Positions 1 to 43,789 of a stretch of DNA of 43,789 nucleotides are shown piece after piece; the stretch's first letter is position 1; the number at the start of each line of letters is the position of its first letter. The notes under the pieces were generated by a model. It was given only the letters and a program-made list of their open reading frames with translations, was not told the DNA's origin and did not search any database. The DNA is from Elusimicrobiaceae bacterium. GTDB lineage: Bacteria; Elusimicrobiota; Elusimicrobia; Elusimicrobiales; Elusimicrobiaceae. Where the stretch lies: assembly GCA_017961295.1 (NCBI GenBank), contig JAGCXL010000006.1, positions 1 through 43,789 of the forward strand, given 5' to 3'. Both the position numbers and the translations under genes were made by a program.

Positions 1-505
1 CTACCCCCGTCCATTCCCAGGCAGCATCTCCGGCGTGTTCATTTTCTCTGCCTACACATGTTTCACTCGGAGTCGGCTCATCAGAAACAGGGACAGTACA
101 CGTAGCTTTTACCATCTCTTTTTCCAGATCGCTACAAGTAGGATAATCTTTGCTTAAATCATCACATCCACTTGCACAACAAATGCGTCCGTCTGTGTAA
201 GACGGTATCTTTAACGTATATTTGGCACCCGTTGCCGTTATCCCTGCCTTATCTAAAGTATAACTGAAATGTTTACTGCCCGTTTTAGGGAAAGATGCTA
301 ATTTTTCAGTCTCGCCCGTATAATCCTTATCTAACGTACAACGGGCTTCTTGTTCATTACGCACAGCGGTCATTATGTTTTCCGCTTCCGTCACTTTGCG
401 CGTCTCCAACATTTTGGTAAATTTTGGTAATACTACCGCGGACAACACGCCAATAATTACTACTACTACCAGCAATTCCGTCAAGGTAAATGCTTTCTTT
501 TGCAT
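1..505 (-). CDS. Type IV pilin-like major/minor pilin, partial (C-terminus beyond window)
   Basis: The reading frame starts at ATG 505-503 and stays open for 167 codons to the left edge, so the C-terminus is missing. The N-terminus is a class III (prepilin) signal: a short basic leader MQKK, then the processing and methylation region AFTLTELLVVVVIIGVLSAV, with the conserved Glu five residues after the Phe. Prepilin peptidase would normally cut before this hydrophobic helix; here the residue before the Phe is Ala rather than the usual Gly. The mature part is Cys-rich (Cys pairs near residues 111-116, in the segment ICCASGCDD, and others at about 126, 136 and 148), suggesting disulfides in the exported globular head. 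GGAG lies just before the start. A TTGATT-17-TATACT promoter lies upstream. Pilin-like identity is secure. Whether it builds a pilus or a type II secretion pseudopilus cannot be told here. Confidence 0.85.
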   Translation of the reverse strand, partial: MQKKAFTLTELLVVVVIIGVLSAVVLPKFTKMLETRKVTEAENIMTAVRNEQEARCTLDKDYTGETEKLASFPKTGSKHFSYTLDKAGITATGAKYTLKIPSYTDGRICCASGCDDLSKDYPTCSDLEKEMVKATCTVPVSDEPTPSETCVGRENEHAGDAAWEWTGV

Positions 506-582
506 GTGATCTCTCCTAAATACTCACAGGGGAAGATGTAGCTGAAAAATTGGAACTCACATAACCCTTCCCTATCGTGTTT

Positions 583-611
583 AGTATAATACAATTGGCC
601 CAAAAAATCAA
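583..611 (-). promoter_or_regulatory. Sigma70-type promoter of the pilin gene
   Basis: On the minus strand TTGATT (606-611) and TATACT (583-588) are separated by 17 nt. The expected start is near 576, giving a leader of about 70 nt that ends in a GGAG ribosome binding site before the pilin ATG. Confidence 0.7.
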
Positions 612-676
612 GCAGATATATTGTAAAAGAAACATAGGTAAAAGACTCCCCAAAAGACAACAAACCCATATTATGG

Positions 677-682
677 TAAAAT
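677..682 (+). promoter_or_regulatory. -10 element placing tgt transcription start on its ATG
   Basis: TAAAAT is followed by exactly 6 nt and then the tgt ATG at 689. No Shine-Dalgarno sequence is present. This is one of a set with the same geometry (leaderless initiation, inferred). Confidence 0.55.
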
Positions 683-688
683 TTAGAT

Positions 689-1855
689 ATGGACGCTCCG
701 TTTCAGTTACTGGCTAAGGATAAAAATTCACGTGCGCGCAGCGGTATCTTATACACCCGGCACGGCGCCGTGCATACGCCTGTATTTATGCCGGTAGCTA
801 CCCAAGCGTGCGTAAAGGCGCTGACGGACGAAGATTTAAAAAACGCCGGAGCGGAGTGTTTGCTTTCCAATACCTACCACTTATACTTGCGCCCCACCAC
901 TAAACTACTTAAGCAAATGGGCGGGCTACACAAATTTATGCATTGGAACGGCAGTATTTTGACCGATTCGGGCGGCTTTCAAGTATATAGTTTGCCCAAA
1001 TTCCGCAAGATTAAAGAAGAAGGCGTTACTTTTCAATCCCACCACGACGGCAGCAAACATTTATTTACCCCCGAAAATGTGATTAAATTTGAAAGTGAAA
1101 TCGGCTCGGACATTTGGACCATGCTGGACGTGTGTATCCACGCCAAGGCCCCCTCTAAACACGACGCGCGCGAAGCATTAAACATTACCAAACGCTGGGC
1201 CGAACGGGCCGCTAAAGCGTATGAACAAACTGTTCCCACACAACAGATTTCTAAAAACGCGGACGGCAGTTTTACGGTAGGCAATTCGTTATTGTTTGGG
1301 ATTATTCAAGGGGCCATTTTCCCGGATTTACGCAAAGAAGCGGCCTTGCACATGGCCAGTTTACCCACACACGGGTATTGCATTGGCGGGCTTTCTTTAG
1401 GGGAAACGTTGGAACAAATGAAGGAGTCCGTTTGTGCCGTTACCGAAAATTTGCCTGAAGGAAAACCGCGCTATTTTATGGGTTTGGGAACGCCGGTGGA
1501 AATGTTAAACGCCATTGAACGTGGGGTAGATATGTTTGACTGTGTATGGCCTACGCGCGTGGCACGCAACGGGATGGTAATGACCTCTACCGGGCGGGTG
1601 AACATCAAAAATGCCGAGTACCGCACACAGGATATTGCTTTAGACAGAGAGTGCGATTGCTTTACCTGCCGTCACTATTCGCGCGCGTATCTGTGCCATT
1701 TGTTCCGCGCACAGGAACTGACTAGCCACCGCTTGCTTTCTATTCACAATATCCGCTTTTTAATCCGCTTAATGGAACGTGCCCGCCAAGCAATTTCCGC
1801 GGGCACGTTTGTAAGTTTTAAGGAAGACGTTATTGCACAGTATCTGGGGAAGTAG
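689..1855 (+). CDS. tgt: tRNA-guanine transglycosylase
   Basis: Exchanges guanine for preQ1 at position 34 of tRNAs with GUN anticodons, the committing step in queuosine formation. The 388 residues match the usual bacterial length. Visible motifs are DSGGFQVYSL (substrate pocket), GGLSLGE, GVDMFDCVWPTR with the nucleophilic Asp and the following ARNG, and a C-terminal zinc site CDCFTCRHYSRAYLCHLF. The start at 689 fits the family N-terminus; there is no ribosome binding site, but a -10 hexamer lies 6 nt upstream. The stop lies inside the 3' end of the convergent AsmA-like gene (26-bp overlap). queH, acting later in the same pathway, lies just beyond that gene, so the pathway is clustered although on opposite strands. 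Confidence 0.96.
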   Translation: MDAPFQLLAKDKNSRARSGILYTRHGAVHTPVFMPVATQACVKALTDEDLKNAGAECLLSNTYHLYLRPTTKLLKQMGGLHKFMHWNGSILTDSGGFQVYSLPKFRKIKEEGVTFQSHHDGSKHLFTPENVIKFESEIGSDIWTMLDVCIHAKAPSKHDAREALNITKRWAERAAKAYEQTVPTQQISKNADGSFTVGNSLLFGIIQGAIFPDLRKEAALHMASLPTHGYCIGGLSLGETLEQMKESVCAVTENLPEGKPRYFMGLGTPVEMLNAIERGVDMFDCVWPTRVARNGMVMTSTGRVNIKNAEYRTQDIALDRECDCFTCRHYSRAYLCHLFRAQELTSHRLLSIHNIRFLIRLMERARQAISAGTFVSFKEDVIAQYLGK

Positions 1856-4070
1856 TTTGCGGCTCTTCTTGTTCTTGCGGTTGTTCTTCCTTCCCTTTGA
1901 ATAAACCGAACAAGCTTTTAACTCCCTTTTTTACCTGACGAGAAACCACGTTATTGGTAACCGTCTGCGTAACGAGTGAGGTTACACTGCCTAATACCTG
2001 CATATCCCCTTCGGGGTTGTCCACCGTACCGCCGATTTTAAGAGAAAGCGGCATCATACCGTCCACTTCGTGCCGACCGGGAGCCGCGTGTACTTTCATA
2101 TTTAAGACACCCGTATTAAAATCCGCCGTACCATCTAAGCGGAAAGACATCGTTGGGGATACAAAAGTTCCTTCTTTAATAGTGGCCAAGCCGTTTACAA
2201 AATTGACCTCGGTATCAAATTTGTCGTACTCCATTTCTCCGGAAACTTCTTTGTTCGTTTCTTCCACCACTATTTCCAACGGTTCGCCGTCCGGCCCTAA
2301 GATTGTTTGCGTTTTAACGGGTTTATCGGTCTCTTCTTTGGAATCACCTGAAACCGCAGATACCACTCCGCTGCCTAAACTATTTAACACGCCCAGTACA
2401 TTGAGCGAATTAAACACTTTTCCCGTTACGTTAAGAGATAAAAATAACACTTTTGTTAGCGGGTTCTCGTTAGTGAGCTTGTAAATATCTTGTATTTTGC
2501 CGGCCCCGGTAACAAGGCGCAAGGTACCATGGGCCTCGTCTAAATTGGGTGTAAGGCCGGATACGTCGGAAGTAAAAAGAATATCCTTCCCGAGAAAATA
2601 GGGCACGTCCACGCTACCCAACTGCACCTTTGATTTTAATTCAATGGGTGGTAAAGGCCATGCTTGTTTAGGGGTGTCTTGCGTTACCGCAGTTGGGGCT
2701 TCTTGTTCTTGCGCCGCTTGTTTTAAGGCAGGTAAAATGACCTCTTTGGCATAGACGTTTAATACGGCGACAATTTTTTGCGCAGTTTGGTCCATCTGCA
2801 AGCTGAATTTAAACGGATTGGCATTTAATTTGCCGTCTATGTTCGCGTCCATCTTGCCCGTTTCAAAATCCATACTTTCCTGCGCATCTATTTGCCCGTT
2901 CACGTTGGCAAGCCGCCCCACATTAGGGATTAACGCACCGATTTCTTGAAACGCAAGTTGCGCTTTGATTTGTTGCTGGGTAGCTAAAAGTTCACTTTTT
3001 ACCGTGCCCACCAAACGATACGGCTCTGCTACCGGAGTGAACCAACGGCCGATTTCCCCTAAAACCAACTCCGCTTTAGAAGAAAAATTATACGTAAGCA
3101 CACCCGCATAATTCAAATACCCTTGGGCTTGTACCTCTATCCCAGAAGCTTGCAATTTGGCGGAAGAAACCGTAATCTTTTGTTTATCCAAGTCAGTAGA
3201 AATTTTAACTGCTCCTTCCGCGCGACTTAATTGAAACGGCGGAATATCTGCCCCATTGGGTAACATAGCAGATTCAAAATTACGCAATATAATTTTAAGA
3301 TCTGCCTGCGGATTTTCAAAATTTTCCACACGCCCGCTTAACGTAATAGTAGACTTTTGATAAAAAGCTTTTAATTGTTGCACGTCCGCATACGCTTGGG
3401 ATAAATCTAACCCCTTTAAGTTAATACGCGCTTTTAAGGTAAAGGGCACAGTACGCTCAAAAGTAGCTTCTTTGTGGGAAAACCGGGCTACTAAAGAAAC
3501 GGCAAATTCTTCGTCTAAATTAAAACGTTTGATATTTAATGTGAGGCCACTTACGTCAAACGTACGCGGTGTTTCTTCATCTACATAAATAAGGCGCAAA
3601 TTTTCAAACCGTATGCGCCTGGCTGTTACGGTAAGAGGAACCTCTTTAGAGGGTTCCCCCCCTTCTCTAATCGTATCCGAAGCAATTAAATCCGCCCAGT
3701 TGTTTGTTCCGTCAGCGTAGGTAATTAAACGTGCGGTAGCACCCGCTAACCTTACCGAATTGATTTTTAGGTGCCCGTATAATAAATGCCGCAAAGAAAC
3801 ACGCACCCGCAAACGGTTCGCTTCTATAAAAACACCCTTTTCAAAACCGCCTTTCTCAGCTATTTGGATACCCGATATGGAAATGCCGCTCAAATTGGCT
3901 TGCATAGGGCCCAAGATAATTTCCCGCCCCAAAGCGCCCTTAAGTGCGTCCTCTATCCGATCATTGAACCACTTTGTACGGGCCACTAGGTGAATCTCCA
4001 AATCTACCAAAATAAGTAGCAGTACCGCCACAATAAAAATTTTAGTGATTATTTTGATTATTTTTTTCAT
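1830..4070 (-). CDS. AsmA-like inner-membrane-anchored envelope protein
   Basis: A 746-residue protein starting at ATG 4070. A longer frame goes back to 4130, but those 20 residues overlap queH and precede the basic, hydrophobic start MKKIIKIITKIFIVAVLLLILV. The N-terminal helix should anchor it in the inner membrane, followed by a long periplasmic region rich in beta strands. The start of the mature region (GREIILGPMQANLSGIS and an ANRLRVRVSLRHLL segment) resembles AsmA/YhdP-type proteins, which are long beta-groove proteins linked to lipid transport between membranes. It ends in a Gln/Glu-rich tail. It follows queH with a 29-bp overlap, so it is probably co-transcribed and translationally coupled. 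Its 3' end overlaps the convergent tgt gene by 26 bp. The family assignment is by overall resemblance only. Confidence 0.75.
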   Translation of the reverse strand: MKKIIKIITKIFIVAVLLLILVDLEIHLVARTKWFNDRIEDALKGALGREIILGPMQANLSGISISGIQIAEKGGFEKGVFIEANRLRVRVSLRHLLYGHLKINSVRLAGATARLITYADGTNNWADLIASDTIREGGEPSKEVPLTVTARRIRFENLRLIYVDEETPRTFDVSGLTLNIKRFNLDEEFAVSLVARFSHKEATFERTVPFTLKARINLKGLDLSQAYADVQQLKAFYQKSTITLSGRVENFENPQADLKIILRNFESAMLPNGADIPPFQLSRAEGAVKISTDLDKQKITVSSAKLQASGIEVQAQGYLNYAGVLTYNFSSKAELVLGEIGRWFTPVAEPYRLVGTVKSELLATQQQIKAQLAFQEIGALIPNVGRLANVNGQIDAQESMDFETGKMDANIDGKLNANPFKFSLQMDQTAQKIVAVLNVYAKEVILPALKQAAQEQEAPTAVTQDTPKQAWPLPPIELKSKVQLGSVDVPYFLGKDILFTSDVSGLTPNLDEAHGTLRLVTGAGKIQDIYKLTNENPLTKVLFLSLNVTGKVFNSLNVLGVLNSLGSGVVSAVSGDSKEETDKPVKTQTILGPDGEPLEIVVEETNKEVSGEMEYDKFDTEVNFVNGLATIKEGTFVSPTMSFRLDGTADFNTGVLNMKVHAAPGRHEVDGMMPLSLKIGGTVDNPEGDMQVLGSVTSLVTQTVTNNVVSRQVKKGVKSLFGLFKGKEEQPQEQEEPQTTSPDTVQ

Positions 4071-4602
4071 ACTCTTTTTGACTAAACTCACATCCGCAAT
4101 ACTGTTGCGCGTACAAATTAAATTCTTCAATAAGCGCCAGGCGCAGTTCGCTAAGCCCGTCCTTGCGCCACGACTCTGCCCAATACGGCGTTCCTTCCTC
4201 TATCCAGGCTTGGTAGGCTGCCCGATGCACTTGCTGCACATCTTTTTTAGGCGACGTCCCCAGTACCGAGGCAAACCTGTCAAAATGGTGCTGTCTTGCG
4301 TAGCGGGCAGCTTGTTTTAAACGCATGCGGAAACAAACACCACAGCGTTCCGCCCCCTCGGGTTTATCTTCCAATCCCTTTACTTGCTTGCGCCAAGCTT
4401 CGTGCTCGTACGGAAGCTCTACAAAATCCACCCCCAAATGACGGCACAACTTTTGTTGCTCCTTACGGCGCCTTTCATATTCCGCGTACGGGAAAATATT
4501 GGGATTATAAAATAGTACCGTTACCTGTACACCTTTATCTACCAAATGTTTAATAGCCGCACACGAACATGGCGCACAACAAGACAATACCAAAAGCTTC
4601 AT
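4042..4602 (-). CDS. queH: Epoxyqueuosine reductase QueH
   Basis: QueH (DUF208 family) reduces epoxyqueuosine to queuosine in tRNA, the last step of the pathway, as a non-homologous replacement for the cobalamin-dependent QueG. The 186-residue protein opens with the family's Cys cluster LSCCAPCSCAA. It then has YNPNIFPYAEYERR, a central RCGVCFRMRL motif, GTSPKKD, and a C-terminal YCGCEFS pair. These cysteines bind the [4Fe-4S] cluster and metal in characterised members. The gene is divergent from the dksA-like gene and overlaps the AsmA-like gene downstream. There is no ribosome binding site: TACACT ends 6 nt before the ATG, as in other probably leaderless genes here. Confidence 0.92.
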   Translation of the reverse strand: MKLLVLSCCAPCSCAAIKHLVDKGVQVTVLFYNPNIFPYAEYERRRKEQQKLCRHLGVDFVELPYEHEAWRKQVKGLEDKPEGAERCGVCFRMRLKQAARYARQHHFDRFASVLGTSPKKDVQQVHRAAYQAWIEEGTPYWAESWRKDGLSELRLALIEEFNLYAQQYCGCEFSQKEYEKNNQNNH

Positions 4603-4608
4603 ATATAT

Positions 4609-4614
4609 AGTGTA
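4609..4614 (-). promoter_or_regulatory. -10 element placing queH transcription start on its ATG
   Basis: On the minus strand TACACT is followed by ATATAT (6 nt) and then the queH ATG. No Shine-Dalgarno sequence is present. Confidence 0.5.
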
Positions 4615-4730
4615 CTAAATATATTTTTCACAGGCCTTGCAAAAAACTGATTACTTTGCTAAACTAGGTAGCATAGTGTGAAAGCCCCTATACAGGACGA
4701 TCACTTTATTTTTTTATGTAAGAGGTTGTT

Positions 4731-5108
4731 ATGGTTGCTAAAAAAGACAATAAAGACACGCTTTCTGCAGCAGAGATTAAAGAAATTAAAAAACATTTAT
4801 TGGCCCTCAAAGAAGACGCCGCCAAACGGCTGCAGAACACCAAACAAATGGATATGCCCGAAGTGGAAGTAGGCGACCCGATTGATGATGCCAGCAAGAG
4901 TTTAGATAAAGAAATTTTGTTTGAACTTTCCAGCAATGCGCATAACACCATTGAGCAAATTGAAGCGGCACTGCGCAAAATTGACAAAGGAATTTACGGT
5001 ACTTGTGAATATTGCCGCCGACCGATTGGCAAAAAACGCATGAAAGCGTTGCCGTTTGCGCGCTACTGCATTAACTGCCAACATACCAACGAACACCACC
5101 GCGGGTAA
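4731..5108 (+). CDS. DksA/TraR-type C4 zinc-finger protein
   Basis: A 125-residue protein with an N-terminal coiled-coil region (residues about 12-85, with ALKEDAAKRLQNTKQ) followed by a four-Cys zinc finger: CEYC, then CINC about 20 residues later. This is the layout of DksA/TraR-family proteins, which enter the RNA polymerase secondary channel and modulate initiation, in DksA together with ppGpp. The region GDPIDDASKSLDKE corresponds to the coiled-coil tip zone, but I cannot confirm the paired Asp residues of true DksA. Many short bacterial members (YteA/YocK type) have unknown roles. AGAGG precedes the ATG, and a strong terminator follows at 5136. It stands alone as a transcription unit, divergent from queH. 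Confidence 0.85.
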   Translation: MVAKKDNKDTLSAAEIKEIKKHLLALKEDAAKRLQNTKQMDMPEVEVGDPIDDASKSLDKEILFELSSNAHNTIEQIEAALRKIDKGIYGTCEYCRRPIGKKRMKALPFARYCINCQHTNEHHRG

Positions 5109-5135
5109 AAGAAGAACACACTAATTTGTGAAAAC

Positions 5136-5163
5136 TCCCCAAACTAGTTTTTGGGGAATTTTT
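5136..5163 (+). terminator. Rho-independent terminator after the dksA-like gene
   Basis: TCCCCAAA (5136-5143) pairs with TTTGGGGA (5150-5157) and is followed by a T-run. It lies between the dksA-like gene and the convergent hydrolase gene, so it may serve both. Confidence 0.85.
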
Positions 5164-5170
5164 ATAGCTC

Positions 5171-5770
5171 TTATAAATAGTTTTTAATGACTCGGTACAC
5201 TTTGTCCGCTACTTTGGCATAGCCTTGCGCGTTGGGGTGGACTTGATCGCTTTTTAAACCGGGTTTATAAAAAATACCCTTTAAAATACCCGGCACAAAT
5301 AAAGCCCCTTTTTCTTTTGCCATTTGCTTGTAGGCTTTGGTATATTCCCCCATGCCCGGGCCGCCGGTATCTACAATAACGGCAATCGCACCGTATCGTT
5401 GCACTTCGTCCACAATTTGAGCCACTGCGTTAACAGCCGCTTGACGGCTTTGCTGGCGCATATGGTCATTAGCACCAAATTCAATCAGCACCATATAAGG
5501 TTCTTCGTCAAGTACTTCTTGCAAGCGCGCCGGGGCGGCGGCGGCCGTTTCCCCGGAAACGCCTAAATTAACTACGGGGCGGTCGATTTTTTTAGCTAGC
5601 ACATCGGGATAACTGGTCCCTGCCGGGGATCCGTAACCGGCCGTCAAACTATCACCAAACGCTACTACGGAGCGACGCGAATTGGGAAAATTCTTAATCT
5701 CTGTTTTTCCCTCGTGTAAGAAATAAAATAATCCTATCACTACTAGTAGCCCTAAAATGAACTTTTTCAT
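5171..5770 (-). CDS. SGNH/GDSL-family hydrolase (arylesterase/lysophospholipase-like), exported
   Basis: A 199-residue protein starting at ATG 5770; an upstream extension in frame runs over the galE start and is not credible. MKKFILGLLVVIGLFYFL is a signal peptide or N-terminal anchor. All four SGNH blocks are visible: VAFGDSLTAGYG with the nucleophilic Ser, LGVSGET with Gly, IEFGANDHM with Asn, and DQVHPNAQGY with the catalytic Asp and His. It most resembles TesA-like multifunctional esterase/lysophospholipase proteins, but the natural substrate cannot be read from the sequence. It is divergent from galE with a 58-bp gap. There is no ribosome binding site; a perfect TATAAT ends 6 nt before the ATG, suggesting a leaderless message. 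Confidence 0.9.
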   Translation of the reverse strand: MKKFILGLLVVIGLFYFLHEGKTEIKNFPNSRRSVVAFGDSLTAGYGSPAGTSYPDVLAKKIDRPVVNLGVSGETAAAAPARLQEVLDEEPYMVLIEFGANDHMRQQSRQAAVNAVAQIVDEVQRYGAIAVIVDTGGPGMGEYTKAYKQMAKEKGALFVPGILKGIFYKPGLKSDQVHPNAQGYAKVADKVYRVIKNYL

Positions 5771-5776
5771 CACATT

Positions 5777-5782
5777 ATTATA
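5777..5782 (-). promoter_or_regulatory. -10 element placing the SGNH hydrolase transcription start on its ATG
   Basis: On the minus strand a consensus TATAAT is followed by AATGTG (6 nt) and then ATG 5770. No Shine-Dalgarno sequence is present. Confidence 0.65.
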
Positions 5783-5828
5783 ACAAATCCCTTCGTTTTT
5801 TATAAAATAAGGAAAAGGAGTTTTACAC

Positions 5829-6803
5829 ATGAAAAACATTTTAGTAATCGGCGGAGCAGGGTACATTGGCTCCCATACAGTGCGTATGCTGGCCGCAAAA
5901 GGATACAATCCCGTTGTATTTGATAATTTATCTAAAGGCCACAAAGAGGCGGTTACCGGCTACCCTTTTGAATTGGGAGATTTGGGCGACAAAAAACGCC
6001 TTACGGAAGTTTTTAAAAAATATGCTATAGACGCAGTGATGCACTTTGCGGCATTTATTGAAGTGGGCGAAAGTGTAAAAGAACCGTCTAAATACTATCA
6101 CAATAATGTAGCGCAAGTATTAAATTTGTTGGATGCTATGGTAGAAAACAATATCAAGTATTTTGTGTTTTCCTCTACAGCGGCCACCTTTGGCGAACCG
6201 GTACGCGAAAAAATTGACGAGACTCACCCGCAAAATCCCATTAACCCTTATGGGAACACAAAGTTAATGGTAGAGAAAATGCTTACAGATTTTGACACCG
6301 CTTACGGCCTTAAAGCAACCGCATTACGCTATTTTAATGCAAGCGGTGCTGACGATAGCGGGGAAATTGGCGAATCACATACCCCGGAAACACACTTAAT
6401 TCCGCTCGTCTTACAAACTGCCTCCGGCAAACGCCCATCTATCAAAGTATTCGGAACTGATTACCCCACGCCGGACGGCACCTGCGTGCGTGATTATGTA
6501 CACGTGAACGATTTAGCCCGCGCGCATATTTTAGCCCTTGAAAAAATGATGCGTGAAAATAAAAGCGAACGCTTTAACCTAGGCAGCGGCTCGGGCTTTA
6601 GTGTGGCGGAACTTATTAAGGAAGCCAAGCAGATTACCGGTATTGACTTTAAGGTAGAAACCGCACCGCGCCGCGCAGGAGACCCGGCTGTTCTAGTAGC
6701 CGATAGCACCAAAGCGCAAACGGTATTAGGTTGGAAACCTGAGTATAATTTAATCCGCATTATTCAAACTGCGTGGAACTGGGAAAAACACCGCAAGTAT
6801 TAA
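5829..6803 (+). CDS. galE: UDP-glucose 4-epimerase
   Basis: Interconverts UDP-glucose and UDP-galactose, supplying sugars for surface polysaccharides or galactose catabolism. The 324-residue protein is an extended short-chain dehydrogenase. It has the NAD-binding VIGGAGYIGSHT at the N-terminus, FDNLSKGH, the catalytic FSSTAATFG Ser/Thr region and YGNTKLMVE (YxxxK), and the family segment RYFNASGADDSGEIGE followed by LIPLVLQTASG and YVHVNDLA. AGGAG stands 9 nt before the ATG. The gene is monocistronic and is followed by a long nested hairpin with a T-run (6816-6882). Confidence 0.95.
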   Translation: MKNILVIGGAGYIGSHTVRMLAAKGYNPVVFDNLSKGHKEAVTGYPFELGDLGDKKRLTEVFKKYAIDAVMHFAAFIEVGESVKEPSKYYHNNVAQVLNLLDAMVENNIKYFVFSSTAATFGEPVREKIDETHPQNPINPYGNTKLMVEKMLTDFDTAYGLKATALRYFNASGADDSGEIGESHTPETHLIPLVLQTASGKRPSIKVFGTDYPTPDGTCVRDYVHVNDLARAHILALEKMMRENKSERFNLGSGSGFSVAELIKEAKQITGIDFKVETAPRRAGDPAVLVADSTKAQTVLGWKPEYNLIRIIQTAWNWEKHRKY

Positions 6804-6815
6804 AATATAGAACGC

Positions 6816-6882
6816 AAGCAAGCTATCCTTAAATTAAAAAATACTTATTTTTTAATTATTTTTAAAAACAGCTTGCTTTTTT
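6816..6882 (+). terminator. Nested-hairpin terminator between galE and the lexA-like gene
   Basis: The outer stem AAGCAAGCT (6816-6824) pairs with AGCTTGCTT (6870-6878), followed by Ts. Inside it AATTAAAAAATA (6832-6843) pairs perfectly with TATTTTTTAATT (6846-6857). This probably terminates galE; the unusual length is discussed in the findings. Confidence 0.65.
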
Positions 6883-6893
6883 ATTAAAAAAAT

Positions 6894-6913
6894 TATAGAA
6901 CAATATATAGAAC
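6894..6913. promoter_or_regulatory. Candidate LexA operator: direct repeat TATAGAAC
   Basis: TATAGAACAA occurs twice with a 12-bp period (copies starting at 6894 and 6906), so GAAC-N8-GAAC overlaps the expected promoter of the lexA-like gene. A third TATAGAAC is at 6806-6813, next to the galE stop. Direct GAAC repeats spaced by 7 are known LexA sites in Alphaproteobacteria (read on one strand). Autoregulation here is inferred. Confidence 0.45.
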
Positions 6914-6936
6914 AAAATAATATTGGAGAGAATAAA

Positions 6937-7545
6937 ATGAAAGCCCTTCATGCCAAACAAGTGGAACTTTTAGAAATTTTAAAGGCCAATATTTCCGACC
7001 CGCTAACCATGGAAGAGTTAGCGGAACGCTTAAATGTAAGCAGCAAAAGCGTGGTGTTTCACCATATCACACAATTGGAAAAAAAGGGGTACCTTAAACG
7101 TAATCCGGCTAACCCGCGTGATTACATTGTGCTCAAGGATCCGGAACGCAACGTGATTTACCTAAACATGTATGGCATGGCCAAGTGCGGCCCGGAGGGA
7201 ACCCTTTTGGACGGAACCCCCACCCGCGTAGTACCTGTGGACCCCAGTATGATTTATTTTCCGGCGTGTAAAGGGTTTATGGTAGAAGCAGTCGGGGATT
7301 CCATGCAAACCTTAATTGCCCCGCACGATTGGCTCATTGTAGAACAAAGTAACACCCCCCAAAATAAAGACGTTGTGGTGTGTGTCAACAACGGCGAAGT
7401 AATGGTCAAACGGTTTACTCAATACGGGGACAGCGTCATTTTGCAGAGTGAAAACCCGCGTTATACGCCCATCGTGGCAGACAAAACGGCGTTCCACGTA
7501 GAAGGCGTTGTAAGAAGTATTATTAAACGTAACGTAAGCTGCTAG
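6937..7545 (+). CDS. lexA: LexA-type repressor with S24 self-cleaving domain
   Basis: A 202-residue protein. Residues 1-65 form a winged helix (EELAERLNVSSKSVVFHHI, then GYLKR). Residues 75-202 form the S24 peptidase fold with VGDSMQ (Ser122 as nucleophile) and EVMVKRF (Lys158 as general base), close to Ser119 and Lys156 of E. coli LexA. The cleavage dipeptide is Cys84-Gly85 instead of Ala-Gly; Cys-Gly is the site used in UmuD. In this family RecA-ssDNA filaments stimulate self-cleavage and so derepress SOS genes. GGAGAG precedes the ATG. Direct repeats of TATAGAAC just upstream are probable operators. No other SOS gene is in the window, so LexA rather than another S24 regulator is likely but not proven. 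Confidence 0.85.
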   Translation: MKALHAKQVELLEILKANISDPLTMEELAERLNVSSKSVVFHHITQLEKKGYLKRNPANPRDYIVLKDPERNVIYLNMYGMAKCGPEGTLLDGTPTRVVPVDPSMIYFPACKGFMVEAVGDSMQTLIAPHDWLIVEQSNTPQNKDVVVCVNNGEVMVKRFTQYGDSVILQSENPRYTPIVADKTAFHVEGVVRSIIKRNVSC

Positions 7546-7665
7546 CCGCAAGGGGTCCTTATACAGCAAATTTTTCTGCTGCCTAGGAAAGAAACGAAAG
7601 CTTCTTGGGCAATTAGTCGTAACCTCAACCGAGGCGCGTTCCTCTAAACGCGCCCCGGTTCTTAA
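7546..7665. other. Structured intergenic stretch, candidate small RNA
   Basis: No reading frame with coding character is present. Three consecutive inverted repeats are visible: CAGCA/TGCTG (about 7564-7581), an imperfect CCTAGGAAAG/CTTCTTGGG stem (about 7580-7610), and a strong 11-bp stem with one mismatch, AACCGAGGCGCG (7627-7638) with CGCGCCCCGGTT (7649-7660). None is followed by a proper T-run on the plus strand. I do not recognise a known RNA family. Confidence 0.35.
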
Positions 7666-7668
7666 ACA

Positions 7669-7696
7669 TAAAAATTCCCCCGACTAAGCAGGGGAA
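7669..7696 (-). terminator. Terminator of the CBM48 protein gene
   Basis: On the minus strand a TTCCCC/GGGGAA stem (7675-7680 with 7691-7696) is followed by GAATTTTTA-type T-rich sequence, directly after the stop of the minus-strand gene ending at 7713. Confidence 0.7.
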
Positions 7697-7712
7697 CACA
7701 ACTTTAAAATAC

Positions 7713-8378
7713 TTATTTAATTACTACCAGCGATCTTCCGTCTTTTTCAGCCGCGTATGGATCGCGCGTGTTCTTGCCGTCTATAATGTACAAGAACTTA
7801 TACGTACCGGGAGCAATGGAAAGTGTAATTTCCCAATGGTCACCCACTTTTTTAAGTGCTTGCGGCTTGGACATAGTAAATCCGCTTACAATAGAAACTT
7901 GTTTTCCATCTCCAAACCATTTAAAAGTAACACGACGGTACTTGCTATTAGCAACCACCGGGGCAACCACAATACTTTCTTTAGCAGGAGTTTTTGACGC
8001 AACTACCGGAACCGACTGGGGTTTTGTTTCAGCAACTTGTTGTGATTTCTTTTCAGCAACCTGCTGAGATTTTTTATCGGCAACCGCTTGCGGTTTTGCT
8101 TTGGGCGCCGCAACTATTGTTTCTTCTTTTACGGCAACGGGCGGTTTGATCACATTGGTCTGCGTTACCATAATTACTTCTTCACTAATTTCAGGCAACG
8201 CATCTACCGCTTCGGTCTCTTGTACAACCGCCGGGGCCGGATTAATCATATGCGCCGCAAAATACTTATACAGAAAAAAACCAAAGACGCATAAAAAAAT
8301 CACATCCAGCACAATTAGGAATAACCACATGTCTTTATTAGACGTTTTTGTTTCTAGTTCTTGGGAATTATTTTCCAT
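7713..8378 (-). CDS. Membrane-anchored protein with C-terminal CBM48/AMPK glycogen-binding-like domain
   Basis: A 221-residue protein with a short N-terminal tail, one membrane helix (about residues 17-42, WLFLIVLDVIFLCVFGFFLY), then a Lys/Val/Gln/Pro-rich linker of about 90 residues. The linker has near-repeats of KKSQQVAE. A C-terminal domain of about 75 residues (YRRVTFKWFGDGKQVSIVSGFT ... HWEITLSIAPGTYKFLYIIDG ... DPYA) has the order of an early-set glycogen-binding domain (CBM48/AMPK-beta): a strand, a short sugar-loop region, the WE.T..L.PG.Y.YK-like core and D-PY. With the helix as a signal anchor the domain would lie outside the cytoplasm, which is unusual for this fold. AGGA precedes the ATG; tRNA-Gly lies just upstream on the same strand. 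Specific ligand unknown. Confidence 0.75.
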   Translation of the reverse strand: MENNSQELETKTSNKDMWLFLIVLDVIFLCVFGFFLYKYFAAHMINPAPAVVQETEAVDALPEISEEVIMVTQTNVIKPPVAVKEETIVAAPKAKPQAVADKKSQQVAEKKSQQVAETKPQSVPVVASKTPAKESIVVAPVVANSKYRRVTFKWFGDGKQVSIVSGFTMSKPQALKKVGDHWEITLSIAPGTYKFLYIIDGKNTRDPYAAEKDGRSLVVIK

Positions 8379-8398
8379 AGTAAGGTCCTGTTAAAAAA

Positions 8399-8469
8399 AG
8401 CGGGCGAAGGGAATCGAACCCTCGTCTAAAGCTTGGGAAGCTTCCATTCTACCATTGAACCACGCCCGC
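8399..8469 (-). tRNA. tRNA-Gly (anticodon CCC)
   Basis: Read on the minus strand, acceptor GCGGGCG (8469-8463) pairs with CGCCCGC (8406-8400). A D-arm GTTC-AATGGTA-GAAT, the anticodon arm GAAGC-TTCCCAA-GCTTT (anticodon CCC) and the T-loop GGTTCGAATCC are all intact. The discriminator is T. CCA is not encoded; a run of Ts follows immediately. TTGTAC-17-TACAAT lies upstream as promoter. Confidence 0.95.
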
Positions 8470-8485
8470 GTAAATTAGACACTTT

Positions 8486-8514
8486 ATTGTAGCAAAATTT
8501 TTGTCCCGGTACAA
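8486..8514 (-). promoter_or_regulatory. Promoter of tRNA-Gly
   Basis: On the minus strand TTGTAC (8509-8514) and TACAAT (8486-8491) are 17 nt apart, with the mature tRNA starting 16 nt after the -10 hexamer. Confidence 0.65.
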
Positions 8515-8516
8515 TT

Positions 8517-10061
8517 TTATTTTGGAACAAGCATTCCCGACGGTAAATTTTTTAAAAATGCCAAGGCCTCTTTACGAGTTTTAATTTTACCTTCTACCTG
8601 AGCTACCGCTACGGCTTCTAATATGGCCCCCACTTGCGGACCGGGTTCTAACCCCAACACCTGCATGACATCTTGCCCACTAATCACTCGTATGGGTTTT
8701 ACCGTTGTGGGTCTATCAAAAAATTGGCCCAGCATAAAATGTAATAATTGCAAATGGCGCAAGGTTTTTCCTACATTTTTAAAACGCTCTGCTTGCGTTA
8801 GGGTCATCATGCGCTCACCGCTCTTGGGTAAAATGCGGCGCAGTTGAGTATCCGTTACATAACTGGTATAGTCGGCCCAACATAACAAAAGCATAGGAAT
8901 TGCGGCTTCTCCCAAATCGCGGAAAAAATGATAGACACCGCGCTGCGTTAAAATATCGTTACTGGCCAAATTGGACGGACGCAAATGTTCTCCGATCATA
9001 GCACACATCAGCCGAATATCCGCTCGACTGTAATGCAAGTGTTCCAAAACGTGACGCGCCATTTTAGCTCCCACCTGTTCATGATAAAAAAAACGCAAAC
9101 GTCCATCTTTCATCTTAGCAGTCTTGGGTTTGGCAATATCATGCAAGAGTGCCACCATTTTATAAACCGACTTATTTTGACAAAACGGAGTTAACTTTTT
9201 GGCATATTTGGGGAACGCTTTATCCAAATGTTCCAGCACATAATCCATGCGTTTACATACCAAAAACGTATGGCGTAGTACACCCCCCGGGCCGTAATAT
9301 ACTTCTGCACAGGCTCGTTGGTCTTCTAGTGGTGGAAACAGAGCCGTTAATAATCCGCAGCGGTCCATTTGTACCAAGTATTCATACGTTTTACCGGGCA
9401 CCGCAAATAAGCGGTCCAGTTCTTCTTTAATACGTTCTCCCGCGGGTTGTTTTATTAGATTTTTATTTTTCTTAATTTGCGCAAGTGTGGCAGGAGTAAT
9501 GGTAAATTTTAGCTCCGCCGCACAGCGAAATGCCCGCAACATACGCAGCGGGTCTTCCACAAAACGAGTCGGTCCATTAAGACGGATAAGTTTGTTTTTT
9601 AAATCGGTAATCCCCCCCGTCTTATCTACAATTTGGTCTTTGCGTAAGCGTTTTAAAATAACGTAGGCAGCATCATTTTTACGGGGTGTAATTACAATTT
9701 GCGGCTTAGCAGAAACGGGATAAGCCAAGGAATTAAACGTAAAATCGCGCCGCTTCAAATCGGCCGTTAAATCTTTACCTTGATAGGCGGTTAAGTCTAT
9801 TTGAATTTTTTGCCGGTGGGTAACCAGCCGCCACACACCCAGTTCAGGGTCCATTTCAAATGTTGCGGCTTTCAGGCGTTTAGCCAAGGCAAGCGCCGCC
9901 GGTTTGACTTTATTGGCAGGAAGGGTAATGTCAATATCGCCGGATTGTTTTTTAAGCAGACTGCTACGCACAATCCCCCCCACATAGTGTCCCTGGGGTA
10001 CCACTTCGGCTAAAATGTGCGCTAGGTCTTGCACGCTAGTCCTCAGACGGAGCTGCAGCAC
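8517..10061 (-). CDS. tRNA nucleotidyltransferase / poly(A) polymerase family enzyme with HD domain
   Basis: Class II CCA-adding or poly(A) polymerase, 514 residues. The nucleotidyltransferase head has VGGIVRSSLLKKQSGDIDITL (G-G plus the metal-binding DxD), then RRDFTFNSLAY and EDPLRMLRAFRCAAEL, which are family blocks B-D. An HD phosphohydrolase domain follows (VALLHDIAKPKTAKM and a later GEHLRPSNL). CCA-adding function is favoured because the neighbouring tRNA-Gly lacks CCA, so the organism needs this activity; substrate specificity cannot be told from sequence alone. The start at 10061 overlaps the end of the acyl-CoA synthetase gene by 26 bp, so the two are probably co-transcribed and coupled. 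The HD part could act as a 2',3'-cyclic phosphodiesterase as in some relatives. Confidence 0.9.
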   Translation of the reverse strand: MLQLRLRTSVQDLAHILAEVVPQGHYVGGIVRSSLLKKQSGDIDITLPANKVKPAALALAKRLKAATFEMDPELGVWRLVTHRQKIQIDLTAYQGKDLTADLKRRDFTFNSLAYPVSAKPQIVITPRKNDAAYVILKRLRKDQIVDKTGGITDLKNKLIRLNGPTRFVEDPLRMLRAFRCAAELKFTITPATLAQIKKNKNLIKQPAGERIKEELDRLFAVPGKTYEYLVQMDRCGLLTALFPPLEDQRACAEVYYGPGGVLRHTFLVCKRMDYVLEHLDKAFPKYAKKLTPFCQNKSVYKMVALLHDIAKPKTAKMKDGRLRFFYHEQVGAKMARHVLEHLHYSRADIRLMCAMIGEHLRPSNLASNDILTQRGVYHFFRDLGEAAIPMLLLCWADYTSYVTDTQLRRILPKSGERMMTLTQAERFKNVGKTLRHLQLLHFMLGQFFDRPTTVKPIRVISGQDVMQVLGLEPGPQVGAILEAVAVAQVEGKIKTRKEALAFLKNLPSGMLVPK

Positions 10062-11661
10062 CGGCTGCTACGGCTTTTTTGAGTTTTTCTACCGCATCTT
10101 TGCGCAGTTCCCGCTTTAGTACTTTGCGTAAAGCATTTTTGGGTAATGCTTCTACAAACTCAAAATCACGCGGACGTTTGTAGTTGTCCAAATGCAGTTT
10201 TAAGAATTTTCTAAATTCCGCGTCAGAAAGTTCGGCCCCTTCTTTTTTAACGGCATATACTTTTACAAATTCGCCACCGCGTCCGTCGGGCACACCGATT
10301 ACGGCACATTCTTCAATAGCCGGATGTTCGCAAATGACGGCTTCCACCTGGGCGGAAAACACTTTAAGACCTTTAATAATAATCATGTCTTTTTTGCGAT
10401 CTTTAATAAAGATAAATCCGTCATCGTCTACTTCCACAATATCACCGGTTTTAAACCAACCGTCTTCGGTAAAGGCATCGTGGGTAGCTTTTTCGTTACC
10501 CCAATATCCCTTAAAAAGATTCGGACCTTTTACGCAAAGTTCGCCCTCGCTGTTGCGCGGGACCTCTTTACCCTCTTCGTCAACTACCAGGGTACTTACG
10601 GCCGGAATCGCCGGACCTACGGATTTAATTTTTTGCAGGTCCTCGGTATTTACACTCACTACCGGGCTGGTTTCGGTTAAACCATATCCTTCCAAAATTT
10701 TTACACCGATTTTTTCTTCAAATCGGTCTTTAATTTCTTGGGTTAAAGGAGCTGCACCCGAAATGCCAAACCGCACACTCTTAAACGGCCAAAAGCGCAG
10801 ATAAAGCTGTTTAAGCCCCTTGGCTTCTTTGGAAAGCACCGCATAAATTTGCGGTACGGCCAAAATAAGCGTTACTTTTTCGGTCCCCATGGCTCCCAAC
10901 CACTTGCTGGCCGGCATAACGTTAGCCACAATAACTACTTTTAGGTTAAGGTAAAGCGGAATTACTACGCACGTCGTCCACGCAAAAGAGTGAAACATCG
11001 GCAGTAAGCACAGAAAAACATCATCATCGGTAATTTTAAAGATTTGCGCACAAGAAATTACGTTTGCCGCTAAATTACCGTGGGTAATCATAGCTCCTTT
11101 GGGAAGACCGGTCGTCCCGGAAGTGTACAAGATAAAAGCCAAATCGTCCAACGTAGCACAGGCCGAAGCCGTTTCATCGTGGTAGGTGGACTTGTTTACT
11201 TCGTCCCAAAAAAGTTGTACTTTATCACACCCTTCCACCGAAGAAGGCACTTCGTCTGTTGTAAAAATAGTTTGTACGGTAGGCATATTGGGTACGCATT
11301 TGACGTAATGGCGCAAAAATTCGGCTTGCGTAACCACGGCTTTGGCACCAGCATTATTTAAAATATACTCAATTTCTTCAGGCTTGGTGACCATAAAGTT
11401 CATGGGGATAGAAACCGCCCCTAACTTATACAACCCGTAGTTAGCCACAATCGTATCAATAGAATTGCGATGAGCCACAGCCACGCGGTCCCCTTTGCGG
11501 ATACCATGTTCAAAGAACATATCAGCGGCGCGGTCCACCTGCATTAAGAGTTCATGATAGGAAACTTTTTTACCGCTGCCGGCTTCCACTAAGGCTACCT
11601 TGTTGGGGTAGCGAAATGCACTATCGGCTAGCGAAGTATATAAGTCTTTACGGCGAATCAT
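10036..11661 (-). CDS. Long-chain acyl-CoA synthetase / AMP-forming ligase
   Basis: Member of the adenylate-forming superfamily that activates a fatty acid as acyl-AMP and then acyl-CoA. Visible blocks over 541 residues: FILYTSGTTGLPKGAMITH (P-loop), the substrate-pocket region with FGISGAAPLT, GYGLTETSPVVS (A5), GWFKTGDIVEVDDDG with the ribose-binding Asp, DRKKDMIIIKGLKVF hinge, and the C-terminal Lys region ALPKNALRKVLKRELR. A FadD-like fatty-acid ligase is the best guess; chain length is unknown. I chose ATG 11661 because AGAGG sits 5-6 nt before it; a GTG two codons upstream is less suitable. TATACT at 11679-11684 may be its own -10. The CCA-enzyme gene overlaps the 3' end. Confidence 0.88.
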   Translation of the reverse strand: MIRRKDLYTSLADSAFRYPNKVALVEAGSGKKVSYHELLMQVDRAADMFFEHGIRKGDRVAVAHRNSIDTIVANYGLYKLGAVSIPMNFMVTKPEEIEYILNNAGAKAVVTQAEFLRHYVKCVPNMPTVQTIFTTDEVPSSVEGCDKVQLFWDEVNKSTYHDETASACATLDDLAFILYTSGTTGLPKGAMITHGNLAANVISCAQIFKITDDDVFLCLLPMFHSFAWTTCVVIPLYLNLKVVIVANVMPASKWLGAMGTEKVTLILAVPQIYAVLSKEAKGLKQLYLRFWPFKSVRFGISGAAPLTQEIKDRFEEKIGVKILEGYGLTETSPVVSVNTEDLQKIKSVGPAIPAVSTLVVDEEGKEVPRNSEGELCVKGPNLFKGYWGNEKATHDAFTEDGWFKTGDIVEVDDDGFIFIKDRKKDMIIIKGLKVFSAQVEAVICEHPAIEECAVIGVPDGRGGEFVKVYAVKKEGAELSDAEFRKFLKLHLDNYKRPRDFEFVEALPKNALRKVLKRELRKDAVEKLKKAVAAGAAAPSED

Positions 11662-11698
11662 AAGCACCTCTCAAAACGAGTATAGTTATATTGTAGCA

Positions 11699-12565
11699 TT
11701 ATCCTTGCCGGGGGTCCAAGATATCTCTAAATGCATCTCCCAACAAGTTCCAACCTAATACGAATAAAAAAATGGCTCCTCCGGGGGCTACTACCGTATA
11801 CCAATACGCTAATGGGTGGCCTGGAGTACCCAGTACCCAATTGCGCGCCATAGCAATAAGCTGCCCCCAATCAGCCGTGCCCGGTTGCGCACCTAAACCC
11901 AAAAACGAGAGTGATGCGGCCGTAAGCACCACGTACCCTATATCCAAACTAGCTACTACTACTGACGGATAAATAGCATTGGGCACAATATGCCGCGTAA
12001 AAATCCGTAGGCCGCTGGCCCCTAAAGTACGCGCCGCGGTTACATAACCTTGCTGCTTAATAGACAAAATATCCCCGCGCACCAAGCGTGCATAACTGGG
12101 CCACGCCACCGCGGTTAAAGCAATCATCATATTTTTAAGATCTGGCCCTAGCATAGCGGCAATTACCATGGCCAACACTAAGGAAGGAACGGCAAAGACA
12201 ACATCCGTCAGCCGCATTAAAGCTTCATCCACTTTACCACCAAAATACGCCGCAATTCCGCCAATCAAAAGGCCGATTAAAAACGCCAGTAATGTTACCG
12301 TAATCCCAATTTTGAACGCCAAGCGCGTCCCCCATACTACCCCGTAGTAGAGGTCGTATTGCTGTTCGGTCGTTCCAAACCAATGTTGAGCCGAAGGGGG
12401 GTGCGGTTCAATTTGGTATCCGGCCTGGGGAAGTTGATACGGATTATTGGGGTTTTCCACCGGCGCCAATACCGGGGCCAAAAGTGCCGTAAGCGCAAAC
12501 AACGTTACCAGAATAAGGCCGCACAGTGAAGTTTTATTTTTATAAATTCGTTTTAAAAGCCGCAT
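11699..12565 (-). CDS. Oligopeptide/dipeptide ABC transporter permease (OppC/DppC type)
   Basis: A 288-residue inner-membrane permease. It has an N-terminal OppC segment (KNKTSLCGLILVTLFALTALLAPVLAP), a periplasmic loop with QHWFGTTEQQYD as in DppC/OppC (FGTDxxGRD region), and the ABC permease EAA-type loop (YVTAARTLGASGLRIFTRHIVPNA) contacting the ATPases. Its start is 1 bp after the stop of the OppB-type gene. It is the last of four transporter genes (D-F-B-C). The short gap to the acyl-CoA synthetase gene has a possible promoter, so read-through is uncertain. Confidence 0.92.
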   Translation of the reverse strand: MRLLKRIYKNKTSLCGLILVTLFALTALLAPVLAPVENPNNPYQLPQAGYQIEPHPPSAQHWFGTTEQQYDLYYGVVWGTRLAFKIGITVTLLAFLIGLLIGGIAAYFGGKVDEALMRLTDVVFAVPSLVLAMVIAAMLGPDLKNMMIALTAVAWPSYARLVRGDILSIKQQGYVTAARTLGASGLRIFTRHIVPNAIYPSVVVASLDIGYVVLTAASLSFLGLGAQPGTADWGQLIAMARNWVLGTPGHPLAYWYTVVAPGGAIFLFVLGWNLLGDAFRDILDPRQG

Positions 12566-12566
12566 A

Positions 12567-13592
12567 TTACTCCAAGCGAATCCGCGGATCTACCGCCGTA
12601 TATAAAAGGTCACACAGTAAATTCCCAAACACAAATAGTACCGCCACCAAAAGCGAAAAGCCCAAAATCCCGGCAATATCTAACTGTTGGGCCGCCAGCA
12701 CACCAAAACGCCCGATACCGGGGTAATCAAAAATCGTTTCCACAATGACCGTACCGCCTAGTAAGCGAACAAATTGAATCCCGGCTAAGGTAATCACAGG
12801 AATAATGGCATTTTTACCGGCGTGTTTATAAATAACTTGATATTCCGCAAGGCCCTTAGCACGTGCGGTACGCACATAATCTTTGCCCAACTCTTCAAGC
12901 ATAGAAGAACGCATCACGCGCACCATCAAGGCAAACGACCCAATACACAAGGTAATGGCTGGAAGAATCAAATGAGAAAAAACGTCCCCAAATACACGCC
13001 ATTGACCGTTTAGTAAACTGTCAATCAGTAAAAACCCGGTGTAAGTCTTAAATGTCCCCCCATGGATAATAATATCAGTTTGAATAGAATATCCTCCCGG
13101 GGCAAACCAATGTAATTGCCCGTAAAACACCATTAAGAGAATAAGCCCCAATACAAAAATTGGGAGTGAAAACCCCCCTACCGATACAAACCGCGCCAAA
13201 TTATCTTGCCATTTATCTTTATGCACAGCAGAGGCGGCCCCAAACCACACGCCAAAAAACACTACTAAAATCATGGTAACAAACGCCAGTTGAATTGTGG
13301 CGGGCAAATATTTTTTAAGAGCCTGTAAAACCGGCATATTGGCACTGGGGCTATAGCCCAGATCACCCTGTGCCACGTTCTTTAACCAACGGCCATATTG
13401 CTTAAATACGTTATCGCGCAAACCGTACTCGCGAATCACTTCTTCCAGTGCGCCCATTTGGCGTGGATCTTTGACGTAGAGGGAGGCACGCATTTCGGGG
13501 CTTAAACGCTGTGTTAAAAAGAACAGTAAAAAAGTAACCCCCAGTACTACCAGCGGCAACAGACACAAACGGCGTAAAACAAAACGCATCAT
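12567..13592 (-). CDS. Oligopeptide/dipeptide ABC transporter permease (OppB/DppB type)
   Basis: A 341-residue permease with the typical OppB N-terminus MMRFVLRRLCLLPLVVLGVT followed by LSPEMRASLY. It has LGYSPSANMPV (usual LG.S...PV motif) and an EAA loop DYVRTARAKGLAEYQVIYKHAGKNA. The C-terminus has GIGRFGVLAAQQLD and a DLLYTAVDPRIRL tail, both typical of the family. It overlaps the upstream ATPase gene by 4 bp (ATGA), implying coupled translation. Together with the OppC-type protein it forms the membrane channel. Confidence 0.93.
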   Translation of the reverse strand: MMRFVLRRLCLLPLVVLGVTFLLFFLTQRLSPEMRASLYVKDPRQMGALEEVIREYGLRDNVFKQYGRWLKNVAQGDLGYSPSANMPVLQALKKYLPATIQLAFVTMILVVFFGVWFGAASAVHKDKWQDNLARFVSVGGFSLPIFVLGLILLMVFYGQLHWFAPGGYSIQTDIIIHGGTFKTYTGFLLIDSLLNGQWRVFGDVFSHLILPAITLCIGSFALMVRVMRSSMLEELGKDYVRTARAKGLAEYQVIYKHAGKNAIIPVITLAGIQFVRLLGGTVIVETIFDYPGIGRFGVLAAQQLDIAGILGFSLLVAVLFVFGNLLCDLLYTAVDPRIRLE

Positions 13593-14380
13593 AATGCCGC
13601 CTCCACACTAGGTACCGCCGATAAAAGTTTTTGGGTGTAGCCGTGTTGCGGATGCTCAAAAATTTGTTCCGCTGGGCCTTGTTCTACAATCTTACCTTGT
13701 TGCATAACCGCAATTTCATCACACAAGAAACGTGCGACGGCAAAATCGTGCGTAACAAATAAAACCGATAATTTCCGCTCCCGTTGAATTGTTTTAAGCA
13801 AATTTAAAATTTGCGCCTGCACCGATACGTCTAACGCAGATACGGGTTCGTCCGCAATTAAAATTTGCGGTTTAAGAGCAAGCGCGCGGGCAATAGCTAT
13901 GCGTTGGCGTTGTCCGCCGGAAAATTCATGCGGGTAACGGTCTAAAATGACCGGGTCTAACTGGACGGCGGTTAAAAGTTCGCGCAAGTACTTTTTACGC
14001 TCTGATTTATTGGGATATAACCCGTGAATCTGCAAGGGTTCACTTAATAGTTGGTACACAGAAAAGCGCGGGTCTAAACTGGCATAAGGGTCTTGGTAAA
14101 TAACTTGCATTTTTCGGCGTAGTTCTTTCCAAGAAGTCCTCGAAAGGCCTGATATATTTTCCCCGAAAATTTCTACAGATCCCGATGTAATGGGTTCAAT
14201 ACCTAAGAGCACCTTACAAAGGGTGCTTTTGCCACAACCCGATTCCCCTACCAAACCCAAAACTTGGCCGGATTGCAACGTTAAATCAATACCCGTTAAC
14301 ACCGGTTTTTCCACCTTGGCCCCTAAAAATGGGCGGCGCACGTAGGTTTTACATAAATTTTTAACCTGAATAGCAGGCAT
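13589..14380 (-). CDS. Oligopeptide ABC transporter ATPase (OppF/DppF type)
   Basis: A 263-residue ATPase with Walker A GESGCGKST, Q-loop VIYQDPYASLDPR (the OppF-type DP.SSL-like motif), ABC signature FSGGQRQRIAIARAL, Walker B ILIADEPVSALD and H-loop FVTHD. The C-terminus has EHPQHGYTQKLL, the short oligopeptide-type tail. It is slightly shorter than many OppF proteins. Its start codon overlaps the stop of the OppD-type gene by one base, and its stop overlaps the OppB-type start. Confidence 0.92.
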   Translation of the reverse strand: MPAIQVKNLCKTYVRRPFLGAKVEKPVLTGIDLTLQSGQVLGLVGESGCGKSTLCKVLLGIEPITSGSVEIFGENISGLSRTSWKELRRKMQVIYQDPYASLDPRFSVYQLLSEPLQIHGLYPNKSERKKYLRELLTAVQLDPVILDRYPHEFSGGQRQRIAIARALALKPQILIADEPVSALDVSVQAQILNLLKTIQRERKLSVLFVTHDFAVARFLCDEIAVMQQGKIVEQGPAEQIFEHPQHGYTQKLLSAVPSVEAAL

Positions 14381-15348
14381 TATTTACCCTCCTGCAAGAA
14401 ACACCGCGTACGACGCGCCCCATTTTCATAAATGGGTGGACAACTTTCAAAACACTTTTTAAGCGCTTTGGGGCAACGCAGCGCAAACGGACACCCCAGC
14501 AACACCTCCCCGGGACGTGGCGGATTACCGGCAATAGCAGGCAACTTTTCTACCTTTTGGCGTACGCTGGCAAGGGAATTTAACAACCCCTGCGTATAGG
14601 GATGTAGCGGATTTTTAAATAAATCTACCGCCGGGGCTTGCTCCATACACTGCCCCGCATAAAGAACTAATACCTCATCAGCCACTTGTGCCGCTACAGC
14701 CAAATTGTGCGTAATAAAGAGAACGGACATGGCATTTTGCCGTTGTAAGTCTTTAATAAGTTTTAAAATCTGGGCTTGGACGGTAACGTCCAAAGCGGTA
14801 GTGGGTTCATCAGCAATTAAAATATCAGGGTGTAGCGCAAGCGCCATGGCAATCATAACACGTTGGCACATACCCCCGGAAAATTGAAACGGATATTCAT
14901 TTAATCGTTTTTCGGCTTCTTGAATACCTACTTGGCTTAGCAGTTTAGCCGCACGCAGGCGGGCCGTTTGTTTAGATATTTTTTGATGAGCGCACAAAGT
15001 TTCACACAACTGCTCGCCAATAGTAAGCACCGGGTTTAAGCTAGCCCCCGGGTCTTGAAAAATCATCGCAATTTTACGCCCCCGGATTTGACGCAATGCT
15101 TTCGGCCTTAACGTCAGCAGGTTTTTACCTTGATATAAGATTTTACCGCTCTCTACCCGTGCCGATGGTGGTAGCAAATTTAGAATAGAAAGTGCTTGCA
15201 CCGTCTTGCCACTTCCGGATTCGCCCACCACCGCTACGACTTTCCCTTTAGGCAAGGTATACGACAAACCACGCACGGCGGGTATTACCCCTAAATCTGT
15301 GCGAAAATGGACCTGTAAACCTTCTACTTGCAAAACGGGAGCCTGCAT
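14380..15348 (-). CDS. Oligopeptide ABC transporter ATPase (OppD/DppD type)
   Basis: A 322-residue ATPase with Walker A GESGSGKTV, Q-loop MIFQDPGASLNPV, signature FSGGMCQRVMIAMAL, Walker B ILIADEPTTALD and switch His FITHN. The C-terminal domain has NPLHPYTQGLL and a four-Cys region (GCPFALRCPKALKKC...) that binds an Fe-S cluster in characterised DppD/OppD-type proteins. It is first in the four-gene transport operon; no substrate-binding protein gene is next to it. There is no ribosome binding site; TATAAT ends exactly 6 nt before the ATG. The DUF192 lipoprotein gene is divergent, also from a near-leaderless promoter. Confidence 0.93.
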   Translation of the reverse strand: MQAPVLQVEGLQVHFRTDLGVIPAVRGLSYTLPKGKVVAVVGESGSGKTVQALSILNLLPPSARVESGKILYQGKNLLTLRPKALRQIRGRKIAMIFQDPGASLNPVLTIGEQLCETLCAHQKISKQTARLRAAKLLSQVGIQEAEKRLNEYPFQFSGGMCQRVMIAMALALHPDILIADEPTTALDVTVQAQILKLIKDLQRQNAMSVLFITHNLAVAAQVADEVLVLYAGQCMEQAPAVDLFKNPLHPYTQGLLNSLASVRQKVEKLPAIAGNPPRPGEVLLGCPFALRCPKALKKCFESCPPIYENGARRTRCFLQEGK

Positions 15349-15354
15349 AAATAC

Positions 15355-15360
15355 ATTATA
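15355..15360 (-). promoter_or_regulatory. -10 element placing the opp operon start on the OppD-type ATG
   Basis: On the minus strand TATAAT is followed by GTATTT (6 nt) and then ATG 15348. No Shine-Dalgarno sequence is seen. Confidence 0.65.
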
Positions 15361-15407
15361 ACAATTTAACTCCTTTGCTGCCGCCTACATACTTCCCCTA
15401 TTTTTGC

Positions 15408-15413
15408 TATACT
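15408..15413 (+). promoter_or_regulatory. -10 element close to the DUF192 lipoprotein ATG
   Basis: TATACT is followed by 8 nt and then ATG 15422, so the transcript would have no or a 1-2 nt leader. The intergenic region is shared with the divergent opp promoter. Confidence 0.55.
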
Positions 15414-15421
15414 TTTTATAT

Positions 15422-15862
15422 ATGCGCAACTATTTTGCCCTGTGGGGCCTACTTTTGTGTTTGTGTGCTTGCAAACCTTATCAAACGATTCCCGTTACGC
15501 TGCCTGACGGGTTTGTTGTGCAAGCCCGCGTAGCCGACACACCAGCCAAACAGGAAAAAGGGCTGATGTTTGTAAAAGAACTACCCGAAGATAAAGGCAT
15601 GATTTTTATTTTTGATAAAGACCAAGAACAGGCATTTTGGATGAAAAATACACTGATTGACCTGGATATGGTCTTTATAAATTCCCAAAAAACCGTAACA
15701 AGCGTAGCCGAGCAAATGCCTCGTTCTTATACATATACACCGGACAAAGAAGTAGCTTACGCGCTAGGTTATGGACAGTACGTATTAGAACTGGCGGCCC
15801 AAACAGCGGCCAAACACCACGTTCAACCGGGAGTGCAACTTGCGTTTACTTATGAAAAATAA
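15422..15862 (+). CDS. DUF192 lipoprotein
   Basis: A 146-residue protein starting at ATG 15422, since the in-frame TTG at 15404 lies before the -10 element. The signal sequence MRNYFALWGLLLCLCAC ends in a lipobox (LCAC), so the mature protein should be a lipid-anchored lipoprotein. The rest is a DUF192 domain: VRVADTPAKQEKGLMF-type start, MIFIFDKDQEQAFWMKNTLIDLDMVFI core, and a DKEVAYALGYGQYVLELAAQTAAKH end. DUF192 proteins are small beta-rich proteins of unclear function. The M20 peptidase gene begins inside its 3' end (11-bp overlap), so the two are probably one operon. A second, cytoplasmic DUF192 protein is at 19795-20133. Confidence 0.88.
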   Translation: MRNYFALWGLLLCLCACKPYQTIPVTLPDGFVVQARVADTPAKQEKGLMFVKELPEDKGMIFIFDKDQEQAFWMKNTLIDLDMVFINSQKTVTSVAEQMPRSYTYTPDKEVAYALGYGQYVLELAAQTAAKHHVQPGVQLAFTYEK

Positions 15863-17291
15863 ATGCTTTTTACCGGTGTTATTATGCGTGACTCTTTTAC
15901 CACTACAAGCCCAAGAAAGCTCAACGTGGGACGAGTTAAATGCGTCCGCTAAAAAACATCTAAAAAATTTGATTCAAATAGATACTTCCGTTTCTAACCC
16001 TGATGAAATTTCAGCAGCACGCTACCTTTACAAAGAGTTTAACAAACATCATATTGACTGGGATATTTTTATTCCGCAAAAAGGGCGCGCCAATTTAATG
16101 GCCCGCATTAAAGGAACCGATAAAACCCAAAAACCGCTCCTTTTGATTTCTCATTTAGACACGGCCAATGCACAAGAAGGGTGGACGATTCCCCCCTTTA
16201 AAGCCGTGGAAAAAGATGGGGTTATCTACGGACTAGGATCTACCGATGCCAAAAATTATACCGCTGCTTACCTAGCACTATTTACTTGGTTGGCCCAGCA
16301 AAAACAAAAACCGCTACGAGATATTATTTTCTTAGCTACTTCCGGAGAAGAAACCGGTAGTGAATCCGGCCTGTTGTGGTTAGGGAATACCCATTGGGAT
16401 AAAATTAAACCCGGGTTTGCACTAAACGAAGGAGGCGGGATTATTAAGGATAAAGAAGGAACAGACATTGTGTTTGCCGAAGCAGCCACCAAACTGTATA
16501 TGGATATTAAAATTACCGCATTTGGCCAAGAGGGGCACGCATCTCTTCCACAAGAAAATAATGCAGTGTATCACCTTTCACAGGCACTGGCTAAAATTGA
16601 AAATTTAGAGCTTCCGGCCCGCATTACTTCCCCGGCACGTACACTTTTAACCGCCATTTTACCTTTGCAAGAAGAGGACGGAAAAACTACAATTGAGATG
16701 TTACTTTCGAACGAGAATCCGCAAAACCGCCAAACCGCCGCGGAACTAATGGCGCGCGACCCGTTTTTTAAAACACAATTAAAAGACACAATTATTCCCA
16801 CACAGGTTTCGTCTCCTGCCGATACCGGGGCTACCAGCGCCACCGCCAGCGCTATACTTAATGTACGCTTACTGCCGGATACGGACCCCGATGAATTTTT
16901 TGCCCGGTTACAAAATTTATTTAAAGGGGACGACACTATTTTACTGGAAGTGCTGGAACGACCCCAAACTCCAGGGCCTAAGCCCATGGACGGGACTGAC
17001 CCCTTGTTTGCTTCTATTAAAAATACAACTGATAAATTATTACCGGGGGCTATTACCATACCCGGGTTAAGCCCTGCCTCGGGAGATAATGAAATTTTGC
17101 GCAAACTGGGTGTAATTACCTACGGTTTGGGCCCGGAAATGAACCCTTTGGAAACCAATACCGCCCACGCAGCGGACGAACATATCCGCGAAACAGATCT
17201 TTATAATCAGCTTAAATTTATGGCAGGGGTGGTATTTGATTTTGCTTACGGGCAGGATTTACTACCGCTAGCATCACCGGAAAAGAAATAA
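15852..17291 (+). CDS. Exported M20-family metallopeptidase
   Basis: A 479-residue protein starting at ATG 15852, inside the end of the DUF192 gene. A signal peptide (MKNKCFLPVLLCVTLLPLQAQ) predicts export. The M20 di-zinc motifs are present: LISHLDTANA, GSTDAKNYTAAY (bridging Asp), ATSGEETGSES (catalytic Glu-Glu), then an inserted dimerisation domain with FGQEGHASLPQ, and the last ligand in THAADEHIRE-like context (NTAHAADEHIRETD). This matches M20/M25/M40 peptidases and acylases of the kind annotated as succinyl-diaminopimelate desuccinylase-like or carboxypeptidase. Secretion argues for peptide hydrolysis rather than biosynthesis. Substrate unknown. It ends 3 bp before the stop of the convergent DJ-1 gene, with no terminator between. 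Confidence 0.88.
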   Translation: MKNKCFLPVLLCVTLLPLQAQESSTWDELNASAKKHLKNLIQIDTSVSNPDEISAARYLYKEFNKHHIDWDIFIPQKGRANLMARIKGTDKTQKPLLLISHLDTANAQEGWTIPPFKAVEKDGVIYGLGSTDAKNYTAAYLALFTWLAQQKQKPLRDIIFLATSGEETGSESGLLWLGNTHWDKIKPGFALNEGGGIIKDKEGTDIVFAEAATKLYMDIKITAFGQEGHASLPQENNAVYHLSQALAKIENLELPARITSPARTLLTAILPLQEEDGKTTIEMLLSNENPQNRQTAAELMARDPFFKTQLKDTIIPTQVSSPADTGATSATASAILNVRLLPDTDPDEFFARLQNLFKGDDTILLEVLERPQTPGPKPMDGTDPLFASIKNTTDKLLPGAITIPGLSPASGDNEILRKLGVITYGLGPEMNPLETNTAHAADEHIRETDLYNQLKFMAGVVFDFAYGQDLLPLASPEKK

Positions 17292-17294
17292 TTT

Positions 17295-17834
17295 CTACTT
17301 ATAATAAACGCTTTTTTTGATTTGCTCAGCCTTTTCCCGGCCGAGTAATTTTTCTACAATAGCAAAGCCAAAATCAATACTGGCAGCCGCCGATTGACCG
17401 GTAACAATGTTGTCATCAACGGTGGTATACTGACCCGTAAAATGTCCGCCAAAATCTTCATTCATCGCCGTAAAACACGTATAGTTTTTGCCTTTTAAAT
17501 ACCCTGCGTGTCCCAAAATGGTAGGGCTTGCACAGATAGCAGCTACTACTTTGTGCGCGCTTATAAACTCTTTAATAAGAGCCTGCACTCCTTCACTTTT
17601 TTCCAGGGCGGCATATTGCGGCCCGCCAGGTAATACTAACGCATCATAGTCTGCACCGTTTAGTTGGGAAAACGGCTTTAGCGCGGTGCAGGTAAGACCA
17701 AAACGGCCCGTCGCGTTCCCTTGCGTAAGCGAATAAATATCTACCACAAGTCCGGCCCGGCGCAAAATAGCAAACGTGGCCACCGCTTCCGCTTCTTCAA
17801 AACCGTCCGTCAAAACTAAACATACTTTTTTCAT
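17295..17834 (-). CDS. DJ-1/PfpI family protein (YajL/ThiJ-like)
   Basis: A 179-residue protein of the class I glutamine amidotransferase-like superfamily. VLTDGFEEAEAVA at the start carries the conserved Glu near residue 15, and VAAICASPTILGHAGYLKG carries the nucleophile elbow Cys at about residue 102. PGG in LVLPGGPQYAAL and the final DFGFAIVEKLLG helix match YajL/DJ-1 proteins, which act in protection against oxidative or carbonyl stress; their exact chemistry is debated. AGAGGATCC precedes the ATG. It lies 8 bp after metK as the last gene of a long minus-strand run. Confidence 0.9.
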   Translation of the reverse strand: MKKVCLVLTDGFEEAEAVATFAILRRAGLVVDIYSLTQGNATGRFGLTCTALKPFSQLNGADYDALVLPGGPQYAALEKSEGVQALIKEFISAHKVVAAICASPTILGHAGYLKGKNYTCFTAMNEDFGGHFTGQYTTVDDNIVTGQSAAASIDFGFAIVEKLLGREKAEQIKKSVYYK

Positions 17835-17842
17835 TGGATCCT

Positions 17843-19003
17843 CTATTTACAAGCCGCCTTTAAGGCAGCCGTCTTGTCGGTTTTTTCCCACGGGAAATCG
17901 TTACGGCCGAAGTGTCCAAATGCCGCCGTTTTGGCGTAAATGGGGTTGCGGAGTTTAAAATGTTCCATAATACCGCGCGGGGTTAGCGGAAAAATTTTCC
18001 GGGCAATTTGGGCCAATTTTTCGTCGGGCAATACCCCGGTACCGTCGGTATCTACATAAAAACCCACCGGCTCGTCTTTACCGATAGCGTAGGCCAATTG
18101 TACGGTACACTCGTGCGCCAGTTTGGCCGCTACGATATTTTTTGCAATATAACGCGCCATATATGCGGCTGAGCGGTCCACCTTGGTTGGATCTTTACCA
18201 CTAAAGGCACCTCCGCCATGGGGGCAACGTCCGCCGTAGGTATCTACAATAATCTTACGTCCGGTAAGGCCCGTATCCGATTGGGGACCGCCAATTACAA
18301 ATTTGCCTGTAGGGTTAATATAAATGTGAGTGTTTTTGTCCATCCATTTGCCAAGAACCGGTGTAATGGCTGCGGCAATAATTTCTTTTTTAGATTTTGC
18401 CGTAATTTGATTGCCGGTTTTATCTAAAATTTCTTCGGTATGTTGCGTAGAAAGCACCACTGTATCCACGCGAAGAGGTTTGCCGTTTTGGTATTCTACC
18501 GTTACTTGGCTTTTAGCATCTGGACCCAAATAAGATAATTTTTTGGAACGTCGAACTTTATCCAATGTTTTTAAAATATTGTGTGAAAGGACTAAAGAAA
18601 GCGGCATGTATTCAGGCGTTTCGTTAACGGCATAACCTACCATGAGCCCCTGATCTCCGGCACCGCCTACATCTACGCCCTGGCTAATATCGGGTGATTG
18701 CTTACCGATTACATTAACCACAGCACACGTTTTATAGTTAAAACCCCATTTAGCTTCATCGTATCCGATCTCTTTAATGACGTTACGGGCAATTTGTTCT
18801 ACGTCTACCCACGTACGAGTGGTAATTTCCCCCCCGACTATAACAAGACCGCGGGTAATATAGGTTTCACACGCTACGCGAGCGGTTTTGTCTTTGGCTA
18901 AAATGGCATCTAAAATTGCATCGGAAATTTGGTCACACACTTTATCGGGATGCCCCGCCGAAACCGATTCTGACGTAAAAAAACATTTTCCTTGTTTAAT
19001 CAT
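17843..19003 (-). CDS. metK: S-adenosylmethionine synthetase
   Basis: Makes S-adenosylmethionine from methionine and ATP. The 386-residue protein has [18 protein letters not shown] at the N-terminus (ATP and metal site), [10 protein letters not shown], the KSPDI-type segment [24 protein letters not shown] (flexible loop and methionine site), [21 protein letters not shown], and [19 protein letters not shown] with the phosphate-binding P-loop-like motif. GGAG lies 9-10 nt before the ATG. It sits near the end of the aminopeptidase/EF-P run, after the beta-barrel protein gene. MTA phosphorylase, which salvages the by-product of SAM-consuming polyamine synthesis, is encoded about 8 kb away. Confidence 0.97.
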
Positions 19004-19020
19004 ACGTGTTACTCCAAAAT

Positions 19021-19776
19021 TTAAAACCGTACGGATAAGGATGCTTCGCCCCCTAACCCATAATGCGCATAGTTAGCGGCTAAACTTAAATCCAAGTACG
19101 ACGGCAATTTAAAGTTCATCCCCGCTGTTGCGCGGGCCGTAGCGGCATATTCGTTATCCCCAGCTAGTGCAGTGGCAGCTACAGAATTGACATGCAAGGT
19201 TGTATAATCTACCCCGCCGCCAATATAGGGAACAAAATACTTAATCTTCATGGAAAGCACCAAACTGGCATTGTAGTGTGTGGCCGAAAAATCACGCGCG
19301 CTAGCGCTATGGGCAGCAATCACAAGCATAGGTTGCAACGAGCCTAACATCTCATTAGGTTGCGTAATCCCCCAGCGAAACCCGCCCCCGGCAATTGTCA
19401 TCCCCTGGTAGCTGCTGGCACGAATAAACCCGTCAATGCGGAAAGGCAGCCCAATATCGGCCTGTAGCCATGGATAAAAAACGGCCCCTACTTTATCGCG
19501 GTCGCCCAAAGCAGTTTTATTTTTTTCAGCCTCGGTGGAGCCGTTTGCTTTACTCATTTTAAAAATCATACTGCCGCGGGGCCCAATTTGAAAACCGCCC
19601 CACCCCAGTACACGCCCGGTAGTATAAGTACCCGAGCCAATAAGCCCACCTAAATCTTTGGTGAACGCACGGACGTTATCGCGCGTAACGTTTTCGGAAA
19701 AATCATCCCAAATGTTACTGGCAAATGCACCCCCGGTACAACTTAATAATAACAACGAAATAACTAGTTTCTTCAT
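19021..19776 (-). CDS. Exported beta-strand-rich protein, probable outer-membrane barrel
   Basis: A 251-residue protein with signal peptide [19 protein letters not shown]. The mature protein alternates polar and hydrophobic residues in short strands (for example [39 protein letters not shown]) and ends in LSVRF, with a C-terminal Phe as in outer-membrane barrels recognised by BamA. Gly-rich turns and the YIGGGVDY motif resemble small OmpA/OmpW-like barrels, but I cannot assign a family. GAGGAAA precedes the ATG. It lies between the second DUF192 gene and metK in the same orientation with gaps of about 20 bp. Function unknown. Confidence 0.75.
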
Positions 19777-19794
19777 GATTTTTTCCTCATAAGT

Positions 19795-20133
19795 TTAATT
19801 AAAAATTAGTTCATCCCCAATCTGTATTTTACCTTTTAACGTGCCGGACGGTAATTCTAAAGTCCTCCGGGCTGACGGGTAAAAGGAACTCATGCGCCAA
19901 GGTTTTAAATCTTCTGCTACCGCTACCACGCGATTATCTTTACTTAAAAAAATCACATCTATCGCAAAATACATAAAACACGTATGTACTTGCGGGCAGG
20001 GCTCTAACAATAAGCCTTCCCCTACGGCCAGTTGTTTACGCCCCATGAGCCCTTTTAAACGGCTCCAAAAACTGTACGCAGTCTCTACCTGACTAGCCAG
20101 CTCAACACCCGTAGGAGCGTGAATACACTTCAT
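19795..20133 (-). CDS. DUF192 family protein without signal sequence
   Basis: A 112-residue protein with DUF192 landmarks: AYSFWSRLKGLMGRK, GEGLLLEPCPQVHTCFMYFAIDVIFL and VAVAEDLKPWR, ending ARRTLELPSGTLKGKIQIGDEL. No signal peptide or lipobox is seen, in contrast to the lipoprotein copy at 15422. The start overlaps the stop of the preceding exported protein gene by 4 bp (ATGA), so translation is coupled. Function of the family is not established. Confidence 0.88.
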   Translation of the reverse strand: MKCIHAPTGVELASQVETAYSFWSRLKGLMGRKQLAVGEGLLLEPCPQVHTCFMYFAIDVIFLSKDNRVVAVAEDLKPWRMSSFYPSARRTLELPSGTLKGKIQIGDELIFN

Positions 20134-20582
20134 TTGTTTTCCTCGTCAATTGCCTGCAAAATAACTTCCTGCGTGCGCTCTTTAAGTACCTGATTTAAAA
20201 ATTCAACGTGCTCAGGGAACCGGATACTGAAATTGTCCCCTTTTTTAAATACTAAAAATGTTAGTCTCCACGCCGGTAAATAATCTACTTGCGCAATCCA
20301 CATATTTTTTTGCGTGCTTGCCGGGCGAACTAGCGCTACACGAGGGGTTTCTATTTCCCCTGCCAATTTACAAGGATCTGCACAACGCAGCAACTCTTGA
20401 TAAGTGGCCCTGTTTAACACGCGGATATTGGCGTATTTTTTACGTTCCAACGGGAAAATAATCTTCTCGCCCGCGCGCGCAACCTCTAAAATTTTAAAAG
20501 AACTACCAACCGTAATATCCCAAGCGTACAGGGCGGGTGATAATAACAAAACAAAAACAAGCACCCACCCTGTGCGCTTCAT
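20130..20582 (-). CDS. Exported protein of unknown function
   Basis: A 150-residue protein with signal peptide MKRTGWVLVFVLLLSPALYA. The mature part starts with WDITVGSSFKILEVARAGEKIIFPLERKKYANIRVL, includes two Cys in CADPCKLAGE (possible disulfide), then a strand-rich middle (MWIAQVDYLPAWRLTFLVFKK) and an amphipathic C-terminal helix. I do not recognise a family. It starts 4 bp after efp and overlaps the DUF192 gene by 4 bp, so it belongs tightly to this operon. Confidence 0.8.
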   Translation of the reverse strand: MKRTGWVLVFVLLLSPALYAWDITVGSSFKILEVARAGEKIIFPLERKKYANIRVLNRATYQELLRCADPCKLAGEIETPRVALVRPASTQKNMWIAQVDYLPAWRLTFLVFKKGDNFSIRFPEHVEFLNQVLKERTQEVILQAIDEENK

Positions 20583-20586
20583 AAAA

Positions 20587-21153
20587 CTAAGCAGCTACAC
20601 GTTCTACGTAGTTGCCGGTACGAGTATCTACCAACACCGTATCGCCTTCGTTAATAAAAAGCGGTACTTTGATAACGGCACCCGTTTCCAACGTGGCTTC
20701 TTTGGTAGTATTGGCAACCGTATCGCCTTTTACACCGGGAACGGTAGAGGCAATTTTAAGAGGTACTTTGATGGGAAGTTCCACGTTAAAAAGTTGATCG
20801 TTAATATAAATACCGGTCGCGTCCATATTATCTTTTAAGTATTTGGTAAGTTCCCCCAATTTAGACGTGGGAACCTCAATTTGGTCATACGTTTCGCTAT
20901 TCATAAACGTGGCCATATCCCCGGTAGTGTATAAGTACTGGAACGGACGTTTTTCTACTTCCACTTCGGTAAATTTATCCTCGGGGCGATAGGCAGTTTC
21001 AATCATAGCGCCGGTATTGATGTTGCGCAGTTTTACGCGCACCACCGCACGGGCTTGGGATTTGCGATGGTGTTGAAATTCAATAATTTCCACCAACTGG
21101 CCGTTTTCATCTTGAAAAATCAGCCCTTCGCGAAATTCGGTTGTGCTTAACAT
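20587..21153 (-). CDS. efp: Elongation factor P with atypical tip loop
   Basis: EF-P enters the ribosome and rescues stalling at consecutive prolines. The 188-residue length and three beta-barrel domains fit (VRVKLRNINTGAMIETAYRPEDKF, the YLYTTGDMATFMNSETYDQIEVP segment, GVKGDTVANTTKEATLETGA and the final VDTRTGNYVERV). The domain I tip, usually ...VKPGKGGA..R.K, reads FQHHRKSQARAVVRVK. By eye the residue matching the modified Lys34 is Gln33, with Lys31 and Arg35 beside it. AGAGG precedes the ATG. It follows the two M24 aminopeptidase genes; a Xaa-Pro peptidase next to EF-P is a common bacterial pairing. Confidence 0.95.
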   Translation of the reverse strand: MLSTTEFREGLIFQDENGQLVEIIEFQHHRKSQARAVVRVKLRNINTGAMIETAYRPEDKFTEVEVEKRPFQYLYTTGDMATFMNSETYDQIEVPTSKLGELTKYLKDNMDATGIYINDQLFNVELPIKVPLKIASTVPGVKGDTVANTTKEATLETGAVIKVPLFINEGDTVLVDTRTGNYVERVAA

Positions 21154-21198
21154 AATGTACCTCTTTTTACTGGGCGGAAAACCGCCCTGAATTTTGTG

Positions 21199-22251
21199 CT
21201 ACGTTAATTTTTTGGAACCCGTTTTAGTGACCAGAAAACTGTCCTCCAAACGTACACCCCAGCGCCCGTCAAAATAAATTCCGGGCTCTACGGTAACCAC
21301 AAAGTTTTCTTCTAACTCGTCCGGTGCACCGGCACGCAGGATAGGCAAATCATGTTCCTGCAAACCAATGCCATGGCCAGTAGTATGGAAAAATTCCTTC
21401 CCATACCCGGCCCGTTCAATTACTTCACGCGCGGCTTTATCTACAGCCCCCGCGTTCACACCGCCACGCAACGCTTTTACACCGGCTTTGCGGGCAGTAT
21501 CTACGATGTTCCAAATCTTTTTGTAAGCGGCAGGTTCTTTCCCTCCATGCCACCAGCTACGCGTCATATCCGACGTGTACCCTTCATAAAAACAGCCAAA
21601 ATCCATCAGTACCGCTTCACTCTTTTTGAGCTTGCGCGTTTTAGAGGGCGTATGATGAGCGTCCGCCGTATTTTCGCCAAAACACACAATGTTAAAAGGG
21701 ATACTTTCCGCACCGCGCTTAGTCATGGCCACGTCCATTAAAATACGCACTTGCTCTTCAGTCATGCCGGTTTTAATTTGCGGTTTAACTTCTTTAAATG
21801 CAGCCCGAGCAATCGCACACGCTTTTTTTAAATAAGCTACTTCATCTGCATATTTTTGACGGCGCATTTCTCCCACCAAACTACAACTACGAACCAGTTT
21901 ATGTTTGATAAATAATTCCCCGGTTTCAAACCCTACCTGAGCCGGGTCAAAAGCAACACGCTTTAATTTTTTGTCCTCCACCAGTTTAAGAGCTCCTTCT
22001 ACCATACCGCCAAATGGGACGTCTATGATTTTAAAAAAACCGGCGGCCGGTGCCATTTTGGAAACAATCAGTTTTTTAGTGACACAATAAGCGGTAGAAG
22101 GCGTAATTAAAAAGACGGCCTCACCGTCAGACAAATCTATGCCCGATAAATAGCGCTGTTCCAAGCGGGCGGTGGTAATATAACCGTCCAATCCGGCTTG
22201 TTTTAGCGTAAGGCGCAAATCGCGCAGGCGTGTTTGGGCAAGATTTTTCAT
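21199..22251 (-). CDS. M24 metallopeptidase, Xaa-Pro aminopeptidase/dipeptidase type (copy 2)
   Basis: A 350-residue creatinase/prolidase-fold peptidase. The N-terminal domain (about 1-125) is followed by the pita-bread domain with all five metal ligands: Asp in VLMDFGC, Asp in TSDMTRSWW, His in TTGHGIGL, Glu in VTVEPGIY and Glu in VRLEDS. These enzymes release an N-terminal residue before proline or split Xaa-Pro dipeptides. It is a tandem paralogue of the gene upstream at 22253 (shared SDMTRSWWHG, VTVEPGIY, GVRLED), starting 1 bp after that gene ends. No strong ribosome binding site is seen, so translation is probably coupled. Confidence 0.92.
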   Translation of the reverse strand: MKNLAQTRLRDLRLTLKQAGLDGYITTARLEQRYLSGIDLSDGEAVFLITPSTAYCVTKKLIVSKMAPAAGFFKIIDVPFGGMVEGALKLVEDKKLKRVAFDPAQVGFETGELFIKHKLVRSCSLVGEMRRQKYADEVAYLKKACAIARAAFKEVKPQIKTGMTEEQVRILMDVAMTKRGAESIPFNIVCFGENTADAHHTPSKTRKLKKSEAVLMDFGCFYEGYTSDMTRSWWHGGKEPAAYKKIWNIVDTARKAGVKALRGGVNAGAVDKAAREVIERAGYGKEFFHTTGHGIGLQEHDLPILRAGAPDELEENFVVTVEPGIYFDGRWGVRLEDSFLVTKTGSKKLT

Positions 22252-22252
22252 A

Positions 22253-23311
22253 TTATTTCTTCGTTAAAATTTTGGCTCCGGTTTTGGCAATCGCAACGGT
22301 GTCTTCCAACCGCACGCCAAATTTCCCCGGTAAGTAAATCCCAGGTTCCACCGTTACAATATTTCCTTCTTTAAGTACATAAGAGGAGGTTTGATTATTA
22401 TACGGGTTCTCATGGATTTCAATCCCTACTCCATGCCCAGTACCATGGGTAAAAAATTTGCCATACCCTTCGTTGTTAATCAACGTGCGGCAAGTGGCAT
22501 CTACCGCTTTGCAAGCGGTACCGATTTGGGCCGCTTTAATCCCTTGTTTGCGGGCATTATCAACAATTTTCCAAATTTTTGTATATTCGGCAGGAGTCTT
22601 TGTCCCGTGCCACCAACTGCGTGTCATGTCCGAGCAATACCCGTTAATTACACACCCAAAGTCCAATAAAACAGCATCTTCTTTTTTTAACTTACGTACC
22701 CCGGTTTCATAATGGGGATTAGCCGTATTTTCGCCAAAGGCTACAATGGTAAAAAACGACGTACACTTGGCCCCATGTTTGCGCATAAAAAATTCCATTT
22801 CGGCCGCTACTTCCCCTTCCGTCATACCCGTTTTAATGCGGGGTTTTATATATTCGTAGGTCAAATACGCCAGGCGGTTGGCAGTCCGCAAATACTTTAA
22901 TTCCTGCGCATCTTTGGTAGCCCGCAAGGACGTAATCAAACTATCCACTTCAATAAAACCGTTTTTGGCAAATTGCTTACCGGACGCATAACCTTCTTTA
23001 GCGACGTCAAACCCTACTTTTTTAAGACCTAATTTTTTAACAAGATTTATCACGCTTTGCACGCGATTTCCGTCGTCCCCGATCACTTGCATAAAAGGAG
23101 CCGCCTTTCCGAAGGAAACTTCATAGAGCCCTCTTGTTAACGCATACGCTTTTTTGGGGGTGATTAAAAAAATGGCTTCATCTTTGTAAAAAAAGAAATT
23201 GGCTAAATAAAATTGGTCTACAAAATCGGTCACCAGTAAGCCATCCAAACCGTTTTTGCGCAAAAAAGTGCGTACTGCTGAAAATTTTGCTTGAACATAT
23301 GGACTGATCAT
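22253..23311 (-). CDS. M24 metallopeptidase, Xaa-Pro aminopeptidase/dipeptidase type (copy 1)
   Basis: A 352-residue paralogue of the following gene. Metal ligands are in VLLDFGC, CSDMTRSWWHG, GTGHGVGIEIHE, VTVEPGIY and VRLEDT, all intact. It differs in the loop before the catalytic His and has an EIHENPYNNQ segment close to the EIHE motif common in PepP/PepQ-type enzymes, while copy 2 has LQEHDLP. That suggests the copies have diverged in substrate preference. AGAGAGG precedes the ATG and a TTGTGA-17-TAAAAT promoter lies just upstream, so this is the first gene of the run that continues through efp to the DJ-1 gene. Confidence 0.93.
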   Translation of the reverse strand: MISPYVQAKFSAVRTFLRKNGLDGLLVTDFVDQFYLANFFFYKDEAIFLITPKKAYALTRGLYEVSFGKAAPFMQVIGDDGNRVQSVINLVKKLGLKKVGFDVAKEGYASGKQFAKNGFIEVDSLITSLRATKDAQELKYLRTANRLAYLTYEYIKPRIKTGMTEGEVAAEMEFFMRKHGAKCTSFFTIVAFGENTANPHYETGVRKLKKEDAVLLDFGCVINGYCSDMTRSWWHGTKTPAEYTKIWKIVDNARKQGIKAAQIGTACKAVDATCRTLINNEGYGKFFTHGTGHGVGIEIHENPYNNQTSSYVLKEGNIVTVEPGIYLPGKFGVRLEDTVAIAKTGAKILTKK

Positions 23312-23330
23312 AAAAATACCTCTCTTTGGT

Positions 23331-23359
23331 ATTTTACTATTTTTTGGGCCTGTTCACAA
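23331..23359 (-). promoter_or_regulatory. Promoter of the aminopeptidase-efp-metK run
   Basis: On the minus strand TTGTGA (23354-23359) and TAAAAT (23331-23336) are 17 nt apart. An 8-7-8 inverted repeat AAAATACC/GGTATTTT (23313-23335) overlaps the -10 hexamer and surrounds the AGAGAGG ribosome binding site. Confidence 0.6.
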
Positions 23360-23412
23360 TACGAGTGTGCGCGCGCGTAGACAAAATTTGCAATCAAGTG
23401 ATTGTAATTATA

Positions 23413-23418
23413 TATAAT
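23413..23418 (+). promoter_or_regulatory. -10 element placing transcription start on ATG 23425
   Basis: TATAAT is followed by ACTAAT (6 nt) and then ATG 23425, with no Shine-Dalgarno sequence. TTGCAA at 23388-23393 could be a -35, although the spacing of 19 nt is long. Confidence 0.6.
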
Positions 23419-23424
23419 ACTAAT

Positions 23425-25059
23425 ATGAAAAATTTTATTTTGTCCCTTTCTTTTATATTGTTTGCGCTACCTTGTGCCGCGGATTTGTTTACCGCTAAAG
23501 ATGATTCGTTAAGTATTGATATGCCCGCCGGATGGACACGGACTAACGATTTGCCCGAGCGCGGGATACTTTCCGTCAAAAAAGGGGAAGCAAGATTAGA
23601 CATTAAAACCATCGACTGCACAACGGAAAGTTGCCTGGATCGGATGATCAACAACGACATTGCTGAAGTAAAAGCTCGGCAAATGACGGTTATTAAAAAC
23701 AGCTATACCGACGAAGAAATTAAACACCTGGAATTATCCACCGCAGAGCCTTTTTACTACATCAGTTTTTATTCCCCTAAAAATGATTTTAGCGCCGGTT
23801 ATTTTTTAATTAACGGCAAGGGATACTCTGTACTTGCTAAAAATGTAACTTATGCAGAAGCGGACTTGCTTTTTGCGGCTATTTCCCCTCTGGGGCAAAT
23901 TAATACCCTGCCCCCCGATACAGACCAAGATATGGGGCAAATGGATATTTTCCGCGCGTACGATACCCAGGCACTGCCCAGTGTATCGGTAGAGACCTTG
24001 GAAGATAACAACTCATCTATTTCAACACAAGGTGGCAAGGACTTGCAAAGTTCTCAACCCCTCGTTCCGGATATACCGGCATCCAAATGGAGCAAACAAC
24101 TGCAAAGCATCAAGGAAAAAAGTAAAAATTTTGGAAAACGGATTTTTTCTTATACGTTAGTATCCCCTAAAATGTCCCCTTTCTTCCGGGAATTGGGGCA
24201 TGGATTTGACGTTATTATATTGCTAATTACTTTATTTGCAATCGCATGGCTGGGCACCGGAATTGCCCGCATTTTTATACCCGCTAAACATATTGAACCG
24301 GTTGCGAATCCCCATTCATTTTATCCGATTGAACTCCAACGCCTATATGGGACCCCATCCCTTATTTTTCGCGCGCGGGATAATCAAGGCAACATATTAA
24401 CGGCTTTGGCAACCCGTTGGGATGCGCTCATTATGTTCACAGGAATCGTGCTCATTTTGGCTGCACTAATTATTATGGCAGTCACTAGTATGGGCGAACA
24501 CTTACATATGGTTTCATCCAACGGAGCCGGGACGATTTATGATATTTCTGCCTTAGCGTTACCACTCGGTTTTGTAATCTTTTTCTGCGGAATTGTGTGG
24601 GAACAAATTTCTTTAACCGAAATTACTCTTTTTGACCCAAAAGGTAAAAAAACAGCTGTTATTCTACAAAAAGGATATAGTTTGACGGAAGAAAATTATC
24701 AAATTTTCTTTGCACGTTCTAATGAACTATTGTTAGCGCAACGCAAACGCTTTTCTATATGTAGAACGTGGAAACTGATGAGCAAAGATCGTATTGAATT
24801 TGCCTCTATCACCGAACGAAACCCGAAATTGGCGTTAGCACGTATGTGCTGCGGACATTTGTGGGGATTATTGCGAGCAGACTATAATATTACCGGAGCG
24901 ATGGAAAGCCGCGGCGTTTTGGAAAATAAACACTCTTTATTTAATCAACTCATCTGCAACCTGGACAAACCCGAAGCCGTAAATGCACGTGACATGTTAG
25001 CTATTTCTTTATTAATCAGTATCCGTGATCGGGACAAATGGTACCCATGGTTTAACTAG
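23425..25059 (+). CDS. Exported membrane protein of unknown function, PsbP-like N-terminal region
   Basis: A 544-residue protein from ATG 23425, supported by the signal peptide MKNFILSLSFILFALPCAADL. Residues about 22-165 (LSIDMPAGWTRTNDLPERGILSV ... YYISFYSPKNDFSAGYFLINGKGYSVLAKN) look like the compact PsbP/DUF1795-type fold often seen in exported proteins; this is a resemblance, not a proven match. A linker follows, then three hydrophobic segments (VIILLITLFAIAWLGTGIARIFI; ALIMFTGIVLILAALIIMAV; ALALPLGFVIFFCGIVW). The C-terminal part has CRTWKLMSKDRIEFASITERN and a basic, mixed sequence likely to be cytoplasmic, resembling no family I know. It is followed after 10 bp by the PBP4-type gene, so a cell-wall or envelope role is possible. 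Confidence 0.75.
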   Translation: MKNFILSLSFILFALPCAADLFTAKDDSLSIDMPAGWTRTNDLPERGILSVKKGEARLDIKTIDCTTESCLDRMINNDIAEVKARQMTVIKNSYTDEEIKHLELSTAEPFYYISFYSPKNDFSAGYFLINGKGYSVLAKNVTYAEADLLFAAISPLGQINTLPPDTDQDMGQMDIFRAYDTQALPSVSVETLEDNNSSISTQGGKDLQSSQPLVPDIPASKWSKQLQSIKEKSKNFGKRIFSYTLVSPKMSPFFRELGHGFDVIILLITLFAIAWLGTGIARIFIPAKHIEPVANPHSFYPIELQRLYGTPSLIFRARDNQGNILTALATRWDALIMFTGIVLILAALIIMAVTSMGEHLHMVSSNGAGTIYDISALALPLGFVIFFCGIVWEQISLTEITLFDPKGKKTAVILQKGYSLTEENYQIFFARSNELLLAQRKRFSICRTWKLMSKDRIEFASITERNPKLALARMCCGHLWGLLRADYNITGAMESRGVLENKHSLFNQLICNLDKPEAVNARDMLAISLLISIRDRDKWYPWFN

Positions 25060-25069
25060 CTTTACTTAT

Positions 25070-26545
25070 ATGCGAAAAATTTTATTGTTTTTACTTATTT
25101 ATTCCCCCCTTTTTGTGGCGGCTCAGCCGCTGCAGGAACTAGTGCAGGCGCAAATGGACCACCCCGCTCTGCAAGGAGCCTGGTGGGGCGGCGTAGCAAC
25201 TTATGCGGATGAACCGCAGGCAATTCTCTTCAGCCTAAAGGCAGATACGCGTTTCACTCCTGCCTCCACTTTAAAACTACTCACGACGGCTGCCGCGTTA
25301 GAAAAGTTGGGGCCGGATTACCGTTTTGAGACTCAGCTATATGCGTCGGCTTTACCCGACGAAAACGGTGTGCTAGACGGCAATTTATACGTACGCGGTG
25401 GCGGGGATATGACATTAGGTTCCAAACGAGTTAAAGGTTCGGATACCTACCCAACTGTTTTAAAACAATGGGTACACGCCATTAAAGAGGCAGGCATTAA
25501 ACAAATAAACGGCCGCGTGTACGCCGATGTATCCTTATTTGAAGGGCCAACAATTGCCAACAAAGTAAATTGGGAAAATATGGGAAATTATTTTGCTGCA
25601 CCCGCCAGTGCTTTATGTTTCCACGATAATTTATTTTCTATTCATTTTAAAGGGGAACTGGGCCACGGGCAACCGGTAGAAGTAAAAGATACTACCCCCC
25701 AAATCCCCGAGGTGGAAATTCAAAGTTTTGTAACTGCAGACAGTAAAAACAAAAAAGATAATGCCTACGTGTACGCAGCACCGGATCAATATGATTTAAA
25801 AATTTTCGGTACCATCCCTACAACTTTGACCGGATTTACTATTCAAGCGGCTCTACCTAATCCGGCGCTTTTTGCCGTGCAAGCTCTTACCGAAGCCCTG
25901 GCCAAAGAAGGAGTGCCCGTAGCCGAAAAACCGCAAGTATTGCAACAAGCACCCGATTACAACGAAATGAAACTACTGGATACCCGTCTTTCCCCACCAC
26001 TTAAAGATATTATTTTTATTATCAATAAACGTAGTTTTAATTTGTATGCTGACATGTTGCTTCGTCAATTGGCAGTAGCGGACGGTCAAAAAGGAAGTAT
26101 CCAAAACGGCTTAACAGCGCTTACAAAATTTTTACGCGAACATAATTTAGCTCAAGAAAATGATACTGTACTTTACGACGGTAGTGGCCTCGCGCGCGAT
26201 AATATGCTCACCCCGCGCGTATTGTTAAATACCTTAATTTTTATGATACAAAGCTCCAATTTTGGGTATTATTACCGCTCTTTGGCCACCCCCAATGACC
26301 GTGGAGACTTATTGGTATTACGAAAATTCTTAAAGCCGTCCAACCGAATAGATGATGTACGCATTAAAGGCGGTACAATCGACGGCGTAAAAGCTTTGGC
26401 CGGCTACGTACCCGATGCTAACGGGCGTTTTATCGCTTTTGTCTTTATGGCAAACAATTTGGCTACCAACAAGGATGAAAGTTTATGGAGACTCCACGAG
26501 AATTTAATTAAAAAACTCATGGAACAAAAAAAGCCAGAAGAGTAA
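25070..26545 (+). CDS. dacB: D-alanyl-D-alanine carboxypeptidase/endopeptidase, PBP4 (S13) type
   Basis: Penicillin-binding protein that trims or cuts peptidoglycan cross-links in the periplasm. From ATG 25070 it has 491 residues with signal peptide MRKILLFLLIYSPLFVAAQ. The active-site blocks are TPASTLKLLTTAAALEKLG (SxxK), NKRSFNLYADMLLRQL (SxN) and RIKGGTIDGVKALAGYV, which takes the place of KTG with KGG. The S13-specific insert (domain II, with QINGRVYADVSLFEG) is present. YDGSGLARDNMLTPRVL is the family's SGLSR-like region. No ribosome binding site is evident and the ATG is 10 bp after the previous stop, so coupling is possible. A terminator follows at 26565. Confidence 0.92.
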   Translation: MRKILLFLLIYSPLFVAAQPLQELVQAQMDHPALQGAWWGGVATYADEPQAILFSLKADTRFTPASTLKLLTTAAALEKLGPDYRFETQLYASALPDENGVLDGNLYVRGGGDMTLGSKRVKGSDTYPTVLKQWVHAIKEAGIKQINGRVYADVSLFEGPTIANKVNWENMGNYFAAPASALCFHDNLFSIHFKGELGHGQPVEVKDTTPQIPEVEIQSFVTADSKNKKDNAYVYAAPDQYDLKIFGTIPTTLTGFTIQAALPNPALFAVQALTEALAKEGVPVAEKPQVLQQAPDYNEMKLLDTRLSPPLKDIIFIINKRSFNLYADMLLRQLAVADGQKGSIQNGLTALTKFLREHNLAQENDTVLYDGSGLARDNMLTPRVLLNTLIFMIQSSNFGYYYRSLATPNDRGDLLVLRKFLKPSNRIDDVRIKGGTIDGVKALAGYVPDANGRFIAFVFMANNLATNKDESLWRLHENLIKKLMEQKKPEE

Positions 26546-26564
26546 TTTAGCCTCCATTTCTAAA

Positions 26565-26585
26565 GCCCCATGTGGGGCCTTTTTA
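26565..26585 (+). terminator. Terminator after the PBP4-type gene
   Basis: GCCCC (26565-26569) pairs with GGGGC (26574-26578), followed by CTTTTTAATT. It separates convergent genes and, because A-runs flank the other side, may work in part for the MTA phosphorylase gene. Confidence 0.8.
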
Positions 26586-26586
26586 A

Positions 26587-27405
26587 TTAAAAGTTTAACT
26601 GGGTAGAGTGTTCGCAAGAACAACTGCGCACATCCGGTGGGATTTGTTCTATCATTTGAAACAGCAACGCTTTTAATTTTTCAATATTACTATTAAAAAC
26701 TTGCAGCACTTGCTCGTGTGAAACAGGGGGCATATCCCCGATAAGCCCGGCATCATAATCGGTAATCAATGAAATATTCAAAGGGCACATATTAAGCTCT
26801 TTGGCTAGGTACGCCTCAGGAAATGCCGTCATATTAATTACGTGCCACCCTTGATGAGTAAAAAAAGCGGATTCAGCCTTGGTAGAAAAACGAGGGCCAT
26901 TAATAACAACGACCGTTCCTTTATCATGTACAGGGATATGCAAATCGTTCGCAGTTTTAACCGCAAGATTACGCAACTGCGGGCAATACGTTTCCGCCGG
27001 AGAAGGATGTTGAACTGACATTCCTTCAAACACAGATACATTTTCAAAAAATGTGCTCTTACGCCCGTCCGTCCAATCCACAAATTGATCGCAAATTACA
27101 AAGTCACCCGGCTTAATTTCTTTTTGCAAACTACCCGCCGCACAAGGAGAAATGACCCGTTTACAGCCCAAACGCTTCATCGCCCATACGTTAGCCCGGT
27201 AATTTACTTGATGAGGAGGAATAGAGTGATCCCGGCGATGACGGGGCATAAAGGCCACTTTATGCTTTCCAATCGTACCGATAAAAACACTATCACTGGT
27301 TTCCCCATAGGGGGTGTAAACCTTGACTTCTTCAATATTTTTTAGAAAATTATAAAAGCCCGAACCACCAAATACGCCAACGTCTGCCTGATTTAAAAGT
27401 TCCAT
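26587..27405 (-). CDS. mtnP: 5'-methylthioadenosine phosphorylase
   Basis: Splits methylthioadenosine into adenine and methylthioribose 1-phosphate in methionine salvage. Starting from ATG 27405 (GGAGGTG 5 nt upstream) it has 272 residues. Motifs of the PNP/MTAP family are GVFGGSGFYNFL (phosphate site), MPRHRRDHSIPPHQVNYRAN, SPCAAGSLQ, INGPRFSTKAES and VINMTAFPEAYLAKEL. The substrate-determining segment ITDYDAG keeps the DxD that marks 6-amino (adenosine-type) specificity, unlike inosine-type relatives with Asn. The in-frame extension to 27483 has no ribosome binding site and is rejected. TACAAT upstream is a plausible -10. Confidence 0.9.
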   Translation of the reverse strand: MELLNQADVGVFGGSGFYNFLKNIEEVKVYTPYGETSDSVFIGTIGKHKVAFMPRHRRDHSIPPHQVNYRANVWAMKRLGCKRVISPCAAGSLQKEIKPGDFVICDQFVDWTDGRKSTFFENVSVFEGMSVQHPSPAETYCPQLRNLAVKTANDLHIPVHDKGTVVVINGPRFSTKAESAFFTHQGWHVINMTAFPEAYLAKELNMCPLNISLITDYDAGLIGDMPPVSHEQVLQVFNSNIEKLKALLFQMIEQIPPDVRSCSCEHSTQLNF

Positions 27406-27439
27406 ATACACCTCCGCATAAGTGCATTGTAACACATTT

Positions 27440-28807
27440 TTATGCGGAAGTAACCCGTATGTTTTTCCATTTACCCCGGACAAAACGTAGGACCATAAAT
27501 ACGGCGGTAATCCAAGCGTAAAACGTCAACCACCCCCATACCCACGCAATGGGAGCGCGCAACCGATATACCAAAAACCAAGTGCCGGGAATTAACAAAA
27601 ACCACGCGCAGCCTATCATTACTTTCATAAAAAACTTTGTGTCCCCCACTCCACGCAAAGCGGAACCAAAAATCAAATATGTGGCATCTCCCAATACAAA
27701 AATGCTAACTAATTTCATGAGTGGCCAAGTTTTGGCGGCAAGTGCAATACCGTTTTCGGTTCCCGCCGGAATAAATAAGTGTAAAAATAAGGGCGCCCCA
27801 AAGAAAAACAACAATGCAATACCTCCGGAATACGCATATCCCAATTTACACGCATTTTTAACCACTTGCACACTTACGTCCGGGCGTTTAAGCCCCTGAT
27901 ATTTGCTCACTAAAATTTGAATACCCGCCCCCAGACCTATAATTACCATAAATACCACGGGTTGCATACTCATTACAATATTGCTGGCTTGTAACGAAAG
28001 GACATCAATATTCCCCACCATAAACGTAAAAAGTGTAAATGAAATCACATCCATCAAAATTCCAAATCCGTTGGGTAACCCGAAACGTACCATGCGCACG
28101 AAAATGGGTTTGTAAAACCCTGCCAGACGGAAAATTTTGAAAGTGCGGCGAATTTTGGGAGTTAATAAAAGGGTACAAAAAATAATCGTCATAAACACAC
28201 CGCCTAAAATAGTAGCCCAAGCCGCCCCTTTAATGCCCAAGGCAGGTAGGCCGAGTTTGCCAAAGATAAAAATATAGTCCAGCACTAAGTTGGCTGCGTT
28301 ACCTACTAACGCTACATACATGGGAATTTTAGTCTGCCCGCGACCACTAAAAAAGCTGCTTAACGCGTTGTTAACAATAGCAATCCCGGCAAATAAATTA
28401 AGCCAAGTAAAGTATTGCAGTTCCAGCACGCGCACGTCAGGTGCGTGGTCAAACGCATAAATCAGCGTGCGCCCCACTGGGGTAAGTGCTACTAAAATCG
28501 CCGCAGATAAAAGGGCCAAAAATATCCCTTGCCACAACGAAAGCGTTACGCAGGCACGTTTTTTGCGTGCGTTAAATTGGGAAATAAAAACGTTGGTATA
28601 ACCCGAAAGGCCCACAAACAAAGCGCCAAACGTCATTGCCAACATCCCCCCCGGCACGCACGCCCCTAACGCCACAGGCGAGTACCACGCCAAAAACATA
28701 CGGTCGGCAAATTGCATGATTACCTGCGCCGCCATCGTAATAACTAGCGGGTAGGAAAGCAGCCACAGTTCGCCGAGTGAAGTTTGAAAAGTTTGTTTAG
28801 GGGGCAT
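27440..28807 (-). CDS. MATE-family multidrug/Na+-coupled efflux transporter
   Basis: A 455-residue, about 12-helix inner-membrane exporter. The N-terminus has LGELWLLSYPLVITMAAQVIMQFADRMFLAWYSP, the first MATE repeat with the usual Asp/Asn in helix 1. MTFGALFVGLSGYTNVFISQ and VNNALSSFFSGRGQTKIPM are family-typical, and the second half repeats the pattern (LGDATYLIFGSALRGVGDTKF). Such proteins expel cationic drugs or metabolites using Na+ or H+ gradients. I prefer ATG 28807 to a TTG at 28819; neither has a clear ribosome binding site. The gene starts right after the csp terminator, so it may depend on read-through. Confidence 0.93.
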   Translation of the reverse strand: MPPKQTFQTSLGELWLLSYPLVITMAAQVIMQFADRMFLAWYSPVALGACVPGGMLAMTFGALFVGLSGYTNVFISQFNARKKRACVTLSLWQGIFLALLSAAILVALTPVGRTLIYAFDHAPDVRVLELQYFTWLNLFAGIAIVNNALSSFFSGRGQTKIPMYVALVGNAANLVLDYIFIFGKLGLPALGIKGAAWATILGGVFMTIIFCTLLLTPKIRRTFKIFRLAGFYKPIFVRMVRFGLPNGFGILMDVISFTLFTFMVGNIDVLSLQASNIVMSMQPVVFMVIIGLGAGIQILVSKYQGLKRPDVSVQVVKNACKLGYAYSGGIALLFFFGAPLFLHLFIPAGTENGIALAAKTWPLMKLVSIFVLGDATYLIFGSALRGVGDTKFFMKVMIGCAWFLLIPGTWFLVYRLRAPIAWVWGWLTFYAWITAVFMVLRFVRGKWKNIRVTSA

Positions 28808-28817
28808 TGGATACCAC

Positions 28818-28844
28818 AAAAAAGAGCCCCGTTTTGCGGGGCCC
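28818..28844 (-). terminator. Terminator of the cold-shock gene
   Basis: On the minus strand GCCCCG (837-842 side) and CGGGGC (826-831 side) form a stem with loop CAAAA, followed by a run of six Ts at 28818-28823. It lies between the csp gene and the MATE gene. Confidence 0.85.
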
Positions 28845-28862
28845 TTGTTAAGTCTTCAAAAA

Positions 28863-29066
28863 TTACAGTTTGACGACTTTTACGGCTTTCGGGCCTTTTT
28901 CAGATTCTACAACTTCGAATTCCACTTCTTGGCCTTCAGCTAAGGTCTTGAAACCATCGCCCTGAATTTCTTGATAGTGAACAAAGAGATCTTTAGAACC
29001 ATCTTCGGGGGTTACGAAACCGTAACCTTTTTGGTCGTTAAACCATTTTACTTTTCCTTTAGGCAT
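28863..29066 (-). CDS. Cold-shock domain protein
   Basis: A 67-residue single-stranded nucleic-acid-binding protein of the CspA family, acting as an RNA chaperone. RNP1 (KGYGFVT) and RNP2 (LFVHYQEI, canonical VFVHFSAI) are intact, and the start [15 protein letters not shown] is typical. AAGGAAG lies before the ATG. A TTGCAA-18-TATATT promoter gives a leader of about 54 nt that contains a 7-bp hairpin at its 5' end, an arrangement that may influence stability or temperature response. A terminator follows. Confidence 0.96.
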
Positions 29067-29097
29067 TTACTTATACTTCCTTATTTTAATATATCAA

Positions 29098-29118
29098 GTA
29101 CTTAAACTTAATAAGTAC
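29098..29118. repeat. Inverted repeat in the csp leader
   Basis: GTACTTA (29098-29104) and TAAGTAC (29112-29118) are exact reverse complements separated by 7 nt, at the predicted 5' end of the csp transcript. It could be an RNA hairpin or an operator. Confidence 0.6.
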
Positions 29119-29126
29119 CTACCATT

Positions 29127-29156
29127 AATATACTATAAATGTAAAAAAAATTGCAA
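29127..29156 (-). promoter_or_regulatory. Promoter of the cold-shock gene
   Basis: On the minus strand TTGCAA (29151-29156) and TATATT (29127-29132) are 18 nt apart; predicted start near 29120. Confidence 0.55.
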
Positions 29157-29168
29157 GTTTTTTTTAAG

Positions 29169-29174
29169 TATAAT
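29169..29174 (+). promoter_or_regulatory. -10 element placing the formimidoyltransferase start on its ATG
   Basis: TATAAT is followed by AGATTT (6 nt) and then ATG 29181; no Shine-Dalgarno sequence is present. Confidence 0.65.
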
Positions 29175-29180
29175 AGATTT

Positions 29181-30146
29181 ATGCAAATGATAGAAGCTGT
29201 GCCAAATATCTGCGAGGCACAAGACAAAGAAAATTTAACACGTATTTTAGGTGACGTTAAGGCCGTATTAGGTAATGTGCAGTTATTGCATGTAGACTCT
29301 AATGCCGATGCTAACCGAACGGTATTAACCTTAGCGGGACAACCCGAACAAGTAGTACATGTTTGTTTTATGCTGTACCAAGCTTGCGCGCGGTATATAG
29401 ATATGCGTTTTCATAGCGGGGCACATCCTCGGTTAGGGGCGGTAGACGTGTGCCCGCTTATTCCACTTAAAAATATCACGTTAGAAGAAACTGTTTCCTT
29501 TGCCGATAGTTTGGCCAGGCAAGTTGCCCAAGAACTACAAATCCCGGTGTACTTGTATGAAGCCAACGCATCAGCTCCCTCGCGTAAAAATTTAGCATTT
29601 ATCCGCAAGGGCGAATATGAAATGCTACCCACCAAACTAGAGCTACTCCCCCCGGATTACGGCCCGCGTCGTTTTACGCAAAATGTAGCCCGTAGCGGAG
29701 CTAGCGTGATTGGCACGCGAAATTTTTTAATTGCGTTTAACATTTCGTTAAATACGCAAAATGTGAATATTGCTAAAGCCATTGCCGCCAAACTACGCGA
29801 AAAAAACGATGGGCTACCCGGCGTAAAAGCAATCGGTTGGTATATGGAAGGATATGGTTGTGCTCAAGTATCTTTTAACTTAGTTGATTTCCATAAAAGC
29901 AATTTGCAAAATGTATTTGAAGCATGTAAAAAAGAAGCTGCCACGCAGGGCCTGGAAATAACGGGTAGCGAGCTGATTGGATTAGTTCCTCAAGAAGCAT
30001 TGTTGCTGGCCGGGAAATTTTACGCTCCAAGTACCACTAAAGAAAGTGCACTCATCTCTACGGCTGTAAAGAATTTACTACTAGATAAAATTCATCCGTT
30101 TGTGGCAGGCGAACGCATTTTAGAAAAAGCCCTTAAATCAAATTAG
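29181..30146 (+). CDS. Glutamate formimidoyltransferase (FTCD N-terminal type)
   Basis: Transfers a formimino or formyl group between glutamate and tetrahydrofolate, linking histidine breakdown or formyl-glutamate use to one-carbon metabolism. The 321-residue protein matches the stand-alone transferase half of FTCD: EAVPNICEAQD at the start (usual ECVPNFSEG), VDSNADANRTVLTLAG (D.D.nRsV.T..G), RFHSGAHPRLGAVDVCPLIPL (H.GaHPR.GA.DV.PFvP), RKGEYEML, and DYGP. The cyclodeaminase half and other hut genes are absent. The TTG upstream in frame (29151) lies within the promoter, so ATG 29181 is used. Convergent with rsmA; the two coding regions overlap by 14 bp. Confidence 0.92.
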   Translation: MQMIEAVPNICEAQDKENLTRILGDVKAVLGNVQLLHVDSNADANRTVLTLAGQPEQVVHVCFMLYQACARYIDMRFHSGAHPRLGAVDVCPLIPLKNITLEETVSFADSLARQVAQELQIPVYLYEANASAPSRKNLAFIRKGEYEMLPTKLELLPPDYGPRRFTQNVARSGASVIGTRNFLIAFNISLNTQNVNIAKAIAAKLREKNDGLPGVKAIGWYMEGYGCAQVSFNLVDFHKSNLQNVFEACKKEAATQGLEITGSELIGLVPQEALLLAGKFYAPSTTKESALISTAVKNLLLDKIHPFVAGERILEKALKSN

Positions 30147-30903
30147 CGAGTGCAACAAACTGAGCCGGTGACAGCTCTTCCGGACGAACCGTCAATATTA
30201 AACCACATTGTTCAAGGGCACAAGTTATCTTGGAAGTATGATATCCTCCCAAACTAAGCGCATTTAATAGTGTTTTACGCCGGTGCAAAAATGCCGTTTG
30301 CACCATACGCGAAACTGTTGCGAAATTAACAGGAGCGGTAATTTTTTCAAAAGCCAGCACGCGGCTTTCCACTTTAGGCGGAGGATTAAAACATCCGCGC
30401 CCAACATTACAAATAAGGCTAATCCGCGCACGCAACTGACTAAGCACCGAAAGTGGCCCGTATCCTTTTTCGCCAGGTTTAGCTGTAATTTTTTGGGCTT
30501 GCTCTTTTTGAAACATAAATACGGCCGTCTTAAAATACGGCCATGCCAGCACTTTATCCAAAATTTCCGCAGCATCAATATAGGGCAAATTACTGATAAA
30601 TTGCGTCGGCAAAGCGGGCAAGGTACTTAAATCAAATTGCAAAAAATTTTCTTGTACAATATGTACCTGTGCGGCAGAGGGCAAATTCTTTTTTAAAAAG
30701 GCCGCCATTGCTGGGTCAATTTCCACTGCCGTAAAACCAGTACGCCCCCGCCGAATAAGCTCTTGTGTAAGGGCTCCTTGTCCGGGACCGATTTCCACTA
30801 AATTTTCGGCCTTGAGTACCTCTGCCGCATCCACAATATCGTGAATCACACGCGAAGAGATTAAAAAATGCTGCCCGTATTTTTGAATATTACGCCCGGT
30901 CAT
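30133..30903 (-). CDS. rsmA: 16S rRNA dimethyladenosine transferase
   Basis: RsmA (KsgA) dimethylates two adjacent adenines in helix 45 of 16S rRNA, a late step in small-subunit assembly. The 256-residue protein begins KYGQHFLIS as in the family (K.GQnFL.d). SAM motif I is LVEIGPGQGALTQEL, acidic loop VEIDPAM, and the catalytic motif IV ISNLPYI. FMFQKEQAQKITAKPGEKGYGPLSV (FMvQkEva.R..a.pg.k.Yg.LSv) is diagnostic. It starts with a 4-bp overlap with the TPR gene upstream and overlaps the convergent formimidoyltransferase by 14 bp. Confidence 0.95.
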   Translation of the reverse strand: MTGRNIQKYGQHFLISSRVIHDIVDAAEVLKAENLVEIGPGQGALTQELIRRGRTGFTAVEIDPAMAAFLKKNLPSAAQVHIVQENFLQFDLSTLPALPTQFISNLPYIDAAEILDKVLAWPYFKTAVFMFQKEQAQKITAKPGEKGYGPLSVLSQLRARISLICNVGRGCFNPPPKVESRVLAFEKITAPVNFATVSRMVQTAFLHRRKTLLNALSLGGYHTSKITCALEQCGLILTVRPEELSPAQFVALANLI

Positions 30904-32594
30904 TTTTCGTCCGTAAGTACTTTTAGATTTTTAGCTGCCACTTTATTTTTAGGGTCCAATTTAAGTGCATTTGTATAGGAAGAAACTGCATTTTCGTCTT
31001 CATCGTTAATCACAGCAGCCGTACCTAACCCCAGCTGGGCCAACGAATCCTGTGGGCTGATTTGTGCCGCTTTGGAAAATGCTTGCATGGCCGTAAAACC
31101 ATCTCCTCGGGCTAAGGCCGCTAGTCCTTTTAATAACTCACACGTATCATCTGCGGGACACTCTTTATATTCGGCTAAATCTTCGGTAACCTCGTCCACA
31201 AAACCTAACCAACTGCGTCCCATAACCCATAGTCCCATATCGTTACCCACAATGCGCGGGTCATAAACCGCTTTAGGGGGTGCGGTGCGGTTTTGAGTAA
31301 GAGCAGACGGCGAATTGTAGTCCAGCGTACGCCCTTGCATAGAAAGATTTACGTTATAATTTTCCGGCGCACTGGCTACGGCCTGACGTAAGCCGTTAAT
31401 TAAATTATCAATTTGTTCCCGGCGAGATTTTTCATCTCCGCCCGGCAAACTAAAAATTCGCTTAAATGTTTGCGTTTCAGGCGCAGCAGAAGTATTTTGT
31501 AAAGATCCGGAAGCATGCAATTTTTCGTATGCTTGTTCAAAAGTGTTGGCACGCGGCGTAGATTGTTTTTGAGAAGGTGTAGCCGGCTGATATTCTAACG
31601 TCACTTCCACATTGACAGCTTTTGTGGAAGGCACTTGTTCCAAATTTTCTTTAAATTGGTTGATTTGTTTTTCAAATGCTTCTGCCGTATGACCGCTAGC
31701 ACGATACACCGCGTTTAAGGCAAGTCCGTCGTTTTTAAAGCGGGTGATGGAAAATGCTTGTTCTATTACGTTGCGGGCCTCTTGCACTTGTCCTTGCTGC
31801 ATGAGTAAAAAACCATAGCGTAAGCGGGCTACAAAATCTCCCGGTTTGACTTTCACCGCACGTTTATAATATTTTAAGGCTTCCTGCGGGCGGTTTAACT
31901 TTTCGTACAATGCGCCCAAGCTAAGCATGGCGTCTTCGTAATTAGAGAAATAATGCAATGCCTTCTTAAAAGACTCTTCGGCCAATACATCACGGCCCAG
32001 CTCTTCATATAATGTACCCAATTGATAGCGGTATAGGGCTTCACGCGGGGCTAAATCCACCGCTTGGCGGAAATGTTCTAACGCTTTATCCCAGTTACGT
32101 TGTACGGCGTACGTAGAGCCCAAATTCATATGCGTATCTGCCTTCTTGGGGTCAAAATAATTGGCTTTTAAAAAATAATCTTGCGCCTCTTGCACGTTGC
32201 CTTTCCAACCGGCCGCAATACCCAAAAGCTGATAAGCCATCGGGTTTTTGGGGTCTAATCGCAAGGCCTCGTTATATTCGCTAATAGCATCGTCCACCTT
32301 GCCGGCCCAATAGAGCGAAGCCCCCAAAAGTAGGTAACCGAGCGGATCTTTGGGGTTTTTGATGACAGCGCGCGCAAAACTATTAGATGCCGCCTGATAA
32401 TTAGTGGTGGACATTTCCCCCATACCGCGACGCATTTCCAGGATAGATTGTTCTTGCATCATACGGTCCCAAACGGTTTGAGAGTAATCCGTTTTGATTT
32501 CGGCCTTGCGAAACGAAAACGGAAACGCCGCACGAGCGGGTAGTGTTTCCCCCACCAGTAAAGCCACCATTAAAAACAAAATAATACGCCTCAT
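30900..32594 (-). CDS. Secreted/periplasmic TPR-repeat protein
   Basis: A 564-residue protein with signal peptide MRRIILFLMVALLVGETLPARA. Residues about 55-295 contain seven or so TPR repeats with the usual W-LG-Y-A-F-A-P pattern (PLGYLLLGASLYWAGKVDDAISEYNEALRLDP is one). The middle part is Gln/Thr/Ser-rich without a clear fold, and a last pair of TPRs follows at about 490-560. Such proteins are scaffolds for envelope assemblies, for example type IV pilus or secretion components (PilF, BamD-like). It follows the six-gene envelope cluster in the same orientation, making it a candidate partner. A terminator stands between them, and its own -10 (TATCAT, 6 nt before the ATG) suggests separate leaderless expression. 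rsmA follows with a 4-bp overlap. Confidence 0.85.
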   Translation of the reverse strand: MRRIILFLMVALLVGETLPARAAFPFSFRKAEIKTDYSQTVWDRMMQEQSILEMRRGMGEMSTTNYQAASNSFARAVIKNPKDPLGYLLLGASLYWAGKVDDAISEYNEALRLDPKNPMAYQLLGIAAGWKGNVQEAQDYFLKANYFDPKKADTHMNLGSTYAVQRNWDKALEHFRQAVDLAPREALYRYQLGTLYEELGRDVLAEESFKKALHYFSNYEDAMLSLGALYEKLNRPQEALKYYKRAVKVKPGDFVARLRYGFLLMQQGQVQEARNVIEQAFSITRFKNDGLALNAVYRASGHTAEAFEKQINQFKENLEQVPSTKAVNVEVTLEYQPATPSQKQSTPRANTFEQAYEKLHASGSLQNTSAAPETQTFKRIFSLPGGDEKSRREQIDNLINGLRQAVASAPENYNVNLSMQGRTLDYNSPSALTQNRTAPPKAVYDPRIVGNDMGLWVMGRSWLGFVDEVTEDLAEYKECPADDTCELLKGLAALARGDGFTAMQAFSKAAQISPQDSLAQLGLGTAAVINDEDENAVSSYTNALKLDPKNKVAAKNLKVLTDEK

Positions 32595-32600
32595 AGGTAT

Positions 32601-32606
32601 ATGATA
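32601..32606 (-). promoter_or_regulatory. -10 element placing the TPR gene start on its ATG
   Basis: On the minus strand TATCAT is followed by ATACCT (6 nt) and then ATG 32594, immediately after the upstream terminator. Confidence 0.5.
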
Positions 32607-32610
32607 GCAA

Positions 32611-32636
32611 AAATAAGGCGGGCCTTTCGGCCCGCC
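32611..32636 (-). terminator. Terminator after the six-gene envelope cluster
   Basis: GGCGGGCC (32617-32624 on plus) and GGCCCGCC (32629-32636) form an 8-bp stem with a four-base loop. On the minus strand it is followed by TTATTTTTG, directly after the 1253-residue protein gene. Confidence 0.9.
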
Positions 32637-32654
32637 CTTTTAAACAGATTTAAC

Positions 32655-35600
32655 TTATCCTCTGCCTTTCCCTTGCGGTTGTTTTTGAGTACTACCATCA
32701 TTTCCACCGCTGGTACCTTGGCGAGTAAAGCGCTGATTTGCGACATAGGCCTTGGGACCCGGACGATCGCTAAATTGGTTCCCATAAGGTTTTGCATCCA
32801 AACCAACCCGACAGACAGTTTGCACGTATTCAAGCGCTTTATCAACTGACATCATAGCGTTCCCGGCAAAAGCTACACAAGCTTGCCCTTGGTTATCAGT
32901 TGAGTCCACATCCGAAATCATCAACCCGAAATAATTATCTTTGTTGTATTGATTACGGGTAGACGAACAATTATCCGTAGGACAATTGTGTGCCAAATCC
33001 GTGTGTCCATTGACAAGTTCAGCTAACGGATAAGTTTTCGGAATTCCCACATCATCAAACGAAGCTAAATACGCACGCAAACTGGCGTGGTTTTTAGAAT
33101 CGTTGTAATAGTTAAAATAATATGCTTTACCCATTTTCATCGTGCTCTTGCGTCCACTACATTGGGTCCCTTCGGGCAAGAAACGCCAATCGCATACTTG
33201 CATTTCTTTGCCGTAGTAGCGGGCAGGATACAAGATAGAAGTGGGGTGTACGTAAGCCAAGAAAGCGCCTAACTCGTTGCGGTAGTAACGCTTTAAGCCT
33301 TTAAAGTCATCATTACTTCCGGCCACCGGCATATTCCCCGCATGTTTATCTTTAGACATACGCACAAAATCGCGGCCTAATTCGCATACGGCTGAAGAAG
33401 GCACTTGTGTAATGCCCAATTCCTTGGCAATAAACAATGCATCTACAAATTCCCCATCCGTAGGATATTTGTTGGCATAGAATTTATCGCTTAGTTTTTT
33501 AGCTGCGTTCGGATTTCTGTCGTTATAAGTTTTGACAACATTCCGCACGAACTGAGCCGCCGCTTCCGAATCCATCATGAGCGGAATTTGGGAGCCACAA
33601 TGTTGATCCTCGCCTTTAGTAATGCTCGGCACTTTGTCACAATCACCAAAGACCTTTTCTCCCGGATTCGTGGCATCCCCGGCCTCGGTGCGGCAATCTA
33701 CCTTCCCCTCAAAGGGAACCCAAGATAACACCGGGGCTAAACGAGTCATGCTGCCGGCTTGCGGCGGAGCTTGACGGACTGTATCATCCACACACTGGCT
33801 GCCAACCGGTTGTTTGGTTGTATCCTCCTCCCAGTGGTGCGGAGTGTCACCCATCAATTTATCACAACACATAGCGCTTTGTTGCGGGCTTGTACACTCG
33901 TTTTCACGAACGTATTTTGTATAACCGTCACCGGAAAAGTTGAGCGGACAAGTTTTAGTAATAATTTGTTCGCCGCGTTTGGCTCTCCATACAACGTTGC
34001 CTACTAAGCCTTCGGGGTTGATTTTCTCCGACACATTTTTCACCTGATTAGAATCGTAAATACGTTCAAACAGGTATGTAAATGTGAATCCATCGGCAGA
34101 TCTTTCCGGTTCTATCATGGGTTGTTCTACCGGCGTTTTAGCCCCTTCGGTTCCATCGTTTAGGTAGCGGAATGAAGCTGATACTTGCACATCATCCACC
34201 GAAGGTCTTACTCCGGAACCACCTTTAAAATTGATTGCATTAAAATGCAACTTAGCCATAGCAACATCTTCCGGCCCACACTCAAAGTTAAGGTTGTCGT
34301 AGTAGCAGTTCGGACCGCGCACCATGTCTTGGTCCAATACACGCCATTTACGTTTATAGACGTTGTCACGGCTACCGTCTTTTTTGTGCGTGGTTTTTCT
34401 ATGCTGTACATAGGCGTTTTCAAACTCCCAGTACGGCAAAGGTAACAATTCTTTGAGGTGATGCCCCGATTCAAACCATTGCGCGTAGGCCAGTTTGTGT
34501 TTAGCCGCGAAAGAGCTGACGTACATAATATCTAACTGATTAAACGCTTGTTCAGCCTCTAACTCGGTAACTTTGTCTTTTCCGCCTAAATCCTTAAAGA
34601 GGTCCATCACTTTGTTTTTCATGGCCTCATAAGGCAATATATTCCCACGGGAAACAACAATGACACACGCGTCACCCAGTGCCTCTTGATCCACTTTCAA
34701 TCTTCTTTCACGAATTGCCTGTTGTTCACTCGGCACATTATCTGTTGATTTTGTTTGAGCAATTACAAAATCTCTCGCGTCATCCAATTGAGGATTTACG
34801 TGACCTACACCTCCCGTAATGTCGGCATGGTTCAAAGAACTACCGCCATTTTCACGGTTCGTAGTTGCACACAGTAGGTTTTTACCGCTAGTGGGCAAAC
34901 CTTTGAACTTTCCTTTTAAAGAATCCGGGAAGTAGTTGCGAGCCACCACATACGTATAGATATCCCATTTACGAGCTTGACCGGACGGAATGACCGTGTA
35001 GTTAGGCATATTGTCACAGTCCATACCGGCACCGTTTAAACCTAACCCGCCCGAGGCATACGCCCCTACATTAAGACCTAAACATTTCAAACGAGATTCA
35101 ATCGGCCCAAGGGCGACCTCGGATTGTATCCCGCCCTTAAAACCGCAGCTCTTATCATGTTTAAGATCTCTTAATGTTTGGCGCATAGTACCTTTACAAA
35201 AAGCTTCTAAGGAACCCGCTTTTGCAAGTTCATCCCCATACTGTACTCTTAAGTCACTTTCTTTGTAGCCACAGCATGTGGGAGCGGTTCCCCCGCCTGC
35301 GCTAACACCTAAGAAATTGTCCGGGTCACCATCGGAATCGCCCGTAATAATACAGTTTAAAAGACCTTTTAAGATGTTTTGGGCCAACTTATCAAAGAAG
35401 TTAATCCAGTCCCATTTGCGTTTGAAGCGGGCCATCCACTCCTCTTGCATACGGGTCTTCATCATGTCCCACCACCAAGGAGTTTGTCCTTTACCGATGT
35501 TGATACTATGATTAAGCTTCCCGTTCCCGCCGGTACGACCGTCGGCAAACAAGTCAATCCCGCCGTTGCGGGTAGGACCTACGGGTTTTACGTAAGAATC

Positions 35601-36416
35601 GCGAAGCGCCTCTACCGCGTTGGCTTTACCCATATTATCTAACCCTTTGCGAGCGGCAGCTGCAGCGCCTTGCCCAAAGGAGGAACGGGCCGGGCCGGCG
35701 GCACGCAACGGCTGCAAAGAAACCGGTTTAGGGGCAGAAGTCGGGCCGGAGCCTACTTTCTTGGCGGCTCCTTTAAGGCCACCACCCCAATGGTTAATCC
35801 CTAAACGGCTACCACCCGGACGGCGCAACCCCGCCGGACTAAGCGCACCAATTTTGGTACGGCGGAACGCAGCACGCGTGCCTGCACGGGCACGGCGTTT
35901 ATAAATATTGGTGGTATTTTCTTCTATGTCCATATCAGAGGAAGAGTGACGCTCGGCAGCGTATTCGCCTTCCGCTTCGCCTTCGTAAGAGGCAGAAGCA
36001 TCCAGGTCCATATCGTCGCGGGCATAGTCTTCTTCTTCGTTAGAACCCCACCCTTTAATTAAAGAGAGTGAGTCACGCCCGGCTAACTGAGCAATTTGCC
36101 CGTCCGGGTCTTCCACCATCGCGGTATCAAAACCGTAACGCTCGGGGTCAAATTCCGCACTTTCCATCCCGGGAGTTACAAGTTGGTCTTCACTGGATTG
36201 GCCGCTGTATTTGTATAAGAACGGCAACAGCAACAGCGCCACTAAAGCGGCGATGAAGAACGGGGCATCCCGGCGCGTACGCTCAAAAAGCGTGGCTTTC
36301 GGTTTGCCGTCCCGCCCGATTTTGGCGGAAGATTTAGCGAAAGATTTATTGCCAGCGGCTTTGCTGCTTTTAATCTTATCGCTAAAGGTGAAACTATCTT
36401 TCTTTTCCTCTGGCAT
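32655..36416 (-). CDS. Protein F: 1253-residue Cys-rich membrane-anchored protein, unrecognised
   Basis: A cytoplasmic N-terminus of about 50 basic residues is followed by one membrane helix (about 51-69, APFFIAALVALLLLPFLYKY). Next comes an acidic low-complexity stretch (about 95-165, rich in Asp, Glu and Ser) and a basic Arg/Gly stretch (about 170-260). The remaining roughly 950 residues are mixed alpha/beta with about 26 cysteines, including CC pairs (TCCGYK, MCCDK) and CxxxxC pairs (CPTDNC). That suits an exported, disulfide-bonded domain. I recognise no enzymatic motif. AAGGAGG precedes the ATG; a separate promoter with a 150-nt structured leader lies upstream, so F can be expressed apart from A-E. 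The linker layout (acidic, then Arg/Gly-rich) repeats that of protein A. Function unknown. Confidence 0.85.
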   Translation of the reverse strand: MPEEKKDSFTFSDKIKSSKAAGNKSFAKSSAKIGRDGKPKATLFERTRRDAPFFIAALVALLLLPFLYKYSGQSSEDQLVTPGMESAEFDPERYGFDTAMVEDPDGQIAQLAGRDSLSLIKGWGSNEEEDYARDDMDLDASASYEGEAEGEYAAERHSSSDMDIEENTTNIYKRRARAGTRAAFRRTKIGALSPAGLRRPGGSRLGINHWGGGLKGAAKKVGSGPTSAPKPVSLQPLRAAGPARSSFGQGAAAAARKGLDNMGKANAVEALRDSYVKPVGPTRNGGIDLFADGRTGGNGKLNHSINIGKGQTPWWWDMMKTRMQEEWMARFKRKWDWINFFDKLAQNILKGLLNCIITGDSDGDPDNFLGVSAGGGTAPTCCGYKESDLRVQYGDELAKAGSLEAFCKGTMRQTLRDLKHDKSCGFKGGIQSEVALGPIESRLKCLGLNVGAYASGGLGLNGAGMDCDNMPNYTVIPSGQARKWDIYTYVVARNYFPDSLKGKFKGLPTSGKNLLCATTNRENGGSSLNHADITGGVGHVNPQLDDARDFVIAQTKSTDNVPSEQQAIRERRLKVDQEALGDACVIVVSRGNILPYEAMKNKVMDLFKDLGGKDKVTELEAEQAFNQLDIMYVSSFAAKHKLAYAQWFESGHHLKELLPLPYWEFENAYVQHRKTTHKKDGSRDNVYKRKWRVLDQDMVRGPNCYYDNLNFECGPEDVAMAKLHFNAINFKGGSGVRPSVDDVQVSASFRYLNDGTEGAKTPVEQPMIEPERSADGFTFTYLFERIYDSNQVKNVSEKINPEGLVGNVVWRAKRGEQIITKTCPLNFSGDGYTKYVRENECTSPQQSAMCCDKLMGDTPHHWEEDTTKQPVGSQCVDDTVRQAPPQAGSMTRLAPVLSWVPFEGKVDCRTEAGDATNPGEKVFGDCDKVPSITKGEDQHCGSQIPLMMDSEAAAQFVRNVVKTYNDRNPNAAKKLSDKFYANKYPTDGEFVDALFIAKELGITQVPSSAVCELGRDFVRMSKDKHAGNMPVAGSNDDFKGLKRYYRNELGAFLAYVHPTSILYPARYYGKEMQVCDWRFLPEGTQCSGRKSTMKMGKAYYFNYYNDSKNHASLRAYLASFDDVGIPKTYPLAELVNGHTDLAHNCPTDNCSSTRNQYNKDNYFGLMISDVDSTDNQGQACVAFAGNAMMSVDKALEYVQTVCRVGLDAKPYGNQFSDRPGPKAYVANQRFTRQGTSGGNDGSTQKQPQGKGRG

Positions 36417-36566
36417 AGTAGGTTCCTCCTTAAAACTAAAACTGCGTTTTTACTTCGTATGCGCTAAGCAATGTAAATGGCTTATGCGCGGGTAGAACAT
36501 AAATAAATCATGCGTTGTTCGCAACTGGATACCCATTGCGTAACAACCTAACTCACAATACCTCTT
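36417..36566 (-). promoter_or_regulatory. Long structured 5' leader of gene F
   Basis: The predicted 150-nt leader contains two strong hairpins on the minus strand. One has arms GTTGTT..GCAA and TTGC..AACAAC (about 36510-36545). The other has arms GCGC.TAAGC and GCTTA.GCGC (about 36459-36489). An AAAAC/GTTTT-type stem near the AAGGAGG site follows. A cis-regulatory RNA is possible; no known riboswitch is recognised. Confidence 0.45.
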
Positions 36567-36572
36567 ACTCTT

Positions 36573-36600
36573 ATTATAACACTATTTTTCATTTTTTCAA
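36573..36600 (-). promoter_or_regulatory. Promoter of gene F
   Basis: On the minus strand TTGAAA (36595-36600) and TATAAT (36573-36578) are 16 nt apart; predicted start near 36566. Confidence 0.7.
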
Positions 36601-36629
36601 GCCCTTTTTTTAAAATTATGAAAAACTCA

Positions 36630-38948
36630 TTATAATGTTTTATTTTGTTTCATTCCTTCAACAATAGTATTAGAAACGTTTTCTTGGGACCCCGGCTGGA
36701 CATAAATAACATTCCCGTTTTCATCTACTTTTGCACGTACAACAGCCGAGAAATACTCACTGTCGGCACCCGTTTCTTCTAATACTTCATTTTCTATACT
36801 TTGGCCGTTCCACTCTTCTTGTGTATATGTTTTTGAGGCAGCTATCCATTTTTCCGTAGGATAGGGTGGAGGCGTTTCCCCATTGTCACAACGCGGCTTA
36901 TTTTGGCTACACCAATCGTCTTTCCATTTCTGTTCTTCTTCCAAATATTTAGCGTTACAGTACTGCACAAATCCATCCCATTTATCATTATACGTATCAC
37001 GAATAGATTTATCACAAGTCCCCGTAAAAGACTGCATAAGGCACTTATTACCCAACACCCCATAATCGGCGGTTACGGAATCACACAAGTTGGTAATTTT
37101 GTTAATTCTTCCCACAAACCGGGAACGACGAGCCGAATCATTAATTCCCCCATTGGGGTTGCAATCTTGCGGAAATCCCAAATTGGCTTCTGCTTTTTCA
37201 TTAAAAGAAGAAAACATCGCATTATACTGATTGATGGAATTATCAATACGCCCGCTGGCCCCGGTAGTTTTTAACTCTTCCTTACATTGTTTTTCCCACT
37301 CTAAATATTCTTGCCACTCCTTTTGATCCTGACTGAGTGAGTCCATATCAATTTGCACACCACCAAAATTAAGCACATTAGAAGCCGTTTGCGGCAAGTC
37401 CGCCCCTAAAAAGCTGGAATCGGCTAATGCCTTTTTAAGCATATTATTTTCTGTATATTTAGACATACGGCTAGTAATCCAAGCGTGGTATAAGTCCCGA
37501 TGTTCTTTTTCGTCCCCTACATCCACCACATTACTCATCCAAGTAACTTTGGTATTCTCTACCTGACGGTCCACACCGGCCAAACTGGTGGTAGCCCGTA
37601 TCATTTTTTTGGCCATATTAGAAAGCCAATCAATCGGCTTGCCATCGGAAATGTGCGGATTTTTGACTTTGGTAAGGGTTTTGGAAGAATCATAAGCATC
37701 CTGCAAATTGCGATTAATAGCCCCGGCATCACTGCCAAAATAGACATCTCCCTGCACAATGGTAGATTCCGTACGGACGATTACTTGCCCGTCGCGCAAT
37801 TGGGCCGGATCCGCCTGGGCTTCTTCCTGCCCGGCTTTAGGCATTACGGCCCCGCGCACAACGTCTAGCGGGCGGCCTTTTTCGCGTTGTAATTTCTGCA
37901 AAGCATTTATGTCAATTAAACTGGTTTGACCGCCGACACGCGCCATACGAGCATTTAACCCGGTGGCGTAATTGTCGTTGCCGTCTTCTTCTGTGGTGCT
38001 GTTGGCCGTACGCCCCCGGGCAAATAACGAAGTGCGTGACGAATCTTCCCCCCACTCTCCGGGTAAACCAATCGTTTTGTCTGTCCAGGCAAGTAACGCA
38101 CGCAAAAAAGACATACGCGCCGTATCGTCTTTACTAAACCCCATAGCATACGCTAAATTACGTAGTAGCGGAATCCTTTCAACCGGTAATACTCCCACAA
38201 TGCCACCCAGGAACAAAAGGCATAACACCGCCGCCACCCAAACCCAACGGCGGTTAAAATGTTCCTTCTGCGCATTGGGGGACGGCGGAGTGTCTGTGGG
38301 CGGAACGTTAGCCACGTTCTTTTTTTGTTTTTTGGGTTTGCGTTTTTTATTTAACAACCCCTTCTTGCGATTTTTCGTTTTTCTAACCGATACCAAAGCT
38401 GTATTTACCGCCGGGATTACTGCCGGAAGAGTGGAAGTAGATTCTTTCAGTGTGTTGCTTTCTTCTTGCGACTTCTTATGAGAAATAGATTCTGAATCGG
38501 TTGGATTGGACCCTGAATAACTACCTTTCGGGGCACGGCCTAGCGGTAAAGGCCGTGGTTCAGGATGACTTGTTTTATTGTTTTCAATAGCAGACTCTGT
38601 TAAATCCAGTTGCGGTTTAGACTCTTCATTGGCAATAGAAAATGTATGCTCTGCCGCGGGTAACTCCTGGGTAGAAAGCTCTTGCGGAACCGGCTGTGGC
38701 GGCAATGTTTTTTCTTTTTCAGCACGACGAATTTGCACCAAATCCTGAAACGTATCAATACGGGTAAGAGTACTGGTTAAAATTTCTTCTTCTGCCGGTA
38801 CTTTAGGCTGACGAATTAACCCGTTTTCCGCAATAATGGGCGCAAAGTCCTCGTGTAAGCTGAGGTCTTCTTCCGGTACAGAATTGGGCGGTGTAGGTTT
38901 ATTTTCACTCATAAGATTTTTATTTATTAAATAATCCCATAATTCCAT
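36630..38948 (-). CDS. Protein E: bitopic membrane protein with long Pro-rich cytoplasmic part, unrecognised
   Basis: 772 residues from ATG 38948 (AGGT 6 nt upstream, inside the end of gene D), or 760 from ATG 38912; the first start is preferred only weakly. The first about 225 residues are disordered-looking, rich in Pro, Glu and Ser, and end in a Lys/Arg cluster (KNRKKGLLNKKRKPKKQKK). One membrane helix follows (about 230-252, RRWVWVAAVLCLLFLGGIVGVL), so the roughly 500-residue C-terminal part lies outside the cytoplasm. It carries about eight cysteines in its last third (CNPNGG, NLCDS, NKCLM, TCDKS, YCNAK, WCSQNKPRC) and many Trp and aromatic residues. The internal stretch NARMARVGGQTSLIDINALQKLQ echoes phrases in protein D. 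No family recognised. Its 3' end is followed by gene F's own promoter. Confidence 0.82.
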   Translation of the reverse strand: MELWDYLINKNLMSENKPTPPNSVPEEDLSLHEDFAPIIAENGLIRQPKVPAEEEILTSTLTRIDTFQDLVQIRRAEKEKTLPPQPVPQELSTQELPAAEHTFSIANEESKPQLDLTESAIENNKTSHPEPRPLPLGRAPKGSYSGSNPTDSESISHKKSQEESNTLKESTSTLPAVIPAVNTALVSVRKTKNRKKGLLNKKRKPKKQKKNVANVPPTDTPPSPNAQKEHFNRRWVWVAAVLCLLFLGGIVGVLPVERIPLLRNLAYAMGFSKDDTARMSFLRALLAWTDKTIGLPGEWGEDSSRTSLFARGRTANSTTEEDGNDNYATGLNARMARVGGQTSLIDINALQKLQREKGRPLDVVRGAVMPKAGQEEAQADPAQLRDGQVIVRTESTIVQGDVYFGSDAGAINRNLQDAYDSSKTLTKVKNPHISDGKPIDWLSNMAKKMIRATTSLAGVDRQVENTKVTWMSNVVDVGDEKEHRDLYHAWITSRMSKYTENNMLKKALADSSFLGADLPQTASNVLNFGGVQIDMDSLSQDQKEWQEYLEWEKQCKEELKTTGASGRIDNSINQYNAMFSSFNEKAEANLGFPQDCNPNGGINDSARRSRFVGRINKITNLCDSVTADYGVLGNKCLMQSFTGTCDKSIRDTYNDKWDGFVQYCNAKYLEEEQKWKDDWCSQNKPRCDNGETPPPYPTEKWIAASKTYTQEEWNGQSIENEVLEETGADSEYFSAVVRAKVDENGNVIYVQPGSQENVSNTIVEGMKQNKTL

Positions 38949-40317
38949 TAGTTACCTGTCCGGTAAGCATGCCCACCGGCTCAAAGGCTTTTTTGACATT
39001 ACCCCAAATCTTGCCACCTAGCCCTTTCCAACCTTGGGGCTTAATGGCCGTATAGACCATACCGGCTACCATAATGGGCGACAAGATGACGGCCAACTTG
39101 GCAAGCCCGGTGCCGCCTGTGGAATTGTAGCGGTCTATAAATTCAACCGCCTTGACGAATAAAACTGTATTGGCAGCAGCCACCGCAGCACACATGGCAG
39201 CGGCTACAGCTACACGCCAAAATCCATGTAATTTAGGCAAGAGAATCGCCCCGGCTACCATCATAGCAATAGAACCCAAGACGGTTGCAATTAGCAAATT
39301 GCGCAAGCGGCGGTTTTCGGATTGGCGTTCGGCCAATTCCTTATCTAAATCACTGATTTTATTACCTACCGCCTTTAATTGATTATTGGTAGGAGCGGTT
39401 AAATCCCCGGACGAAGCCCCGCGGGTCATATCTTCCCCCTCGCCCACATTTACCCCGCCGGAGTTATTAGCATTGGCTAGGAACGCACGTCCACCTTCGT
39501 TGGCAGAAGAATCTGGATTACCAGCCGCATCTGCCGAGCGTTTGACAATATCTTTAAGTTCATCGCGCTCGCCTTTACTACGGGTGCCACCGATTAAACG
39601 GCCATCGTGGTTTGTGCCGAAATTAGCCGTACTGCGCCCACCAGCTAAAGCCCCGTCTAAACCGCGTTGGGAAACAATATTACTGCCCCCCGGCATAGAA
39701 CCCGACAAGCGCTGCCCTTGCTCGCCCCCTTGTGCCACAATCCCGCCGGTAACAGCACCCGAACCCCCAAACGGGTTGCCGGAAGCACGTGTAATTGAGG
39801 AACTAGAAAAACCGGATTGCCTTTGCGCAGCCGAACTGCTTGCCGCACCGTCCGCAACCGCCTCGGCCCGATTAGCGTTGGGATTTCCTACCACCAAACG
39901 GGTAGGGGCTTGCACCGTCTCGCGGTTGCCGGTATTGAGCCCAGCATCCGAATCCGCAAATTGTGCAGCCCGGGCCAAGGAATCGTCCAAAGACTTTAAG
40001 GCCTCTTGGTTTGCTACATAACGGTCTAGTGCGCTAGTGCCCTTCATAGCAGCCCGCTCCTGCGCGGTGGCTAATTGGCTACGTCCGGCGCGTACATTGA
40101 TGGAGGTAAGTAAATTGCCACGGCGCAACATACCCGCTTGCGGAGCCGTTTGCGATACGCTGGAAAGTGAACGCACCGCCCGTTTGGACTCAATATGTCT
40201 ATCCGCGGCAATATTGGCCACATAAAGAAACCCTACACCGGCCGCGCCCGAAATAATGAGTGCGTTAAGCGGCTTAATAGCACCTTGGGTACTTTTCAAA
40301 AAGCGAAATATATTCAT
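38920..40317 (-). CDS. Protein D: multi-pass membrane protein, paralogue of protein B, unrecognised
   Basis: 465 residues. The N-terminus MNIFRFLKSTQG is followed by a hydrophobic helix (about 17-37). Next comes a 280-residue extracytoplasmic low-complexity region rich in Ala, Gly, Ser, Asn and Arg. The signature SSANEGGRAFLANANNSGG then ASSGDL (about 280-315) matches one in protein B. A coiled-coil segment (about 318-340, ISDLDKELAERQSENRRL) leads to three C-terminal membrane helices (about 341-361, 368-388, 406-424) and an amphipathic tail. GGAGG stands 5 nt before the ATG. The gene starts 8 bp after gene C. Odd feature: the exported part is composed largely of small residues, so it may be extended or fibrous rather than globular. 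Confidence 0.82.
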   Translation of the reverse strand: MNIFRFLKSTQGAIKPLNALIISGAAGVGFLYVANIAADRHIESKRAVRSLSSVSQTAPQAGMLRRGNLLTSINVRAGRSQLATAQERAAMKGTSALDRYVANQEALKSLDDSLARAAQFADSDAGLNTGNRETVQAPTRLVVGNPNANRAEAVADGAASSSAAQRQSGFSSSSITRASGNPFGGSGAVTGGIVAQGGEQGQRLSGSMPGGSNIVSQRGLDGALAGGRSTANFGTNHDGRLIGGTRSKGERDELKDIVKRSADAAGNPDSSANEGGRAFLANANNSGGVNVGEGEDMTRGASSGDLTAPTNNQLKAVGNKISDLDKELAERQSENRRLRNLLIATVLGSIAMMVAGAILLPKLHGFWRVAVAAAMCAAVAAANTVLFVKAVEFIDRYNSTGGTGLAKLAVILSPIMVAGMVYTAIKPQGWKGLGGKIWGNVKKAFEPVGMLTGQVTNGIMGLFNK

Positions 40318-40325
40318 AATACCTC

Positions 40326-40610
40326 CTACCTCTCATCAAAGGCGCTGCGCGAACGTACGCCTTGATTAAATTTGTTTAACTCCTGCCGGTATTGCGCACC
40401 GCGGCGTAAAAATTCGTTATGACGGCTGGCTTCTATACGGGCCTGCTCCAATTTGGCTTTATCTTGACGTATTTGGCTACGTAAATAACATACGCACGCT
40501 ACCCATAAACTAAATAAAACTAACAGAACAATCCGTAAAATCCATACGGTTTTTTTGGAAAAAGGTTCGGTGTTTGTATCCGCTTGATAATTGGGTTCCA
40601 TAGGCGTCAT
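40326..40610 (-). CDS. Protein C: small membrane protein with coiled coil, unrecognised
   Basis: 94 residues: a short polar N-terminus, one membrane helix (about 21-44, TVWILRIVLLVLFSLWVACVCYL), then a charged helix likely to form a coiled coil (RSQIRQDKAKLEQARIEASRH...). This layout resembles FtsL/DivIC-type connector proteins, without sequence evidence for that. Its ATG overlaps the stop of gene B (ATGA). The ribosome binding site GGAGGT is encoded in the last codons of B, so expression is coupled to B. Gene D follows after 8 bp. Likely a small structural subunit linking B and D. Confidence 0.78.
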   Translation of the reverse strand: MTPMEPNYQADTNTEPFSKKTVWILRIVLLVLFSLWVACVCYLRSQIRQDKAKLEQARIEASRHNEFLRRGAQYRQELNKFNQGVRSRSAFDER

Positions 40611-42238
40611 TTACCTGCACCTCCTTCATCTTCAGTCTGCTCCACCTGATCCTTTGTTTGATGGGCTTGACTATTTGCCTCATCCACAGCAGCTTTGTAC
40701 TTATCCGGATTAGACAACATTTCAAACACACCAAATCCTCCTCCCAAAAGACCCAGCGCCGGGCCTGCCAGAGATTTAATCCCGGCAAACATAAAGTTTT
40801 TAGCTTTTAACCCCATAAGCCAAGCAGCCCCTAAGCCGGCTGTAAATACTCCACTTAGAACGTAACCAAAGGTGGTCCAACCGCTTGAACCATAATTTTG
40901 TTCATAAGAAGCCACTTTGGGGACCAACCCGAACCAAATAGTAGCCAAGCCAACCGCCGTCACTACTCCGGCAGCAGCCCAGAATATCCAGGCCCAAATA
41001 CCGGCAGCGCGAGCCAATTTGATGAGAAAAGCAATTAACACCATTAAAGCAACGGTAGTAGCAAACATGACAGCCATGTCCAATAAAAGTTGGTCTTTAT
41101 TTAGTTTTTGTTCTTCAAAATCAGTTTCATAAGAACCCAATTTTGCATTGATACCGCCCATTTGTCTAGCAAAAGTACCTCTTAAATCACCCGAGGAAGA
41201 ACCTTGCCCGGTGGTAACATTATCCCCGCTTACTGTTAAACCGCCCGAAATTTTGGCACTAGCTAAAAACGGAGCACCTCCTTCGTTAGCAGCATTAGTT
41301 TTATTGGCGTTAATCTCCGCGGTTTGCTTGCGAATAAATGCGAGCTCGTCTTTGCCTTTCCCGGTAAAACGGCGGGAACGTTGCAAAGCGGCATCTTTGT
41401 CTTTTCCTAATCCGTCCGAACTACCAAAGTTAGCACGAGATTGCAATCGGTTCCCTTCACGCATTTGAGTCATAGTCGCTTGCGCTTGAGCAATGGCACT
41501 GTTAGCTTGCGCCATAGCAGTTGCTGCCTCTTGCGCTTGTGCATTTTTACCACTATTTTGGACCGTAAAAGTATTAGCGGAACCGCTGTTACCGCCCCCA
41601 GCATGCGTTAAACCGCTATTGCCCCAGTTGCGCGGCGCACTGGCCAGTTGAGCCGCCGTTTGGCCGGACGCAACTGCTTGAGGATTAGCCCCCGGTTTGG
41701 CACCTTGACCAGCCTGAGCTTGCGCATTATTTACGGCTTGCGTAACCCCGGCTAACTGATTTTGGATAGTAGAAAAAGCTTCTAAAGACCCATTTAATTG
41801 TTTATCGGCCCCCGTACCCATACCTAAACCTAAATCCGTATTGGAAATTTGATAGGCTTTGGGAAGTTGGGGATTTACCTCGTCCCCAGGTTGCTGGTAG
41901 GTTTGCTGTCCGGCAGATTCTTCCAAAGCGCGGGTTTGCGCTTGGCGGGCAGCCTCTTGATTAGCTAACTGAATCGCACGGGACGGAGTCGCTTTGAACG
42001 AGGAGCCAACCTCGCCGTTGGCTTCATACTGGCCGCCTCCCCCGTTTTGGGAAACATAGACCACCTGCCCTTGATTGGCAGTGGGCGGCAAGAAGGTATT
42101 GTTAGTATCGGCAGGAGAGCTTAAAAAGCTCATCGCGCCAAAACCGGCAGCACCCACTACTGCGGTAATTCCCGCGGCCTGGGCTAACGAAATAGGCAGT
42201 TTGCCTGTTTTATTTTTAAGCCATTTAAAAATATTCAT
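40607..42238 (-). CDS. Protein B: multi-pass membrane protein, paralogue of protein D, unrecognised
   Basis: 543 residues from ATG 42238 (GGAGG 4 nt upstream). The alternative start at 42268 lacks such a site. The N-terminus MNIFKWLKNKTGK parallels MNIFRFLKSTQG of protein D, and is followed by a hydrophobic helix (about 17-39). A region of 300 or more residues rich in Ala, Gln, Gly and Asn follows, with heptad-like Ala/Gln stretches (AQAQEAATAMAQANSAIAQA). The signature NAANEGGAPFLASAKISGG then GSSSGDL is shared with D. Several C-terminal helices follow (from about 385: LLDMAVMFATTVALMVLIAFL; then WAWIFWAAAGVVTAVGLATI, TFGYVLSGVFTAGLGAAWLM, LAGPALGLLGGGFGVF), one or two more than in D. An acidic tail ends in DEGGAGK. 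No known family recognised. Confidence 0.83.
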   Translation of the reverse strand: MNIFKWLKNKTGKLPISLAQAAGITAVVGAAGFGAMSFLSSPADTNNTFLPPTANQGQVVYVSQNGGGGQYEANGEVGSSFKATPSRAIQLANQEAARQAQTRALEESAGQQTYQQPGDEVNPQLPKAYQISNTDLGLGMGTGADKQLNGSLEAFSTIQNQLAGVTQAVNNAQAQAGQGAKPGANPQAVASGQTAAQLASAPRNWGNSGLTHAGGGNSGSANTFTVQNSGKNAQAQEAATAMAQANSAIAQAQATMTQMREGNRLQSRANFGSSDGLGKDKDAALQRSRRFTGKGKDELAFIRKQTAEINANKTNAANEGGAPFLASAKISGGLTVSGDNVTTGQGSSSGDLRGTFARQMGGINAKLGSYETDFEEQKLNKDQLLLDMAVMFATTVALMVLIAFLIKLARAAGIWAWIFWAAAGVVTAVGLATIWFGLVPKVASYEQNYGSSGWTTFGYVLSGVFTAGLGAAWLMGLKAKNFMFAGIKSLAGPALGLLGGGFGVFEMLSNPDKYKAAVDEANSQAHQTKDQVEQTEDEGGAGK

Positions 42239-42323
42239 AAAACCTCCAAAATCTGTGGAAACTGTCACAAGGTACAGATTCTCGACTACTACCTTTTATC
42301 ATCAGGCAGTGCCTAAATTATAA
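42239..42323 (-). promoter_or_regulatory. A-B intergenic leader with inverted repeat
   Basis: AATCTGT (42250-42256) and ACAGATT (42274-42280) are reverse complements with a 17-nt loop, just ahead of the GGAGG of gene B. A TATAAT (42317-42322 on minus) overlaps the end of gene A without a convincing -35. It may adjust the A:B ratio. Confidence 0.3.
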
Positions 42324-43640
42324 CTACTTGTTACTACTGTTATTATCGTTGCTATTATTGTTACTATTATTGTTATTATTATTCTTTTGCCCAACTTGCA
42401 ACACTTCAGCGGTGTGCGTAGTCCCTTGAGCCAATCTTTGTTGTTCCGATTTAGCAGATTTGCCAAGAGAGGTTGCCTCTGTCCCGTTTTTTACCGTGTT
42501 CATCTTTTCTTTGGCGGAATATCTGTTATTATCCCAATCTTCGGCTGTACGACCTTTTGCCTCCCAAGCGGCCTGTTCCGATTTGGTTAATTTGTCATAA
42601 CTTTTGCCGGACTGCTCGGTGGCATATTGTGTACGAGCAGCGCGGGAAGCACTATTACCGTTAATCCAGCCTTTTACATGATCGCCAACTCCGTCCATAA
42701 CGGAAGCCACTAAACTACTAGCCGCCTGCTTGGCAAGGTCAATGAGCATTTCTTCCCACCATTCCCGCTTTTCTTCTTTCTGTTGCTTTTCAGCTTTTTT
42801 CACAGCTTCGGCTACTTTTTTATCTAAATTTTCTAAACCCGTAGTATGTGGTAATGCCCCATCTTCAATTTGAAAACCACCTGTGGAACCAATTGTCGGA
42901 GCCGTAGGAACTGGATTTTGACCATCCAAACTAAGTTGCATAAGTGCCTTTTTTTGATCCGTCATGGCCCTATCGCCTTTTCCACGAATGGCCTGCGCAG
43001 AAGCAGTTCTAAACGCCGCGGCCTCTTTTTGTTTTCCAATCACAAGAGGCGCCGGAGCCTCGTGACCGCGGTCTTCACGCCCTTTGTATTGGCGGAAATC
43101 TCCCGTCGGTCCCCAAGTAGCACTCACGCCAGTACCCCCAGCACTGGCCATACCCGCAGCCCCTAATTGACCCATTTCGGTCTTGGTAGGGGTACGTCCA
43201 CCACGCCGCCCCGATCCACCGCCGCCATACCCGCCGTAACCACCACGGTCGGTAGAGGCGTCACCGGAGTCACTTGATGCCTCCGCACCTTCCATACTTC
43301 CCTCGTACGCGTACTCTTCAGCGGCTTGTTCATCGGCTTCTTGCCGGGCTTCTTTCTCGGCCGCGGAATATAAAAGGGTAGAGCCGTTTTCCCGCATGTC
43401 CGGGTAGGCATTAGCCAATAAAAATTTTTCGGCTTCATCTGTGGCAAAAGGCATATTTGCCAAATCATACCCGCGAGCTTTCATTCCCTCAAAAGAGCCA
43501 TCTTCCCCGCCGGTCATCGCAGAGATTAACATCAGCAAAGCCACAACACTTACGACGACAATTGCGCCAATCGTGTAGGCCTGTTTGCGGTCCATTTTGT
43601 TTATCTTCTCAAAAACTTTTTTCGGTTTAAATGTAAACAT
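42324..43640 (-). CDS. Protein A: bitopic membrane protein with Gly-rich linker and poly-Asn tail, unrecognised
   Basis: 438 residues from ATG 43640. A GTG at 43721 opens the frame, but 27 residues earlier there is no hydrophobic or family signal and it lies only a few nt from the predicted transcript start. A basic N-terminus (FKPKKVFEKINKMDRKQ) is followed by one membrane helix (about 20-41). The exported part has an acidic stretch, a Gly/Tyr/Arg-rich stretch (GGYGGYGGGGSGRRGGR), a helical Lys/Glu-rich coiled-coil segment at about 285-320 (NLDKKVAEAVKKAEKQQKEEK), and a C-terminal tail of 19 residues, almost all Asn and Ser, encoded by AAT/AAC/AGT repeats. First gene of the A-F cluster, behind a strong promoter. 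Function unknown. Confidence 0.8.
   Translation of the reverse strand: MFTFKPKKVFEKINKMDRKQAYTIGAIVVVSVVALLMLISAMTGGEDGSFEGMKARGYDLANMPFATDEAEKFLLANAYPDMRENGSTLLYSAAEKEARQEADEQAAEEYAYEGSMEGAEASSDSGDASTDRGGYGGYGGGGSGRRGGRTPTKTEMGQLGAAGMASAGGTGVSATWGPTGDFRQYKGREDRGHEAPAPLVIGKQKEAAAFRTASAQAIRGKGDRAMTDQKKALMQLSLDGQNPVPTAPTIGSTGGFQIEDGALPHTTGLENLDKKVAEAVKKAEKQQKEEKREWWEEMLIDLAKQAASSLVASVMDGVGDHVKGWINGNSASRAARTQYATEQSGKSYDKLTKSEQAAWEAKGRTAEDWDNNRYSAKEKMNTVKNGTEATSLGKSAKSEQQRLAQGTTHTAEVLQVGQKNNNNNNSNNNSNDNNSSNK
42327..42383 (-). repeat. AAT/AAC trinucleotide repeat coding the poly-Asn tail
   Basis: 19 codons at the end of gene A read almost entirely Asn and Ser (one Asp, a final Lys). The DNA is an imperfect AAY repeat, so copy-number changes would keep the frame. 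Confidence 0.85.
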
Positions 43641-43730
43641 AGCGTTAACCCCATACAAATAAAAACTACTCTTGTTGACCCGCGCCCACCGAACCGCGCG
43701 CTCAAACACAGAGTGATACACCTTAATACT

Positions 43731-43759
43731 AGTATAGATAGAGAAACGTATTTTGTCAA
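43731..43759 (-). promoter_or_regulatory. Strong sigma70-type promoter of the A-F cluster
   Basis: On the minus strand a perfect TTGACA (43754-43759) and TATACT (43731-43736) are exactly 17 nt apart, the best promoter in the window. Predicted start near 43724; the leader of about 84 nt contains a CGCGC/GCGCG hairpin before gene A. Confidence 0.85.
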
Positions 43760-43789
43760 GACCTGTTTTCTGTCTATTTTAGGCCCATA

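What the first reader, a model, noticed from the sequence alone, without database searches (positions are those of the whole stretch)
6806..6913. Direct-repeat TATAGAAC candidate operator for the LexA-type repressor
TATAGAACAA is repeated with a 12-bp period in the promoter of the lexA-like gene, and a third TATAGAAC lies 88 bp upstream. Known LexA boxes are mostly inverted (CGAAC-N4-GTTCG, CTGT-N8-ACAG), with direct GTTC-N7-GTTC in Alphaproteobacteria. A GAAC-N8-GAAC direct repeat would be a new box for this lineage.
Basis: partly seen in the sequence, partly recalled or inferred. Interest (0 to 1): 0.55.

Follow-up and report, generated by a model that had tools for sequence, protein, structure and literature searches.

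The report
Direct-repeat LexA operator of gut Elusimicrobia
The tandem TAGAAC repeat ahead of this gut bacterium's DNA-damage repressor gene is very likely the repressor's own landing site, a new layout of the SOS box, and in this genus it seems to control hardly anything except the repressor itself.

Summary
In detail: TATAGAAC lies at 6894-6901 and 6906-6913 (period 12) and at 6806-6813. The gene is a LexA-type repressor with an S24 domain and an intact Cys-Gly cleavage motif. The tandem pair, best written TAGAAC-N6-TAGAAC (= GAAC-N8-GAAC), precedes lexA in 50 of 50 full-length loci of the genus with both half-sites letter-perfect, while the flanks have diverged. It also precedes lexA in 7 of 7 lexA-bearing genomes found in other genera of the family (one with a mismatch) and in one genome of another family. 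Its position relative to -35/-10 differs between lineages, so it looks like an operator, not a promoter element. In a genome the size of Elusimicrobium minutum's the only two exact copies are at lexA and recA. In the window's own genus recA lacks it (0 of 30). Of 67 exact copies in 61 genus genomes, 54 are at lexA and 13 elsewhere, against 12 for a backwards control. The regulon therefore seems reduced to lexA itself, although lexA is under strong purifying selection. The distal third copy is kept only in close relatives. Most likely this is a LexA box of a spacing I found nowhere in print: a new variant of a known kind. Binding is inferred, not shown.

The parts
6896..6913 (+). LexA operator (SOS box): TAGAAC-N6-TAGAAC direct repeat, period 12
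   Evidence: both half-sites identical in 50 of 50 genus lexA loci; at lexA in 54 of 61 genus genomes by exact match
6894..6901 (+). first half-site TATAGAAC; its TAGAAC (6896-6901) lies 17 bp after the -35-like hexamer, at the place of the -10
6906..6913 (+). second half-site TATAGAAC; all 8 bases invariant in 50 of 50
6873..6878 (+). -35-like hexamer TTGCTT (TTGACA or TTTACA in many relatives)
   Evidence: read by eye
6806..6813 (+). distal half-site TATAGAAC, 88 bp upstream; kept in close relatives only, possible auxiliary (looping) site
   Evidence: 9 of 50 loci
6816..6878 (+). imperfect stem-loop followed by a T-run after galE, possibly the galE terminator, with an AT-rich dyad inside
   Evidence: z -3.45 for the + strand RNA; the simple terminator scan did not list it
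6925..6930 (+). ribosome-binding-site-like GGAGAG
   Evidence: by eye
6937..7545 (+). lexA-like gene, 202 aa, winged-helix DNA-binding domain plus S24 peptidase domain
7186..7191 (+). codons of Cys84-Gly85, predicted self-cleavage bond (AKCG motif)
   Evidence: AKCG in 50 of 50; C84 and G85 invariant in A1
7300..7302 (+). codon of Ser122, predicted nucleophile
7408..7410 (+). codon of Lys158, predicted general base
5829..6803 (+). galE-like gene upstream, same strand; a neighbour, not part of the circuit

Best explanation
6896-6913 is the operator through which the LexA-type repressor encoded at 6937-7545 shuts off its own promoter. A LexA dimer sits on two TAGAAC half-sites that point the same way, 12 bp apart, and covers the -10 region, so RNA polymerase cannot start. 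When DNA damage makes RecA filaments, LexA is expected to cut itself between Cys84 and Gly85 (Ser122/Lys158) and release the operator. Shown here: the anatomy, the conservation of box and catalytic residues, the placement ahead of lexA in the family and in one genome of another family, and the placement ahead of recA in two genomes. Inferred: binding, dimer geometry, repression, RecA-triggered cleavage. In the window's genus the operator occurs, as far as tested, only at lexA.
For: Pfam LexA_DNA_bind 42.4 bits and Peptidase_S24 72.4 bits. Profile match to solved LexA repressors over nearly the whole length, best E 4.7e-22 (the best chain is E. coli's by recall). AKCG, the Ser and the Lys motifs in 50 of 50. 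Half-sites identical in 50 of 50, flanks 36-57% identical. 67 exact boxes in 61 genus genomes, 54 of them just ahead of lexA, 13 elsewhere against 12 for the control. Box ahead of lexA in 7 of 7 lexA-bearing genomes of other genera, 6 exact and 1 with one mismatch, and in G144 of another family. In G001, whose length equals that recalled for E. minutum, the only two exact copies are at lexA and recA. The second exact copy of G033 is also at recA. The box lies over the -10 in the window's genus, just upstream of -35 at lexA of G001 and recA of G033, and directly after the -10 (overlapping its last base) at recA of G001 (promoter hexamers read by eye), which fits an operator and not a core promoter element.
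Against: No binding or induction data. In the window's genus recA has no box (0 of 30) and neither do the Y-family polymerase loci (0 of 18 in the family), so the classical SOS signature is missing there. recA has it in only 2 of 7 lexA-bearing genomes outside the genus whose recA was read, against 0 of 7 without lexA, too few to be significant alone. That genomes without lexA lack the box is nearly trivial, since the box is lexA's promoter. L088 (Chitinophagales MAG, 50% identical) and G197, whose LexAs group with G144's, show no such box at lexA. The protein falls just under NCBIfam's lexA equivalog cut-off (108 against 110.95).
Confidence: 0.88

Rival explanations
1. The repeat is a conserved promoter element (a doubled -10 or extended -10) and not an operator.
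For: In the window's genus the first TAGAAC lies 17 bp after a -35-like hexamer, at the place of the -10.
Against: The second half-site is as invariant as the first. At lexA of G001 the whole repeat lies upstream of a good -35/-10 pair, and at recA of G001 it follows TATAAT (by eye). Exact copies elsewhere in the genus are no more than the backwards control and lie in ORFs.
Confidence: 0.05
2. The box belongs to another regulator that controls lexA.
For: No binding was shown. In the window's genus the box is at lexA only, which says little about who binds it.
Against: LexA repressors normally control their own gene (established knowledge). The same box at lexA and recA in two genomes is the LexA pattern. 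A separate regulator would be expected to have other targets, and none was seen.
Confidence: 0.05
3. Chance repeat in AT-rich DNA.
For: Three copies of the bare 8-mer are not rare in shuffles (8 of 100).
Against: 50 of 50 lexA loci keep both half-sites and the exact spacing while the surrounding DNA has diverged.
Confidence: 0.01
4. A regulatory element of the lexA mRNA leader.
For: In the window's genus the second half-site may lie at or after the transcription start.
Against: In G001 the repeat lies upstream of the likely promoter and would not be transcribed from it. The two copies cannot pair with each other.
Confidence: 0.01

Closest known systems
Alphaproteobacterial LexA box GTTC-N7-GTTC (quoted in PMC8565304, passages seen)
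   Same: Direct repeat of the same four-base core (GAAC read on the other strand), bound by LexA
   Different: Period 11 there; period 12 here in 50 of 50 genus loci; here the half-site is TAGAAC
Balneolaeota LexA box TTACACATATTTTWTACATA (PMC7739468, passages seen)
   Same: Direct repeat, found by comparison of lexA promoters and confirmed there by gel shifts; regulon includes lexA and recA
   Different: Other half-site sequence; wider regulon with translesion polymerases
Gram-positive type box CGAAC-N4-GTTCG
   Same: GAAC core
   Different: Inverted, not direct; the two f7 LexAs of this kind in the tree lie in another part of it
Non-canonical LexA of Bacteroidetes (PMC8565304, abstract and passages seen)
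   Same: S24-family SOS repressor with its own box; that paper associates regulon reduction with gene duplication
   Different: Those have a CI-like N-terminal domain and, in one group, a palindromic CTAA-N5-TTAG box; here the N-terminal domain is a LexA winged helix

Membership tests
LexA repressor | LexA winged-helix DNA-binding domain | tested here: met
   PF01726 42.4 bits, cut-off 23.7
LexA repressor | S24 peptidase domain with Ser/Lys pair and cleavage bond | tested here: met
   PF00717 72.4 bits, cut-off 23.3; AKCG, Ser and Lys motifs in 50 of 50. The bond is Cys-Gly, as recalled for UmuD, not Ala-Gly as recalled for E. coli LexA
LexA repressor | NCBIfam lexA equivalog score | tested here: not met
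   108 bits against 110.95, just under; hence 'LexA-type'
LexA repressor | conserved operator at its own gene | tested here: met
   50 of 50 loci; binding itself not tested
LexA repressor | same operator at recA | tested here: inconclusive
   absent in 30 of 30 genus genomes with recA, present in G001 and G033, 2 of 7 lexA-bearing genomes outside the genus
LexA repressor | operator at error-prone polymerase genes | tested here: not met
   Y-family domain in 18 of 60 family genomes; no TAGAAC-N6-TAGAAC within 1.5 kb in any of the 18 loci
LexA repressor | RecA-dependent self-cleavage after DNA damage | not testable with these tools
   -
Alphaproteobacterial GTTC-N7-GTTC box | N7 spacing (period 11) | tested here: not met
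   N8 in 50 of 50 genus loci and 7 of 7 of other genera

The most novel reading that the evidence does not exclude
In this genus (it includes Ca. Avelusimicrobium) the LexA circuit has shrunk to a single gene: LexA represses only lexA, recA and repair genes have escaped, and yet operator and protease are held under strong purifying selection. LexA would then serve some purpose other than the SOS response, for example as a target or guard for prophages, whose replication modules carry the same box in two related genomes.
Probability: 0.35. Interest if true: 0.65.

Novelty: new variant of a known kind. Interest (0 to 1): 0.5.

Why it matters
LexA is the textbook case of a repressor whose binding site keeps changing. 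This adds a box of period 12 that reuses the GAAC core of the Gram-positive and alphaproteobacterial boxes in a new spacing, so how a winged-helix dimer switches between inverted and direct sites can be tested with three close half-sites. It also gives a lineage in which the regulon may be caught shrinking: lexA plus recA in an E. minutum-like genome, apparently lexA alone in the gut genus, lexA not found in others.

Tried and rejected
GAAC-N8-GAAC alone as a genome-wide probe: 31 own-genome copies, below the backwards control of 78, hence useless. Near matches to the 20-base form in the own genome: 15 besides the box itself, all with 3 mismatches, below the control of 35. Of the 14 examined (the fifteenth, 6882-6901, overlaps the box), 10 lie inside ORFs of 100 aa or more and 4 do not (L093, L097, L101, L102); L097, L101 and L102 lie near ORF starts and were not excluded as weak sites. 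The 20-base form with up to 2 mismatches in 61 genus genomes: 98 matches against 211 for the control; the lexA boxes are 55 of them by subtraction, and of the rest only four were placed, all inside ORFs (L204, L205, L207, L208).

A wider regulon in the genus: in five near-complete genomes, 39 sites with up to one mismatch, 5 at lexA and 34 elsewhere, against 48 for the control. By script 32 of the 34 lie in ORFs of 120 aa or more; one more reads as coding by eye; one (G054, L464) lies 41 bp ahead of a tRNA-Ser gene and is the only promoter-like candidate. In G144, 8 of 9 further sites lie in ORFs; one is 32 bp ahead of a 129-aa ORF. The ORF criterion is lenient, since an ORF on either strand counts. 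The one-mismatch sites of G002, G008, G011, G025 and G033 were not placed, and of G019's only the lexA site was.

lexA in an operon with a repair gene: neighbours differ between species and, by eye on the clusters of three or more, none is a repair gene (2 of 49 loci, L046 and L054, were dropped by the script). Viral contigs: the 20-base form gives 89 stretches, 80 listed, not followed up except L398, a longer tandem repeat; the 31-base prophage stretch gives none. L088: no exact box at its lexA; its genome has 37 sites with up to one mismatch against 94 for the control, one of them exact, read but not interpreted. L089 holds only the end of lexA and was dropped from the 51 loci. The structure predictor was not used.

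Full report
What is there. The window is contig C26 of an incomplete genome (897 kb, 67% complete). Named relatives of its LexA (51 loci) are mostly titled Elusimicrobium, Elusimicrobiaceae or Elusimicrobiales MAGs, several from rumen or gut, among them Ca. Avelusimicrobium excrementipullorum; one is titled Chitinophagales. TATAGAAC is found at 6806-6813, 6894-6901 and 6906-6913 and nowhere else in the window. The last two form a tandem of period 12 that ends 23 bp before the ATG of a 202-aa gene. The bare count of the 8-mer is not remarkable (8 of 100 shuffles reach 3).

The gene. It has a LexA winged-helix domain and an S24 peptidase domain, matches solved LexA repressors over nearly its full length (best E 4.7e-22), and scores just under the NCBIfam lexA cut-off (108 against 110.95). 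The AKCG motif and the motifs of the catalytic Ser and Lys are present in 50 of 50 genus proteins. Against ten relatives dN/dS is 0.01 to 0.05, with dS over 1 (saturating) in nine of the ten, so the protein is under strong purifying selection.

Conservation of the box. I took the upstream DNA of 49 named relatives (L039-L087; identity 76-98%) and the window. L088 (the Chitinophagales locus) and L089 (only the end of lexA) were left out. All 50 carry TAGAAC-N6-TAGAAC, starting 38 to 55 bp before the start codon. The 12 half-site bases are identical in all 50. The linker is 81% identical on average, the columns 70 to 21 bp upstream 36%, the 20 columns before the box 57% and the 18 after it 50%. 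The loci were anchored on a pattern that allowed C or T at one half-site base; none was lost by this. Relatedness means that the 50 are not 50 independent tests, but the flanks show that there was time to diverge.

Genome-wide in the genus. Exact TAGAAC-N6-TAGAAC occurs 67 times in 61 genus genomes. 54 copies lie just ahead of lexA: 46 verified, and 8 by the positions. 13 lie elsewhere, against 12 for the pattern read backwards, and all 13 fall inside ORFs of 100 aa or more. G053 carries a one-mismatch version at lexA. Six genomes have no match at all: in five no lexA ortholog was found (two of them have only a distant paralog; completeness 84-98%) and in the sixth lexA is cut off by a contig end. 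That absence is nearly trivial, since the box is lexA's own promoter, but it does mean that no other gene keeps an exact box. Looser searches gave fewer sites than the backwards control: 98 against 211 (two mismatches in the 20-base form), and in five near-complete genomes 34 sites away from lexA against 48 (one mismatch), of which one lies ahead of a tRNA-Ser gene and the others read as coding.

Other genera. Of the 60 family genomes, 24 belong to other genera and 7 of these have lexA. All seven have the box at lexA, six exactly and G019 with one mismatch. G144, of another family in the order, has TAGAACATAGATTAGAAC. Of the 31 upstream regions examined (three of them belong to paralogs in the window's genus), G144's is the only one with the direct repeat; five, all of family f7, have GAAC-N4-GTTC, and five others ATACA-N2-TGTAT. 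In a tree of 29 proteins the direct-repeat LexAs lie in a well supported part (100/98) apart from those with palindromes, together with L088, G197, two paralogs of the genus and a similar protein of G231. The direct-repeat proteins are not by themselves one side of a branch: L088 and G197 group with G144 and show no direct repeat at lexA (the upstream DNA held for G197 is 147 bases).

recA. In G001 (1,643,562 bases in one contig, the size I recall for E. minutum Pei191) the pattern has two exact matches, lexA and recA, and four with one mismatch, all in ORFs. G033 likewise has exact matches at lexA and recA; its two one-mismatch sites were not examined. Of seven lexA-bearing genomes outside the genus whose recA was read (G144 included), two have the box at recA; of seven without lexA, none. 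In the window's genus recA follows the preceding gene within a few tens of bases, by eye, and has no box within 300 bp in 30 of 30 genomes; one has a single TAGAAC 218 bp upstream. Y-family polymerase domains occur in 18 of 60 family genomes, and none of the 18 loci has the box. Other repair genes (uvrA, dnaE and so on) were not looked at one by one; they were covered only by the genome-wide pattern searches.

Operator, not promoter element. In the window's genus a -35-like hexamer (TTGACA, TTTACA or TTGCTT) precedes the first TAGAAC by 17 bp, so the box covers the -10. In G001 lexA and G033 recA the box ends one base before TTGACA or TTGCAC, followed by N17 and TATATT. In G001 recA it overlaps the last base of TATAAT and runs downstream (hexamers read by eye). 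One box in three promoter positions is how operators behave.

Third copy. The distal TAGAAC is kept in 9 of 50 loci: the window, 7 of its 8 relatives of 92% identity or more (L045 lacks it), and L050; none of the other 41 has it at that place. Its distance from the box is 87-88 bp in five loci and 98-99 bp in four (one of these four, L041, has a second copy at 84), which differ by about one helical turn. This fits looping by a second LexA dimer, but common descent and small numbers could give the same. In the window it lies 2 bp after the galE stop, at the foot of a terminator-like hairpin.

Literature. Searches for LexA with Elusimicrobia, LexA with Elusimicrobiota, and E. minutum with SOS, and for LexA direct-repeat boxes gave no paper whose listing, or passages where I looked, describe an Elusimicrobia box. 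In PMC7739468 I saw passages: Elusimicrobium appears only in its reference list, and it reports a direct repeat of another sequence in Balneolaeota. In PMC8565304 I saw passages: it speaks of 17 reported LexA motifs and cites GTTC-N7-GTTC. The Verrucomicrobia and Betaproteobacteria motif papers were not held, so a similar box there is not excluded. Papers of subscription journals are mostly outside the library.

Verdict. An ordinary circuit (LexA on its own promoter) with a box spacing that I found nowhere in print, and a regulon that in this genus seems to be one gene. What is not excluded: weaker or differently spaced sites elsewhere, and targets in the third of the window's genome that is missing.

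Noticed in passing
L274, L275, L276 (paralogs in G006, G020, G043): LexA-like paralogs of about 194 aa beside RhuM-like and phage-like genes (named by eye) carry a palindrome TTTCTATT-N3-AATAGAAA or close to it in their promoter: nearly the same half-site, but inverted.
   Followed up: partly
L238 (G011) and L229 (G008), position 1501 in each: Exact boxes with a further TTAGAAC downstream, in stretches with phage-type replication genes (RusA and DNA methyltransferase in L238, DnaC-like loader in L229, by PHROGs), in genomes that have lexA: possible use of host LexA by prophages.
   Followed up: partly
window 6840-6860 and relatives: AT-rich dyad AATACTTA-N5-TAAGTATT (or near) between the distal half-site and the box in 8 of 50 loci; function unknown.
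   Followed up: partly
G013, G015, G017, G031 and other genomes of genus g3: No lexA ortholog was found in many otherwise nearly complete genomes of a sister genus.
   Followed up: no
L088: A Chitinophagales MAG contig encodes a LexA 50% identical to this one, grouping with G144 and G197: horizontal transfer or misbinned contig.
   Followed up: partly
lexA neighbourhoods, loci L042-L064 and others: Genes with a prepilin-type N-terminus (by eye) are found on either side of lexA in many species, on either strand, as if repeatedly inserted.
   Followed up: no
window 8399-8469, - strand: tRNA gene, the only Rfam match in the window.
   Followed up: no

What the first reader, a model, noticed from the sequence alone, without database searches (positions are those of the whole stretch)
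32655..43759. Six-gene cluster of unrecognised envelope proteins (A-F): candidate new surface or secretion apparatus
All six genes lie on the same strand behind a near-consensus promoter, with coupled starts inside the cluster (B/C overlap ATGA, C/D 8 bp, D/E overlapping or adjacent). Every product has an N-terminal or near-N-terminal membrane anchor. A, E and F are bitopic with large exported parts. B and D are multi-pass with long Ala/Gly/Asn-rich exported regions. C is a small coiled-coil connector. F has about 26 Cys and E about eight, like the Cys-rich pilin at the left edge. A secreted TPR protein follows. No ATPase, secretin or known secretion motif is visible, so this is not a standard type II, III, IV or VI system. 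The inference is an envelope-spanning complex whose core channel or platform is B/D, possibly working with the type IV pilus.
Basis: partly seen in the sequence, partly recalled or inferred. Interest (0 to 1): 0.85.

Follow-up and report, generated by a model that had tools for sequence, protein, structure and literature searches.

The report
Unknown membrane genes beside Tad pilus
Six unrecognised membrane-anchored proteins of gut Elusimicrobiaceae bacteria turn out to be a fixed, family-specific extension of a Tad (Flp-type) pilus gene locus cut off at the window edge, and the operon starts with a previously undescribed, strongly conserved RNA hairpin.

Summary
The six genes are real, co-directional and conserved in order (A-B-C-D-E-F, usually then a TPR gene and rsmA) across dozens of Elusimicrobiaceae genomes. 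A-F match no Pfam, NCBIfam or PHROG family. The neighbouring contig overlaps the window by 68 bp (one mismatch) and carries a Tad/type IVc pilus locus: Flp, TadE, RcpC, secretin, a TadZ-TadA fusion, TadB, TadC, a TPR gene, regulators, a TadG-like gene and a second TadE. In 34 of 37 testable genomes of the genus, A directly follows the second TadE. The Tad locus itself is order-wide; B-F are found only in this family, and a distant genus keeps diverged A, B/D, E and F in collinear order. B and D are paralogues. F carries an Ig-like domain, and even cysteine counts in E and F point to disulphides in an exported compartment. A second find: A's promoter and a covarying hairpin in its leader are conserved family-wide. 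They precede every A homologue examined, and also F in the presumed E. minutum, where the cluster is split. Most likely A-F form a Tad-associated envelope complex; that function is inferred, not shown.

The parts
43731..43759 (-). Promoter of A: TTGACA-N17-TATACT
   Evidence: 11/12 match; a site of 10/12 or better before 94% of 48 A loci, 5% in shuffles
43655..43721 (-). Conserved leader RNA hairpin (ACUCUGUGUUUGAGCG...CGGGUCAACAAGAGU, then a U-rich stretch) between the promoter and gene A
   Evidence: 9 of 16 pairs with compensatory change; covariation 0.435 against 0.21 shuffled; 74 of 295 phylum genomes, only this family; A homologue beside all 30 loci checked; no Rfam match
42324..43640 (-). 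Gene A, 438 aa, one N-terminal TM, Gly/Ala-rich exported part
40607..42238 (-). Gene B, 543 aa, N-terminal TM, long low-complexity region, C-terminal TMs; paralogue of D
   Evidence: (hhalign E 1.3e-47)
40326..40610 (-). Gene C, 94 aa, one TM plus predicted coiled coil; overlaps B by 4 bp
38920..40317 (-). Gene D, 465 aa, paralogue of B; shares a motif of about 25 residues with A
36630..38912 (-). Gene E, 760 aa, TM at 221-250, exported Cys-rich helical domain
   Evidence: model mean pLDDT 66.6; even Cys number in 44 of 50
36573..36600 (-). Separate promoter of F: TTGAAA-N16-TATAAT
   Evidence: a site of 10/12 or better before 52% of F loci, 5% in shuffles
32655..36416 (-). Gene F, 1253 aa, TM at 49-72, very conserved N-terminus and PWWWDMMK motif, Cys-rich exported region with an Ig-like domain at about 707-831
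   Evidence: even Cys number in 48 of 57
32615..32638 (-). Terminator-like hairpin after F
   Evidence: 10 pairs, 8 of them G-C
30900..32594 (-). Secreted TPR protein, 564 aa, conserved neighbour of F in most loci

Best explanation
A-F, with the TPR protein, are a lineage-specific module added to the 3' end of the Tad (type IVc, Flp) pilus locus of Elusimicrobiaceae. Shown: gene order, linkage, distribution, B/D paralogy, and the regulatory leader with its covariation. Strongly supported: export of the soluble parts of E and F. Inferred mechanism: TadZA, TadB and TadC extend an Flp pilus through RcpC and the secretin. TadG-like and TadE2 act as minor (tip) pilins. B and D are inner-membrane paralogues with long flexible periplasmic arms; A, C, E and F are anchored beside them and reach into the periplasm. 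E is a disulphide-stapled helical bundle. F is the largest reaching part, with an Ig-like module. Together with the TPR protein they would build an accessory envelope assembly that adapts the Tad pilus for contact or adhesion in the gut. A-E are expressed from a dedicated promoter whose transcript begins with a conserved hairpin, probably bound by a regulator or acting as an attenuator.
For: The Tad genes lie on the adjoining contig, identified by Pfam: RcpC 1.4e-17, secretin 3e-42, T2SSE 1e-61, T2SSF 4e-17 and 4e-16, TadE above cut-off; contig overlap 68 bp with one mismatch. TadG - TadE2 - A in 34 of 37 testable genus loci and in part of the sister genus (exceptions), and also in genus g14. 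The distant genus g16 of the family has A, B/D, E and F homologues in collinear order after TadE2 (E 1e-3 to 7e-6). A run of genes after TadE2 is therefore ancestral in the family, while the Tad locus up to TadE2 is order-wide. Export of E and F: even Cys numbers. Co-regulation: R1 hits precede A in all 30 loci checked, and both F and A in the presumed E. minutum.
Against: The A-F block is unlinked from Tad in L078, L082 and L111, in several g12 genomes, and in the presumed E. minutum, where F stands alone near kdsA/lptA. A-F have their own promoters. No sequence or fold links A-F to any Tad component. The Tad locus works without B-F in the sister family. Nothing shows a physical complex.
Confidence: 0.55

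Rival explanations
1. A-F are an independent envelope or surface assembly that merely sits downstream of the Tad locus and is expressed and used separately.
For: Own promoter and leader RNA; detached from Tad in the presumed E. minutum, several g12 genomes and three genus loci, where the A-F block itself stays together; F stands alone in some genomes.
Against: Adjacency to TadE2 is kept in 34 of 37 genus loci and in g14, g16 and part of g12, i.e. across the family's diversity; every sampled genome with F or the leader RNA also has a TadE match.
Confidence: 0.27
2. A-F are not one complex but separate surface-anchored proteins (adhesins, cell-wall proteins) that share a regulon.
For: Long low-complexity exported regions; Ig-like domain in F; variable C-termini; F found alone in several genomes.
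Against: Translational coupling and fixed order; B/D paralogy; pairwise motifs shared between A and D and between E and F.
Confidence: 0.12
3. One reading: a new secretion or surface apparatus without its own ATPase that works with the type IVa pilus.
For: A Cys-rich pilin lies at the left window edge; PilB/PilC-type genes exist in the genome.
Against: The neighbouring machine is Tad, with its own ATPase and secretin; the T4aP genes are on other contigs; no shared gene order with T4aP was seen.
Confidence: 0.05

Closest known systems
Tad / Flp (type IVc) pilus locus; Tad systems in Elusimicrobia noted by Denise et al. 2019 (PMC6668835)
   Same: The adjoining genes encode Flp, TadE, RcpC, secretin, TadZ, TadA, TadB, TadC, a TPR protein in the TadD position, TadG-like and TadE2.
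   Different: A-F have no recognised counterpart in described tad loci; TadZ and TadA are fused and the secretin is only about 247 aa; the locus carries its own histidine kinase and response regulators.
Kil system of Myxococcus xanthus (Tad-like pilus with minor-pilin tips, coupled to a needleless T3SS*; PMC12075869)
   Same: A Tad pilus with extra minor pilins and a functional link to a separate envelope complex: a precedent for an accessory envelope machine beside a Tad pilus.
   Different: A-F show no family match to T3SS or other secretion parts; no predation function is known here.
RcpC alignment complex of the Pseudomonas Tad pilus (PMC12307814)
   Same: IM-anchored periplasmic protein of a Tad locus; RcpC itself is present here.
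   Different: A-F are additional proteins without RcpC similarity.
Structured 5' leader RNAs (riboswitches, protein-binding leaders, attenuators)
   Same: Short covarying hairpin between promoter and start codon, followed by a U-rich stretch.
   Different: No Rfam family matches; restricted to one gene cluster in one bacterial family.

Membership tests
Tad / type IVc pilus locus (the locus as a whole) | TadE-type pseudopilin gene | tested here: met
   PF07811 over cut-off in all 10 genomes tested; of 14 control genomes only Caulobacter rings
Tad / type IVc pilus locus (the locus as a whole) | RcpC/CpaB, secretin, TadA ATPase, TadB and TadC in one locus | tested here: met
   PF16976 1.4e-17, PF00263 3e-42, PF00437 1e-61, PF00482 twice
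Tad / type IVc pilus locus (the locus as a whole) | Flp pilin | tested here: inconclusive
   79-aa gene with a GQNTVEY motif in the expected place; PF16982 only E 0.0045, below cut-off
Tad / type IVc pilus locus (the locus as a whole) | TadV prepilin peptidase | not tested
   Not searched for
Tad / type IVc pilus component (A-F themselves) | Sequence similarity to a described Tad protein | tested here: not met
   No Pfam, NCBIfam or PHROG match above cut-off for A-F
Tad / type IVc pilus component (A-F themselves) | Genetic linkage to the tad genes | tested here: met
   34 of 37 genus loci, plus g14, g16 and part of g12
Type IVa pilus | Linkage of A-F to pilB/pilC-type genes | tested here: not met
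   The T2SSF tandem pair and the largest T2SSE hit lie on C13; those next to A-F are the Tad ones
Kil-like contact-killing apparatus | Minor-pilin tip complexes plus T3SS*-like basal body | not tested
   Analogy from PMC12075869 only; no T3SS family search was made in these genomes
Known Rfam RNA family (leader element) | Match above a gathering score | tested here: not met
NusG-paralogue (LoaP/RfaH-type) antitermination leader | A NusG paralogue beside housekeeping NusG | tested here: not met
   One PF02357 match in each of 8 genomes

The most novel reading that the evidence does not exclude
A-F form a new kind of envelope-spanning machine that is coupled to, and perhaps powered by or deployed with, a Tad pilus (as the T3SS* is with Kil), and whose synthesis is controlled by a new class of leader RNA found only in Elusimicrobiaceae.
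Probability: 0.25. Interest if true: 0.85.

Novelty: new variant of a known kind. Interest (0 to 1): 0.62.

Why it matters
Elusimicrobiaceae are widespread, mostly uncultured gut bacteria (rumen, hindgut, chicken) whose surface biology is largely unknown. The result turns six orphan proteins into a testable hypothesis, a Tad pilus with a large added envelope complex. It bears on how Tad pili are customised, an open question after the Myxococcus tip work (PMC12075869). The leader RNA is a separate, concrete new element: covarying, present almost family-wide, and dedicated to one gene cluster.

Tried and rejected
Known families for A-F: Pfam, NCBIfam and PHROGs gave only sub-threshold noise. Folds: the E model (mean pLDDT 66.6) is a helical bundle with best PDB Z 7.0 (rmsd 4.0, 137 aligned), to a tmFAP entry, with designed helical proteins close behind; the F C-terminal model (mean pLDDT 72.1) gave only an Ig-like domain (best Z 7.1, rmsd 3.8, 104 aligned), other parts barely tested. 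NusG-paralogue antitermination: rejected, one NusG per genome. Known leader RNA: none. The single-sequence folding energy of the hairpin is unremarkable (z -0.9); the case rests on covariation. VKOR as the disulphide-forming enzyme: absent in 7 genomes; Dsb proteins not searched. The gene after TadE2 in the sister family f2 looks like A in layout, but homology could not be shown (best hhalign E 6e-4 over 22 residues of the TM segment). A common motif in all of A, B, D, E and F was suspected by eye; only A-D and E-F (besides B-D) stood clearly above the null. The E. minutum genome paper is not held, so whether it names these genes could not be checked.

Full report
Observation. Coupling is real: B/C overlap by 4 bp, C-D gap 8 bp, D-E gap 7 bp. 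Hydropathy supports one membrane segment in A, C, E and F and several in B and D; F has 26 Cys and E has 9. None of A-F matches a Pfam, NCBIfam or PHROG family above cut-off. The protein after F is a secreted TPR protein.

Conservation. F is found in 73 of 295 sampled Elusimicrobiota genomes, all in one family; a named-genome scan returned 71 loci, with record titles of Elusimicrobium, Elusimicrobiaceae, Elusimicrobiales, Avelusimicrobium or uncultured gut bacteria. Gene order A-B-C-D-E-F, mostly followed by the TPR gene and rsmA, is kept in nearly all; in one clade C sits between D and E or was not detected, and the TPR gene was often not found. B and D are paralogues (blastp 8e-27; profile comparison E 1.3e-47). 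A shares a short motif with D (hhalign E 4.5e-5; z 17.5 against a block-shuffled null), and E one with F (z 5.6).

What lies beyond the window. The window contig ends 149 bp upstream of A. In relatives the genes upstream of A are a TadG-like and a TadE-like pseudopilin. Family searches put TadE, a T2SSE ATPase and two T2SSF proteins just upstream in the relatives, and on contig C19 in the window's own genome. The first 68 bp of C19 equal the last 68 bp of the window with one mismatch; part of this overlap recurs within the first 360 bp of C19, which may explain the assembly break. Read in order, the locus is: large surface protein, UPF0164/PorV-like protein, Flp-like pilin, TadE, RcpC, short secretin, TadZ-TadA fusion, TadB, TadC, TPR protein in the TadD position, HAMP protein, small membrane protein, secreted protein, histidine kinase, NtrC-like and NarL-like regulators, TadG-like, TadE2, then A-F. 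The TadZ-TadA gene of the source genome carries a TGA break that relatives lack.

Linkage and history. A directly follows TadE2 in 34 of 37 genus loci with enough upstream sequence; the exceptions are L078, L082 and L111, where the A-F block moved as a unit. Linkage also holds in part of genus g12 and in g14. In G090, whose length of 1,643,562 bp matches E. minutum Pei191 (identification from memory), the Tad locus ends with TadE2, A-B/D-C lies elsewhere and F stands alone near kdsA and lpt genes. In g16, a distant genus of the family, eight co-directional genes follow TadE2; the A, B/D, E and F profiles each pick a different one, in collinear order, with E-values of 1e-3 to 7e-6 in a set of a few hundred ORFs. 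Individually weak, these hits are persuasive together. In the sister family f2 the Tad locus has the same order through TadE2 but is followed by one A-like gene (homology not shown) and a PDZ-type lipoprotein. The parsimonious reading is that the module grew at the end of an old Tad locus in Elusimicrobiaceae and was later split off in some lineages. TadE itself is in 238 of 295 phylum genomes, so co-occurrence alone is not informative; linkage is.

Topology and folds. The number of Cys in the exported part is even in 48 of 57 F and 44 of 50 E homologues, as expected if they pair as disulphides outside the cytoplasm. The E model is a helical bundle without an informative match. The F C-terminal model contains an Ig-like sandwich at F residues of about 707-831; the remainder has no clear match, but large multi-domain models are poorly tested by this search.

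Leader RNA. Looking for the promoter of A in relatives showed TTGACA-N17-TATACT in nearly all, followed by a conserved hairpin. On 39 sequences, 98.2% of cells pair, 9 of 16 pairs have compensatory changes, and the covariation score is 0.435 against 0.210 for shuffles and at most 0.125 for slid controls. For example, the outer stem is ACUCU/AGAGU in the genus and GCUCC/GGGGC in g12. A covariance model finds the element in 74 of 295 phylum genomes, only in this family, including genera outside the seed. All 30 loci fetched with the strongest hits hold an A homologue, and the outliers also precede A homologues. In the presumed E. minutum both the A trio and the lone F are preceded by it: two separated halves of the module keep the same leader. 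In the genus, F instead has its own promoter. There is no Rfam match. A U-rich stretch follows the stem, so attenuation is possible; protein binding is equally possible. NusG-paralogue antitermination is unlikely.

Interpretation. Linkage, distribution, paralogy and the shared leader are shown. That A-F form one complex, and that it works with the Tad pilus, are inferences. The Myxococcus Kil pilus, with exchangeable tips and dependence on a second envelope complex (PMC12075869), is a precedent for how such a module might work, not evidence of membership. Tad systems in Elusimicrobia were already reported (PMC6668835); the A-F extension and the leader RNA were not found described in the papers searched, a search limited to open-licence papers.

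Noticed in passing
window 43655-43721 (-) and homologues (model R1): New conserved leader RNA hairpin upstream of A (and of F in the presumed E. minutum), covarying, family-specific, no Rfam match.
   Followed up: yes
L204 12366-14684 (own contig C19): TadZ (MinD-like) and TadA ATPase are fused in one protein in Elusimicrobiota Tad loci; in the source genome the gene carries a TGA break that relatives lack (possible sequencing error).
   Followed up: partly
L205 7465-8208: The Tad secretin is unusually short (247 aa), essentially a bare secretin domain.
   Followed up: no
L204 1-360 (own contig C19): A sequence of about 40 bp (CAAGACCTGTTTTCT..CTATTTTAGGCCCATACTTTGTTGCTC) occurs twice and overlaps the window end; possibly a dispersed repeat that broke the assembly.
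   Followed up: no
L266 15428-16750 and L267 10089-11339: In the sister family f2 the gene found after TadE2 is an A-like bitopic protein, present in most f2 genomes and followed by a PDZ-type lipoprotein; homology to A not shown.
   Followed up: partly
L264 6481-17058: Genus g16 carries several B/D-like glycine-rich multi-pass proteins in a row after TadE2.
   Followed up: partly
L204 18189-20000 and 17170-18147: A large surface protein and a PorV/UPF0164-like outer-membrane protein precede the Flp pilin gene, suggesting a further secretion or surface link of the Tad locus.
   Followed up: no
window 2-505 (-): Cys-rich type IV pilin at the left edge, about 30 kb from the cluster; no sign of linkage to A-F.
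   Followed up: no
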